DNA of 51,382 nucleotides from the NCBI GenBank assembly GCA_021777225.1, contig JAJYDQ010000023.1, positions 1-51,382 on the forward strand. Direction: 5' to 3'. Origin of the DNA: Deltaproteobacteria bacterium. Its GTDB lineage: Bacteria; Desulfobacterota; Desulfomonilia; Desulfomonilales; Desulfomonilaceae. Every line of letters begins with the position of its first letter. Position 1 is the stretch's first letter. Both the position numbers and the translations under genes were made by a program. Shown one piece after another: positions 1 to 51,382 of the stretch. The notes below the pieces were generated by a model. The model was given only the letters and a program-made list of their open reading frames with translations, had not been told where the DNA came from and searched no databases.

Positions 1-66
1 AGGTACCGTTAATGATACGAGAGCGACCGTTAGAAAAAAGATTATGCTGGTAGACAATTTGGCCAT
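1..66 (-). CDS. N-terminus of a putative exported or membrane protein (cut by window edge)
   Basis: On the minus strand an ATG at 66 opens a reading frame of 22 codons with no stop, running off the left edge. It starts MAKLSTSIIFFLTVAL, a lysine followed by a long hydrophobic run, which fits a signal peptide or first membrane helix. A purine-rich AGGAGGAG lies about 12 bases upstream, slightly far for a ribosome binding site. It is downstream of astB on the same strand. Too little is visible to assign a family. Confidence 0.4.
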   Translation of the reverse strand, partial: MAKLSTSIIFFLTVALVSLTVP

Positions 67-211
67 GGACACTTTCCGCTCCTCCTGTAAAACGATGTCG
101 GCTAAAATCTGTCAACGCTAATTATTTCCGAGGGACTCAGGAGAGTCAACGAAAATGTAACATTGACGAGAAATTTGTAAATCGATCAAACATTCTATTC
201 AATCACAATGA

Positions 212-1582
212 TTACATTTGTTGAAAATCGTAGATAGACCCTAGTCCAAGGACCTGCGTAAGGGAGTCAAGAGCGTTACGACTTTCATAAAGGAGTTGTG
301 GATCACCAAGGTCTTCGAGGCGGAGCCGATCACGATAGTGGCGGTTACCCCACTCAATGAGTTCCCGGTAAAGTCGCTTGGAAAAAAGCGATCCCTGGTT
401 CGTACAGGATAACTCCTCGTCGGTCAATACCACCCGGAGCCTAAGGCACGCGGGGCCGCCTCCGTTTCTCATGCTTTCTCCAACGTCCACAAATAATATG
501 CAGTCAATGGTGTTATTTTGGGAAATAACAGTTTCGAGAACTTCGTTGACTCGTGGGTTTTCCCGGCATTCAGCAGGCGCAATAAGGCAGGCGGTTCCGT
601 CGGGCATCGATACGAGTTGGCTGTTAAACAGGTAGGATTCGACGGCGTCGGTCAATGACAATTGTTTCTGACTCACCTCAACAGTAATGAGTTCATCATT
701 GCAACATCCAGCAAACTTTTCCCTGAGTTCAGCAATTACGGACTCATAATTGCAAAATGCCTGAGAGTGGAAAAAAAGAACATTTTTGTTCCCAACAGCA
801 ATAACATCGTTGTGAAAGACCCCCGCGTCAATCGCATCAGGATTTTGCCTTGCAAAGACAATTTTATCACGATCGAGCTGGTGAAGCCTGGCAATTGCTC
901 TACACGATCCCAGTGTCTGTCTGGCAGGGTAATGCAACGGCATTTGGGCGCTAGCGTCGAAATCGGTCCTTCCATAAACGAACAGCTCGATACCTGTTTC
1001 GCCGTAATTTGAGCAGAACCTGGAGTGGTTTGCAGCTCCTTCGTCAGAGAAATTTACAGTAGCTGGTAACGGTGAATGAAGGGCAAATTTTGTTTGATCG
1101 TGGAAAATTCGATGGAGGATTTTGCCTGTGAAAGAGGGTTCGATAGAACGGTGGAAAAGATTCACGAGGTTTGCGGGTGTCAAATGGGTCCTGTGGTCGC
1201 CGGTGTCAGATTGCGGCGAAACCGTAGCCGCGTTTGCGGCCCACATACTTGATGAACTATAGCAGCCGGCTAACAGGCTGATATCGTCTTTCGACAATTC
1301 GTGGAGTATTTGTTCTTCATTACCGGAATAGCCGAGGCGGCGGAGGGCTGTGAAATCCGGACGGGCTTGCGGGGGTAACAAAGCCTGAATCAGACCAAGA
1401 GAAGACAATAAGTCCATTTTTTTTAGGCATTGAAAGAGAGCTTCTCTGGGACTGGAAATTGATGAGCGGCTTTTCATTGAAGCGATGTTGCCGAACGACA
1501 ATCCGCCGAAATTGTGTGTGGGTCCGGGAATTCCGTCAAAATTTACTTCATGGGCTAAAGGAGAGGAGTCACTGGTAGTCAT
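212..1582 (-). CDS. astB: N-succinylarginine dihydrolase AstB
   Basis: Second step of the arginine succinyltransferase (AST) pathway: succinylarginine is hydrolysed to succinylornithine, CO2 and ammonia. The protein is 456 residues, close to the roughly 447 of E. coli AstB. It opens with the family signature around residues 13-30 (NFDGIPGPTHNFGGLSFGN). It keeps AANAATVSP at about 115-123, HYPARQT at 217-223, FHNDVIAVGN at 256-265 and GGGPACLRLR near 374. By alignment with E. coli AstB (Cys365, Glu174, His248) the catalytic residues are probably Cys379, Glu181 and His257. The frame stays open upstream into astD, but homology begins at ATG 1582, 17 bases after the astD stop, so I chose that start. 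Last gene of the operon. Confidence 0.95.
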   Translation of the reverse strand: MTTSDSSPLAHEVNFDGIPGPTHNFGGLSFGNIASMKSRSSISSPREALFQCLKKMDLLSSLGLIQALLPPQARPDFTALRRLGYSGNEEQILHELSKDDISLLAGCYSSSSMWAANAATVSPQSDTGDHRTHLTPANLVNLFHRSIEPSFTGKILHRIFHDQTKFALHSPLPATVNFSDEGAANHSRFCSNYGETGIELFVYGRTDFDASAQMPLHYPARQTLGSCRAIARLHQLDRDKIVFARQNPDAIDAGVFHNDVIAVGNKNVLFFHSQAFCNYESVIAELREKFAGCCNDELITVEVSQKQLSLTDAVESYLFNSQLVSMPDGTACLIAPAECRENPRVNEVLETVISQNNTIDCILFVDVGESMRNGGGPACLRLRVVLTDEELSCTNQGSLFSKRLYRELIEWGNRHYRDRLRLEDLGDPQLLYESRNALDSLTQVLGLGSIYDFQQM

Positions 1583-1599
1583 TTCAATTCGACGCCTGA

Positions 1600-3090
1600 T
1601 TATTGTGATCCAAGCTGGATGCCCGGAAGGATTTTCTGTGGGGCGGTCATACCGCCGGCTTCGAGTGAAGCCACGGGGTATACGCAATGGTCCATCGTGA
1701 AATAACCGCCAGGCCGATAGTTTCCACTCGCCCCTGTGCCGCCGAATGGTAATCGGGAACTTGCGCCAGTTGTCGGTCGGTTCCAATTGATGACCCCTAC
1801 TCGGGTTTTACGAAAAAAAAGGCTGTAACAATCGTGATCATCGCTCAAGAGCCCCGCCGTAAGCCCGAAGCGTGAATTATCAGCTTCGGCGACAGCTGAA
1901 TCGAAATCGTCGACACGGATTAGCTGCAATAACGGTCCAAAAATTTCTTCGTCTTCGCGATCTCTCACCGAAGTGACGTCAATTATCCCCGGTGATAGCA
2001 TTGCTTCCGTTTCGTTGAGCAGGCGAACTTCGAGCAACGATTGAGCGCCCCGACTAAAAAGCTTATCCTGTGATTCGAGTATACTCCGGGCCGCTCCGGC
2101 TGAGATGACCGGGCCCATGAATGGTTCAGGAAGCTTTTTGTAGTCTCCAACCCTAATTTTGGACGCCATGTCGACGAGACTGTCGATGAATATGTCGCCT
2201 TCCTTTCCTGTGGGAACAATCAGTCTTCTGGCGCAGGAGCAGCGCTGACCAGAAGTGATAAATGCTGATATTATAGTTAGATAGGCGGCTACCAGGTTGT
2301 TAGATACCTTGTGAGCAATCAGCGGATTGTTCCCCCCCATTTCCAACGCGAGCAATTTTTCCGGGTAACCGCCAAGCATTCGATGAATAGTTTTCCCAGT
2401 CGATTCGCTCCCTGTGAAAAAGACGCCTTTTACTGTCGGATGCTCGACCAAAGCCCTTCCAGCGTCTGAGCCGCCCTGAACCAGATTGATTACACCGGGA
2501 GGAATTCCAGCGGTTTCCCACAATTCGATCATGAACTGGCCTACTAATGGCGTTTGACTGCTTGGTTTGAAAACGACCGTATTCCCTGCAAGTAACGCGG
2601 GAACGATGTGCCCGTTGGGAAGATGGGCAGGCATGTTGAATGGTCCCAAAACGGAAACCACCCCGATCGGTCTATAAGAGATAATACCTGACACCTCGTT
2701 TAGATTGTCCCTGGTTGGTTTGAGTCTTTTTTGAAACGCTTCCAGGGATATATCTATCTTGGCCGCCACTGCGTCAACCTCAGCGCTGGCCTCCCACTTC
2801 GGTTTTCCAGTTTCCCGGCAAATGGTTTCCGCCAGTTGTCCGGCATTTGTAACAATCTGGCGCCGAAATGCGTCCAGATACTTCATGCGGTCTTTGTAAT
2901 CCAGCCCAGCCCAATTCTCAAATGCCCCGAGAGCCGCCTTTACCGCCAGATCAACTTCAGATTCAGTAGCGCTCCTTCCTTGCCAGATAATCCCGCCGCT
3001 GGATGGATTACTTGATGAGATTATGGTCCCTACGCCTTCTGACCACACGTTATCTATAAAATGACTTTTGTCTGCCATGAAAACACCCAT
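1600..3090 (-). CDS. astD: N-succinylglutamate 5-semialdehyde dehydrogenase AstD
   Basis: NAD-dependent aldehyde dehydrogenase of about 496 residues that oxidises succinylglutamate semialdehyde to succinylglutamate in the AST pathway. It has the aldehyde dehydrogenase hallmarks: a cofactor-binding region (PIGVVSVLGPFNMP, VVFKPSSQTP), the FFTGSESTGK loop, the general-base Glu in LALEMGGNNP, and the catalytic Cys in the SGQRCSCARRL segment. The tail has NWNRPTTGASSRLPFGGTG, typical of AstD. It lies between astA and astB on the same strand, only 17 bases before astB, so co-transcription is likely. An in-frame ATG at 3078 is an alternative start; neither start has a strong Shine-Dalgarno. Pathway assignment rests on motif recognition plus the neighbouring astA and astB. 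Confidence 0.93.
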   Translation of the reverse strand: MGVFMADKSHFIDNVWSEGVGTIISSSNPSSGGIIWQGRSATESEVDLAVKAALGAFENWAGLDYKDRMKYLDAFRRQIVTNAGQLAETICRETGKPKWEASAEVDAVAAKIDISLEAFQKRLKPTRDNLNEVSGIISYRPIGVVSVLGPFNMPAHLPNGHIVPALLAGNTVVFKPSSQTPLVGQFMIELWETAGIPPGVINLVQGGSDAGRALVEHPTVKGVFFTGSESTGKTIHRMLGGYPEKLLALEMGGNNPLIAHKVSNNLVAAYLTIISAFITSGQRCSCARRLIVPTGKEGDIFIDSLVDMASKIRVGDYKKLPEPFMGPVISAGAARSILESQDKLFSRGAQSLLEVRLLNETEAMLSPGIIDVTSVRDREDEEIFGPLLQLIRVDDFDSAVAEADNSRFGLTAGLLSDDHDCYSLFFRKTRVGVINWNRPTTGASSRLPFGGTGASGNYRPGGYFTMDHCVYPVASLEAGGMTAPQKILPGIQLGSQ

Positions 3091-3176
3091 AGTGTAAACG
3101 GAAGCTTATAGATCAAGGTCGAATGCAGCAATGATCACTACGGTGAAAAAGTTGTTCAAGTCAATCATCCTTGTAA

Positions 3177-4199
3177 TCATGTCGGACGAATCGGCCCGAA
3201 TCGGATGACGTCACCTGTGTTAACGTTCAGCGACTTTGCCGCTTCAAGTCCTAAGGTTACACCTCCATCCGGCTTAAGTGAAACTGCTCCAATGCACGCG
3301 CGAAAGTCTCTTCCGATATTTGTTATAATAGAATCCTGTGCTGGAAAAGGCGAGGGGCCAATCTCCCTTATAACGGATCTTGCGCTCTGTCTGACTATCC
3401 TGACATTGTCCAGCGGACAGACAACCATTGGCCCCGCGTCAAAAATGTCCACCATCTGGTTAAACCTGAAACCTTCATCTTGAAGCATCTTCAGGGCCGG
3501 TCTGGTATTTTGATGGACCTTCCCGATTATTTCCTGGACATCTTTAGGGAGTAAACGAATATAGATTGGCGAACGCGGCATAAGTTCGGCTATGAATCGT
3601 TTGTCGGAAAGGCTCAAATAATCGGCTCTGGGATAGTTCATGTCAAAGAAATGCCGACCTACCGCTTCCCAAAAAGGAGAACTACCAGTTTCATCAACGA
3701 CCCCTCGTAGTTCAGCGATAACAAGAGACTCGAACTGGCTACGCCTTTCAGCCATGTAAAGGAATCGGAACAGTGACATCAGCCTCCCTGCGCCATGTTT
3801 CCGATAGGACGGAGAAAGAAAAAGCCCACCAATTTCCGTTGGCCCACTGTGTTCCCTGACTAATCTGAGAAAAGAAATTTCCTTGCGTATATCAACACGC
3901 TTGGACTCACTTACGCAAGTTTCTATGCGGAACGCGTAAAAGGGATCAAATCCACCGACCTTTGAATTGATCAGACTGGTCCCAACAATCCTGGCCGAAT
4001 CCGTTTCTTCCATCACGAAGATATATAACTCGCCCTGGGGTTTTCGGGCCTGGAACCGAAAACTCCTGCAGGAAGCCTCAATTCGCTCAAGTATAAGTTC
4101 CCTGTCTTTCGGCAATGAAGTAAGCCCAAAACTTGCCATGTCAGCCAGTTCAAGCATTGAGTAAAGGTCACTCTCGACAACAGGGCGAATGATCAGCAT
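3177..4199 (-). CDS. astA: arginine N-succinyltransferase AstA
   Basis: First enzyme of the AST pathway: transfers succinyl from succinyl-CoA to the alpha-amino group of arginine. It is 340 residues, as in other AstA proteins (about 344). Visible family features are MLIIRPVVESDL at the N-terminus, LADMASFGLTSLP near residue 18, EIGGLFLSPSYRKHGAGRL (the GNAT-like CoA-binding segment), FESLVIAELRGV, and the late MVDIFDAGPMV segment. The sequence AGGAGAG sits about 8 bases before the ATG. It is flanked by the M20 hydrolase upstream (55-base gap) and astD downstream (86-base gap), all on the minus strand. Only one AstA-type gene is present, so this is the single-subunit form. Confidence 0.94.
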   Translation of the reverse strand: MLIIRPVVESDLYSMLELADMASFGLTSLPKDRELILERIEASCRSFRFQARKPQGELYIFVMEETDSARIVGTSLINSKVGGFDPFYAFRIETCVSESKRVDIRKEISFLRLVREHSGPTEIGGLFLSPSYRKHGAGRLMSLFRFLYMAERRSQFESLVIAELRGVVDETGSSPFWEAVGRHFFDMNYPRADYLSLSDKRFIAELMPRSPIYIRLLPKDVQEIIGKVHQNTRPALKMLQDEGFRFNQMVDIFDAGPMVVCPLDNVRIVRQSARSVIREIGPSPFPAQDSIITNIGRDFRACIGAVSLKPDGGVTLGLEAAKSLNVNTGDVIRFGPIRPT

Positions 4200-4254
4200 T
4201 TTAATAGCTCTCCTGGTCGTTGTGAATTTAAGCGGAACGATCCTGGTTTATTCA

Positions 4255-5484
4255 TCACTGATGGCTAACGGGTGGCTCGATGTCTTCGCGAGCCATTTTC
4301 ATCAAAAATAAAGCTGTGAGTTTGATGCGTTCGAGGATACTGTCTTTTAATACGTATTCCTCCGGACTGTGAAGCCCGCCACCGCGGACCCCGAGTCCAT
4401 CCACGGCAGGAACGCCGGCGGAGGCTATGATATTGGCGTCGCTCGCTCCCCCGCTGTGTCCCCATTTTAAACGTATTCCGATATGTTCCCCACATGAGGC
4501 GAAATGATTCAACAGGTCCTGGGTCTTGCGGTCGATGACCTTAGGCGGCCTCGAAGAGTCCCTATTAATCTCAATGTTAAGGCCATCGATTTGATTCAAA
4601 TTATTACTAAGATTTCCAAGTACCATGTTGACCAAGACCTGGTCATCAGGGCAACTGGTCCGGATGTTGAACCTGAAATAGGCCATGTCCGGGACGACAT
4701 TTACTGCTCCACCTCCAAGAGTTTCCCCGACGTTGAGCATAATCCCTGGATGAGGAGCGAAAGCGTCCCCCATTTGCACTATGAAATTCGCCATTGCATG
4801 AATCGCATTGCGGCCATGGTCCGGGTTGCGACCGGCATGCGCCGCCCTGCCTTTAATGATAGCGGAATATACCTCGGACCCCTTCCTTGATCCTACCAGA
4901 GACCCATCAGGCAATGCGGGTTCAAATACCAAAGCTAGGTCATTCCTTTTTGCGGCTTCCAGAATTATTGGGGCCGAGCCCACAGACCCAACTTCTTCAT
5001 CAGGAATGATAAGCGCTTCCCAGCAGATGCGACCAGACCAGGGGCTGGCTTCGAACAGCTTTAGAACTTCGAGCAAGACGAGCAGTCCGCCCTTTGCGTC
5101 TGCTACTCCAGGGCCTTTAAGTGTATTTCGATCAATCTCTTCGCATTTCTGAAACGAGTGGTCCGCCGCATAGACCGTGTCGTAATGGATGGTCAGAAGT
5201 ATTCTGACTGGAGCTTTAATAAGCTTCCTTATTGATAGCGCCTTTCCCAGTGGGAAGTGAACCTTACCTTCCTGGCGCAATATAGTTTGCGCTGGTAATG
5301 AAATAGTTTCGACTTTTCCGGGGAGCCCCATGAAAGCTTTCCGCAGTAGTTTCAGAAACGTGGTCAACCCATTAGTATTATGGCTCCCCGTATTTACATC
5401 AGCCCAGTTTATGAGCAGCCGCGTCAAATCATCCGCTTGTCCGTCCAGAGACCTCAATAGAGTTGAATATGGAAACGTGTCCAT
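4255..5484 (-). CDS. M20-family zinc amidohydrolase, candidate succinylglutamate desuccinylase
   Basis: A metallo-hydrolase of about 409 residues in the M20 family (ArgE/DapE/carboxypeptidase G2). Zinc-site motifs are in order: the HxD in LTIHYDTVY, Asp in GPGVADAKGG, the paired Glu in IPDEEVGS, the dimerisation-domain GRAAHAGRNP, and a late LHSPEEYV His. It is the first gene of the ast operon. The window shows no M14-type AstE, the normal last enzyme. DapE, an M20 member, removes succinyl groups from diaminopimelate, so a succinylglutamate desuccinylase role is plausible but inferred. ATG 5484 is preferred because GGGGA lies 9 bases upstream; an ATG at 5508 in the same frame lacks a ribosome binding site. 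It could instead be a general N-acyl amino acid hydrolase. Confidence 0.82.
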   Translation of the reverse strand: MDTFPYSTLLRSLDGQADDLTRLLINWADVNTGSHNTNGLTTFLKLLRKAFMGLPGKVETISLPAQTILRQEGKVHFPLGKALSIRKLIKAPVRILLTIHYDTVYAADHSFQKCEEIDRNTLKGPGVADAKGGLLVLLEVLKLFEASPWSGRICWEALIIPDEEVGSVGSAPIILEAAKRNDLALVFEPALPDGSLVGSRKGSEVYSAIIKGRAAHAGRNPDHGRNAIHAMANFIVQMGDAFAPHPGIMLNVGETLGGGAVNVVPDMAYFRFNIRTSCPDDQVLVNMVLGNLSNNLNQIDGLNIEINRDSSRPPKVIDRKTQDLLNHFASCGEHIGIRLKWGHSGGASDANIIASAGVPAVDGLGVRGGGLHSPEEYVLKDSILERIKLTALFLMKMAREDIEPPVSHQ

Positions 5485-5636
5485 AGCCGGATTTCCCCAG
5501 GAATACATAAAATCGCCAGTACAATATAACTAGCAAACATCGAGCCTCATGTCCAAATTTCCTTTGAATCAAAGAGAGCGACTTTGCATCAATATTTAAG
5601 GACAAGAAAATAGAGACAATGCACAGGAGGCGTAAA

Positions 5637-5813
5637 ATGGAAGCCTGTGAAAGTTATGATGTGGAAAATTGCGGTGGTCTTGTCTTCTGTGAACCTGAAC
5701 ACGAAGGGCGGGACTGTGTAAATTATTACCCTGGAATGCTTGCCGACATAGAAGAAGAATTAAATGAATGCAGAGAACGTGAATTTGAGCGATTCTTTTT
5801 CTGTGGATGCTAA
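5637..5813 (+). CDS. small cysteine-rich acidic protein
   Basis: A 58-residue ORF beginning MEACESYDVENCGG. Its ATG is preceded by AGGAGG at good spacing, which argues for real translation; the ATG 18 bases further upstream overlaps that site. It has seven cysteines (residues 4, 12, 18, 27, 45, 56, 58), a strongly acidic middle (IEEELNECRERE) and ends FFFCGC. There is no signal peptide. A GC-rich hairpin follows 34 bases after the stop, giving a self-contained transcription unit between the divergent ast operon and the TetR operon. I do not recognise the family; metal binding or a redox role is a guess from the cysteines alone. Confidence 0.6.
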   Translation: MEACESYDVENCGGLVFCEPEHEGRDCVNYYPGMLADIEEELNECREREFERFFFCGC

Positions 5814-5847
5814 CAATTTTACAACACTTTAGATGAAAAGATAGTAT

Positions 5848-5866
5848 GCCCCGGCTTGGCCGGGGC
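5848..5866 (+). terminator. GC-rich hairpin after the small Cys-rich gene
   Basis: GCCCCGGC, loop TTG, GCCGGGGC: a perfect 8-bp stem starting 34 bases after the stop codon of the 58-residue gene. The T-run (TATTTTT) comes about 10 bases after the stem rather than immediately, so termination is probable but not textbook. Confidence 0.6.
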
Positions 5867-5975
5867 CAATCATCCTATTTTTCGCATTTCGTGTAACTAC
5901 AATATCGTATCTACAAGAAAACGAGGACGTCGGGATTGAAAGAAGAGTTGGGTTACTGAAGAGCCAATTTTTTTC

Positions 5976-6003
5976 TTGACATTATTTGGAACTAGACTAT
6001 CAT
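5976..6003 (+). promoter_or_regulatory. sigma70-type promoter for the TetR/acyl-CoA dehydrogenase operon
   Basis: TTGACA at 5976-5981, a 16-base spacer, and TATCAT at 5998-6003. The -10 lies inside the palindrome at 5997-6029, as expected for an autorepressed promoter. Transcription would start near 6010. Confidence 0.6.
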
Positions 6004-6029
6004 GCAAGTAAGTATTACTTACATGATAG
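5997..6029. promoter_or_regulatory. palindromic operator, likely TetR binding site
   Basis: A 33-base imperfect palindrome centred on 6013. The half-site is CTATCATGCAAGTAA, and 14 of 16 base pairs match across the dyad. It covers the -10 element and predicted transcription start in front of a tetR-family gene, the usual arrangement for autoregulation of an acyl-CoA-responsive operon. The ligand is unknown. Confidence 0.7.
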
Positions 6030-6742
6030 ACCCAGTGGCCGAAAACAAAATGAAACACCCCGTGGACGATGTCCTCCTAAATGCCCAAAATTCCAATGGA
6101 ACCGCCATTCCTCCCGGAGGAATCAAACTCATGCAGGCCCTCAGGCTCCTACTCCAGGAAAAAAATTTCGATTCTATTACCACTGCCGAAATATCAAGGG
6201 TCGCAGGAGTGAACGAAGCGCTGATTTACAGGTATTTTAAAGATAAAAGGGGGCTGCTTCACAAGATTCTAGCCGAGTATTTTAGAGTTCATCTGGCTCA
6301 AATACTAAGTGACGTGAGCAAATCCGACGGAGCGTTTAGTAAGCTTAGAAAACTGATTCACGGGACGATATCCTTTCACAAGAAGAATAGCGTTTTTTCC
6401 AGGATACTATTGCTCGAGGTAAGGAACCATCCAGCCTACTTTGAAAGTGAAGCCTACGAACTGGCCAAAAAATACTTCAGGCTGATTAACGAGATTATTC
6501 AAGAAGGCATTGTAGATGGCCAAATGCGTGACGATGTACCGTTATCCTGTATGAGGGACATCATTATCGGTAGCATTGAAAGGGCCTGTATGAGGCCGGC
6601 CGTATTTGATCAAGAATTTGATGAAGAATTTTTGTCGGGAAATCTGGCTGAGGCCGTAATAGGGGGCATTCAAAAGCCGACAGATTTAAACCCGAAAAAG
6701 ACTTTAGATCAAGGAAACAATCACTATGGACTCAAAAACTGA
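6023..6742 (+). CDS. TetR/AcrR-family transcriptional regulator
   Basis: A TetR-type repressor of about 239 residues. The DNA-binding domain reads ITTAEISRVAGVNEALIYRYFKDK, the family's helix-turn-helix with the YRYF motif, followed by an all-helical ligand domain without a recognisable specificity signature. It is the first gene behind a promoter with a palindromic operator and its end overlaps the first acyl-CoA dehydrogenase by 17 bases, so it probably controls that operon, with an acyl-CoA as possible inducer (inference). The start is uncertain. An ATG at 6002 lies inside the -10 element and is excluded if the promoter is right. ATG 6023 and 6050 remain possible. ATG 6131 has a good GGAGGA site but would clip the first helix. 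Confidence 0.85.
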   Translation: MIDPVAENKMKHPVDDVLLNAQNSNGTAIPPGGIKLMQALRLLLQEKNFDSITTAEISRVAGVNEALIYRYFKDKRGLLHKILAEYFRVHLAQILSDVSKSDGAFSKLRKLIHGTISFHKKNSVFSRILLLEVRNHPAYFESEAYELAKKYFRLINEIIQEGIVDGQMRDDVPLSCMRDIIIGSIERACMRPAVFDQEFDEEFLSGNLAEAVIGGIQKPTDLNPKKTLDQGNNHYGLKN

Positions 6743-7892
6743 AGAAACCGCACAGGAACTGGTAATTTTGAGGGAGGCGGTCCACAGGGCCGCCAGGGAG
6801 AAGGTTGCTCCACTTGCTTCATCCATAGATGAGCTTGGAGAATTTAATACAGAGGTTGAATCTCTTTGCTGGGACTTGGGGCTTCTGACACTGGCCCTTC
6901 CCGCGGAATTCGGCGGTATGGAGAAAAATACCGGGACAGCCCTGTGCATCGCTGTGGAAGAGCTTGCGAGGTTTTGCGCCGCTTCCGCCTTGTTGCTTAT
7001 TATACAGGCTGTTGGGTCATATCCGATCGTCCATGGCCTGAAAGGAAAGATCAGAGATCAGACGCTTGCTAGGATAGGGGAGGAACGTCAACTGGTAGCC
7101 TACCTTGTCACGGAACCTTCCGGTGGGTCGGATGTGGCCGGGATAAAGACCACGGCGATAAAAGACGGGAATGAATATGTGCTAAACGGCGCCAAATGTT
7201 TCGCCACAAACGGGGGGGTGGCCTCAATCTATTCCGTTTTAGCAAGAACTTCCAAAGGCGGGGGACACAGGGGATTATCCTTTTTTCTGGTGGAACGAGA
7301 GAGGACTGGTCTAAAGATTGGCAGGAAAGAGAATAAACTTGGTCAGCGGGGATCCAACACGACAGAAGTTTTTCTTGACGAGGTAAGAATTCCTGCCACG
7401 CATCTTCTCGGTGAAGAAGGAAAGGGTTTTCTCCTGGCAATGAAAGATTTCGACATGTCCCGGCCGGCGGTTGGGGCTCAAGCCCTTGGAATAGCGGAGG
7501 GGGCGTTCGAAGCGATGGTAAAATACTCGACTGAACGCCGAACTTTCGGGAAGTTCCTTGCGCAACATCAGATGATTCAGGCGATCATAGCCGACAGCGC
7601 TACTCTGATCGAAGCCGGCCGCGGACTTGTCTACCGGGCGGCGGCGCTGTTTGACGAGGGAAAACCCAACACAAGAATCGCCTCCATGGCGAAATGCTTT
7701 ACCAGCGACGCGGCGATGAAGATTGCCACTGACGCTGTTCAGGTCTTGGGCGGATATGGATACATGAAAGACTTTAACGTGGAACGGATGTTTAGGGACG
7801 CGAAGTTAACACAAATTTTCGAAGGGGCCAATCAGATCCAGAGGATCGTCATTGCGAGAGAAATCCTCAAGGACGCCGGACTGTCGATTTGA
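6726..7892 (+). CDS. acyl-CoA dehydrogenase, cyclohexanecarboxyl-CoA dehydrogenase-like
   Basis: FAD-dependent acyl-CoA dehydrogenase of 388 residues, the usual family length. It has YLVTEPSGGSDVAG (flavin contact), the GAKCFATNG segment, and the catalytic base Glu366 in the LTQIFEGANQIQR motif, at the position used by short- and medium-chain enzymes. It should carry out normal alpha,beta-dehydrogenation. At position 96 it has Val where its downstream partner has Asp91. Beside a partner that resembles cyclohex-1-ene-1-carboxyl-CoA dehydrogenase, this gene is a candidate for the preceding step, cyclohexanecarboxyl-CoA to cyclohex-1-ene-1-carboxyl-CoA, as in Syntrophus. The substrate is inferred from this pairing; a branched or short-chain acyl-CoA is also possible. 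Electrons would pass to electron-transfer flavoprotein, not encoded here. Confidence 0.88.
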   Translation: MDSKTEETAQELVILREAVHRAAREKVAPLASSIDELGEFNTEVESLCWDLGLLTLALPAEFGGMEKNTGTALCIAVEELARFCAASALLLIIQAVGSYPIVHGLKGKIRDQTLARIGEERQLVAYLVTEPSGGSDVAGIKTTAIKDGNEYVLNGAKCFATNGGVASIYSVLARTSKGGGHRGLSFFLVERERTGLKIGRKENKLGQRGSNTTEVFLDEVRIPATHLLGEEGKGFLLAMKDFDMSRPAVGAQALGIAEGAFEAMVKYSTERRTFGKFLAQHQMIQAIIADSATLIEAGRGLVYRAAALFDEGKPNTRIASMAKCFTSDAAMKIATDAVQVLGGYGYMKDFNVERMFRDAKLTQIFEGANQIQRIVIAREILKDAGLSI

Positions 7893-7938
7893 AGCCTCTT
7901 TTCAAAGCTACATCTTTAATGGTCAGGGAGGTCCGAAC

Positions 7939-9084
7939 GTGTTCAAACTTGATGATGAACAGAAAATGATAATCGACACAGTCCAGCGAATAGCGGCTAA
8001 AGAAATTGCTCCTCGGGCGGCTGAACTGGATGAGACAGCCGGCTTTCCGCAGCATGCTGTCGATGTATTTGCCGAAAATGGTCTACTGACCCCTTTGTTA
8101 CCTACGGAGTATGGAGGGGTCCAGTTGAGTTTCCTGGTCTTTTCAATGGTGTTGGAGGAGATTGCGAAAGTTTGCGCGTCATCGGCGCTGGTCCTGATTG
8201 CGCAGGCCGATGGGATGTTACCGATTTTGCACGGTGGATCAGAGGACCTAAAACGGAGGTACCTGGAACGCCTAGGGGCCGGATCCGGCCTTTTGACTGC
8301 AATTGCCGCCACTGAACCGTCCGCGGGTTCAGACATCTTGTCCATGAGGACGAAGGCAGTACGCAAAGGCGACAAATTCGTTATCAATGGTCAGAAATGT
8401 TTCATAACCAATGGTTCAGTCGCTGATTTCTTTGTGCTTTACGCATACACCGATCCGTCAAGGGGGGCTCGGGGTATCAGCGCTTTTGTGGTCGAAAAAG
8501 GGTCCCCCGGTTTGATCTACGGCAAAAACGAAAACAAAATGGGAATGCGGGGATCAATTAACTCAGAGTTATTTTTTGAGGACATGGAGGTCCCGGAGGA
8601 AAATCTGGTTGGGGCCGAAGGGCATGGATTTGCGAATCTCATGAAAACGCTATCAATGAGTAGACTTTTTTGTGCTTCTCAGGCGGTGGGGATAGCGGAA
8701 GGCGCCCTCAATCACGCCACCAAATACGCAAGCGAGCGAGTCCAGTTTTCTAAGCCCATTGCAGCGTTGAGTCCAATTCAGTTCATGGTCGCGGACATGA
8801 CAGCGGGTGTCGAATCCGCCCGGCTTCTAACTCGCAAAGCTGCTGGCCTTTTTGACGAAGGCGCTGAAAAAGAAGCGGCCGTATTTGCGGCCATGGCCAA
8901 ATTCACCTCCTCTGACACGGCGATGAAAGTTACCACTGACGCTGTTCAAATCATGGGTGGTTACGGTTACATGAAAGATTATCCTGTAGAACGAATGATG
9001 AGAGACGCCAAGCTGACGCAAATATACACGGGAACAAATCAGATAATGAGGCTTGTGGCTGGACGATCCCTTCTTAACATTTAG
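7939..9084 (+). CDS. acyl-CoA dehydrogenase, cyclohex-1-ene-1-carboxyl-CoA dehydrogenase-like
   Basis: Acyl-CoA dehydrogenase family protein of 381 residues. GTG 7939 is chosen because GGGAGGT lies 6 bases upstream and the homologous N-terminus (FKLDDEQKMI) begins there. The usual catalytic Glu is replaced: the motif reads LTQIYTGTNQIM with Thr364. An Asp occurs at residue 91 (IAQADGMLPI). From memory, the Geobacter/Syntrophus cyclohex-1-ene-1-carboxyl-CoA dehydrogenases, which do a 1,4-type desaturation to the 1,5-diene, use an Asp at about this position as base. So I infer the cyclic diene-forming class. The rest of the fold is intact (ATEPSAGSD, NGQKCFITNG). It follows the first dehydrogenase by 46 bases in the same operon. 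The enzyme is reversible in Syntrophus, so the direction is open. Confidence 0.87.
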   Translation: MFKLDDEQKMIIDTVQRIAAKEIAPRAAELDETAGFPQHAVDVFAENGLLTPLLPTEYGGVQLSFLVFSMVLEEIAKVCASSALVLIAQADGMLPILHGGSEDLKRRYLERLGAGSGLLTAIAATEPSAGSDILSMRTKAVRKGDKFVINGQKCFITNGSVADFFVLYAYTDPSRGARGISAFVVEKGSPGLIYGKNENKMGMRGSINSELFFEDMEVPEENLVGAEGHGFANLMKTLSMSRLFCASQAVGIAEGALNHATKYASERVQFSKPIAALSPIQFMVADMTAGVESARLLTRKAAGLFDEGAEKEAAVFAAMAKFTSSDTAMKVTTDAVQIMGGYGYMKDYPVERMMRDAKLTQIYTGTNQIMRLVAGRSLLNI

Positions 9085-9161
9085 TGGAGGAATAATCCGG
9101 TAGCTGGTGTGTTTGGACAGGATTTCCGCTGACTTTTAAACAAAAAAGGAGAAATACAAAA

Positions 9162-10811
9162 ATGGGCAAACCGGTCGATTATTCCATTTTCAAGGAAGTA
9201 TGGGAGAAAGAATACACTGTTACACGACAGTTATACCGAAATTGTTGCAAGAGGCCGGATAAAGTTGCAATTTTCGATCCATTCAGAAATGAGACACTAA
9301 CGTTTAAACAATGGGATGAAGTATCTAACCAATTTGCCAATGCTCTTATCGAAGCCGGCGCCCAGACTTATGATTCGATCATGGGGGACCTTTTCAACAC
9401 TTACGAGTGGTTCGTTCTGTTAATGGGTTCCGCTAAAGCCAGATGTGTATTTCGATCCCAGAACTTCATGCTACCTGAAGGGCAGGTTTGTCAACTCATG
9501 GATGACAGCGAAGTTGTGGCCTTTATTTATGACGCGTCGTTGAAGGATGTAGCGCTGAAATCAATAGAGATGGCTACTCTAAAGCCCAAACTAGCCATAA
9601 TGTGTGGTCCCGGCGATCCACCCGCCGGACATATTTCATTCCGTAAATTCATCGAAGGAAAATCAAAGAAACCACCGATCACTGAAAAGGACGTTATCTG
9701 GCTGGATCCCGTGCTGGGACTCTACACTTCAGGAACGACAGGATTGCCCAAGGGCTTTACTCTGAATCATGGAATCATCGTCTTCGACAACATGATGAAC
9801 ACTGGAGTACACAAACTTGATGAACAATGCGTCAGCCTCGCGACAAATCCTCTCTTCCATCGTGGTGGAAATACGACCGGAGTTCTGCCCGCGCTCCATA
9901 GCGGGGGATCTGTTGTCATGATGAAATCATTTGATGAAAACCTGGCGCTCGACTATATCGAAAAATACAAAGTAACTCACATGGTAAGCGCTCCTGTTAT
10001 CTACGAGAGGATGGTCCAGGCTCAAATCGCCAAGCCTCGTAACGTGAGTAGCTTACGTGCTCTCGTTTCCATGGGGGCGCCTCTGGAGAAGGAATCCTGT
10101 CTGAGGTGTATGAAGATACTGTGTCCGGAAGTATATAATGGATATGGCACAGCGGACCAGCACTGGGTCACAATGTTAAAACCCTGGGAATTACCGGAAA
10201 AGGCTGGGACTATAGGACTTCCGATAACTGAGGATATTATCAAGCTTGTCAGGATTGATCTTGGACGCCGCGGAAACCCAGATGACCCGGACGATGACTG
10301 CCCCAAGGACGGAAAGACGGAAGGCGAGATCGCGCTAAGGACGCCGCACGGTTGTTACGGATATATTAACAGGCCGCTGGATGAAGCCAAGGGCCTTCCG
10401 TACAGAGGCTGGCAGCTTCCTGGTGATGTAGGTGTTTGGGACAAGGATGGTTACATAACGATCTCAGGCCGGACGGATGACATGATTATCACGGGAGCTG
10501 AAAATGTTCATCCCGTTGTAGTGGAAGAAGCGCTGCGAGATCATCCAGCGGTCATAGAAACTTTTGTGACCGGCGCTCCCAGTAAGGAATGGGGAGAGAC
10601 AATTGTCGCCTATGTCGCTGTGAAAGATCCCAACATTACAGAAAAGGATCTTGATGAATTCTGCAAGACACATCCAAGGTTGGCCAGGTATCAAAGGCCC
10701 AAATATTACAAATTTGTCGATGTTAAGGAGTTGCCTTTCAATCCGGCAGGCAAAAAATTGCATTTTGTCATCAAAGATAGAGCTAAGAAGGATTTTTCGA
10801 ATCTTCCGTGA
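9162..10811 (+). CDS. AMP-forming acyl-CoA synthetase (cyclic or aromatic acid CoA ligase candidate)
   Basis: ANL-superfamily acyl-CoA ligase of 549 residues. It has the phosphate loop YTSGTTGLPKGF at about residues 187-198, the YNGYGTADQHW motif (A5 region), the GRTDDMIITGAENVHP hinge region and the A10 lysine Lys531 in FNPAGKK. It activates a carboxylate to acyl-AMP and then acyl-CoA, or runs backwards making ATP. AAGGAG lies about 10 bases before the ATG. Its place right after the two dehydrogenases suggests the substrate is the acid fed into or released from that pathway, for example cyclohexanecarboxylate or benzoate (inference). A YTSGTTG loop is general for the superfamily and does not settle the substrate. 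Confidence 0.88.
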   Translation: MGKPVDYSIFKEVWEKEYTVTRQLYRNCCKRPDKVAIFDPFRNETLTFKQWDEVSNQFANALIEAGAQTYDSIMGDLFNTYEWFVLLMGSAKARCVFRSQNFMLPEGQVCQLMDDSEVVAFIYDASLKDVALKSIEMATLKPKLAIMCGPGDPPAGHISFRKFIEGKSKKPPITEKDVIWLDPVLGLYTSGTTGLPKGFTLNHGIIVFDNMMNTGVHKLDEQCVSLATNPLFHRGGNTTGVLPALHSGGSVVMMKSFDENLALDYIEKYKVTHMVSAPVIYERMVQAQIAKPRNVSSLRALVSMGAPLEKESCLRCMKILCPEVYNGYGTADQHWVTMLKPWELPEKAGTIGLPITEDIIKLVRIDLGRRGNPDDPDDDCPKDGKTEGEIALRTPHGCYGYINRPLDEAKGLPYRGWQLPGDVGVWDKDGYITISGRTDDMIITGAENVHPVVVEEALRDHPAVIETFVTGAPSKEWGETIVAYVAVKDPNITEKDLDEFCKTHPRLARYQRPKYYKFVDVKELPFNPAGKKLHFVIKDRAKKDFSNLP

Positions 10812-10912
10812 TTTTTCAAACACCGGCGGGGATGTCTCCATGGTGTCCCTGCTGCCTAAGTTGATTATTTGGTATCTGAAACATTTTGAAGGCAAAAGAT
10901 TATGAGGTTATC

Positions 10913-12301
10913 ATGTCTGCTGAACCTTCGTACAAAGGGCTTTTTCTAAATCCCAGCTCGGTCGTTTTTGTTGGTATCCCACGAAAAAGTGGACCGGGAT
11001 CCCTGAATCCGGTAGATAATCTCAGATCCTGGGGCTACGAGGGAACAATCCATATTGTTCATCCACATGTGAGTCAAATCGCCGGCGTGAACACTTTGCC
11101 CGCTGTTTCATCATTGAGTGGGTCAGTAGATCTAGGGATTATTGCTACGCCAAGGGACACAATTCCGGGGATCGTTAGAGAGTGTGCCCTAAAAGGCATA
11201 AAGGCCATTATTGTTACTAACCAGGGATTTGCTGAAGCTGATTCGAAAGGGAAAGAACTTCAACAGCAAATGTTGGAAGCAGCGTCAACAACGGGAACCA
11301 GGATTTTAGGGCCAAATACTCTTGGAGTTTCCAGCTCGTTTGACCGCTTTACGTCTTCTTTTATGCCCTTGCCTCGTGAAGAGATTCCGATAGGTGTCGT
11401 ATGTCAGTCGGGGGTCTTTTTTGTAGGCGCTTCTCAACTTACTGGAGGAATGGGAATAGGTATAGATGTTGGCAATGAGTGCGACATTAGCCTTACTGAC
11501 GCAATAGAGTGGTTGGGTCATGACGACCGGCTCAAAGTCCTTGCAATACATGCTGAGGGCATATCTCGTGGAAAAAGTTTTGTTGACGCCACTGCCCAGG
11601 TGTCTCGGCGAATTCCAGTGATAGCTATCAAGACTGGGCGTTCTCCAATGGGCGCATTGGCGGCAACCTCTCATAGCGGCTCTATGGCAGGCCATGACCG
11701 TATTGTTGGGACAGTGATGCGCAAATCTGGAATAATTCGAGTTGAAGAAACCCAAGACATGCTTGATCTTGTTAGGGGGTTCCTCCGCTTGCCACCAATG
11801 AAAGGTCGCAGGGTAGCCGTGATCACTCTGACCGGAGCAGGTGGCATCATACTTTTGGACACTATGGATCTTTACGGCCTGGTCCCGGCAAAATTGGACC
11901 AGATTTCACTCAATAAAGTACAGGACCTGTTCCCTCCCTGGATGACGGCTGCTAACCCATTGGACATCTGGCCGGCGCTCATGAAAAATGGTATGAAAAA
12001 GGTCTATAGAATAGCCCTTCGTGACGTTCTAAAAAACTCGAATGTTGATGGCGTCATCTGTTTGGCTCTCGGACTGGATCGCAAACAACAGCGATATTTC
12101 AGCTCGCTAGTAGAGATTCAGAATTTGTCACTGGAATTTTCGAAACCTGTTGTAGTATGGGTTTATGGTCCGCAGGCAGAAGAAGTTCGTAACCAAATGA
12201 ATCAATATGGTCGAGCTATGACTGTTCCGAGTTTAGAAAGAGGCGCGAAGGTTCTGGCAAGGATGGCCCAATACCAATCGTGGCGACAAAAAATCGCATA
12301 A
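10913..12301 (+). CDS. NDP-forming acyl-CoA synthetase, alpha subunit only
   Basis: A 462-residue protein with the layout of the alpha part of ADP-forming acetyl-CoA synthetases: an N-terminal CoA-binding Rossmann domain (NPSSVVFVGIPRKSG, DLGIIATPR, LGPNTLGV), then two ligase domains. The phosphohistidine is conserved at His254 in ATSHSGSMAGH, close to His257 of the Pyrococcus enzyme. The ATP-grasp beta half that would complete the reaction is missing from this ORF and its neighbours. ATG 10913 has GAGG 5 bases upstream; an upstream TTG is unlikely. As the last intact gene of the operon it may save the thioester energy as ATP if a beta subunit exists elsewhere, or be a CoA-binding protein with another role. 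Confidence 0.82.
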   Translation: MSAEPSYKGLFLNPSSVVFVGIPRKSGPGSLNPVDNLRSWGYEGTIHIVHPHVSQIAGVNTLPAVSSLSGSVDLGIIATPRDTIPGIVRECALKGIKAIIVTNQGFAEADSKGKELQQQMLEAASTTGTRILGPNTLGVSSSFDRFTSSFMPLPREEIPIGVVCQSGVFFVGASQLTGGMGIGIDVGNECDISLTDAIEWLGHDDRLKVLAIHAEGISRGKSFVDATAQVSRRIPVIAIKTGRSPMGALAATSHSGSMAGHDRIVGTVMRKSGIIRVEETQDMLDLVRGFLRLPPMKGRRVAVITLTGAGGIILLDTMDLYGLVPAKLDQISLNKVQDLFPPWMTAANPLDIWPALMKNGMKKVYRIALRDVLKNSNVDGVICLALGLDRKQQRYFSSLVEIQNLSLEFSKPVVVWVYGPQAEEVRNQMNQYGRAMTVPSLERGAKVLARMAQYQSWRQKIA

Positions 12302-12373
12302 CTCGTGACAGACCTCGAATTCATTAACTCCAACCTATTAGACTTTTTCCGTGGTAATTGACAGGATAGGAAA

Positions 12374-12736
12374 ATGCATGCTTGTCCCTATGGCGTCGCC
12401 GGAAAGGGCGTGGATGAAAATGACAGGTTCATTGAGATAAGCCGGAACTTCGACCGTATATCCACGCTTGCCACCCTACACCCAATGATGATGGGGCTTA
12501 CAGATGAAATCCGGCGTATTTTCGATCTTGGGATTACAGGGTTTAAGTTTTCTAGTTTTTCTCATCTATCTGTTAAAGGCCCATGGTCCATCTCATATCC
12601 TCTTCGGGACCGATTGGCCATGGTTCGTTCATTCAAAGGAAATCCTTTTAATTCGATCACTTATGATAAGAGCGGGCTTCAACGGTTTATAACAGGATGC
12701 GGTTTTCGGGGGAAACGCCTTGCGCCTTTTCGGTGA
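12374..12736 (+). pseudogene. decayed amidohydrolase (amidohydrolase_2 / TIM-barrel) remnant
   Basis: One frame carries DRISTLATLHP and DEIRRIFDLGITGFKFSSF, typical of the middle of metal-dependent amidohydrolases related to ACMSD. A second frame from about 12570 continues with AHGPSHILFGTDWPWFVH, the end-of-barrel Asp motif, and EILLIRSLMI. The last piece (FITGCGFRGKRLAPF), resembling the family's C-terminus, is back in the first frame. The N-terminal HxH metal motif is missing and the central part is much too short. At least two frameshifts and a deletion are therefore needed. It sits 72 bases after the NDP-forming synthetase and was probably once part of that operon. No intact protein is expected. 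Confidence 0.75.
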
Positions 12737-12775
12737 TAAACTGCGTAATTAATTTTAAAATCTCAGGAGCGGTCT

Positions 12776-13243
12776 GTGGAATACTCAGTCATATTTGGAG
12801 GAAAATGGGGCAGGGACAGTCTGGGACTTTCAGGAAAGGGTAAAATAGTCATTGGAGAAGAATCGATAGATTTATTCGGCAGGCAACACACGGCAATCCT
12901 TTTCAAGGCCCTGCTTTGGTTGCTGTCAGCCGTGATGATGGGTAACATCTCATTGGTCTTATGCTCGAAGCTGTTTTCATTTTCAGCGGATGGAATCGGA
13001 CATATCAAAATGGTAGGCGCTGGTTCAATTGGGTTGATATTGACAGTGACCGTGGCCACACTTTTGACAAAGTATTTCGGCTCTTCTCCTTACTCTGCCC
13101 GTCTTCCCAGAAGTTCTGTTCTTGACCTAAACAGAACTGGGAGCTTAATAAAATTCAAAACAGCGTCTCAGAAAAAATATCACATGTTTAGAGCCGCCTC
13201 GGAGCAGGATGCCGTGAACATAGAGCAGAGATTAAAAGAGTGA
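12776..13243 (+). CDS. two-helix membrane protein of unknown function
   Basis: A 155-residue protein, read from GTG 12776 with CAGGAG 6 bases upstream. Residues 43-64 and 78-99 are hydrophobic and probably form a membrane hairpin. The N-terminal 35 residues and the C-terminal part after residue 100 are polar; the tail contains TGSLIKFKTASQKKYHMF and could fold as a small beta domain, but I recognise no family. It lies between the decayed amidohydrolase and the DJ-1 gene on the same strand with a 126-base gap to the latter, so it may be its own unit. The coding evidence is the ribosome binding site, length and coherent hydrophobic pattern. Confidence 0.6.
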   Translation: MEYSVIFGGKWGRDSLGLSGKGKIVIGEESIDLFGRQHTAILFKALLWLLSAVMMGNISLVLCSKLFSFSADGIGHIKMVGAGSIGLILTVTVATLLTKYFGSSPYSARLPRSSVLDLNRTGSLIKFKTASQKKYHMFRAASEQDAVNIEQRLKE

Positions 13244-13369
13244 CCCTGAGTTGTCTTAACATACTTCTTTGAGCGGGATTTTTTCATTTGTTTGGATTTT
13301 TAGCCGATGCGGTCCATAATCAGGCTGGTTGGAGCGACGCGACCACAAAATGCTATCAGGAGGAAGATC

Positions 13370-13951
13370 ATGGGAACAAAGAAGATTTTGATGTTAGTCG
13401 GAGATTACGTGGAAGACTACGAGGTAATGGTGCCTTTTCAGGCCTTGATAATGCTTGGCTATACGGTTCATGCGGTCTGTCCCGACAAAAAAGTGGGTGA
13501 TATTGTCAGGACAGCAATTCATGACTTTGAAGGAGATCAGACGTACAGCGAAAAACGTGGACACAACTTTACACTTAACGCTACTTTCGCGGAGACCAGA
13601 GTCGAAGATTACGATGCCCTGGTTATTCCAGGCGGTCGTGCTCCGGAGTACATCAGGTTGAATCAGGGAGCGCTGGACGTGGTCCGTCATTTTGCAAAAG
13701 AAAACAAGCCGATCGCAGCTATTTGTCACGGAGCGCAAGTCCTTGCGGCGGCCGGCGTACTGGCTGGTAAGAGTTGCTCCTCCTATCCGGCGGTAGGTCC
13801 TGATGTCAACTGCGCAGGCGGTAAATGGGTAGACATCCCGATGGATAAAGCCCATGTGGACGGAAACCTGGTAACAGCGCCTGCCTGGCCGGCTCACCCT
13901 GATTGGCTGGCCAAGTTTGTTAAAGTTATGGGCGCAAAAATAGAACTTTGA
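13370..13951 (+). CDS. DJ-1/PfpI-family protein
   Basis: A 193-residue single-domain protein of the DJ-1/ThiJ/PfpI superfamily. The start at ATG 13370 is set by AGGAGG 7 bases upstream; the frame extends a little further without homology. Signature parts are [15 protein letters not shown] near the N-terminus with the conserved Glu, [15 protein letters not shown], and the nucleophile elbow [10 protein letters not shown] with the reactive Cys. Members act as glyoxalases or deglycases, stress proteins, or intracellular proteases in hexameric forms. The exact activity cannot be read from sequence. It converges on the methyltransferase gene, with a hairpin between them. Confidence 0.88.
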
Positions 13952-13993
13952 GTCTCTCAAAAATCTTCGGGCTCCGCTGCTTCGCAAATTTGG

Positions 13994-14025
13994 GTCGGGA
14001 CTCTGCCGCAGGGCAAAGTCTCGAC
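13994..14025. terminator. hairpin between convergent genes
   Basis: GTCG-g-GACT-c-TGCC, loop GCAG, GGCA-a-AGTC-t-CGAC: a 12-bp stem with two single-base mismatches, placed between the ends of the DJ-1 gene and the opposing methyltransferase. It has no T-run on either strand, so it may be an mRNA end structure or a weak bidirectional terminator. Confidence 0.4.
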
Positions 14026-14042
14026 GAATGTATCAGGTACGA

Positions 14043-14747
14043 TTAGCAATGGGGTCTGTGACCGATTACATAGACTTCGCTCTTTGAGATCCACGACTTA
14101 ATAATGTTTTTAAGTTCGAGGTCCTCTGTGTTTTGGACAAGATTGATGGTAGCCGGTCTGGGCACATAATCGGTGTCGATACCCATCAACAGGACTCCTT
14201 TGGGTGTCAGGAAATGGCCAGCGTTGTTTAGAATAACCCGCTCGCAATCCAACCCATCATTCCCCCCGTCCCATATCTCCGGATGATAGTGAGAGTAGTG
14301 ACTGACCGCTCCTATATCCGTAGGGACATATGGAGCATTACTAAAGATTACGTCGAACATGCCGTCAAGGTTGGAAAACCAGTTGCTCTTTCGAAACTCT
14401 ATTCCCGATGCGTTGCTTGCTTCGGCCACTATCCTGGCGTTTTCCAGGAACTCTTCATTCACATCGACAGCAATTACTTTTAGATTGTGAGTACGCGCGC
14501 AATAGATAGCGAGCAGGCCGAGGTGGCCCGTGCCCAAGTCGAGCACCTGCTGCCCGTCATGCGTATATCGTCTAATTGCCTTGCGTAGTAATAGCCCGGT
14601 AGAGTCGAAGATGTGATCGTGGACAAAGCTCACAGCGTCAACTTGAAAATGTAAGCCAGCCACAGCAAGTCGCAGCCAACGCAGCCGATACACTCCACTC
14701 AGTGGTTTCCAGAAGGACAACCACAAGTCCAATTCCGCCGTTTTCAT
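14043..14747 (-). CDS. class I SAM-dependent methyltransferase (HemK/PrmC-like fold)
   Basis: A 234-residue methyltransferase. It has the SAM-binding motif I VLDLGTGHLGLLAIYCA, the acidic end of strand two (VIAVDVNEEF) and the active-site motif SNAPYVP, a variant of the NPPY motif found in N-methyltransferases acting on glutamine or adenine. The strand after it (VLLMGIDTDYV) fits the fold. GGAGG precedes ATG 14747 by about 7 bases. The N-terminal 50 residues (LWLSFWKPLSGVYR) are unlike PrmC and have no clear assignment. The gene stands alone and converges on the DJ-1 gene. The substrate is unknown. Confidence 0.8.
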   Translation of the reverse strand: MKTAELDLWLSFWKPLSGVYRLRWLRLAVAGLHFQVDAVSFVHDHIFDSTGLLLRKAIRRYTHDGQQVLDLGTGHLGLLAIYCARTHNLKVIAVDVNEEFLENARIVAEASNASGIEFRKSNWFSNLDGMFDVIFSNAPYVPTDIGAVSHYSHYHPEIWDGGNDGLDCERVILNNAGHFLTPKGVLLMGIDTDYVPRPATINLVQNTEDLELKNIIKSWISKSEVYVIGHRPHC

Positions 14748-14895
14748 CTGACAGCCTCCATGTAATAAAAAAAGCCATCAAGAACGAAACATCTATACAC
14801 CTATACTATATATAGAATAGGGAGGCGGCTACTTGGCAGTCTCAAAGATCGTCAGGCGTCGCGCTTCCTCGTTGCCGGAGGAATAAAGGTTCTCC

Positions 14896-14917
14896 AAAAT
14901 ATCGAGGACGATATTTT
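14896..14917 (-). terminator. AT-rich inverted repeat downstream of the 15019-16608 ligase
   Basis: AAAATATC, loop GAGGAC, GATATTTT: a perfect 8-bp stem about 100 bases past the ligase stop on the minus strand. It is AT-rich and lacks a clear T-run, so a terminator role is tentative. It also lies upstream of the methyltransferase gene and could be an operator. Confidence 0.3.
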
Positions 14918-15018
14918 AGCCTAACTCTGTATCTTGCATGGGTCAAACATTTTTTCGGAAAACAATAAAATTTTTGCCGAACTCAAAACGACTTGAGTGA
15001 AGTTCCGTGCAAGCCACA

Positions 15019-16608
15019 TTACGGGACTTCAATCGAGTCGTTTCCGCCATAAATTTTTCTTAGTTCCCCTTTGAGGATTTTGCCAGAACCAGTTTTAGGT
15101 AGTTCTGAAACAAATTCAATGTGCCTTGGTACTTTGAATTGAGCTAGGCGATCTTTGCAATATTTTGTAAGGTCTTGGGTTCCAAGCTCCTTCCCTGCCT
15201 TCAATACAACAAGTAATTTTGGGACTTCCCCCCATTTGTCATCAGGGAAAGAGATTACAGCGCATTCCAGGACATCCGGATGCGAGTAAACAACGTTCTC
15301 AATCTCTACGGAAGCTATATTTTCTCCTCCGCTGATTATGATGTCCTTTGCCCTGTCAACAATTAGGATGTAGCCTTCGGAGTCAACGTTGGCGAGATCA
15401 CCGGTATGGAAATATCCATCACGAATGGCATTTTCAGTTTCCGTTGGGAGTTTCCAATAGGTCTTCATAACGTTGTCGCCTCGAGCGATTATTTCGCCCA
15501 CAGTCTTCCCATCCCATGGAACATCATTGCCGGTGACATCAACCACTTTCAGGTCTACACCTATTACTTCAAGACCTGTTCTAGTAAGGTAATTGATTTT
15601 AGCTTCTTCAGGCTCCCTTTCCAAAGTGTCCTTAATGTTTCCGACAGTCAAAAGGGGGCAGGTTTCAGTTAATCCGTACCCTGAGATGTACTTGCAGCCC
15701 AAATATTTCATCATCCTTTGCGCATTTGCCGGTGACATGGGAGCGCCTCCCACCATGATCCATTTTAGCGAAGACAGGTCGTATTTACCAAGATCCGGTT
15801 CATTGAGAACAAAGTTAATCATGGTGGGGACCATCATGCAAGATGTTATCCGTTCTTTCTGGATTGTTTCGAGTACCGCCTTAGGGTTGAATTGTCTTTG
15901 CATGATATGTTTTCCACCTTGAAATGTAACTGACCACGCAAAGAACGCGTCCGCCAAATGGAATAGTGGGGCTATATGGTACCAGACCGTAGCGTCTTCA
16001 AGCTTAAAGGAAATTATGGTTGTCAAAGCGTTAGCATAAATATTCCGGTGAGTTAGCACTACCCCTTTGGGACGGCCTGTTGTCCCGCTGGTATAGTAAA
16101 GGTTTAACATGTCATTCTCGTCCGGCGGTTCATAGCTAACGGTATCATTAGACATCTCTGAAAGGATGTCCTCGTACGAATGGGAAATCCAGGGTTCATC
16201 CGCTTGACCATCACAGATGATAAATGTTTTTACGGTTTTTGCAGCCTGACGAATCTTTTCCACCATGGGTTTGTAATCGGCATGGAACACCAGGACTTCA
16301 GCCTCAGCGTCGTTAAGAATGTAAATGTATTCGTCTGCGGACAACCTGGTATTTAAAGGAAGTAGCGCTCGACCTGACTGCGCCAACCCGAAGTACATTT
16401 CCATGTAACGGTGAGTGTTATAGTCCAACATCGCTACACGTCCCCGTTCAGATACACCAAGCCTCGTAATTATGTGTGTCACCCTGTTGACGCGATCCTG
16501 AAGTTCAAGGTAAGTAAAGTTCAGGCCGCCATCCACTATGGCTGTCTTGTTTGGATACAATTTCACGGCTCTACGCAATATTCTGACGGGTGACATTGGA
16601 ACGAGCAT
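15019..16608 (-). CDS. AMP-forming acyl-CoA ligase (medium/long-chain type)
   Basis: ANL-superfamily ligase of 529 residues converting a fatty or related carboxylic acid to its CoA thioester with ATP. It has the P-loop YYTSGTTGRPKGVVLTH, the SGYGLTETCP motif, YFHTGDLANVD, the hinge DRAKDIIISGGENIAS, and the A10 lysine in LPKTGSGKILKGELR. The overall layout matches FadD-like and short-to-long-chain acyl ligases. AAGGAATG lies just upstream of the ATG. It follows the DUF362 ferredoxin gene by 69 bases on the same strand and probably shares its transcript. The substrate is not readable; the nearby aromatic and alicyclic pathway genes make an aromatic or fatty acid equally possible. Confidence 0.88.
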   Translation of the reverse strand: MLVPMSPVRILRRAVKLYPNKTAIVDGGLNFTYLELQDRVNRVTHIITRLGVSERGRVAMLDYNTHRYMEMYFGLAQSGRALLPLNTRLSADEYIYILNDAEAEVLVFHADYKPMVEKIRQAAKTVKTFIICDGQADEPWISHSYEDILSEMSNDTVSYEPPDENDMLNLYYTSGTTGRPKGVVLTHRNIYANALTTIISFKLEDATVWYHIAPLFHLADAFFAWSVTFQGGKHIMQRQFNPKAVLETIQKERITSCMMVPTMINFVLNEPDLGKYDLSSLKWIMVGGAPMSPANAQRMMKYLGCKYISGYGLTETCPLLTVGNIKDTLEREPEEAKINYLTRTGLEVIGVDLKVVDVTGNDVPWDGKTVGEIIARGDNVMKTYWKLPTETENAIRDGYFHTGDLANVDSEGYILIVDRAKDIIISGGENIASVEIENVVYSHPDVLECAVISFPDDKWGEVPKLLVVLKAGKELGTQDLTKYCKDRLAQFKVPRHIEFVSELPKTGSGKILKGELRKIYGGNDSIEVP

Positions 16609-16677
16609 GTTTCATTCCTTTCTATTGCGTAACCAAGTGGCCTGTGGCGCAATATTGTCGGGTTAACATCAAAACGA

Positions 16678-17745
16678 CTATTTCAGGGACATCGCTTGTT
16701 CCGGACAGATTTCCTGGCAGCAAAAGCATGTTACACATTTTTCAGGATCGACTTCGGGGATCTGGTCGCCCATGGACAAAGCCGAGACGGGGCATTGTTC
16801 GACACAAGTTCCACATCCTGTGCATCGATCAGGGTCAGCTTGCGGTCTAAGCATCGTCCGGCTTCGCATGATGTTTTGTATGTTTTCGTTGTTGAAGAGC
16901 GCTTCACCGCCGAGAGGCGGCAGTTTGAAATTTTCAATTCGCTTCAGTTGCCCTATCACTTCAATTTTATCTAAATCATAGCTCCCCAAACCAAATTCCT
17001 GGGCCTTTTGAAGAAACCGTAGCTTTGCGGGATCACACCCCATCATCGTGGCGATTATAACGTCCAGTGCGACAGCGTTGTCCGACGCAAGCACGAGGCC
17101 AATATTTCGAAGGTCAGTACCGGCAGGTCCGTTACCCTCCATGCCTATTACAGCGTCTACTATGAAGAGGTCCGGAGGTCGTAAACGAAAAACTTGAGTA
17201 ACAACTTCATGAAATCGATTCGGGTTCCCTGCCGCTCTGTGGAGGGCGGCTTTCTGAGCGCCGGGCAGGATGCCGTAACTGTTTTTGATTGCTCCTGTCA
17301 TCACAGTCAGACCATGAGTTTTGAATTTGGGCAGGCTAATTACTATATCCGCTTCCATGACGGCCCGGGAAACGCTAACCGAGGGCATGAAATCCGGATT
17401 GAAATCCAACTTTATGGAATCGTTCCCGATATTGCGGTAATAACCTTTGGCGGCTTCTGTCAGACCTGTTCTTTCGAAACTTTCTTCATTGGCTCCATAG
17501 CTGAACAGGCCAGGATTGTCCCCAACAACAATTGACGCGGGTCCCATAGACTCAACTTTGTTCACAACCGCCCGGACCATGGCCGGATTTGTGGCGATCG
17601 CTTCTTTCGCCTCCGAGGAACGGAGTACATTGGGTTTTAAAAGGACCTTTTTCCCGGTCAAAATTTGAGGGAATATCTCAAACGCCTTTTCAACGGCCAG
17701 ATGTATATTTTCATAATTAGCCGGCTCAATCATTACTTTAAACAT
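16678..17745 (-). CDS. DUF362 iron-sulfur protein with C-terminal 2[4Fe-4S] ferredoxin domain
   Basis: A 355-residue protein. Residues to about 290 match the DUF362 family (KKVLLKPNVLRS, VGDNPG, the ISLPKFKTHGLTVMTGAIKN segment, LVLASDNAVALD). The C-terminus has two ferredoxin motifs, CTGCGTCVEQCP and CVTCFCCQEICP, enough for two [4Fe-4S] clusters. DUF362 proteins are common in anaerobes and their reaction is mostly unknown; an electron-transfer or redox-sensing role is inferred from the clusters. GAGG lies 8 bases before the ATG. It is first in a probable two-gene unit with the downstream acyl-CoA ligase and is divergent from gnd. Confidence 0.87.
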   Translation of the reverse strand: MFKVMIEPANYENIHLAVEKAFEIFPQILTGKKVLLKPNVLRSSEAKEAIATNPAMVRAVVNKVESMGPASIVVGDNPGLFSYGANEESFERTGLTEAAKGYYRNIGNDSIKLDFNPDFMPSVSVSRAVMEADIVISLPKFKTHGLTVMTGAIKNSYGILPGAQKAALHRAAGNPNRFHEVVTQVFRLRPPDLFIVDAVIGMEGNGPAGTDLRNIGLVLASDNAVALDVIIATMMGCDPAKLRFLQKAQEFGLGSYDLDKIEVIGQLKRIENFKLPPLGGEALFNNENIQNIMRSRTMLRPQADPDRCTGCGTCVEQCPVSALSMGDQIPEVDPEKCVTCFCCQEICPEQAMSLK

Positions 17746-18011
17746 TTTAAAACCTCACTTGTGAAACCAATGTGACCAAATTGCCACAATATGTTATATT
17801 TTTACAAACACTAATAGGTATATGGGCCTTCGTCAAGGGTAAGTCAGTTTTATTAAATTCGTATCATACTTCAAAAGTTAAGAATGAGTTGCCGGGTATC
17901 GAATTAAAAAATGCTGTTGGCGATGCCACGGTCTGTTAGCCGCTCTTTATACAGCGAGTTGGAGCTGTTTCAAAAGACAAAGATTATTCTTGTAGGCAGA
18001 AGGATTCTACC

Positions 18012-19034
18012 ATGAAACTCGGAATGATCGGCCTTGGAAGAATGGGCGGAAACATGTCTCGTCGATTAATGAGCGCAGGCCATGAAATGATAGTCTATTC
18101 CGCTACAGCGAAAACCAGAGAAGCTTTCGCAAATGAGACAGGAGCGTTTGCCGCTAAGTCTATAGAAGAGATGGCGGCGAAACTCGAATCTCCAAGATTG
18201 GTCTGGATGATGGTTCCCGCTGCGGTGGTAGATCAAACATTGGGAAACCTCTCGCGCGTTATGCAGAGGGGAGATGTCATCGTCGATGGCGGTAATTCCT
18301 ATTATGTTGACGATATCCGACGCGGGAAAGAACTTAAAGAACACGGAATTCATTACGTTGACTGTGGTACTAGCGGCGGTGTATGGGGATTGGAAAGAGG
18401 GTACTGTCTGATGATTGGCGGAGAAGACGATGTGGTGAAACGGCTTGATCCCGTTTTCGCCGCCTTGGCTCCAGGTGTGGACTCGGCGCCACGTATTCCC
18501 GGACGAGACAAAATGGAAGGAACTGCTCAGTCTGGTTATCTCCATTGTGGAGCAAACGGCGCAGGGCATTTTGTCAAAATGGTCCACAACGGAATTGAGT
18601 ATGGCATGATGGCCGCATACGCTGAAGGACTAAATATTTTGAAGCATGCCAATATCGGTAAAATCCATCAGACCGAAGACGCAGAGACCACACCTCTGCG
18701 TGACCCCGAACAATACCTATACGATTTTGACCTCAAAGACATTGCGGAATTGTGGCGACACGGAAGTGTTATTTCTTCCTGGTTGCTGGATCTTACGGCG
18801 ACAGCTCTGTTGAATGACCCAGGCTTGACGAGATTTTCCGGACAGGTGTCAGATTCAGGTGAGGGGCGTTGGACGATAAAGGCGGCCATAGATGAAGCTG
18901 TGCCGGTTCCGGTTTTGGCGGCTGCTCTTTTCCAACGATTCGACTCACGCGGGGAAGCGGAGTTTGCTGAAAAATTGATGTCCGCAATGCGCTACGAATT
19001 TGGTGGCCATCTCGAGAAGCCGTTGAAGCCATGA
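18012..19034 (+). CDS. gnd: 6-phosphogluconate dehydrogenase, decarboxylating (short type)
   Basis: Oxidises 6-phosphogluconate to ribulose 5-phosphate, CO2 and reduced NAD(P). At 340 residues it belongs to the short bacterial class (about 300-340), not the 470-residue E. coli type. It has the Rossmann motif MIGLGRMGGNMSRRL, the substrate signature DGGNSYYVDDIRRGKEL, the catalytic HFVKMVHNGIEYGMM region with Lys and Asn, and the linker YCLMIGG. AGAAGGA lies about 8 bases upstream of the ATG. It is followed by 6-phosphogluconolactonase, so the two oxidative pentose phosphate steps are together. The glucose-6-phosphate dehydrogenase gene is not in the window. Confidence 0.93.
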   Translation: MKLGMIGLGRMGGNMSRRLMSAGHEMIVYSATAKTREAFANETGAFAAKSIEEMAAKLESPRLVWMMVPAAVVDQTLGNLSRVMQRGDVIVDGGNSYYVDDIRRGKELKEHGIHYVDCGTSGGVWGLERGYCLMIGGEDDVVKRLDPVFAALAPGVDSAPRIPGRDKMEGTAQSGYLHCGANGAGHFVKMVHNGIEYGMMAAYAEGLNILKHANIGKIHQTEDAETTPLRDPEQYLYDFDLKDIAELWRHGSVISSWLLDLTATALLNDPGLTRFSGQVSDSGEGRWTIKAAIDEAVPVPVLAAALFQRFDSRGEAEFAEKLMSAMRYEFGGHLEKPLKP

Positions 19035-19100
19035 TAAGTAATAGTTGACGCCATAGTGGGCGTGTAATGTTGCACTAGTCGGTTAGCAAGAAAGTGATAA

Positions 19101-19808
19101 TTGTCAGTGTTATTTAAGGTTTTCCCAGATGAAGATTCGGTTGCGGCGGCGGCCGCCTCAATTATAGCGGGGAAAGCCAGGGTGGCTGTCGAAGAGCGCG
19201 GACGATTCATACTGGCTGTCAGCGGTGGTAAGACGCCTTGGAAGATGCTGAGCGCTCTGGCAGGACAAGATGTGCCTTGGCGGTATACCCACGTAATCCA
19301 GGTGGATGAGCGTGTTGCGCCTGAGGCCGACCCGGACCGCAACCTCACTCACTTGGAAAAATGTTTGCTTGAGAATACGCCAATAGCCAAAGAAAATATT
19401 CATCCAATGCCAGTGGATAGAGATGACCTGGGCTCCGGAATTCTCCAATACGCTTTAATTCTCCATGAGATTGCAGGAACACCCCCGGTCATGGATTTGG
19501 TTCACCTGGGCCTTGGTCTGGATGGCCACACGGCCTCACTTGTCCCTGGAGATCCGGTCCTGGAGTTGACATACCAGGATGTGGCCCTGACAGAGGCCTA
19601 CCAGGGTAGGCGTAGAATGACGCTGACCTATCCGATGCTTAATCGTTCCCGGAACATCCTCTGGCTTGTGACAGGAAGCGATAAGGCGACTATTCTCATG
19701 AAACTTCAAGACGGAGATCCGTCGCTTCCTGCCAGTAAAGTCAGGAGAGACCGAGTTATAGTGCTTGCCGATGAAGCGGCCGCTAAACAGTTGCGAAGAC
19801 AAAAATAG
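19101..19808 (+). CDS. pgl: 6-phosphogluconolactonase
   Basis: Hydrolyses 6-phosphogluconolactone, the step before Gnd. The 235 residues match the Pgl/DevB class of the NagB fold: FILAVSGGKTPWKML at about 36-50, IQVDERVAPEADPDRNL at 66-82, and LVHLGLGLDGHTASLVPGD with the conserved GxDGHTAS. The end (TYPMLNRSRNILWLVTG) is also typical. The start is TTG 19101 or GTG 19107; neither has a strong ribosome binding site. It follows gnd by 66 bases on the same strand, consistent with one operon. Confidence 0.92.
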   Translation: MSVLFKVFPDEDSVAAAAASIIAGKARVAVEERGRFILAVSGGKTPWKMLSALAGQDVPWRYTHVIQVDERVAPEADPDRNLTHLEKCLLENTPIAKENIHPMPVDRDDLGSGILQYALILHEIAGTPPVMDLVHLGLGLDGHTASLVPGDPVLELTYQDVALTEAYQGRRRMTLTYPMLNRSRNILWLVTGSDKATILMKLQDGDPSLPASKVRRDRVIVLADEAAAKQLRRQK

Positions 19809-19892
19809 AACGCGAAAATAGCCCCTGAAATTCATATTCTTAAATTCGCGTCCAGACTCTAAAAGTTTTCTTCACTTCAAAAGTCACGTGCG

Positions 19893-21449
19893 ATGCTTTT
19901 CAACTCCTATGTGTTCATATTTGCCTATTTTCCCGTTGTATTTGTGATTTTCTACCTCCTTGGGAAGCGTAGTCATCGCTTGGCGGCTAGTTGGCTTGGA
20001 TTGGCGTCGCTATTCTTCTATGGCTGGTGGGATGTCCGATATGTGCCATTGCTCGTTGCGTCGATCCTGGTGAACTATGCGTTTGGGATCGTTCTTTCCG
20101 GGAATTGCTCCCAAAGCAATAGAAAATCGATCCTGATAACAGCGATTGCTTCCAACCTGGGCCTGCTGGCCATCATGAAGTATACAAACTTCTTCATTAC
20201 AACAGCTAATAATGTTCTTCTTCCTCTAAACCTCTGGTCAATCCCCATATTGGACATTGTATTACCTCTCGGGATCTCGTTCTTTACCTTTACCCAAATC
20301 GCTTTCCTGGTAGATACCTACCGTGGTCACGTAAACGAGAGAAATTTCGTTCATTACTTGCTGTTTGTATCTTATTTTCCTCACCTCATAGCAGGGCCGG
20401 TGATACACCACAAACAGATGATGCCTCAGTTTTCCCAGGATTCTACGTACAGTGTCTCTTACAACAATATTGCTCTGGGTGTGACGTTTTTCAGTATAGG
20501 TTTATTCAAGAAAGTATTGTTGGCTGACGGGATTGCCATCTACGCGAATGGTCTTTTCAACGCTGTAGCTGGAGGTGGCAATCCGACGTTCTTTGAAGCA
20601 TGGGCCGCAGCGATCGCATACGCGTTGCAACTTTATTTCGATTTCTCCGGTTACTGCGATATGGCTATCGGCATATCGCTCTTTCTCAACATCAAACTGC
20701 CTGTCAACTTTGATTCACCATACAAGTCCTCTGACATAATCGAGTTCTGGCGGCGATGGCACATGACCCTTTCCGCTTTCTTGCGAGATTATCTATATAT
20801 ACCGCTTGGAGGCAATCGACACGGTAAACTGATGCGATATAGAAATATCATGATAACCATGTTGCTCGGAGGACTATGGCATGGGGCTGGTTGGACATTC
20901 GTGCTCTGGGGCGGTCTTCACGGCGCTTATTTGGTAATCAATAATGAATGGAAAAAGATCACAGGCGGTGGACTGAACACCTTTTTATCAGAACATATCG
21001 CCAAACTCGTAGGGTGCGCCGTAACCTTTACCGCTGTTGTCGTGGCGTGGGTACCATTCCGATCAGAAAGTATTTCAACATCGATGAAATTTTATTCGGG
21101 AATGCTCGGACTAAATGGGATAAGTTTTCCGGTTTCTTGGGGACCGCCGTTACAAGGATCGGCGCCATTTAAGTTTCTTACTTTCTCGGGACTCTTGCCT
21201 TTGCTGGGCTCGAATTCCTATGAACCGTGCCTTTGGCTTTTGGTTGGGCTGGTCATAGTCTTTTGCCTGCCCAACGCTCAACAAATAGCTGGATCGCTTA
21301 GCTTTGACGACAGTAGCGAATCCTCTCTCCCGCTCGAAAGATCATTAATTTGGAAGAGGGCCGGTATGGCGTTTCTGACCGGAGGACTTCTTTACATTTC
21401 ATTTATCAGTTTGGGAAGGCCATCACCTTTCCTTTACTTTCAGTTCTAA
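19893..21449 (+). CDS. MBOAT-family membrane O-acyltransferase (AlgI-like)
   Basis: A 518-residue multi-spanning membrane O-acetyltransferase of the MBOAT/AlgI type, which moves acyl groups across the membrane onto extracellular polysaccharides. The N-terminus MLFNSYVFIFAYFPVV is typical of AlgI/DltB relatives. Further family marks are LPLGISFFTFTQIAFLVD, the IEFWRRWHMTLSAFLRDYLY block, and the catalytic His region LLGGLWHGAGWTFVLWG. The next gene, 2 bases after its stop, encodes an SGNH-type partner, as in alginate acetylation operons. No other alginate gene is near, so the polysaccharide is unknown. The ATG has no clear Shine-Dalgarno. Confidence 0.92.
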   Translation: MLFNSYVFIFAYFPVVFVIFYLLGKRSHRLAASWLGLASLFFYGWWDVRYVPLLVASILVNYAFGIVLSGNCSQSNRKSILITAIASNLGLLAIMKYTNFFITTANNVLLPLNLWSIPILDIVLPLGISFFTFTQIAFLVDTYRGHVNERNFVHYLLFVSYFPHLIAGPVIHHKQMMPQFSQDSTYSVSYNNIALGVTFFSIGLFKKVLLADGIAIYANGLFNAVAGGGNPTFFEAWAAAIAYALQLYFDFSGYCDMAIGISLFLNIKLPVNFDSPYKSSDIIEFWRRWHMTLSAFLRDYLYIPLGGNRHGKLMRYRNIMITMLLGGLWHGAGWTFVLWGGLHGAYLVINNEWKKITGGGLNTFLSEHIAKLVGCAVTFTAVVVAWVPFRSESISTSMKFYSGMLGLNGISFPVSWGPPLQGSAPFKFLTFSGLLPLLGSNSYEPCLWLLVGLVIVFCLPNAQQIAGSLSFDDSSESSLPLERSLIWKRAGMAFLTGGLLYISFISLGRPSPFLYFQF

Positions 21450-21451
21450 TT

Positions 21452-22555
21452 ATGAAACCAGCGTCTTATCTTAGAAATTTGGCTTTTGTGTTTATAACGT
21501 TGTGCATATTCGGCGCAGCAATAGCCTTTATTGGCGATAGCGCCCACTTATTCCACTCAGGATATGAAAGAAAAATCGCAGAATCTCTTAACTCGAATCA
21601 TTTTGTTGAGGGCGTAACAAATTATGACGAAAGACTTGTACAAAAATTCCGTTTAAACAGTTTACCAGATGGGACGAAACTGAACACAATCATCCTGGGA
21701 TCATCCAGAACAATGCAAATTTCAGAGAATTTGTTCAGAAAAAGAACCATCAATCTTTCCGTATCTGGAGCCGGCATTGAAGATTACCTAGCGTTGTATC
21801 ATCTTGCAAAGAGGTTCAATCCTAAAAGGGTACTAATCGGAGTTGACCCTTGGGTTTTCAACGCCAGGAACGGTTTGGTTGGGTGGAAAACACTTTCCGA
21901 CGAATTCCTGGCTGAATCGAGTAATCTCGGGCTGTGTAGCAGGCCCGTCATAAAGTTCAATGAGGATGTTTGGTTACAACTCATCAATATTAAATATATC
22001 AAATCAAGTTTGCGGACCAATATCAAGGAAAGGTTTTTGGCTATACTGAGTGGTTTTGATCGTCAAGATTTGGTAATGACTACGGCTGAAAATCCATGCC
22101 CGGACAAAGATGGCCTTCGACCTGATGGCACAAGAATATACAACTCAAGTTTTTCGCTCCTTTCGCCAGATCAGGTTGAAGCGTCGGCTATTCAGTATGC
22201 CACTCCACCCATCAACTTATTGTCAGGATTTGACAGGATCGATGAAAATTATTGGGGTCTTTTCAAACAATTGATTTCAGATATGGCGAAAAAGTCAGAA
22301 GTCGTAATCGTTCTGCCTCCTTTTCACCCCTCCTCTTACAAGAGAATTATCGTCAAAGTAGGTATTATCCATGAAGTCGAGCAAAAACTTATAAAGTTTG
22401 CGGCCGATAATGGTCTTCAATTGATAGGTTCATATGATCCTGAAAAAGTTGGTTGCAATAAATTTGGTTTCTGGGATGGCCTTCATCCTAAAACCGTCTG
22501 TATTTCAAAAATGTTCGGCACGACAAACAGGAACGTCACAGTGTTTAAACATTAG
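21452..22555 (+). CDS. SGNH-hydrolase-like O-acetylation partner (AlgJ/AlgX-like)
   Basis: A 367-residue protein with an N-terminal signal anchor (about residues 8-27, LAFVFITLCIFGAAIAFIG) and a periplasmic domain. The motif ILGSSRTMQI has the block I Ser of SGNH enzymes and WDGLHPK near the end holds the DxxH pair of block V, so the catalytic triad seems present. In alginate and similar systems such proteins take the acetyl group from the MBOAT protein and transfer it to sugar. It starts 2 bases after the MBOAT stop, which implies translational coupling. Overall similarity to named families is weak, so the assignment rests on motifs and pairing. Confidence 0.75.
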   Translation: MKPASYLRNLAFVFITLCIFGAAIAFIGDSAHLFHSGYERKIAESLNSNHFVEGVTNYDERLVQKFRLNSLPDGTKLNTIILGSSRTMQISENLFRKRTINLSVSGAGIEDYLALYHLAKRFNPKRVLIGVDPWVFNARNGLVGWKTLSDEFLAESSNLGLCSRPVIKFNEDVWLQLINIKYIKSSLRTNIKERFLAILSGFDRQDLVMTTAENPCPDKDGLRPDGTRIYNSSFSLLSPDQVEASAIQYATPPINLLSGFDRIDENYWGLFKQLISDMAKKSEVVIVLPPFHPSSYKRIIVKVGIIHEVEQKLIKFAADNGLQLIGSYDPEKVGCNKFGFWDGLHPKTVCISKMFGTTNRNVTVFKH

Positions 22556-22635
22556 GCTGGTCACATCGAAAGGATGCAGATTCATGATCTGAACACTTTG
22601 ACAAACGCACAAGGACCAGCAGTTCGGCGAGCCTT

Positions 22636-23700
22636 TCAGAAAGTGTATCCAATCTTTCCTCCGAATATCCAATTGCTTCTGTCAAATATGATATCAATCG
22701 GCATATTGACCCCACCAACACTTGCCCCCACGGTTCGTTCCATTCGCAAGTAAGTGAATCGAACAAAACTTCCCATCAGCCAGCTATCTCTTTGCATTGA
22801 ATATTCCGCAAGGGCTTCAAAAAAGTATCCAGTGCTCGAAAGTGTGGTGGCGTAAATGGATGTCGGTTGATTTGTTAAATCCATATTTTCGTTGTACGTG
22901 AGGCTTGCAGGTAGAATAGGGCACCCATATGCGGCCACTTTGACGCTGCTTCGGCAGTCAGGTTTCCCTTCCATGAAGACCCCTGTGTACGGAATATAGG
23001 AATTTGTATTCAACGACCCAAAATCAGCGTTGGGCGCTACAAATCCTACCTGATTTCTCGCGTCGTTGAAATTGGTTATTAATGATGTCCATCTAAATCC
23101 GGCGAGACCGCTAATAAGGGGGGCGAATTGATAAGTCGCGGCAGCGTTGATTTCCCACCATTGAACATCAGGATTCCATTGTCTGGCTGCAGTCGGGGAG
23201 CTATATATCGTATATGATTGTACAGAGGTAGGCTGGAGAGAAAAAAGGTGAGCGCCGGAGACAATAACACTGATATTCTGCGCTATCGTCATTGGCATCG
23301 CAAACTCCAACCAGATTCCTTGAAGATCAAAATCGTTTCTCGTCAGTGATATTTGCCCCGCTGTGGCAGGACCATCAAATCGTGTTTGAAATGTCGCCCC
23401 GTGACTTCGATAGAGGTAGCCCACATATGCTGATGGCTCGGAACTCGTAGTTTTGCATGGTTGAGGGAAGCACGGAAACGGGACTTGAGTGTTAGTCACA
23501 AATCCGTTGCCTTGCCTGTTGGTTACGACATTTCTATTCATAGGAGAACGCTTGACGACGTGGGGTTGGGTCGCCATTCTCGGAAAACTCTGGACTGAAT
23601 CCTGAGTATTCCAGGTTTGTTCTTGAGCCATAGCCCACGGTGCATAAACACCGACGAACATGATGGCGCATGCTATCCAACGAACAGAAAACATTTTCAT
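22636..23700 (-). CDS. putative outer-membrane beta-barrel protein
   Basis: A 354-residue exported protein. It starts with a signal peptide (MKMFSVRWIACAIMFVGVYA, cleavage probably after AMA at residue 25). The rest alternates polar and aromatic/hydrophobic residues in strand-like stretches (AYVGYLYRSHGATFQTRF, GIWLEFAMPM, WWEINAAATYQF) and ends IFGGKIGYTF, the C-terminal Phe signal for BAM insertion. GAGGA precedes the ATG. I do not recognise a named family, and porin, adhesin or structural roles are open. It stands alone with an AT-rich upstream region (23701-23830) and converges on the SGNH gene. Confidence 0.7.
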   Translation of the reverse strand: MKMFSVRWIACAIMFVGVYAPWAMAQEQTWNTQDSVQSFPRMATQPHVVKRSPMNRNVVTNRQGNGFVTNTQVPFPCFPQPCKTTSSEPSAYVGYLYRSHGATFQTRFDGPATAGQISLTRNDFDLQGIWLEFAMPMTIAQNISVIVSGAHLFSLQPTSVQSYTIYSSPTAARQWNPDVQWWEINAAATYQFAPLISGLAGFRWTSLITNFNDARNQVGFVAPNADFGSLNTNSYIPYTGVFMEGKPDCRSSVKVAAYGCPILPASLTYNENMDLTNQPTSIYATTLSSTGYFFEALAEYSMQRDSWLMGSFVRFTYLRMERTVGASVGGVNMPIDIIFDRSNWIFGGKIGYTF

Positions 23701-23980
23701 GGCAGTCCTCGTTGTTGTTTTATATATGATGATAAATTATTTATATTAACAGTATTATACATATATTATATAAAGTATAACATATATAGTTGCGTACAGT
23801 AAACTAAAATAAATGAATTAAACAATAAACATTATGCAAGTGACTGATGTTCGGTGTTGACTGTATTCGCGGGGTAGGTTTATCCTAAACACGAGGTGAG
23901 CTGTTTGAAATTTCGTTAGCCCCGCAATTCAGGAATTGGATTCTGCCTCGTGACATGTTCCGAACTTGAAGGAGTTGGTT

Positions 23981-25099
23981 ATGCCCAATCTATTCGAAAG
24001 AAGTTCTATAAAATCATTGGAATTGGAAAATCGCGCGATCCGAAGCGCAACGTGGTCGGCTGTTTGTGATCAGAAAGGCTATGTAACTGATCGCGCTATA
24101 GAATTTTATGGAAATTTGGCCTCTGGTGGAATTGGGCTGATAGTCACTGGTTTTCAATACGTCATGGCGAACTCAATCGCAATGTCCAATCAAATGGGTA
24201 ATTACAGAGACGATATGACAGATGGGCTGAAACGATTCGCTGAGGCGGTCCATTCAAAGGGCGGCAAGATTATGGCTCAACTCGCGCATGCGGGCAGCAG
24301 GGCGAACCCGGATCTGTTTATGGAAGAAGGTGAACTTTGGGGTCCGTCTGCCGTCCCTGAACCTGGGACTGGCCGGATCCCAAAGGAGATGACTCGGGAA
24401 GAGATAATTACCGCGGTAGCGGCTTTCGCTGCTGCCGCTGCCAGAATCAAAGCCGCCGGCTTCGACGGTGTCCAGATTCACGGCGCCCACGGATATGGAA
24501 TCAATCAGTTCCTTTCCGGTTTCACAAACCGGCGTAATGACGCGTACGGAGGCGATATATCAAAGCGTTATCGTTTTCTCGGAGAAGTCCTGGAAGCGGT
24601 TAGAGGAACTGTAGGCAAAGACTACCCGGTTTTTATCAAACTTAGTGGATCGGACAACTATGAAGGCGGTCTTGTTCTGGAGGAGTCTCTGTATGTTGCC
24701 CGTCGTCTCGAACAGGACGGGATCGACTGCATTGAGGTTAGCGCAGGTAGCCGAGGTGTTCCTAGTGGTCTGGTTCCATCTATGCCGAACATCCTGAAAG
24801 AAGAGGATGAGGCATATTTGTCGGAGATGGCCCGCAGCTTCAAAGAAACTGTAAAAGTCCCAATCGTCACAGTTGGTGGAATCAGGTCTCCGAAGGTAGT
24901 TTCCCGTGTTCTGTCGGGAGGTTTGGCCGATTACGTGGCATTGTGCCGCCCCCTGATAAGAGAGCCTCATCTGATCAATCGATGGGCAAGCGGAGACACG
25001 GAGAAAGCAACTTGCATATCTTGCAACGGTTGTTTTGAAACCGGGCTATCGGGGCTTGGGGTTGTTTGTAAATTGGATCTGGAGAAAAAGGACAAATGA
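23981..25099 (+). CDS. NADH:flavin oxidoreductase of the Old Yellow Enzyme family with C-terminal Cys cluster
   Basis: FMN-dependent TIM-barrel oxidoreductase of 372 residues. It has NRAIRSATWSAVCD near the N-terminus, the QLAHAGSRA motif, the active-site strand FDGVQIHGAHGYGINQFLS, the NRRNDAYGGDISKRYRF segment, and PIVTVGGIRS for FMN phosphate. The C-terminus has cysteines 345, 348, 351 and 363 (CISCNGC, then 11 residues, then Cys). Dienoyl-CoA reductase-type members bind a [4Fe-4S] cluster with Cx2Cx3Cx11C; here the middle gap is one shorter and the extra flavodoxin-like domains are absent. A dienoyl-CoA or enone reductase is possible. ATG 23981 is chosen for AAGGAG 6 bases upstream. A strong hairpin follows the gene. 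Confidence 0.88.
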   Translation: MPNLFERSSIKSLELENRAIRSATWSAVCDQKGYVTDRAIEFYGNLASGGIGLIVTGFQYVMANSIAMSNQMGNYRDDMTDGLKRFAEAVHSKGGKIMAQLAHAGSRANPDLFMEEGELWGPSAVPEPGTGRIPKEMTREEIITAVAAFAAAAARIKAAGFDGVQIHGAHGYGINQFLSGFTNRRNDAYGGDISKRYRFLGEVLEAVRGTVGKDYPVFIKLSGSDNYEGGLVLEESLYVARRLEQDGIDCIEVSAGSRGVPSGLVPSMPNILKEEDEAYLSEMARSFKETVKVPIVTVGGIRSPKVVSRVLSGGLADYVALCRPLIREPHLINRWASGDTEKATCISCNGCFETGLSGLGVVCKLDLEKKDK

Positions 25100-25113
25100 T
25101 TCACATTTCTAAG

Positions 25114-25148
25114 ATGGGGAGAAGCCGCTTGAGTTGTCTTCTCCCCAT
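25114..25148. terminator. strong hairpin terminator between convergent genes
   Basis: ATGGGGAGAAG, 13-base loop, CTTCTCCCCAT: a perfect 11-bp stem starting 15 bases after the OYE-family stop. On the plus strand it is followed by TTAACTATTTT. It lies between that gene and the opposing ligase and may serve both. Confidence 0.8.
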
Positions 25149-25161
25149 TTAACTATTTTAG

Positions 25162-26823
25162 TCATTGATCGCTGGAAAATTTATCTTGGTAAGTTTTCCG
25201 CATTTCTCTCTTCAGGATTTTACCGGTTGGGGTTTTGGGAAGCGCATCTACGATTACTACTGTTTTCGGACACTTGAACGCGGCCAATTCTTTCCGGCAA
25301 AGCTCGATGATTTCCTGTTCAGAGATGGTCTCCCCCTGTTTTGGGACAACTACGGCGGTGACTGCTTCTACCCATTTCGGATGCGGCAATCCTATTACCG
25401 CGACTTCTTGGACCCGCTTATCGAGATATATTGCTTCTTCAACCTCGCGAGTGGCGACGTTTTCCCCACCAGTTTTTATCATATCCTTTTTTCGATCGAC
25501 CACAGTTATGTAGCGATCGTTATCCATTACACCAATATCTCCAGAATGGAACCAGCCTCCCTTCATGACTTCCTCGGTTTTTTCCGGGTCTTTGTAATAC
25601 ATGATCATTGCGTGCGGCCCTTTGCCACATATTTCACCAGGGATTCCCGGTTTGTCTATTGGCTTGCCGTCGGTTTCCTCAAGTCTGGTTTCCATATTTA
25701 ATCCACCCATGCCTGCAGACCCGAGTTTGCTGGTGGCGTCTTTGGCTTTCAGGATTGTATGGTAGGGAGCAAGTTCGGTTTGTCCGTAATAATTGTAGAC
25801 TTTGGCGCCAGGAAATTTTTCGAGGATTTCCTTCAGTATTTCAACTGGCATTATGGAGGCGCCGTAGTAGCATTTTGTCAGGCTTGAAAGATCATATTTT
25901 TTGAAGTCAGGGTGTCTTAGGATCGCTATCCACACCGTTGGTGGCGCAAAAAACATTGTCGCCTTGTATGTGGCGATGTTTTCCAGAATCTTGCTTATAT
26001 CGGGTCCCATCAATATGTTTGTTCCACCCACCAGGAATATGGGGTTCATAAAAACATCCCGCTGAGCGCAATGATATATGGGTAGAGCATTTATGCTGAC
26101 GTCATCGCTGTCGTATTGGCCATCTACTATACAACCCATGTAATGGGCGAGTAGTGCTTGATTGCTGATAATGACACCTTTGGGAAGAGATTCTGTGCCA
26201 CTCGTGTATGTCATCTGGCACGGATCTTCGATGTGCAATATTGCGTCCGGTTCTTCTGTCGAATAAGCTCTGACCCATTCATCGAAGTCTCTAAATCGAT
26301 CGTCTACGGGAGGAAGGCCCGCCCCCTGATTTGACCAAATGAGTGTCTTAACGCTTGGGATTTCATCCAGAATGTCTTTCACTAGATCATAAAGAGCGTC
26401 TTCCACGATGAAGACTTTACTCTCAGAGTGATTGATCGAGTATGAAATGTCCTTGCCCCGGAGGAGATAGTTTATAGCCAGATAGACTGCCCCGACCTTG
26501 CAACATCCAAACCAGGTCAGCACATGGTGCATGGTGTTGTGGGCCAATATGGCTACGCGGTCATACTTCTCGACCCCTAATCCTGCCAGAGCGTTGGCCA
26601 CTCGGTTACATTCGTCTTCCATTCTGCTGTATGTGAGGCTTTTATTCCCAAAAATCATAGCCGTTTTGTCAGGGAAGTGATAACGACTTCTACGCAGCAT
26701 GTCGCCGATGACCCAACGATTTATCCTGTTATACCTGTCCATTAGGAATTCTAGGTTTTCCTTGTTCAGCGATTTGAATCGCTCCTTTTCGCCATCGGTC
26801 AATTGACTGCCGAAACCTGACAT
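25162..26823 (-). CDS. AMP-forming acyl-CoA synthetase
   Basis: ANL-superfamily ligase of 553 residues. It has the phosphate loop MTYTSGTESLPKGVIIS (with ES in place of the common TG), YNYYGQTELAP, WFHSGDIGVMD, the DRKKDMIKTGGENVATREV hinge, and the A10 lysine in LPKTPTGKILKREMR. The PTGKILKR tail and REVEEA wording are like FadD-type and steroid/aromatic acid ligases. AAGGAGG lies about 11 bases before the ATG. It is a single gene converging on the OYE-family reductase across a shared terminator. It is the third AMP-forming ligase in the window; the substrate is unknown. Confidence 0.88.
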   Translation of the reverse strand: MSGFGSQLTDGEKERFKSLNKENLEFLMDRYNRINRWVIGDMLRRSRYHFPDKTAMIFGNKSLTYSRMEDECNRVANALAGLGVEKYDRVAILAHNTMHHVLTWFGCCKVGAVYLAINYLLRGKDISYSINHSESKVFIVEDALYDLVKDILDEIPSVKTLIWSNQGAGLPPVDDRFRDFDEWVRAYSTEEPDAILHIEDPCQMTYTSGTESLPKGVIISNQALLAHYMGCIVDGQYDSDDVSINALPIYHCAQRDVFMNPIFLVGGTNILMGPDISKILENIATYKATMFFAPPTVWIAILRHPDFKKYDLSSLTKCYYGASIMPVEILKEILEKFPGAKVYNYYGQTELAPYHTILKAKDATSKLGSAGMGGLNMETRLEETDGKPIDKPGIPGEICGKGPHAMIMYYKDPEKTEEVMKGGWFHSGDIGVMDNDRYITVVDRKKDMIKTGGENVATREVEEAIYLDKRVQEVAVIGLPHPKWVEAVTAVVVPKQGETISEQEIIELCRKELAAFKCPKTVVIVDALPKTPTGKILKREMRKTYQDKFSSDQ

Positions 26824-26963
26824 TTTATTTATTTACCTCCTTGCTTTAACTGATACCCGATTTAAGGAATGAGAGCGGATCACGGTAAAGTATGATATCT
26901 CCGGCCCGTTTTATGCAAATTAATTAGTGATTCGATGATCAATTATTTTCAAAATGATCATGT

Positions 26964-27716
26964 CTAGTTCATCGATTGAGAATCGGAGATCAAGTGCGAG
27001 AGTTTCTGCCTGAAAATACGTTCATAGTTCCAGGTAACTACATAATTCTTAACTCCGAATACAGTACTGGCCATGCCAAAGACAACGAGAGAGACATCGA
27101 GAATTGTCCACAATCCCACGCCAAAATACCGCATCAAACCGATGCCTAGAGCGACGAAAGCCAATCCGGTTCTAATGAAAGCAAGTTCTGTCCTGCCTTT
27201 GGCCAGCACCGAGCGATACGTGGACAAAAATGTCCGACTGCTTGCGAGGGCATTGCGTTGCTCGGCCAGAGTTACTCTCGTCTCGGATAGAGTGGTTCGT
27301 TTAGAAGCGAGATCGGTTCTCTCATTGGCAAAAGATGTCCTATCTTTGGCCAGACTGGTCCTATATTCTGACAACTCAGTTCGTTTCTCAGCAAGCTCGG
27401 TGCTCTTGGCGCTGAAAGTAGTCTGTTGCCTTGCGAGTTCCGTACGCTCTTCAGACAGGGTGGTTCGGGTATCGGAGCTTGCAGTTCGCTTTTCGGCCAG
27501 GTCCGTGCTTTTGGCTACGAACTTTGTCTGTTGTCTTGCCAGATCCGTACGCTCTTCAGACAGGGTGGTTCGCATGTCCGCGCTTGCCGTCCTCCTTGCG
27601 GCCAACTCGTTTGTCTGCGCCATCATGTCTACCATGCTCTCTGTGAGCCTGTTCTCCTCTTCCGCCAATTCTATCAGGACCTTCATTATTTGCTGTTCGT
27701 CGGATTTTCTAGCCAT
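26964..27716 (-). CDS. long heptad-repeat coiled coil fused to a DUF202 membrane domain
   Basis: A 250-residue protein. Residues about 40-180 are a nearly unbroken run of seven-residue units of the form RTxLAxx / RTxLSxx, predicted as a coiled coil. Within it, residues 42-76 and 77-111 are two near-identical 35-residue repeats. The C-terminal part (about 165-225) matches DUF202/YidH: LAKGRTELAFIRTGLAFVALG, then two membrane helices. The repeating RTxLA unit looks like the first motif of DUF202 itself copied many times. The start at ATG 27716 follows GAGGAG by 6 bases. Function unknown; a membrane-anchored cytoplasmic rod is the simplest picture. Confidence 0.85.
   Translation of the reverse strand: MARKSDEQQIMKVLIELAEEENRLTESMVDMMAQTNELAARRTASADMRTTLSEERTDLARQQTKFVAKSTDLAEKRTASSDTRTTLSEERTELARQQTTFSAKSTELAEKRTELSEYRTSLAKDRTSFANERTDLASKRTTLSETRVTLAEQRNALASSRTFLSTYRSVLAKGRTELAFIRTGLAFVALGIGLMRYFGVGLWTILDVSLVVFGMASTVFGVKNYVVTWNYERIFRQKLSHLISDSQSMN
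27384..27593 (-). repeat. tandem 105-bp coding repeat (two copies)
   Basis: Two adjacent 105-base units, 27593-27489 and 27488-27384 on the minus strand, each encode 35 residues beginning RTAS and ending LAEK. The protein copies differ at only seven positions. The unit is five heptads long, so copy number can change without breaking the coil. Confidence 0.8.
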
Positions 27717-27994
27717 AGGACGCTCCTCACTCCTGAACTTTAGTTCCCTGAATTGGGTAATCAAAACTATCGCCGAGCGCATATTAGACAATTATGCCAT
27801 GAGAGGGAATAGAATCTGAGGTCTATTTTCTGGATCAGATTTCTCTATGACATATTTATGAGATACTGTTGCTTTCTCGATTATAATGAATAGAAAAAAG
27901 ACATGAGCTATGAGACGGTTATACCGACAAATGCGTTTGAATGTTCCAGTAAGAACGGACCGTATGCGCCATCAGCAGCAAAGGAGTCATGTGA

Positions 27995-28582
27995 ATGAAA
28001 ATAGTAGCTATTTTAGGTAGCCCAAGACCAAAGAGCAACAGTAGCGGTTTAGCCAACAAGATCCTGGAGCGGACGAAAGAACTTGGGGCAGAGACTCAGG
28101 CATTTGTTCTAAATAAGCTTCAGTATAAGGGTTGTCAGGCCTGTGAGACATGCAAGACAAAGTTGGATCACTGTGTTCTAAAAGATGACCTTACACAAGT
28201 ACTAGACTCGATACATCAGGCCGACGCCGTAGTGTTGGCCACTCCGAATTACTTCGGCGAGGCTTCGGGCCAGTTCAAGTCATTTTTTGACAGAACATAT
28301 TCATTCCTGAACCCGGATTTTACCTGTCGCTTAAATCCTGGTAAATCTTCAGTATTCGTTTTTTCTCAGGGGCAGACCAACCTGAATTTGTACGCGGATG
28401 TTTATCCAAGATATGAAATGTGGCTAAAACGCTATGGCTTCTCGAACAACTATTCTCTTCGGATGAATGGCCCCAGACCGGCCGGTTCGATTTCAGAGCG
28501 GCAAGATTTGATCACCGAAGCTGAGAAGATTGCTGAGAGCCTCGTGAAACCAGGATCAGGATTGACTGCGGACAAATGGTAA
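27995..28582 (+). CDS. Isf-like iron-sulfur flavoprotein / NADPH-dependent FMN reductase family
   Basis: A 195-residue flavodoxin-fold protein. MKIVAILGSPRPKSNSS is the FMN phosphate loop and ATPNYFGEASGQFKSFFDR is the second flavin-binding segment. Cysteines 47, 50, 53 and 60 form Cx2Cx2Cx6C, the compact motif (Cx2Cx2Cx4-7C) that holds a [4Fe-4S] cluster in archaeal-type Isf proteins. Isf proteins move electrons from ferredoxin to O2, H2O2 or other acceptors in anaerobes; the substrate here is unknown. AAAGGAG lies about 9 bases before the ATG. It is a single gene between the DUF202 gene and the convergent molybdate-type transporter. Confidence 0.87.
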   Translation: MKIVAILGSPRPKSNSSGLANKILERTKELGAETQAFVLNKLQYKGCQACETCKTKLDHCVLKDDLTQVLDSIHQADAVVLATPNYFGEASGQFKSFFDRTYSFLNPDFTCRLNPGKSSVFVFSQGQTNLNLYADVYPRYEMWLKRYGFSNNYSLRMNGPRPAGSISERQDLITEAEKIAESLVKPGSGLTADKW

Positions 28583-28656
28583 ATTTTCTCTTAACTGGGA
28601 GTTAACGCATTGCGATAGTTATAGAGCCCCATTCTGTGTGTTTTGACTGATTGTCC

Positions 28657-29754
28657 CTATACAGGCGGAACTATTAGAAAAAGGCTTTCTTTAGGCGCCT
28701 TAACTAGAATTGGCTGACCTGCGGCAAGGTTCAATTCTTTGGCAGCGGTGCTATGGAGAGTGATTTCGATGTTCTTAGATCCACTCCCACAGGATGCGAT
28801 TACAACATGAGACGCTCCTGTGTCAAAATGGTCTATGACAGTTCCGTTTATAATGTTGGTAGCCCTCGACATAAATTCACCGGACGTTAGAATTAAGACA
28901 TCTTCAGATCTTATCCCAAATATCACGTCTTCATTTGGTCGTACTATCAATTTGGGCAATTGGCTTGATAGGGCGAGAGTCACGCCAAGTCCTTCACATC
29001 GCACAGCCAGAGAATCGTCATTGATCGACTCAATTTTTCCACGGAAGATATTGCTGATTCCAAGAAATCTGGCTACCTCTTCACTATGTGGGCGTCTGTA
29101 GACTTCTCTTTTTTCCCCCTGTTGAAGGAGTTTACCATCCATGATTACGCTGATAGTGTCACCAAGGAAGAAGGCTTCTTCCAGATCATGAGTAACCATC
29201 AATATGGCAAGATCGTATCTTCTTTTTAAGTCCTTTAGAAGATACCGCAATTCGGTTTTGAGACTTTCGTGAAGGGCTGACAGAGGCTCGTCCAGCACCA
29301 GATACTTGCCGCCAGAAAGTATGGCTCTAACGAGCGCTGTCCTTTGGCGCTCTCCTCCGCTCAAATTTGCAATCCGTCTATCTAAGAGGCTCCGTATTGT
29401 CAAGGAGTCAATAAGTTCGCGAACGATGCCTGTTTCTGTGTCCTGATGTGCGCCTCTAATTTTTAACGGATAGAGAATATTTTCGCGCACGGTCATGTGT
29501 GGGAATAGAGCCAGATCCTGTGGAACGTAGGAAAGTTTGCGTTTCTCCATGGGCAGGCCAGTGATATCCCTGTGTTCCAAAACTATTTTTCCTTCTTTTG
29601 GGTCTCTCAGTCCAATGACGGATTCCAGAAGGAGCGTCTTACCACTTCCAGTAGGCCCAAGTATCACATGACACGATGACGGAAGAACTTTTAGAGAGAC
29701 ATTGCTGAGGACAAAACTTCCCGCCTGGACTGAAAGGTTGGCAATCTCAAGCAT
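28657..29754 (-). CDS. modC: molybdate/tungstate-type ABC transporter ATP-binding protein
   Basis: ABC ATPase of 365 residues, the size of ModC/WtpC. Walker A is GPTGSGKT, the Q-loop lies in YVPQDLALFP, the signature is NLSGGERQRTALVRAI, Walker B is YLVLDEPLSAL and the switch His is in VTHDLEEA. The C-terminal third (about 235-365) contains a TOBE/MOP-like domain that would sense the oxyanion. It overlaps the permease gene by 8 bases. Whether molybdate or tungstate is carried cannot be told; other small-ligand importers with the same domain layout are less likely given the binding protein. Confidence 0.87.
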   Translation of the reverse strand: MLEIANLSVQAGSFVLSNVSLKVLPSSCHVILGPTGSGKTLLLESVIGLRDPKEGKIVLEHRDITGLPMEKRKLSYVPQDLALFPHMTVRENILYPLKIRGAHQDTETGIVRELIDSLTIRSLLDRRIANLSGGERQRTALVRAILSGGKYLVLDEPLSALHESLKTELRYLLKDLKRRYDLAILMVTHDLEEAFFLGDTISVIMDGKLLQQGEKREVYRRPHSEEVARFLGISNIFRGKIESINDDSLAVRCEGLGVTLALSSQLPKLIVRPNEDVIFGIRSEDVLILTSGEFMSRATNIINGTVIDHFDTGASHVVIASCGSGSKNIEITLHSTAAKELNLAAGQPILVKAPKESLFLIVPPV

Positions 29755-30535
29755 ATGAGGCGCCTGAGGAGATCAAGCGGACGATGTAGAGGATGCTAAG
29801 CCCGATAGACACCAATATCAGGATTAAGATTACCGACCCTTCTATTTCCGCGCTGGAGAGTCTCATGAATATTGCAATTGGAAGAGTCTCGGTTTTCATT
29901 GCCATTGACCCGGCTATGGTAATTGTCGCTCCGAACTCACCGAGCGCCTTTGCCCACGAAAGGATCAAGGCGGCATAAATACCTCTTTTGCTCAATGGAA
30001 GTGTAATAGTGACGAAAGCCCGCCACGGTGATGCGCCAAGAGTCCTTGCTACCGCTTCATACCTGCATGGTATCTCGTCCATCGCCGCCTTTATCAATCT
30101 TGTGGTAACACCGCACACTGTAAGGAATTGAGCCAGGACAATGCCGTAGAATGTGAAGACGAACTGAGTCCCGTGGTCCTGTATCCACAAACCTACAGGA
30201 TTATTAAAGAAGATCAATAGCATTGCGCCCAGCGCCGCTGGCGAAACTATCATGGGCAGTTCAAGAATCGTGTCGACAGCCCTCTTGCCCGGGAAGTCAT
30301 ATCTGGACAAAGCAAATGCTGATGGGATAGCGATCAGTACGGATAGTAGAGTGCTAATAGTAGCGGCGACAATACTCAAGCGGATGGAAAAGAGCGTTCT
30401 TTCCGAGCGTAGGGTGTCCCACAATGTCTCGCCCCGAAAGAAATAGAACAAGGACAAAATAAGGAGCGCATAAATACCGAACGTGGCAAGTGAAAAGGCG
30501 ATTGAAATCTTCCTAAAGGTCATTTCCTGACCCAA
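29747..30535 (-). CDS. modB: molybdate/tungstate-type ABC transporter permease
   Basis: A 262-residue permease with about five to six membrane helices. The cytoplasmic EAA loop that contacts the ATPase is clear: EAVARTLGASPWRAFVTITL, followed by AKALGEFGATITIAGSM, a hallmark of ModB/WtpB/CysT-type permeases. It sits between the binding protein (16-base overlap upstream) and the ATPase (8-base overlap downstream), so the three genes are translationally coupled. Confidence 0.9.
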   Translation of the reverse strand: MGQEMTFRKISIAFSLATFGIYALLILSLFYFFRGETLWDTLRSERTLFSIRLSIVAATISTLLSVLIAIPSAFALSRYDFPGKRAVDTILELPMIVSPAALGAMLLIFFNNPVGLWIQDHGTQFVFTFYGIVLAQFLTVCGVTTRLIKAAMDEIPCRYEAVARTLGASPWRAFVTITLPLSKRGIYAALILSWAKALGEFGATITIAGSMAMKTETLPIAIFMRLSSAEIEGSVILILILVSIGLSILYIVRLISSGASYA

Positions 30536-31389
30536 TCCTTGGGGACTTCATAAACTCCACCCACCGGTTTTTTCTCTCCGATCCAAGCTGCCGCGTCATC
30601 AGAGTTCATGAAGTAATGGTATTTTCCGAAAATACTTTTTCCTTCATCCGACAGGAGGAAGTCAATGAATTGCTGCGCAAGAGGTCTGTTCGAGGTGAAT
30701 TTTGAAATGGCGACAGGGATGTATCCAATACGAACAATTTGAGACTTGTCAAGTGGAATAGTCTCGATGCGTTCTGGGTCCCAGTAATGAAAAACTCGCC
30801 AGCCTATGACAGCGTCCGCTGCTTTTAAGGAAATTGCCGTAGCCGTCTTTTCACAACTCTCCGTGTAATTTATGAGGTTTTTCTTGAAAGCTATTTTCTC
30901 CTCGGGTGTGAGAGAGGATTCTATTATTTCCACAGCGTAGGCCCCAACGCATACGCCCTCAGGATTGGCTATGGCTACCTTGAGACCGGGGCGAGTAAGG
31001 TCTTTTAGTATTTTAATTTTCTTAGGATTCCCTTTGGGAACGTTGATTGCCGGCACAAGATAAACGACTATTTTTTCGGTTTCAGGGAAAACCGCCTCTT
31101 TCTTCTTAGCCGCCTCCATGTAATCCGAAGAACCGGGGAAATAGATGTCACCTTTCCTGCCCAATATCATTTGCGAAAGCACGAACCCCGATCCGCCGAA
31201 GATCACATCTACCTTGACGCCGGTCTTGGCTTCAAATGCTTTTGCAGCGTCTTCCGTAGGCGGCTTGCTAGCAGCCCCTGCGAACACCATCAATCTGTCT
31301 TCCGCAAGACATTTCTCAAAATTTCCTGAGATCCAAATACCCAACATAATGTTTACTAAAGTGAAAATGAAGACTAGTCGTCTGTTCAT
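30520..31389 (-). CDS. modA: molybdate/tungstate-type substrate-binding protein
   Basis: Periplasmic binding protein of 289 residues with a signal peptide (residues about 1-29, ending KCLA). After it come MVFAGAASKPPTEDAAKAF, TGVKVDVIFGGSGFVLSQM and GDIYFPGSSDYMEAA, the order of oxyanion-contacting segments in ModA/WtpA-like proteins. The later LNYTESCEKT-like region and AADAVIGWRVFH also fit. It is first in the operon with the permease and ATPase. Anaerobes use Mo or W in formate dehydrogenases and aldehyde or aromatic-acid reductases, none of which lie in this window. Confidence 0.87.
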   Translation of the reverse strand: MNRRLVFIFTLVNIMLGIWISGNFEKCLAEDRLMVFAGAASKPPTEDAAKAFEAKTGVKVDVIFGGSGFVLSQMILGRKGDIYFPGSSDYMEAAKKKEAVFPETEKIVVYLVPAINVPKGNPKKIKILKDLTRPGLKVAIANPEGVCVGAYAVEIIESSLTPEEKIAFKKNLINYTESCEKTATAISLKAADAVIGWRVFHYWDPERIETIPLDKSQIVRIGYIPVAISKFTSNRPLAQQFIDFLLSDEGKSIFGKYHYFMNSDDAAAWIGEKKPVGGVYEVPKDWVRK

Positions 31390-31875
31390 TCCATATTCTC
31401 TCTTTCCCTCGGTGGATTTAGGGACACCACCAAATCAGGCAATTTCTCTAACCAGAAAACAGTGAATTTTACCATTGTCAACCAGAGTTGGATTGACATT
31501 GTCTCAATTTGTTTTCCGTAAGCTTTTCTGACCTGCTCTTGTGTGACGCACGAGGTTTTCGCATCCCAGTTTGGAGAAAGTGAGCGCAAATTTGCCCTTG
31601 GCCTAGCCTCCAAATCGATTCAACTTCTTGCCAAGTTGGCGCCATATATCATATTCATGGGGCGTGCCGTCCAATAAATAGTATGCGCAGAACAGGATAT
31701 TCATCAAGCTTGTGAAATTTCTTGTCATGAAGATTCGGCTGGTAGTGATTAGTCATGGCATGAGTAATAACATAAGGTCATCCAAAATTACAAACAGATA
31801 AAACAAGGCGTCTCATTAAAAATTGGGTATGTGAGACAGACAGAGGAGCGAAATTTGGTGGTCAACTAAATGAGA

Positions 31876-31904
31876 TTGACATTTCGGTCATGAGTGAATA
31901 AAAA
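31876..31904 (+). promoter_or_regulatory. promoter of fluoride riboswitch 1
   Basis: TTGACA at 31876-31881, a 17-base spacer and TAAAAA at 31899-31904. Transcription would begin about 10 bases before the aptamer. Confidence 0.55.
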
Positions 31905-31920
31905 TATTCCGAAATACTCC

Positions 31921-31974
31921 TTTGGGGATGGAGTCCCCCCATAAAACCGCCTCATAGGCTGATGACTCCTGCCG
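31921..31974 (+). promoter_or_regulatory. fluoride riboswitch aptamer (crcB motif), copy 1
   Basis: The stretch reads GGGGATGGAGTCCCCCC, then ATAAAACCGCC, TCAT, and GGCTGATGACTCCTGC, following the crcB-motif consensus in order: the GGnGATGG opening helix, the conserved ACCGC/ACGC loop side, and the GGCTGATGACTCCT closing strand. It starts right after a consensus-like promoter and ends in a switchable hairpin region. The gene 156 bases further on is a dynamin-like GTPase, not the usual crcB/fluc exporter. I am confident in the motif from its conserved bases; no covariance search was run. Confidence 0.9.
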
Positions 31975-32043
31975 TAGGGACTTTCGCGGCGGGATCTAAG
32001 TGTCAAGTTGTACCCGCCGCACGGCGGGTTTCTTGTTTCTTGT
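31967..32043 (+). terminator. four-segment expression platform of fluoride riboswitch 1
   Basis: Four mutually exclusive segments can be read. A = TCCTGCCG (31967-31974, aptamer 3' end). B = CGGCGGGA (31987-31994). C = CCCGCCG (32013-32019). D = CGGCGGG (32022-32028), followed by TTTCTTGTTTCTT. A:B pairs over 8 positions with one G-U, B:C over 8, and C:D over 7. Predicted logic: without fluoride A:B forms, leaving C:D as terminator; with fluoride A is locked in the aptamer, B pairs C and the terminator is lost, giving an ON switch. Confidence 0.75.
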
Positions 32044-32129
32044 CAGCGTCACGATTTTTCATGAATTCGCGAAATATTCGCAGTTTGCGAAAATGAAAAC
32101 ATGAAAATCCAGTATGAGGAGCGTTAGTC

Positions 32130-33962
32130 ATGAATTATGCAGGCCATAGCTTAATTGTTGAAACGCCCACAGAGTGTATTTCGGAGGCGGATTCCGTTCT
32201 TCGGTTTGGCAAACTCCTTGGCGAAGCCACAACAAAGGTCCTTTGTCTAGGAGGGGATTTTGCCGCAGAGTTGGCCAAGCTCGTCGCTCTAAAAGAGCGC
32301 CTCGAAGAAGGTCGGTTCCATCTGGCCATACTTGGGCAATTCAAACGCGGCAAGAGCACGCTTTTGAACGCTTTAATTGGAGAATCCATATTACCGACAT
32401 CCGTTGTGCCGCTCACGGCTATCCCCACATTCGTGGAGTATGGTCCGGAGAGAGGTGTCAGGGTCCATTATCAGGATGACAAACCTTCGGATGAATTCTG
32501 GAACAAGACTCCGGAAGAGATGAATAAAATCTTACAGGCGTTTGTGACCGAAGAGGGGAACCCTGAAAATCATTTAGGGGTGCTTCAGGTTGATATAGTT
32601 CATCCAGCAGAGATACTTAAAAACGGCGTGGTGCTTATCGATACGCCAGGCATCGGGTCCACTTTTACTCACAATACTCAAGCGACGTTGAATTTTCTAC
32701 CTCAATGCGATGCTGCCTTGTTTGTGGTGTCAGCCGACCCTCCACTTACAGAAGTGGAGGCTGCCTTCCTTCAGGATGTGTTCCCAAAGGTTTCCCATCT
32801 CTTTTTCATTTTCAACAAAGTCGATTACCTAAATGAAAAGGAAAAGGAAGCGGCCGTAGCGTTTTTTGTAAAGGTCCTGAAACAGAAGATCCCTTCGAGT
32901 GAAAATTATCCAATCTTTTGTGTGTCCGCTCGCATGGGCTTGGATTCCAAAACGTCCAATGAAACTAGTCTGTGGAGTCAGAGTGGGCTAGATGCCGTAG
33001 AGAATCATCTTGTTTGCTTCCTGCTGTATGAAAAGACCAGGACATTGCTGGACGCTTTGTCGAAGAAGGCTGTTGACATCCTAGAAAGCGCTGTAATGAG
33101 GCTCAGATTGGAAATAGTGTCTCTACAGATGCCGATTGAGGACCTGGAAAAGAGGCTTAGTCTATTCGAAAAGGAACTCAAAAATGCGGAACGGCAAAAA
33201 GTTTCAGCTCAGGATATGTTGATCGGGGACAGGAAGCGAACGCTCGCTCTCCTGGAGGAACACGCCGAGACTCTCCGAAAGGCGTCAGAGGAACATTTGA
33301 GCAAGGCTATAGACAAATCTTTTGCGGAGATTACTGACGGGGAGATCAATGAGCAAAGGATTCTGGATGTTTTGGCGGAGGAAGTCACATCTTTTTTTGG
33401 GGAGTCCGCTGAAAAAGTAACTTCCCGTTTCGCTCGACTTGTAGTTGAAGCCTTAAGCCCACATCAAGAACGTGCCGACGAACTGATCTCGCAGATACGA
33501 AAAACTGCGGCGGAGCTTTTTGAAATTCCCTACCATGCCCCTGACAGTTCGGAAGTGTTTGAGACAAAGCGAAGGCCTTACTGGATCCAGCGAAAAAGAG
33601 TCCCGTCACTGCCTATAGTAATTCCTGAAGAAGTCCTTGACAGGTTTCTTCCTGTAAGTGTCAAGAAAAACAGAATGAGGAAGCGTTTTGTGCGACAGGT
33701 AGAAATTTTGACTCAACAAAACGTTGAAAATCTAAGATGGGCAACACTGCAAAATCTTAATGACGCGTTTCACAGGTTTGGCACTGTGCTTGATGAACGC
33801 TTCGTGGAAACAATTAATGCGACTCACGGAGCAATACAGGCAGCTTACATCAAACGAAAAGAACACGCTGAATCGATTGATGAAAATTTGCAAAGACTGT
33901 CAATAGCGGCCGGAGATTTGGTGAAAATCAATTCAGAAATTTTATCTTTGAATTCCAGATAG
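32130..33962 (+). CDS. dynamin-family large GTPase under a fluoride riboswitch
   Basis: A 610-residue bacterial dynamin-like GTPase. G1 is GQFKRGKST at 69-77, G3 is DTPG at 171-174 and G4 is NKVD at 229-232; the G2 Thr is probably in the VPLTAIPT stretch. After the GTPase domain come long charged helices (about 320-410) and more helices to the end, fitting a stalk that senses or remodels membranes. No clear membrane helix pair was seen. GAGGAG lies 9 bases upstream of the ATG. It is the first gene behind fluoride riboswitch 1, so it should rise when cytoplasmic fluoride rises. A membrane-repair or cell-envelope role in fluoride stress is inferred, not known. Confidence 0.88.
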   Translation: MNYAGHSLIVETPTECISEADSVLRFGKLLGEATTKVLCLGGDFAAELAKLVALKERLEEGRFHLAILGQFKRGKSTLLNALIGESILPTSVVPLTAIPTFVEYGPERGVRVHYQDDKPSDEFWNKTPEEMNKILQAFVTEEGNPENHLGVLQVDIVHPAEILKNGVVLIDTPGIGSTFTHNTQATLNFLPQCDAALFVVSADPPLTEVEAAFLQDVFPKVSHLFFIFNKVDYLNEKEKEAAVAFFVKVLKQKIPSSENYPIFCVSARMGLDSKTSNETSLWSQSGLDAVENHLVCFLLYEKTRTLLDALSKKAVDILESAVMRLRLEIVSLQMPIEDLEKRLSLFEKELKNAERQKVSAQDMLIGDRKRTLALLEEHAETLRKASEEHLSKAIDKSFAEITDGEINEQRILDVLAEEVTSFFGESAEKVTSRFARLVVEALSPHQERADELISQIRKTAAELFEIPYHAPDSSEVFETKRRPYWIQRKRVPSLPIVIPEEVLDRFLPVSVKKNRMRKRFVRQVEILTQQNVENLRWATLQNLNDAFHRFGTVLDERFVETINATHGAIQAAYIKRKEHAESIDENLQRLSIAAGDLVKINSEILSLNSR

Positions 33963-34143
33963 AAATTCTGAACTTTGAGATTTCTTTGATTCCAGAATAG
34001 ATTGAAAGAATTGCTCGGTAAGTTTGAATTCAGGTAATATAGTCTCTCATCCGATTGACGTGTCTGCCGGGAAGTGATCCATAAACAGCGCTTCCAGATG
34101 CCCTCTCGCAATACAAGGCCGACCACAATTCGAGGCAAAGCCC

Positions 34144-35184
34144 ATGTCGAGTGACCATTTTTTGTCCTTTGAGAAAGAAATAATTACCGCAAAGTTTATT
34201 GCTCCTTCCGGCGAAGATATAGAGAGACGAATCGAAGTTCGTATCAATCCTGTTTCGGGGCGAAGCAGTAGAATCGCATTCGGACGGGGTGCCGAAAAAG
34301 AACCGGGAACAGAGAGCCTGCCGTTGCCGCCACTGAATGCTGATGATACTGCCGGTTGTCCATTTTGCAAGCCGCAGGTCATGTCAGAGACGCCTAGGAT
34401 TCTTGCCGATATTATTTCTGGTGGGCGTTTTTGTTATAATAATTCAATTTTATTTCCGAATCTTTTTCCTTATGGTAGATATTCGGCGGTAAGCCTTTTT
34501 GACAACCAGCACTTTGTAGAAATCGGCGCCTCGTCAGTATCTTCATATACCGACTGTTTTATCAATTGCCGGAATTATCTTTGCCACATACTTGAGAGTG
34601 ATCCCGAAGCCGTTTATATGGCAATTACTCAGAATCATCTACCTTCTGCCGGTGGCTCTTTGCTTCATCCACACCTTCAAATCAATGCGGAGAGAATTGC
34701 TCCCAACCATCATCGTTTTTTTCGGAAAAGGGCAGAGGAATATTTTCATCAAACCGGTTCTTATCTGTTCTCTGATTATCTCCTGCATGAAAAACAGGAT
34801 GGTAGCCGTTATGTCGGGAAAAACGGTTCATGGGAATGGATAATGGCCTTTGCTCCCGAGGGCTTTTTTGAAATCTGGGGCATTTTACCTAAGATCACAT
34901 CTCTGAATCAGATCATGGATGAAGATTGGAATCACCTTGCTCAGGGGGTTATCAACACTCAGAAATTTTATCGAAGCCTTTGCAGAAACGGGTATAATTT
35001 AGGTATGTTGTTTGTCGAGGATGGAAATTCTTATCTTGAAATGCGGGTGGTGATTCTTGCCCGATCCAATTATGCGCCGTGGGTGAGGAATGATCATACC
35101 GGCTTCGAGATCATGCTTGGAGACATGGCAACGTTCACATCACCTGAAGATAATGCAAAAAACGCCAGAGTATTTTGGACATAA
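34144..35184 (+). CDS. GalT/HIT-superfamily nucleotidyltransferase-like protein
   Basis: A 346-residue protein resembling galactose-1-phosphate uridylyltransferase. It has a zinc-type CPFC pair (Cys72, Cys75), the GRYSAVSLFDNQHFVE segment, and the HIT active-site motif GGSLLHPHLQI with His175 and His177. The later WIMAFAPEGFFEIWG is like the second GalT half-domain. Canonical GalT uses HPHxQ, which is kept here. No Leloir pathway gene is nearby. It follows the dynamin gene by 181 bases on the same strand and may share its fluoride-controlled transcript. A nucleotidyl or dinucleotide-polyphosphate transferase or phosphorylase role is possible; the substrate is unknown. Confidence 0.8.
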   Translation: MSSDHFLSFEKEIITAKFIAPSGEDIERRIEVRINPVSGRSSRIAFGRGAEKEPGTESLPLPPLNADDTAGCPFCKPQVMSETPRILADIISGGRFCYNNSILFPNLFPYGRYSAVSLFDNQHFVEIGASSVSSYTDCFINCRNYLCHILESDPEAVYMAITQNHLPSAGGSLLHPHLQINAERIAPNHHRFFRKRAEEYFHQTGSYLFSDYLLHEKQDGSRYVGKNGSWEWIMAFAPEGFFEIWGILPKITSLNQIMDEDWNHLAQGVINTQKFYRSLCRNGYNLGMLFVEDGNSYLEMRVVILARSNYAPWVRNDHTGFEIMLGDMATFTSPEDNAKNARVFWT

Positions 35185-35359
35185 TCGCACAACATTGTCG
35201 CCCAATGGTCCATGCGATCATGTGCCGAGCGATTATGGAAGCACAACACTAGTTATGGCGAAGGTTTGTATAGCAGAATATTTGGGTCAGCCAATTAAAT
35301 TTATGGGGCATGACAATTTGACTTCATTCTGACAAGTCCGTGAAATTGATACTCGATAA

Positions 35360-35388
35360 TTGACTTTTTGTTAAGAAGCAGGTAACTA
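35360..35388 (+). promoter_or_regulatory. promoter of fluoride riboswitch 2
   Basis: TTGACT at 35360-35365, a 17-base spacer and TAACTA at 35383-35388, with the aptamer beginning about 10 bases beyond. The spacing matches riboswitch 1. Confidence 0.55.
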
Positions 35389-35398
35389 TTTAAGCATA

Positions 35399-35455
35399 TG
35401 AATGGGGATGGAGTTCCCCTCAAGAAACGCCAATAGGCTGATAACTCCTACTGTG
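35399..35455 (+). promoter_or_regulatory. fluoride riboswitch aptamer (crcB motif), copy 2
   Basis: GGGGATGGAGTTCCCC, then TCAAGAAACGCC, AATA, and GGCTGATAACTCCTAC. These are the same conserved blocks as copy 1 (GGGGATGGAGT, CGCC, GGCTGAT-ACTCCT) with different variable loops. It lies upstream of a 159-residue protein of unknown function, a CPA-type antiporter and UspA. Cation/proton antiporters are among the gene types previously linked to this riboswitch class, which supports the call. Confidence 0.9.
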
Positions 35456-35510
35456 TAAGAACGCACGGTGGGAGTTTTTTAGTAATATGCCCCACCGTCC
35501 GGTGGGTTTT
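35444..35510 (+). terminator. expression platform of fluoride riboswitch 2 with two terminators
   Basis: Segment A (35444-35455, ACTCCTACTGTG) pairs along all 12 positions, two of them G-U, with B (35464-35475, CACGGTGGGAGT), followed by T6: a textbook terminator that consumes the aptamer 3' strand. Then C (CCCACCG, 35491-35497) pairs with D (CGGTGGG, 35500-35506), followed by TTTTAT. B can also pair with C. The design is the same as copy 1, but here A:B is itself a terminator, so two gates act in series. Confidence 0.82.
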
Positions 35511-35623
35511 ATATTTCTCACCGTAATTAAAGATAGTTATGCCACACGTACCGTGGAAATCCTGGAGATAGAAGCGGAACTTGGTAAATCCGCAATCTTC
35601 GGGAACCCTCTCAAGGTGTAGCC

Positions 35624-36103
35624 ATGATAGATAAAACTATCGTCGGTCACGTTCCCGCCGGCGAGGATAAAATCGTCATTAGACAGAGCCACAGAAGAGC
35701 GATTTCGGTCACGTTGACGTTATTTGACGAAGCGCTTTGCGGTTTTGACAGGTGGGCAGAGGGACAGGAAGTTCGATCAGTTTTTTTCGAGATTTTGAAC
35801 CCGCTTTCTGATGAGCAAAGAAAAAGGCTCTTGATTGAGCTGGCTGATCTCCGGAAACTGCTGCTTGAGATTAGAGATTTTCTCGGACTCGATCGTACGG
35901 TCGATAGCGTCCCCAAAATGATAGTCGGTAAATGCGCAGTTATGTGGTCTCCAATTGTGGAACTCGAAGGACGATATCTCAAGGGCTACGGTGAGGTACC
36001 AAATGCTTTGGAGGAATATTTGAACCCGAGGGCGAATCAATTGATCGAGGGATTGCGACGCATATCCCAAATTGCAGGGAATCATTCATTAGATAACAAG
36101 TAG
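35624..36103 (+). CDS. unknown 159-residue protein, first gene of the riboswitch 2 operon
   Basis: Starts MIDKTIVGHVPAGEDKIVIRQ, with AAGGTG about 10 bases upstream. No signal peptide or membrane helix. The middle (DEQRKRLLIELADLRKLLLEI) is an amphipathic helix that could dimerise. I recognise no family. It lies 14 bases before the antiporter start, so the two are probably co-translated, and it is the first coding region after fluoride riboswitch 2. A soluble partner or regulator of the antiporter is one possibility, inferred from position only. Confidence 0.75.
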   Translation: MIDKTIVGHVPAGEDKIVIRQSHRRAISVTLTLFDEALCGFDRWAEGQEVRSVFFEILNPLSDEQRKRLLIELADLRKLLLEIRDFLGLDRTVDSVPKMIVGKCAVMWSPIVELEGRYLKGYGEVPNALEEYLNPRANQLIEGLRRISQIAGNHSLDNK

Positions 36104-36117
36104 GTTTGGAGGACTTT

Positions 36118-37311
36118 ATGGAAAGCACGTGGTATGTAGCTACGATTTGGATAGGACTAGCGCTTGTAGCCAGTATTATCTCAATTCGCACCGCAATTTC
36201 TGTGGCCCTGGTGGAAATCTGCGTAGGAGTCGTGGGGGGAAATTTTTTGAGTTTGGACCCACACACGGAATGGATAAGCTTTCTGGCCGGTTTTGGAGCG
36301 ATACTTTTGACTTTTCTGGCTGGAGCGGAAATTGAAACAAATGTCCTACGCAAATACGGAAAGGAAACCTTGACTATCGGTTTAGTAGCCTTTTTCTTTC
36401 CCTTTCTGGGAGCAATGTCCTACGCTTATTACGTAGCCCATTGGGCCCCGGAAGCTTCCATGATTTGCGGTATAGCCCTGTCTACGACGTCGGTGGCGGT
36501 CGTGTACGCTGTCATGGTAGAGACTGGATTTAACGAAACAGAATTGGGCAAGCTTATTTTGGCCGCTTGCTTTGTAAATGATTTAGGCACGGTAGTAGCT
36601 TTGGGGGTACTTTTTGCCAATTACAACTATTGGCTGATAGCCTTCACAATTGTTACGGCAATTGTCCTATTTATTACCCCTTGGTTTCTACGGGGATTTC
36701 TGAAAATTTTCAGCAACCACGTAAGCGAGCCTGGAATAAAGCTGCTATTCATAATCCTGTTTGGCCTCGGCTGGTTGGCTACCAAGGCTAATAGCGAAGC
36801 TGTTCTGCCTGCATACCTTTTGGGTCTGGTGGTCGCAAACATATTTAAAGAGAATCGGGAAATGGTCAGACATCTTCGTACCGCTACCTTCGCTTTGTTG
36901 ACACCATTCTATTTTCTAAAAGCGGGAACCATAGTTTCACTTTCAGCAATGTATACTGGTTTTGGGCTAATCATCGCTTTACTGCTTGTAAAAATGGCGA
37001 CAAAATTTGTTGGCGTCTTCCCTTTGACCAAGGTGTTCAATTTAACTGGCAGGACGGGAATGTATACCACTCTGCTAATGAGCACAGGCTTAACTTTTGG
37101 CAGTATTTCAGCACTGTTTGGATATACGAGAGGAATCATAACACAGGACCAATATACGATTCTTGTTACTGTAGTCATTGGCAGCGCCGTTGTACCCACT
37201 TTAATTGCACAGTGGTTTTTCAAACCCAGAACAATAGATATGATCGGGACTGCTACAATAGGTAAAACCTGTGATACTCCATTAAGAAAATCTATTCCTG
37301 AGAAAGGCTAA
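36118..37311 (+). CDS. CPA-family cation/proton antiporter (Kef/NapA-like membrane domain)
   Basis: A 397-residue integral membrane protein with about 12-13 helices. GFGAILLTFLAGAEIE is typical of CPA2 helix 3. The ion-site helix reads CFVNDLGTVVALG, with Asn154-Asp155 in place of the Asp-Asp of electrogenic antiporters; ND usually goes with electroneutral exchange. There is no C-terminal RCK domain, unlike KefB/C. ATG 36118 follows GGAGG by 7 bases. It is in the fluoride riboswitch 2 operon, followed by UspA after 5 bases. It could counter the acidification or sodium load that comes with HF entry; direct fluoride export by this family is not established. Confidence 0.88.
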   Translation: MESTWYVATIWIGLALVASIISIRTAISVALVEICVGVVGGNFLSLDPHTEWISFLAGFGAILLTFLAGAEIETNVLRKYGKETLTIGLVAFFFPFLGAMSYAYYVAHWAPEASMICGIALSTTSVAVVYAVMVETGFNETELGKLILAACFVNDLGTVVALGVLFANYNYWLIAFTIVTAIVLFITPWFLRGFLKIFSNHVSEPGIKLLFIILFGLGWLATKANSEAVLPAYLLGLVVANIFKENREMVRHLRTATFALLTPFYFLKAGTIVSLSAMYTGFGLIIALLLVKMATKFVGVFPLTKVFNLTGRTGMYTTLLMSTGLTFGSISALFGYTRGIITQDQYTILVTVVIGSAVVPTLIAQWFFKPRTIDMIGTATIGKTCDTPLRKSIPEKG

Positions 37312-37316
37312 CAGTC

Positions 37317-37736
37317 ATGCTAAAAAAAATACTAGTCGGGCTTGACGGTTCGAGAGGGTCATTTAAAGCTCTTGGAGAAGCCATATTACTGGCTATGCTG
37401 GCAGGGACCGAAGTCCACACAATATCTGTCGAGGAGGTCCCGCGCTATCCTGGAACAATAGACGAATTTGTTGAGGAAAAGGACGCACAGGACACTTTCT
37501 ACGCCTCAGTGATTGCTCAGGCGCAAGCCAGAGCCAAGGAACAGGGTGTAACGCTAAAGCCCTTTGTGATGATAGGGCACGAGGTAAAAACCATTGTAGA
37601 ATTCGTCACTCAAAACAAATACGATCTGCTTGTGATTGGTTTTATGGGACATTCAGCGCTCTATGATAGAGTTATGGGAGGCACGTGCCAGGCACTGGTG
37701 CGTCTTGCGCCTTGTCCTGTGCTTGTCGTGAAATAG
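37317..37736 (+). CDS. universal stress protein, UspA family
   Basis: A 139-residue single Usp domain: KKILVGLDGSRGSFKALGEA at the start, and the ATP-binding loop GFMGHSALYDRVMGGTCQAL near 109-128 in the Gx2Gx9G(S/T) pattern, so probably a nucleotide-binding type. It ends CPVLVVK as usual. It starts 5 bases after the antiporter stop. Usp domains often pair with CPA antiporters as cytoplasmic regulators, so it may tune antiporter activity in the fluoride-responsive operon (inference). Confidence 0.92.
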   Translation: MLKKILVGLDGSRGSFKALGEAILLAMLAGTEVHTISVEEVPRYPGTIDEFVEEKDAQDTFYASVIAQAQARAKEQGVTLKPFVMIGHEVKTIVEFVTQNKYDLLVIGFMGHSALYDRVMGGTCQALVRLAPCPVLVVK

Positions 37737-38191
37737 AGTCGCAAGCTTAAAATGCAATCCGAGGTCAGTTGAGGGGGATTCAAGATGATTCGTATCGAGG
37801 TTTCTCTCAACTCCTGGGAAAATCTTTATGAAAAATGTACATATTCCTGGGAGTGAAAGAAAACAAACAGGAACTTGAAGAGACAAAGAAGTGTCTTAGA
37901 TTATTAGATATGTTGATCGATGAGCCATGAAAGGAGGTAACTGAAAAGACAGGAATCGTAACCACGGCTTATTGGTTAGAATTAACAACACAGTAAATTG
38001 AAGGACGGGAAAGGAGGTAAAGCGGTAAAAGTAACTCGGGGGAACTCCAATAGTAGTTTCACTACAAGATTGTCCGATGTGAAACAATGATCTGACGCGC
38101 CAAACCTTTATTGAGAGTTGTACGCGACTCCACATCCACTGCACGGCTCGTTTCATCGGCTTGCGCAGCCAGAGGAAAGAGAGGAGATGTC
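37737..38191. other. 455-base gap with duplicated AAAGGAGGTAA motif
   Basis: No convincing ORF. AAAGGAGGTAA, which is perfectly anti-Shine-Dalgarno-complementary, occurs at 37930-37940 and again at 38010-38020 without a start codon at the right distance. The first is inside ATGAAAGGAGGTAACTGA, a possible five-codon leader. The promoter of the cyclic-nucleotide-fold gene should be in the right part but none stood out. Confidence 0.35.
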
Positions 38192-38674
38192 ATGATCATT
38201 CAAAGAGCCAAACTTTTTAGTGACCTAAGCGTGGAAGCGATCAACGAGATCAAAACCTACGTGGTCGAAGAATCGCATGATACAGGAACCACTCTTTTCA
38301 GGCAGGATGACCCGGCTGATTATTTTTTCACCCTTATGGACGGTAGGGTAGAACTCGCAATTGGGAAACAGGGAGAAATCGATTATACAGTGAGCCAACC
38401 GGGTGAAATATTCGGGTTGTCGAGCATGCTTGACCGTGAGTGCTATACAGCGGACGCCAAATGCACGACTCCAACCAAGATCGCCAAGATAAACAAAAAC
38501 AAACTTGATCAAATACTGGAAAAATACCCTCGCGACGCCATGCTTTTTTACAAGCATCTTTCGTCAGCTATTATGAAGAGGCTCCTGGATAATTACAATG
38601 CGTTTCTGGTTCAGGGGAGCCTTCAGGGGGTTTCATACGGTACCGGACAGGTAGCTGGAGACAGCGAAGAATAG
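38192..38674 (+). CDS. cyclic-nucleotide-binding-fold protein without DNA-binding domain
   Basis: A 160-residue protein with one Crp/Fnr-type effector domain. LFSDLSVEAINEIKTYV and the jelly-roll GTTLFRQDDPADYFFTLMDGRVEL are clear. The phosphate-binding cassette is degenerate: GEIFGLSSMLDRECYTADAKC lacks the GE...RxA residues needed for cAMP, so another ligand or none is likely. After the C-helix it ends with a short tail and no helix-turn-helix. ATG 38192 is set by GAGGAG 5 bases upstream. It is followed by a strong terminator, so it is monocistronic or the end of the upstream unit. Probably a protein-protein switch; partner unknown. Confidence 0.83.
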   Translation: MIIQRAKLFSDLSVEAINEIKTYVVEESHDTGTTLFRQDDPADYFFTLMDGRVELAIGKQGEIDYTVSQPGEIFGLSSMLDRECYTADAKCTTPTKIAKINKNKLDQILEKYPRDAMLFYKHLSSAIMKRLLDNYNAFLVQGSLQGVSYGTGQVAGDSEE

Positions 38675-38698
38675 GCGCTTTTTCGAGTTCTGAATCTA

Positions 38699-38729
38699 AA
38701 AGGGCCCCGAGAAAAAGTGGGGGCCCTTT
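38699..38729 (+). terminator. intrinsic terminator after the cNMP-fold gene
   Basis: AAAGGGCCCC, 11-base loop, GGGGCCCTTT, then CTCATTTCATTT. The 10-bp stem lies between this gene and the opposing peroxiredoxin and is A/T-flanked on both sides, so it may work in both directions. Confidence 0.8.
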
Positions 38730-38776
38730 CTCATTTCATTTAAGGCTGGTGTTGCTATTAGGACACTGGAACTCGA

Positions 38777-39616
38777 TTAGAAAGCCATCTCAGGCTTCCA
38801 TACTTTCCACACGGCGCCGACCAGGTCCGCTCCAGGCTTCAGTGTGGGTTTTCCCGGCTGCCACCCTGACGGTGTCGCCTCACCTGTTTTTCGTACATGC
38901 TGAAAAGCCTGAACCTGTCGAATCAGTTCCGAGACATTACGACCTACCGCCGGCGTCAAGACCTCCATCCCCTGAATGACACCGTCGGGATCTATGATGA
39001 ACCGCCCACGAATGTCGACTCCTGCGTCATCTTCATAAACCCCGTAAACCTTACCAATTTTTCCGCCTGAATCGGCTAACAACGGGAAAGGAACCCCATT
39101 GGGAACCATTTTTGATAATTCGGTTTCCTGCCATATCTTGTGCGAGAATCGACTATCCGTACTTACGGCTAATACGTCCACACCCATTTTTTGTAATTCG
39201 GGATATTTGACCGCAACTGCGGTCAGTTCGGTAGGTCAAACAAAGGTAAAATCACCTGGGTAGAAACATAGCGCAACCCAACGACCCTTGTAATCCGAAA
39301 GCTTGATGTTTTTGAATTTGCCGTCTTGAAAAGCGTTTGCTTCAAAATCAGGAGCAGGCTTTCCAACTCTAGCCATGGGAGGCATGGAAGAGGATTGGAC
39401 CGGCGTCTGCCCTACGCTCGATTGTTGTTGATTCGGAGCGATTGGGCCTTTGGCTGGTTCCACACACGATTCCGATACTTCCTTTCCTTTTGGTTCGACA
39501 CTAGTCACATTTTTACCTCCTGTTGTGACAGCCACTGTCGCCGGTGGGTCAGCGGCCAAACATGGCATGGCTGAAAGAATCAAAAGTAAAAATCCGCCCA
39601 TAAGCCTAAAAATCAT
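38777..39616 (-). CDS. exported selenocysteine peroxiredoxin (AhpC/Prx family), UGA recoded
   Basis: Two ORF halves join across one in-frame TGA at 39238-39236 into a 279-residue peroxiredoxin. The TGA falls exactly at the peroxidatic position: [16 protein letters not shown], where relatives have FTFVCPTEL, giving Sec127. Both flanks are intact and in one frame, so this is recoding and not decay. A 7-bp hairpin begins 10 bases after the UGA. Residues 1-21 form a signal peptide ([17 protein letters not shown]), then a 60-residue Pro/Ser/Gln-rich linker. The resolving Cys motif GEVCP reads GEATP (Thr248), so it is a 1-Sec type needing an outside thiol. AAGGAGGAG precedes the ATG. It should reduce peroxides in the periplasm. 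Confidence 0.92.
39208..39225 (-). promoter_or_regulatory. bacterial SECIS element candidate
   Basis: On the minus strand TGACCGC, loop AGTT, GCGGTCA: a perfect 7-bp stem beginning 10 bases after the UGA codon, with a G-U in the loop as in the E. coli fdhF element. Position and shape fit SelB recruitment. Confidence 0.75.
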
Positions 39617-40002
39617 TTTACTCCTCCTTATCGATCTACCAATTTTTGAGAACTAAGGCTCAAAATCTAGATACTGGACTACCCAAAATCTGCGAAACAT
39701 CGGCCAATTATTAATGAGGGCACCTTAAACTGAGATTGAAAAAACCTCATATCCCCTATAGACTATGTTGGGTAATTGCAGTTTAACTAAAACATTCTAA
39801 CGAATATTAACAATAATATATGACAGCAGGCTTGAATGTCCAGATTTTTGTCTTATCAACGAGCAAAATGGCGCCAATCATGATCTGATGTATGTCATAA
39901 GATGTGAGTCCAAAGATTGTAGTAAAAGTTCGTTTATACGAAAGGCAAATTTTCGTCACCGAACTCTAAAACAAAAATCAAGTCGCCATGGGAGCCAATA
40001 TA

Positions 40003-42546
40003 ATGATCGAGGGGATAGACCTTAATGCCGTGCCTCACCTTTCAGAGGCTGAAGCAGTGAACCGTTTGCAAGAACTTGGTTACAATGAGTTGCCTTCATC
40101 CAAAAAACGCAGCGTTTTGTTCATTGCTCTCGGTGTGATTCGCGAACCCATGTTCGTGCTTTTGGTCGCCTGCGGGATAATTTACCTCCTGCTGGGAAAT
40201 CCTAAAGAAGCTTTAATTCTGCTCGGGTTCGTAATAGTTGTTTTGGGGATAACTCTACATCAGGAGAGGAAGGCCGAACGGGCGCTAGATGCTCTTCGAG
40301 ATCTTTCCAGTCCTCGGGCCCTCGTTATACGAGATAACCAAATCAAGCGCATATCAGGTCGGGAGGTCGTTTGTGATGATCTGGCGGTTCTCTCTGAAGG
40401 TGATAGAGTCCCTGCAGACGGGGTCCTATTGTACAGTCTAAATCTCAGTGTCGATGAATCCCTACTTACAGGCGAATCAGCGCCTGTTAGAAAGATTTCC
40501 GAAGATGACTCGTGTGAAATGAAACGACCAGGGGGGGAAGACCAGCCGTGTGTGTATTCCGGGACGTTGGTAGTGCAGGGCAGGGGAATCGCACGTGTTC
40601 GCGCTACCGGTATTCACACGGAAATGGGCAAGATAGGCAAGGCCCTACAAGGCATTGAGACAGATGAAACTTCAATCCAAAAAGAAACTGGTCGCCTTGT
40701 GCGTAACCTTGCAATCTTTGGATTAACTCTCTGTGTTTTCGTCGTCATCATTTTTGGTCTGACCCGAGGGACATGGTTGAATGCGGTTCTTGCAGGTATC
40801 ACCTTGGCCATGGCAATGCTCCCTGAAGAATTTCCCGTTGTCCTAACAATATTTTTTGCGTTAGGCGCATGGCGCATTTCGCAAAAGCAGGTTTTGACAC
40901 GCAGGGTGACCGCGATTGAAACTCTTGGGGCGGCTACTGTGCTGTGCGTGGATAAGACCGGGACCTTGACACTGAACCGGATGTCTGTGAACAGGCTATT
41001 CGCTAATGGAGAATTCCTCTCCATTGACCACAATAACAAAGCGCCCCTACCGGAAGAGTTCCACGAGCTTGTTGAATTTGGCATCCTTGCAGGTAATCGG
41101 GATCCATTCGATCCCATGGAAAAGGCCCTTATTGAATTGGGTGAGACGTTTCTCCTGGACAGCGAACACTTGCATGGGCAGTGGGAACTTGTTCATGAAT
41201 ATCCACTGTCGAGAGAGTTGCTCTCGATCTCACATGTTTGGAGATTTAGTCACGATGGCGAATTCGTCGTAGCCGCCAAAGGGGCTCCTGAAGCCATTGC
41301 AGACCTTTGCCATCTGGATGAAACGCAATCAGCGGAAGTATTATCTGAGGTAACCCGCTCCATGGCCTCAGAGGGACTACGTGTCCTGGGCGTCGCCAAG
41401 ACATTCTGTAAGAATTCTCCCCTCCCTGATGGGCAGCATGACTTCAGTTTTCAGTTCATAGGCCTGGTCGGATTTGCTGATCCTGTCCGCCCAAGTGTTC
41501 CCGAGGCGCTCAGGGAGTGCTATGAGGCAGGCATACGTGTGATAATGATTACAGGGGATTATCCTGACACTGCACGAAGTATCGCGAGAAAGATTGGCCT
41601 TAAATCGTGGGACAAATGCATCACGGGCTCGGAAATGGATACAATTGACGATTCGGCATTACAGGAACGCCTCAAAACGGTGAATGTATTCGCAAGAGTG
41701 ATCCCTGAACAAAAATTGAGACTTGTCGATGCCCTGAAAGCTAACGGAGAGACTGTGGGCATGACCGGTGATGGAGTCAATGACGCTCCGGCTTTAAAGT
41801 CCGCACACATCGGTATAGCAATGGGAGGAAGAGGCACTGATGTAGCCAGAGAATCGGCGGCGCTTGTCCTACTGAATGATGATTTTTCATCGATTGTTGA
41901 GACGGTCAAAATAGGACGCAGAATTTATGATAATCTCAGGAAAGCGATGGCGTATATCTTCGCTGTTCATGTACCAATAGCCGGAATTTCCCTTATTCCA
42001 GTTTTGCTAGGATGGCCTCTGGTGCTGTATCCCGTACACGTCGCTTTTCTGGAACTCATAATTGATCCAGCGTGCTCTCTGGTCTTTGAGGCGGAACCAG
42101 GGGAAGATAATGTTATGAAACGCCCGCCTAGAAAACACGACGAGAAATTATTCGGCCCGCGAATTATCGTTTTGAGTCTCCTCCAAGGCTTGGGCGTGCT
42201 GGCGATAGTTTTTCTCGTTTATGCGAGCGCTTTGTACCGAGGCCATAGTGAATCTGATGCAAGGGCTCTGGCATTTACAACACTTGTGGTTGCAAATCTT
42301 GGACTAATCTTTGCCAACCGTTCCTGGTCCAAAACTATCGTCCAGACTTTGGGGACTCCAAATGTCGCTCTATGGTGGGTCTCTGGAGGCACACTGATCT
42401 TCCTGGGAGCGGCGCTATATGTGCCTATCTTGCAGGACCTTTTTAATTTCTGTCAACTTCACATAAATGATCTGGTTATATGTTTGGGAGCGGGTATCAC
42501 AAGTATTCTATGGTTTGAGGGACTTAAAGTTTTGCGCAATCGCTAG
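40003..42546 (+). CDS. P-type cation-transporting ATPase
   Basis: An 847-residue P-type ATPase of the P2 (Ca2+/cation) group. The N-terminus has the cation-ATPase domain (LSEAEAVNRLQELGYNELP), then the actuator loop SLLTGESAPV, phosphorylation site CVDKTGTLTLNRM, KGAPEAIADLC in the nucleotide domain, the GDGVNDAPALK hinge, and six C-terminal helices ending with the cation_ATPase_C domain. The M4 ion motif is PEEFP in place of the PEGLP of typical Ca2+ pumps, so the ion is uncertain. ATG 40003 has GGGAG 8 bases upstream; an ATG at 39988 has none. It is a single gene, divergent from the peroxiredoxin, and converges on the APC permease. Confidence 0.9.
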   Translation: MIEGIDLNAVPHLSEAEAVNRLQELGYNELPSSKKRSVLFIALGVIREPMFVLLVACGIIYLLLGNPKEALILLGFVIVVLGITLHQERKAERALDALRDLSSPRALVIRDNQIKRISGREVVCDDLAVLSEGDRVPADGVLLYSLNLSVDESLLTGESAPVRKISEDDSCEMKRPGGEDQPCVYSGTLVVQGRGIARVRATGIHTEMGKIGKALQGIETDETSIQKETGRLVRNLAIFGLTLCVFVVIIFGLTRGTWLNAVLAGITLAMAMLPEEFPVVLTIFFALGAWRISQKQVLTRRVTAIETLGAATVLCVDKTGTLTLNRMSVNRLFANGEFLSIDHNNKAPLPEEFHELVEFGILAGNRDPFDPMEKALIELGETFLLDSEHLHGQWELVHEYPLSRELLSISHVWRFSHDGEFVVAAKGAPEAIADLCHLDETQSAEVLSEVTRSMASEGLRVLGVAKTFCKNSPLPDGQHDFSFQFIGLVGFADPVRPSVPEALRECYEAGIRVIMITGDYPDTARSIARKIGLKSWDKCITGSEMDTIDDSALQERLKTVNVFARVIPEQKLRLVDALKANGETVGMTGDGVNDAPALKSAHIGIAMGGRGTDVARESAALVLLNDDFSSIVETVKIGRRIYDNLRKAMAYIFAVHVPIAGISLIPVLLGWPLVLYPVHVAFLELIIDPACSLVFEAEPGEDNVMKRPPRKHDEKLFGPRIIVLSLLQGLGVLAIVFLVYASALYRGHSESDARALAFTTLVVANLGLIFANRSWSKTIVQTLGTPNVALWWVSGGTLIFLGAALYVPILQDLFNFCQLHINDLVICLGAGITSILWFEGLKVLRNR

Positions 42547-42577
42547 AGACTTGAGCTATCTCAACAAAGCCACACTG

Positions 42578-44428
42578 TCATTTGCGGATCTGATTAAAGT
42601 TTCGACCCGGATAATTTATTGTGAAATTAAAGTTCGGAAACTTTCGAGGAAGCCTCATTATGTTAAACACCATTACACCGATGGACAGCCGATCAATCCA
42701 TGAAGACAATGGCCATCCAAAATGAACTTTGACTTCACGGTCCTGGAACTCGTATTCAATAACCTTTAACACCGCAATAATGTGCTGGTAGACACTCCTT
42801 CTTACAACTACCATCCGGAAATGATTTGAGGCCAATCTTGCGGGTGTGCCGTGCCTCGGGTTGTAAAAGGTCACATAAGCTTCATTCCCTTTAGGCTTTG
42901 AAATGGCTTCCTCTCTGGGCCTTCGGAAAAATATCTGGACATCCTTTTCAGGCGAATCGGCAAGGTAAAGTATCAAATCCATATGGCTGTCAGTGGCAGC
43001 GATTGACCCTATTTCAGGCGCTTTCTTTTTGGCTACCAATAAACCCGCTACCAGGACCAAGGTTGTGATGGTCGCCCAGAGCGTAGTCCCGTGAGGTTTC
43101 ATCCATGCCAGGAACAGGAAACAACTTACAAAGACGAAAAAGATTACCAATGTTACCAGTCTGTTGGTGTTGAACTGGATGACCTCTTTGGTCCCCATGA
43201 AATAGCGATAGATGATCAAAGACCCCATGTTGATGCAGAAACTGGCGACCAGTCCAATCGCATACATGTCCGCCAGTATCATTTGGCTTCCCTGAGTTAT
43301 AAGTATGATGGCCGTAAAAACTATTGCGTTAGTTAAATGAATTCGGAATAAAGAAGCTCTCTTGTTTGTTGCGATAAACCAGCGAAAACCGTACCTTCCG
43401 AAAACAGCGTCCAGAAGTTCACTTGACGCTACAAAAGCGGTGTTGACCGCCATTATGAGCGTCAGGCTAGCTAGGGCGGCTGTAGAAATACCAAACCAGA
43501 CGCCATTGACCATTGATGCGTAATGGGTTATGAGGTCCCCTTCGTGCTTGGCAAAATCGATAGGGGCGGATAAGGCAAGGGCCGCCACAATTGGAGTGAT
43601 CAAACCAACGGTTAACGCAAGAAATATGTAAGCTTTTCCGATTTCTCGCCACGATTTGACGAGGCCAGCTGTTTGCAGAACCGATTCAACCCCGGAGTAC
43701 GCAAGCACACAACTCGCAATTGACGCTATAAAGATCCCGTAGTCTCTGGTCCAGGATCCAGTCTGAAGTCGTTCAGAAACATGATCGACGGAAGTCTTTA
43801 AACGAACAATGGAATCGGCGTCCAGTGAGATCACTCCGCCGACTATCAGATTGAAAAATACCAGACCGGCCAAGATGAAGATACAGAAAGTGAAACGGGC
43901 GTTTTCCTTTAGTCCTAGTATATTAAGGCCCGCTACTCCCCATACTATCGCTATCGATATGGCCATTTTCCAGAAATGTGGCAGGACGAAAAAAGACGTC
44001 GCGTTTTCTACGGCGCTCACAGCGGAAAGACACGCTGTCAATATATAGTCTACCATTATGGATGAAACAGCTATGAATGATACCGTAGGACCTAGAACCA
44101 GATAAGAGAATGAATAAACCCCGCCACCGAATATCTTGTGATGCTCAAGGATCTCAGCAATTTCAACCAACCTGGTTGTCATGTAATGAATGAATGCGGC
44201 CGTAAACGCTATAAATACAATGGCGCTTGGTCCTATAAACCTGTGGGCTTCGGCAGGCGCGTAGAAGACCGATGTCAATTCATCCATCAAGGTTATGACG
44301 GCTACTGCGAGCCAGGTAAGCCAAACACGGCCGTCTTTGTAGTAAGAAAGGCCGTTCTTCCTGAACAGCAGGAATAGAAACAACCCGAGAAGGCAAAGAT
44401 TGGCCGCTAACAGGATCCCAGTTTTCAT
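42578..44428 (-). CDS. APC-superfamily amino acid permease-like transporter with soluble C-terminal domain
   Basis: A 616-residue membrane protein with about 12-14 helices in the first 490 residues. HHKIFGGGVYSFSYLVLGPTV carries the glycine-rich helix 1/3 break used by APC transporters, and later VESVLQTAG and NTAFVASSELLDAVF fit the fold. The last 120 residues (from SHMDLILYLADSPEKDVQIF) are soluble and might be a regulatory domain. The substrate is unknown; amino acids or K+ are both handled by relatives. The gene is transcribed towards the P-type ATPase, with a 31-base gap. Confidence 0.8.
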   Translation of the reverse strand: MKTGILLAANLCLLGLFLFLLFRKNGLSYYKDGRVWLTWLAVAVITLMDELTSVFYAPAEAHRFIGPSAIVFIAFTAAFIHYMTTRLVEIAEILEHHKIFGGGVYSFSYLVLGPTVSFIAVSSIMVDYILTACLSAVSAVENATSFFVLPHFWKMAISIAIVWGVAGLNILGLKENARFTFCIFILAGLVFFNLIVGGVISLDADSIVRLKTSVDHVSERLQTGSWTRDYGIFIASIASCVLAYSGVESVLQTAGLVKSWREIGKAYIFLALTVGLITPIVAALALSAPIDFAKHEGDLITHYASMVNGVWFGISTAALASLTLIMAVNTAFVASSELLDAVFGRYGFRWFIATNKRASLFRIHLTNAIVFTAIILITQGSQMILADMYAIGLVASFCINMGSLIIYRYFMGTKEVIQFNTNRLVTLVIFFVFVSCFLFLAWMKPHGTTLWATITTLVLVAGLLVAKKKAPEIGSIAATDSHMDLILYLADSPEKDVQIFFRRPREEAISKPKGNEAYVTFYNPRHGTPARLASNHFRMVVVRRSVYQHIIAVLKVIEYEFQDREVKVHFGWPLSSWIDRLSIGVMVFNIMRLPRKFPNFNFTINYPGRNFNQIRK

Positions 44429-44812
44429 TTAGAATCCCGGATATACAAAATCCCAGCGTCTGACATCATTTTGGAGTATAAAACATTTTTGACAGTAAGC
44501 CTGTAGACGTGAAGCCGATACGCTGCAACCATGAAACCCCGTCCTCATCTACAAATTGTTAGTTCTCTCAGTTGGAAAAAATAAGGCGTTGGCCATATAT
44601 ATAATGCCATAGCTATGGTTTCAAAGAAAATTTTAGGAACTTCGTTATTCTCTGCTTGAAAACTGGCCCTATATTGCTATTTGGAAGCACATTTTCGCAC
44701 TCGCGCTTCGCAGCGCGCCACCCGGCCCATTGGCGCGTCTACTTCCTTTTGGTATACAAAGTCCGGTGGCATCGCGTGTTTCAAAAGTGTCATGCAATGA
44801 AAGGACGCCAAG
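44429..44812. other. 384-base intergenic region
   Basis: Divergent space between the APC permease (minus) and the small secreted protein (plus). It holds an AT-rich ATATATATAAT at about 44600 and a GC-rich patch (GCGCTTCGCAGCGCGCC) at about 44704-44720 that could fold weakly. No ORF or clear promoter is supported. Confidence 0.3.
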
Positions 44813-45211
44813 ATGGATTGTACACGAATATTGGTTTTGACATTGGTTTTTATTTTATTCGTTCCGACGGCAGACAGAATCGCAAAAGCTCAAACTCAAC
44901 CGCAGCACCCTGATGAGCGCGCTCAGGTGATCAAATTGCTCGAATGCATTGAAAATGATCAGTATGGGACTTTTATTGAGGGAGGATCAGATTATTTCAA
45001 ATCAAGAATATCTGAACAGCATTTTCACAACGTTTCTGAAAGACTCGCGCAACATCTCAAGAATGGATATGACGTAAAATTTCTCACGGAATTCAAGCAG
45101 GCTGATCTTGTCGGGACACTTTGGAAGATTGAATATAGAGATGGGTTCGATGACGCTCTTGCAAAGATATTTATGGAAAATGGCAAGATAGCTGGATTTT
45201 GGTTTCAATAA
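44813..45211 (+). CDS. small secreted protein of unknown function
   Basis: A 132-residue protein with a signal peptide (MDCTRILVLTLVFILFVPTA, cleavage probably near residue 26 after AKA). The mature part resembles small alpha+beta domains of the DUF3887/DUF4019 kind (QADLVGTLWKIEYRDG, AKIFMENGKIAGFWFQ), but the link is weak. AAAGGA lies upstream of the ATG at good spacing. Its last 7 bases overlap the end of the convergent HMG-CoA lyase-like gene. A monomeric periplasmic protein is likely; no function can be assigned. Confidence 0.7.
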   Translation: MDCTRILVLTLVFILFVPTADRIAKAQTQPQHPDERAQVIKLLECIENDQYGTFIEGGSDYFKSRISEQHFHNVSERLAQHLKNGYDVKFLTEFKQADLVGTLWKIEYRDGFDDALAKIFMENGKIAGFWFQ

Positions 45212-46083
45212 TTTGATGAATCCAAAAAACTCCTTATGATCGATTCTGCAATTCTGAGTTTCCCAAGATCAATGAAGGTTTTGAACCCCAGTCTCTCAGC
45301 CAGTTCAACGACTTTCTCTGTAGGTACGTTGCCGGTGGCTCCGGGAATAAACGGACAACCACCAATCCCACCAACCGAAGAATCAAATTTTCTGATACCG
45401 GAATCGAGCCCAGCTTCGACATTCTGTAAACCGCATCCGCGAGTATCGTGCAAGTGCAATCCTATCATTTCCAGGGGCGCCAGTTTTCCGACCTGTGAGA
45501 TCATTGATTTTACCTCTTCGGGTTTAGCCACCCCTGTAGTGTCGGCCAAGCCAATTTCTGTTGCGCCTGCATCCAGTAATCTGGAGACCATGGCGCACAC
45601 TATGTCACTATGAATGGGTCCCTCATAATAGCAGCCGAATGCGCACATTATTCCTGCAGTTATACTCATCCCTGCTTGTCCGGCTCGACGGACGATTCCA
45701 GCCGCGTTGTCTAAAGCCTTTTTCATTTCCATGTGAGAGTTCTTAAGGCTATGTGTCTCAGAAGCCGACACATAAATTTCAATGTGCTCCACTTTTAGAT
45801 TAAGCGCTGTCTCCATTCCTCTGTCGTTTAAAATCAGGACCGTGTAGCGGATATCCTTTTTATTACGGTCGAGGCCGCTCCAAACGAGATCAGAATCCGC
45901 CATCTGCGGTACAAGACGAGGGTTGACAAAAGCCCCTATCTGTATTCGGCTCAACCCAGCCCTAGAAAGAGCATCGATAATCTGTATCCTCTGATACACG
46001 GAAAGGATCTGAGGTTCGTTTTGAAGCCCGTCTCTCGCAGAAACTTCCTGGATAATTATGTTGGCGTCATTAAAATTTGCCAT
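45205..46083 (-). CDS. hydroxymethylglutaryl-CoA lyase-like enzyme
   Basis: A 292-residue TIM-barrel lyase of the HMGL-like/DRE family. It carries QEVSARDGLQNE at the N-terminus with the metal-binding Asp, LADTTGVA, the HLHDTRG metal His pair, and the signature VGGIGGCPFIPGATGNVPTE with the active-site Cys. HMG-CoA lyase splits HMG-CoA into acetyl-CoA and acetoacetate in leucine degradation; related lyases in anaerobes may act on other 3-hydroxyacyl-CoAs. ATG 46083 is preferred over an upstream TTG because homology starts at NDANIIIQEV. It is divergent from the AAA+ gene and not next to any leucine-pathway partner. Confidence 0.9.
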   Translation of the reverse strand: MANFNDANIIIQEVSARDGLQNEPQILSVYQRIQIIDALSRAGLSRIQIGAFVNPRLVPQMADSDLVWSGLDRNKKDIRYTVLILNDRGMETALNLKVEHIEIYVSASETHSLKNSHMEMKKALDNAAGIVRRAGQAGMSITAGIMCAFGCYYEGPIHSDIVCAMVSRLLDAGATEIGLADTTGVAKPEEVKSMISQVGKLAPLEMIGLHLHDTRGCGLQNVEAGLDSGIRKFDSSVGGIGGCPFIPGATGNVPTEKVVELAERLGFKTFIDLGKLRIAESIIRSFLDSSNY

Positions 46084-46339
46084 AAAACGCCTGCCTACTG
46101 TCTGTGGTAGATTCAAAATTCACCCGTTCTCGATTCATGCGCCGACAAGCTTTGAGCTGGGATATATTTCGAGCTTAAAATTAACATAAGTTGAGTCATT
46201 TCTTAATAAAGTGACCCTAAATCTGATATAAGAGTAACAACTAAGAACAAAAATGTCTTTAGTTCATAGATTAGAATGAATTAGATGTGGGGCGGCCCCG
46301 TTTTATTTGGACACGGAGTCCGCTGGAACTTAAACGACC

Positions 46340-46368
46340 TTGACATGTCCTTTCCTAACATGTAAATA
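46340..46368 (+). promoter_or_regulatory. promoter of the AAA+ ATPase gene
   Basis: TTGACA at 46340-46345, a 17-base spacer and TAAATA at 46363-46368, with a TG just before the -10. Two copies of ACATGT (46343 and 46358) lie in the spacer region and might be an operator. Confidence 0.6.
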
Positions 46369-46378
46369 GCCTGTTTCC

Positions 46379-46409
46379 GGCAGGTACGTCATAAAAAGGA
46401 GTACCTGCC
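46379..46409 (+). promoter_or_regulatory. 5' UTR hairpin upstream of the AAA+ gene
   Basis: GGCAGGTAC, 13-base loop, GTACCTGCC: a perfect 9-bp stem at the very 5' end of the predicted mRNA, ending 11 bases before the ribosome binding site and followed by GACTTTTTC. The short T5 run allows an attenuator role; mRNA stabilisation is equally possible. Confidence 0.6.
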
Positions 46410-46430
46410 AGACTTTTTCAGGAGGCAATA

Positions 46431-47510
46431 ATGGACATAGTGGCTAATATTCCGGCGTCTGAGGAATGTGTTTCCAAGATATTTAGTTACACAGGACAAA
46501 AATATGAGCCGGAAATAGCATCTGAAATTTGGCTAAAAATCTTGCAACACAAGTGGTTTTTGTCTGAGAAACTGGGAAGGGACGCCGGAATAAAAGTGGC
46601 TTGTCTCGACTACATTGAGAACATCGATGTCATCAATGACAAACAAATAGACGACGATAAAGTCAACACATTGAGAGAACTGGGCGCTCAGTTGGTTGAT
46701 AGGTCCGTCTGGGACACAATTTCTGATTCCCAGCCTCCTAAGCAGATCGTAGAAAAAAGAGTCATATTACCACTTACAAAGGTAGACCTTGCCCAAAAGC
46801 ACGGGGTTGTTCCCCCCAAAACTATAATTTTCTTCGGGCCTCCAGGAACGGGGAAAACTCACTTTGTGAAGGCTATAGCAGGGATCTTAGACTGGTGGTT
46901 TATAGAAGTGAGCCCCAGTGATCTCATGGCCGACGGCCAGGATCGCTTGGGAAAAAACCTGAAGCACCTCATGGAAACGACCAGCCGTTTGGAAGGCGCT
47001 GTAATCTTTGTAGATGAATTTGAAGAAATTGCCGGAAATCGTGACAAGGCTTCCCGGATAGACAAATCTATAACAAATGAGTTCCTTAAGCAGGTACCTC
47101 TATTTAAGAGGCAACCAGGCAAGAGGTTGTTTGTTTGCGCTACCAACTATATAAGGCAGCTTGACACGGCATTGTTGAGACCAGGCAGGTTCGACCTTAT
47201 AATTCCAGTAGGTGGATTAGATGCGGATGGACAGAAAACAATCTTTGAACACTATCTCTCAAAAACCAACGCTGGTAAGGTCGATGTGCAGAAACTCGTT
47301 TCGTTGATGCCCCTGTTTACACCGGCTGACATCGAATATTTATTTCAAAAAGTAACTCAAAAGGCCTTTGAGAGAGAGCTACAGGCAGGCTCGGATTACC
47401 TGCTTGATACGGAAATTTTTCTCGAAGTCCTCCTCGAAATCAAACCTTCGCTAACAGAGGAAATTTCGGCGGAGTTTGAAAAGGATTGCAGAGACTTCAC
47501 CAGATTTTAA
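46431..47510 (+). CDS. AAA+ ATPase with N-terminal uncharacterised domain
   Basis: A 359-residue AAA+ protein. The N-terminal 110 residues hold LQHKWFLSEKLGRDAG, similar to the DUF4032-type domain (weak recall). Walker A is FFGPPGTGKT at about 134-143, Walker B is VIFVDEFEE near 191-199, sensor 1 lies in FVCATNYIRQLD and the arginine finger region in LLRPGRFDLIIPV. The fold is closest to FtsH/Cdc48-like classic AAA modules, but there is no protease domain. It would act as a hexameric unfoldase or remodeler on an unknown target. AGGAGG is 7 bases from the ATG. It is a single gene with its own promoter and 5' hairpin. Confidence 0.85.
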   Translation: MDIVANIPASEECVSKIFSYTGQKYEPEIASEIWLKILQHKWFLSEKLGRDAGIKVACLDYIENIDVINDKQIDDDKVNTLRELGAQLVDRSVWDTISDSQPPKQIVEKRVILPLTKVDLAQKHGVVPPKTIIFFGPPGTGKTHFVKAIAGILDWWFIEVSPSDLMADGQDRLGKNLKHLMETTSRLEGAVIFVDEFEEIAGNRDKASRIDKSITNEFLKQVPLFKRQPGKRLFVCATNYIRQLDTALLRPGRFDLIIPVGGLDADGQKTIFEHYLSKTNAGKVDVQKLVSLMPLFTPADIEYLFQKVTQKAFERELQAGSDYLLDTEIFLEVLLEIKPSLTEEISAEFEKDCRDFTRF

Positions 47511-47521
47511 GGTTCTAATGA

Positions 47522-48466
47522 TCAAAACATTCCGTATATCTTGTACTTCCGTCTACCAGTACGTTTTGCCTCATAAAGTGCGATGTCTGCTCGTTCGATG
47601 AGTTGTCTGGCGCTATCAGCGTCGTGCGGAAAACACGCTACTCCTATTGAAACAGCGAGTCCTTCTGTTTCAGATATTTTAGGGAGGTCTTTCGCCAGGT
47701 TTTCTATTTCGTTCATTAAACGGTCACACAGGGTGGAAGCCACCTCTTTCTCAGTTTCCGGGAATATTATGGCGAACTCCTCCCCCCCATACCTTGTGAC
47801 AATGTCGTATCCTCTGCATGTTGATCTAAAAACGGCGCCAAGTTTGGACAGGGCTTCGTCTCCCATTTGGTGCCCAAAAGTGTCGTTAAACGTTTTGAAG
47901 TGATCGACATCTATCATAAGGAGACAGAATGGAGTTTGACGCCTGGAAGATTTTATGATTTCCAGTTTCAGAGACTCATCGAAAAAACGGCGATTATAAA
48001 CCCCTGTCAAGGCATCTTCATAGGACATCTCGAGATAATGCTCTCGCTCTTTGGCCAATGTCTTGAGTTCAATATGGCGGATTGTCTTGATCAAAGCGAC
48101 CTGGATTTGCTCTACGCTAAAAGGTTTAATCAAATAGTCCACTGCGCCGGCATTAATGCAGTCCAGGGCGTTCTCTATGGAACCATAACCGGTGATCACG
48201 ATAACTTCCGTATCGTCATTCAAGTTCTTGATACGTTTAAGTAAAGTTAATCCGTCCATATCGGGCATTTTTAGGTCGGTTACGACCAGGTCATATTTCT
48301 TCCTGGCAATGAGTTCCAGCGCATCATAAGGGTGGCTGCTCCAATCTACATCGTGTCCTAGATGCTGAACGCAACCTAGCATAAATTGTCCGACCTCCGG
48401 ATCGTCATCCACGACAAGCACGGAGTAAACAGTCTTCCTGTTTTCTTCTACTACCGGAATTCCCAA
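47522..48466 (-). CDS. response regulator with GGDEF output (diguanylate cyclase)
   Basis: Receiver domain (residues about 14-130) with phospho-acceptor Asp64 in VVTDLKMPDMD and the Lys of YLIKPFS. A GGDEF domain follows (about 165-314) with the active-site motif YGGEEFAII, and FDESLKLEI and DVDHFKTFND for nucleotide binding. It should make cyclic di-GMP when phosphorylated, like PleD/WspR types. Start TTG 48466 is preferred because GGAGGG lies 5 bases upstream; the open frame continues further without homology. It converges with the AAA+ gene. No histidine kinase is adjacent, so its partner is elsewhere. Confidence 0.9.
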   Translation of the reverse strand: MGIPVVEENRKTVYSVLVVDDDPEVGQFMLGCVQHLGHDVDWSSHPYDALELIARKKYDLVVTDLKMPDMDGLTLLKRIKNLNDDTEVIVITGYGSIENALDCINAGAVDYLIKPFSVEQIQVALIKTIRHIELKTLAKEREHYLEMSYEDALTGVYNRRFFDESLKLEIIKSSRRQTPFCLLMIDVDHFKTFNDTFGHQMGDEALSKLGAVFRSTCRGYDIVTRYGGEEFAIIFPETEKEVASTLCDRLMNEIENLAKDLPKISETEGLAVSIGVACFPHDADSARQLIERADIALYEAKRTGRRKYKIYGMF

Positions 48467-48577
48467 TTTTGCCCTCCAAACAATGAGGATAAGACTACAG
48501 CGTGTGTTTATAGATCGAAATTCCGATTCAATGGGCTGACAACGCAATTAAAATCGGTCAATTTGGATTGTCGCTGC

Positions 48578-48610
48578 GCCGGGAGTCATTCCCTATGAGA
48601 CGCTCCCGGC
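48578..48610. terminator. hairpin in the gap between ahcY and the response regulator
   Basis: GCCGGGAG, 17-base loop, CTCCCGGC: a perfect 8-bp stem about 110 bases past the ahcY stop. No T-run follows on either strand, so it may end or protect the ahcY transcript, or lie in the leader of the response-regulator gene. Confidence 0.45.
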
Positions 48611-48720
48611 ACGGATAAGAGGCTGGAACTAAAAGTCTATTTGCTCACAATGATGATTGATATTCCGCCTACGACAAAACGGAAAGGTCCCACAATAATT
48701 CGCAAACAACCTATGAACTG

Positions 48721-51208
<2,488 letters not shown>

Positions 51209-51258
51209 CGCGAGCCCTCCTTTCGGAACGGAGTAAATTATGTTACATAAACGAATTA

Positions 51259-51286
51259 TTTAAACATATATGAACGAGCCGGTCAA
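51259..51286 (-). promoter_or_regulatory. possible promoter of metK
   Basis: On the minus strand TTGACC at 51286-51281, a 16-base spacer and TTTAAA at 51264-51259. The -10 is a poor match, so this is tentative. Confidence 0.35.
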
Positions 51287-51382
51287 TAATTAATTGAACA
51301 GGACTTTCCCCAAAAATTTAGGTTAATCCCAATGAGAGTTGAGGATTAGGCGTTCCCTTATTCTTTTCGTGAAAGATTGCGC

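What the first reader, a model, noticed from the sequence alone, without database searches (positions are those of the whole stretch)
31876..35184. Fluoride riboswitch controlling a dynamin-like GTPase and a GalT/HIT protein
The crcB-motif aptamer at 31921-31974 sits behind a promoter and in front of genes for a dynamin-family GTPase and a HIT/GalT-like nucleotidyltransferase. Genes known downstream of this riboswitch class are mainly fluoride channels, CLC-F antiporters, cation antiporters and fluoride-sensitive enzymes. To my knowledge, bacterial dynamins are not a described member. Dynamins remodel or protect membranes, so the cell may answer fluoride by acting on the membrane rather than by export. 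GTPases are also notable because AlF4-/BeF3- mimic gamma-phosphate and can trap G-domains.
Basis: partly seen in the sequence, partly recalled or inferred. Interest (0 to 1): 0.9.

Follow-up and report, generated by a model that had tools for sequence, protein, structure and literature searches.

The report
Fluoride-switched dynamin genes
A bacterial RNA switch that senses toxic fluoride sits directly in front of a gene for a membrane-shaping dynamin-like protein, and the same pairing recurs in dozens of related bacteria and some archaea, which suggests that cells answer fluoride partly by acting on their membrane and not only by pumping it out.

Summary
Confirmed and extended. Rfam's fluoride model hits 31915-31978 (54.8 bits, cut-off 34) ahead of a dynamin-family GTPase (32130-33962). 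In 395 genomes of the phylum, families I/II of this GTPase occur at 53 places in 47 genomes; 39 of 53 have a same-strand aptamer within 600 nt upstream. A third dynamin family has one within 700 nt at 26 of 33 places. 49 of the 150 aptamers listed face a dynamin; 14 control loci of other dynamins show none. Three Methanoregula archaea have it too. 30 of 52 pairs have a terminator-like hairpin, 1.9 expected. Neighbours include enolase, antiporters and CrcB. Most likely a fluoride-induced, IniA/BDLP-like dynamin that protects the inner membrane: the regulatory link is strong, the membrane function inferred. The GalT-like gene is not a conserved partner. No printed report was found in the library searched; Baker et al. 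2012 could not be read.

The parts
31876..31905 (+). sigma-70-like promoter, 9 nt before the aptamer
   Evidence: consensus scan, 10 of 12, spacer 18; chance matches are common, position is apt
31915..31978 (+). fluoride riboswitch aptamer 1 (RF01734)
   Evidence: 54.8 bits, gathering 34; own model, built with this row, 64.8 bits
31968..31993 (+). switching hairpin CCTGCCG/CGGCGGG, whose 5' arm overlaps the aptamer's pseudoknot strand ACTCC (31965-31969)
   Evidence: fold -15.0 kcal/mol; all cells paired in 8 sequences (window and 7 relatives), one pair changed on both sides
32012..32029 (+). intrinsic-terminator-like hairpin; its 5' arm (32013-32019) can instead pair with 31987-31993 (antiterminator)
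   Evidence: fold -13.8; pair counts for both alternatives
32130..33962 (+). dynamin-like GTPase, 610 aa (family I)
   Evidence: Dynamin_N 5.2e-29; AlphaFold model close to IniA, BDLP and mitofusin
33519..33653 (+). codes for the stalk-tip loop (about residues 464-508), which begins within the conserved RKxAAELFEIPYHAP motif; candidate lipid-binding loop
   Evidence: alignment A1; low-pLDDT tip between two long helices; end of the trunk as in the IniA lipid-interacting loop (PMC6715688 abstract); lipid binding untested
34144..35184 (+). GalT/HIT-like protein, 346 aa; possibly in the same transcript, not a conserved partner
35395..35457 (+). fluoride riboswitch aptamer 2 (RF01734)
   Evidence: 53.8 bits
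35443..35476 (+). terminator hairpin overlapping the 3' end of aptamer 2, followed by a T run
   Evidence: fold -21.4
35491..35506 (+). second terminator-like hairpin of switch 2
   Evidence: fold -11.1
35624..36103 (+). 159-aa protein without a Pfam or NCBIfam match; relatives in several fetched loci
36106..37311 (+). CPA2-type cation/proton antiporter
   Evidence: Na_H_Exchanger 9.1e-38
37317..37736 (+). universal stress protein
   Evidence: Usp 1.8e-25

Best explanation
A fluoride-ON transcriptional riboswitch makes a dynamin-like GTPase that belongs to the fluoride response. Without fluoride, the aptamer's 3' strand is taken up by the switching hairpin (31968-31993); this leaves the downstream hairpin (32012-32029) free to form and stop transcription. 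With Mg-bound fluoride, the docked pseudoknot holds ACTCC, the freed CGGCGGG pairs with CCCGCCG, the terminator cannot form and the GTPase is made. The protein (N-terminal helices, G domain, long helical stalk, mobile conserved tip) most likely binds the inner membrane through its tip, assembles there and keeps the bilayer intact or less leaky while HF and protons enter. It works beside the antiporter, Usp and (in relatives) enolase or exporters. Shown: aptamer, adjacency, its recurrence, terminator-like hairpins, predicted fold. Inferred: switching logic, fluoride induction, lipid binding, protective role.
For: Aptamer over cut-off. Same-strand aptamer 40-383 nt (median 149) before the start of the profile match at 39 of 53 family I/II places, 37 of 47 genomes, 395 searched. 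Family III: 26 of 33 places within 700 nt, 5 more at 0.9-2.3 kb on the same strand, 1 at a contig end, 1 without. 74 of 79 genomes with a dynamin of families I-III have an aptamer, against 84 of 316 without one (Fisher 3e-29, not corrected for kinship). 0 aptamers in 14 control loci (13 distinct regions) of other Dynamin_N genes. Tree of 73 rows: 49 with aptamer, 21 without, 3 unscored; 7 changes of the label against 18.3 in shuffles. Terminator-like hairpin after 30 of 52 aptamers, 1.9 expected from shuffles. Hairpin and terminator: 100% of cells paired in 8 sequences, two pairs changed on both sides; covariation score reached by 0 of 500 shuffles, the count of such pairs by 206 of 500. Neighbours among 84 clustered loci: enolase at 18, CPA2 antiporter 14, Usp 12, mutase 8, CrcB 8, membrane pyrophosphatase 7; enolase, Usp, mutase and CrcB are also in the fluoride-induced operon of Enterobacter cloacae FRM (PMC5533749, passages). 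The dynamin often has a switch of its own: in L028 the next aptamer starts 75 nt after the dynamin stop; in L145 antiporter and Usp have one aptamer, dynamin and enolase another. Structure: Foldseek BDLP 3e-22, IniA 4e-21; VIA-align IniA Z 23.3 over 516 residues, mitofusin Z 26.7 over 339. Family III has a hydrophobic tip, consensus DLLWFLIPMFIF; it is the most hydrophobic stretch of the C-terminal half in 12 of 13 rows.
Against: 14 of 53 family I/II places have no aptamer within 600 nt. A Desulfuromonas-type clade (7 scored rows of 8) has none and another gene order, so the protein can serve without this switch. The family I tip is not strongly hydrophobic (highest 15-residue mean 0.74-1.56 over 21 rows, mostly not at the tip). 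The shuffle control for the antiterminator is weak (136 of 500 reach the observed score), and a fold with the pseudoknot strands blocked still keeps the terminator. The 8 sequences were chosen among near relatives that show this layout. No expression, binding or phenotype data exist here.
Confidence: 0.62

Rival explanations
1. The dynamin is controlled by fluoride not only through the RNA: Mg- or Al-fluoride with GDP mimics the transition state in its G domain, locks G-domain dimers and so drives or freezes its assembly on the membrane. The protein is then a second fluoride sensor.
For: Complete G motifs GQxKRGKST, DTPGxGS, NKxD. Structural relatives have been solved with GDP.AlF4-: human Dlp1 3w6p, Vps1 6djq (titles). 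Families I/II and III, with different tips, share the G domain and the switch.
Against: No measurement. Other dynamins should share this trait, yet those examined have no aptamer. [quoted passage not shown]
Confidence: 0.12
2. The dynamin organises or stabilises fluoride exporters, antiporters or other membrane complexes (a scaffold), with no fission or repair of its own.
For: Frequent neighbours are membrane transporters: CPA2 antiporter at 14 of 84 loci, MFS 10, CrcB 8, membrane pyrophosphatase 7 (MFS and pyrophosphatase named by eye).
Against: No single transporter accompanies it. CrcB is found in 20 of 79 dynamin genomes against 155 of 316 others.
Confidence: 0.15
3. The dynamin is a passenger; the switch serves other genes of the operon such as enolase or antiporter.
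For: Multi-gene operons occur, and in some loci the dynamin is not the first gene (L045; five family III places).
Against: At most places the aptamer lies just before the dynamin, and it may have its own aptamer between two others (L028). Recurrence in separate families.
Confidence: 0.03
4. It is an anti-phage or toxin-release dynamin (LeoA/LeoBC type) that happens to lie behind a fluoride switch.
For: PADLOC LeoA profile E 3.1e-21.
Against: NCBIfam LeoA/HP0731 model 16.1 bits against a cut-off of 325. The recurring neighbours named are fluoride genes.
Confidence: 0.03

Closest known systems
Fluoride riboswitch (crcB motif, RF01734)
   Same: aptamer over the curated score; terminator expression platform overlapping the pseudoknot strand, as described in PMC11077080 (passages)
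   Different: target gene is a dynamin. Targets named in what I read: exporters, Na+/H+ antiporters, enolase (PMC11139923 passages); mutS, K+/Cl- transport, formate hydrogenlyase (PMC2864571 passages)
IniA, mycobacterial membrane-fission dynamin induced by drug treatment
   Same: stress-induced bacterial dynamin; same overall fold (Z 23.3 over 516 residues); loop at the end of the trunk, where IniA binds lipid (PMC6715688 abstract)
   Different: 17-18% identity; no riboswitch is mentioned in the abstract; lipid binding of the present protein not tested
BDLP of Nostoc / mitofusins
   Same: G domain plus long helical stalk; BDLP is the best sequence match in the PDB (E 1.1e-43; organism recalled)
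   Different: NCBIfam dynamin DynA model far below cut-off (63.7 against 1600 bits)
E. cloacae FRM fluoride operon (ppaC, uspA, eno, gpmA, crcB)
   Same: riboswitch-led fluoride operon with enolase, Usp, phosphoglycerate mutase and CrcB, kinds of neighbour found here too
   Different: no dynamin in the passages and table seen; its pyrophosphatase is the soluble manganese type

Membership tests
Fluoride riboswitch RF01734 | score over Rfam's gathering score with complete model | tested here: met
   54.8 and 53.8 bits, cut-off 34, model 1-64
Fluoride riboswitch RF01734 | pseudoknot strands complementary | tested here: met
   GGAGT at 31930 and ACTCC at 31965; GGAGT at 35410 and ACTCC at 35444
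Fluoride riboswitch RF01734 | expression platform that competes with the aptamer 3' strand | tested here: met
   predicted hairpins overlapping ACTCC in both switches; pair counts for switch 1
Fluoride riboswitch RF01734 | binds fluoride and changes transcription | not testable with these tools
   needs in-line probing or in vitro transcription
Dynamin superfamily | dynamin G domain over Pfam cut-off | tested here: met
   PF00350 101.9 bits, cut-off 27
Dynamin superfamily | G1, G3, G4 motifs conserved | tested here: met
   invariant or nearly so in the 16 rows of A1: GQxKRGKST, DTPGxGS, NKxD (motif names recalled)
Dynamin superfamily | long helical stalk after the G domain | tested here: met
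   AlphaFold model, mean pLDDT 79.7, pTM 0.69; BDLP and IniA matches
Dynamin superfamily | GTP hydrolysis, membrane binding and remodelling | not testable with these tools
   biochemistry
DynA (NCBIfam NF052648 equivalog) | score over the curated cut-off | tested here: not met
   63.7 bits, cut-off 1600
LeoA/HP0731 dynamin (NF041922) | score over the curated cut-off | tested here: not met
   16.1 bits, cut-off 325
IniA-type membrane-fission dynamin | lipid-interacting loop at the trunk tip | tested here: inconclusive
   a mobile tip that begins in a conserved motif lies there; lipid binding untested
GalT (for 34144-35184) | score over Pfam or NCBIfam cut-off | tested here: not met
   17 against 29.2 bits; 46.2 against 448 and 35.6 against 102.1

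The most novel reading that the evidence does not exclude
Three dynamin families form a dedicated, widespread and partly exporter-independent branch of the prokaryotic fluoride response, and fluoride also acts on the protein itself: metal-fluoride/GDP locks its G domains and triggers assembly of a protective coat on the inner membrane, so RNA and protein are two fluoride sensors in series.
Probability: 0.12. Interest if true: 0.93.

Novelty: new variant of a known kind. Interest (0 to 1): 0.82.

Why it matters
In the reviews seen, fluoride resistance is export, pH control and metabolic adjustment. Here a membrane-remodelling kind of GTPase is among the most frequent targets of the fluoride riboswitch in one phylum: 49 of the 150 aptamers listed. 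Few bacterial dynamins have a known trigger (recalled); a riboswitch names the trigger, fluoride, and makes function testable at once. It also suggests a membrane side to fluoride toxicity, relevant to oral fluoride use and to engineered organofluorine degraders.

Tried and rejected
Passenger hypothesis: unlikely, because the aptamer mostly lies just before the dynamin. Chance adjacency: rejected by recurrence and by the control loci. GalT as a conserved partner: rejected for lack of conservation. Against this rejection: in L189 a GalT-like ORF (27%) stands before an aptamer, as the window's GalT stands before switch 2, and L188 of the same ORF cluster holds a partial one. Defence dynamin: weak LeoA match only. 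Plasmid or phage carriage: 4 of 72,556 plasmid records (E limit 1e-20) and 1 of 50,697 phage records (1e-10) match, all partial and at most 38.4% identical.

Dynamin in place of CrcB: CrcB is rarer in dynamin genomes (20 of 79 against 155 of 316), but it is also rarer in aptamer genomes as such (53 of 158 against 122 of 237); within aptamer genomes the difference is 17 of 74 against 36 of 84, p 0.011. None is corrected for kinship, so I do not build on it. The first aptamer alignment (A2) held three rows on the wrong strand and was replaced (A3). Own model R1 has only 4 base pairs, so it is mostly a sequence profile, and some searched loci gave rows to it.

Rows dropped before counts. Tree: L035 (near copy of L034), L042, L045, L046, L172, L194, L202, rows under 140 bits and ORFs under 400 aa; L151 was added by hand because my ORF picker had lost it; 3 rows at contig edges were not scored. 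Terminator count: L035 dropped, only aptamers within 400 nt of a dynamin ORF of 100 bits or more. Census: one search lists 150 aptamers, best E-values first, and says more exist; 109 of 150 were examined. I left out most of those already known to face a dynamin or held in other loci, some on short contigs, and three beyond my request of 80 regions; 1 of 109 had no ORF by my picker, so Pfam counts are of 108. Controls: 14 loci, 10 of the 30 (the other 20 belong to families I-III or are pieces of them) plus 4; L142 and L200 are the same gene, so 13 regions. Two partial dynamins behind aptamers (L224, L238) and the short one of G084 are not in the 49.
Full report
What is there. The window is one whole contig of a 4.04-Mb genome (153 contigs, 97.6% complete). 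Rfam's fluoride model matches twice, at 31915-31978 (54.8 bits) and 35395-35457 (53.8 bits; cut-off 34), and no other match was found in the genome. Switch 1 precedes a dynamin-family GTPase (32130-33962) and a weakly classified GalT-like gene (34144-35184). Switch 2 precedes a 159-aa protein of no family, a CPA2 antiporter and a universal stress protein.

The switches. Switch 1: the pseudoknot strand ACTCC (31965) also lies at the foot of a hairpin 31968-31993; its 3' arm CGGCGGG can pair with CCCGCCG (32013), which is the 5' arm of the terminator 32012-32029. In eight sequences (the window and seven near relatives chosen for this layout), hairpin and terminator keep every pair, with one pair in each changed on both sides; the covariation score is reached by 0 of 500 shuffles, the number of such pairs by 206 of 500. 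The antiterminator pairing is kept at 96.4% of cells, but shuffles do as well in 136 of 500, so this part of the logic is inference. Over 52 aptamer-dynamin pairs, 30 have a terminator-like hairpin within 130 nt against 1.9 in dinucleotide shuffles, and in 17 the stem overlaps the aptamer's end. Overlap of pseudoknot and terminator is the published logic of fluoride riboswitches (PMC11077080, passages). The simple scan shows no promoter-like site on the + strand between switch and gene.

Recurrence. In the order (18 genomes), the GTPase is found in 10 and the aptamer in 9, 8 of them over the cut-off. One scan of GTDB species genomes gave 20 loci. Nine have an aptamer on the same strand just before the dynamin: L028, L029, L030, L031, L032, L036, L037, L038, L039; three are Methanoregula archaea, and four (L028, L029, L031, L039) are contigs of genomes of the window's order. 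L034 and L035, near copies, have a divergent one. In L045 and L046 an aptamer stands two genes ahead on the same strand. L033, L040-L044 and L047 have none; some of these contigs are cut close to the gene.

In 395 genomes of the phylum, the profile finds 53 places in 47 genomes; 39 of 53, in 37 genomes, have a same-strand aptamer within 600 nt. Reading what follows other aptamers revealed a third dynamin family. Of 108 first ORFs, Pfam counts are Na_H_Exchanger 31, Dynamin_N 23, CrcB 12, DUF190 4, NADHdh 4, CLC 2, enolase 2, among others; two of the 23 dynamins are of families I/II. Family III: 33 places in 33 genomes, 26 within 700 nt of an aptamer, 5 at 0.9-2.3 kb, 1 at a contig end, 1 without; R1 finds an aptamer in 25 of the 30 loci held. 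Families I/II and III share one genome. Of the 150 listed aptamers, 49 face a dynamin. 74 of 79 dynamin genomes carry an aptamer against 84 of 316 others. Other Dynamin_N genes: 0 aptamers in 14 loci, 13 distinct regions.

Neighbours. Clustering the ORFs of 84 loci, 77 of which hold an ORF of the dynamin cluster, gives enolase at 18 loci, CPA2 antiporter 14, Usp 12, MFS 10, CrcB 8, phosphoglycerate mutase 8, membrane pyrophosphatase 7. Enolase, CPA2 and Usp clusters are named by Pfam matches of a member; MFS, mutase and pyrophosphatase by eye. Several dynamins without an aptamer are still in such surroundings: G214 (L143) beside enolase and CrcB, L033 beside enolase, G195 (L190) in a stretch with three aptamers, and the five members of one clade (L178, L180, L183-L185) beside a membrane pyrophosphatase. 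A Desulfuromonas-type clade has neither aptamer nor such neighbours in the loci read. It may show another use of the family, or the older one; the unrooted tree cannot tell gain from loss.

The protein. The AlphaFold model (16-row alignment, pLDDT 79.7, pTM 0.69) has N-terminal helices, a G domain and a long helical stalk with a tip at about 464-508 that is partly of low confidence. Nearest folds: BDLP, IniA, mitofusins. The tip begins in the conserved motif RKxAAELFEIPYHAP. IniA binds acidic lipids with the loop at the end of its trunk and cuts membranes (PMC6715688, abstract). Family III has a hydrophobic tip, consensus DLLWFLIPMFIF; family I does not, so its membrane contact, if any, would be more like that of IniA.

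How it most likely works. Fluoride enters as HF and is trapped inside as F- (PMC11139923, passages). The switch then lets the dynamin be made. I think the protein coats or mends the inner membrane while the antiporter restores pH. The step from induction to membrane protection is inference.

Known or new. In the open-licence library, no paper holds both 'fluoride riboswitch' and 'dynamin'. Searches with crcB, fluoride resistance, GTPase and COG0699 showed nothing that joins them in the listings seen, which are capped (20 of 857 listed; 15 of 69). In a 2024 review the passages seen name exporters, Na+/H+ antiporters and enolase, and the word GTPase does not occur in its text. The founding paper of 2012 and its gene lists are not held, so a line on a dynamin or GTPase there cannot be excluded. 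I call it a new variant of a known kind: known switch, known fold, an apparently undescribed and large class of target.

Noticed in passing
window 38777-39616 (-): A peroxiredoxin gene is open through one in-frame TGA at the place of the peroxidatic cysteine (FTFV-U-PTE; the place is recalled), so it looks like a selenoprotein; ORF lists split it in two.
   Followed up: partly
L028:8069-11672; L034, L035, L173: A HEAT-repeat protein and two proteins in which Pfam finds only MutS domain V lie behind a fluoride aptamer in L028; relatives cluster at L034, L035 and L173.
   Followed up: partly
L031:7737-8486 and relatives in L028, L029, L039, L173: A family of about 240 aa with SPGEIHFLWWFIQGSIMNPSTRxRLRKxWG and no Pfam match recurs near enolase and dynamin at fluoride loci.
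   Followed up: partly
G195 contig C1, 1509-13398 (L190, L204-L206, L312): A cluster with four fluoride aptamers, an enolase-like ORF, CrcB and two different dynamins within 12 kb.
   Followed up: partly
L036, L037, L038: In Methanoregula two divergent fluoride aptamers share one intergenic region: one faces the dynamin, the other enolase. L038 has a second dynamin-like gene behind the enolase.
   Followed up: partly
L046:3689-5543: In Methanolobus halotolerans SY-01 the dynamin reads in three pieces, behind an aptamer and ORFs that by eye are CrcB and DUF190; gene decay or assembly errors.
   Followed up: no
window 28657-31389 (-): An ABC uptake system (binding protein by Pfam; permease and ATPase by eye) lies divergently upstream of the fluoride genes.
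   Followed up: no
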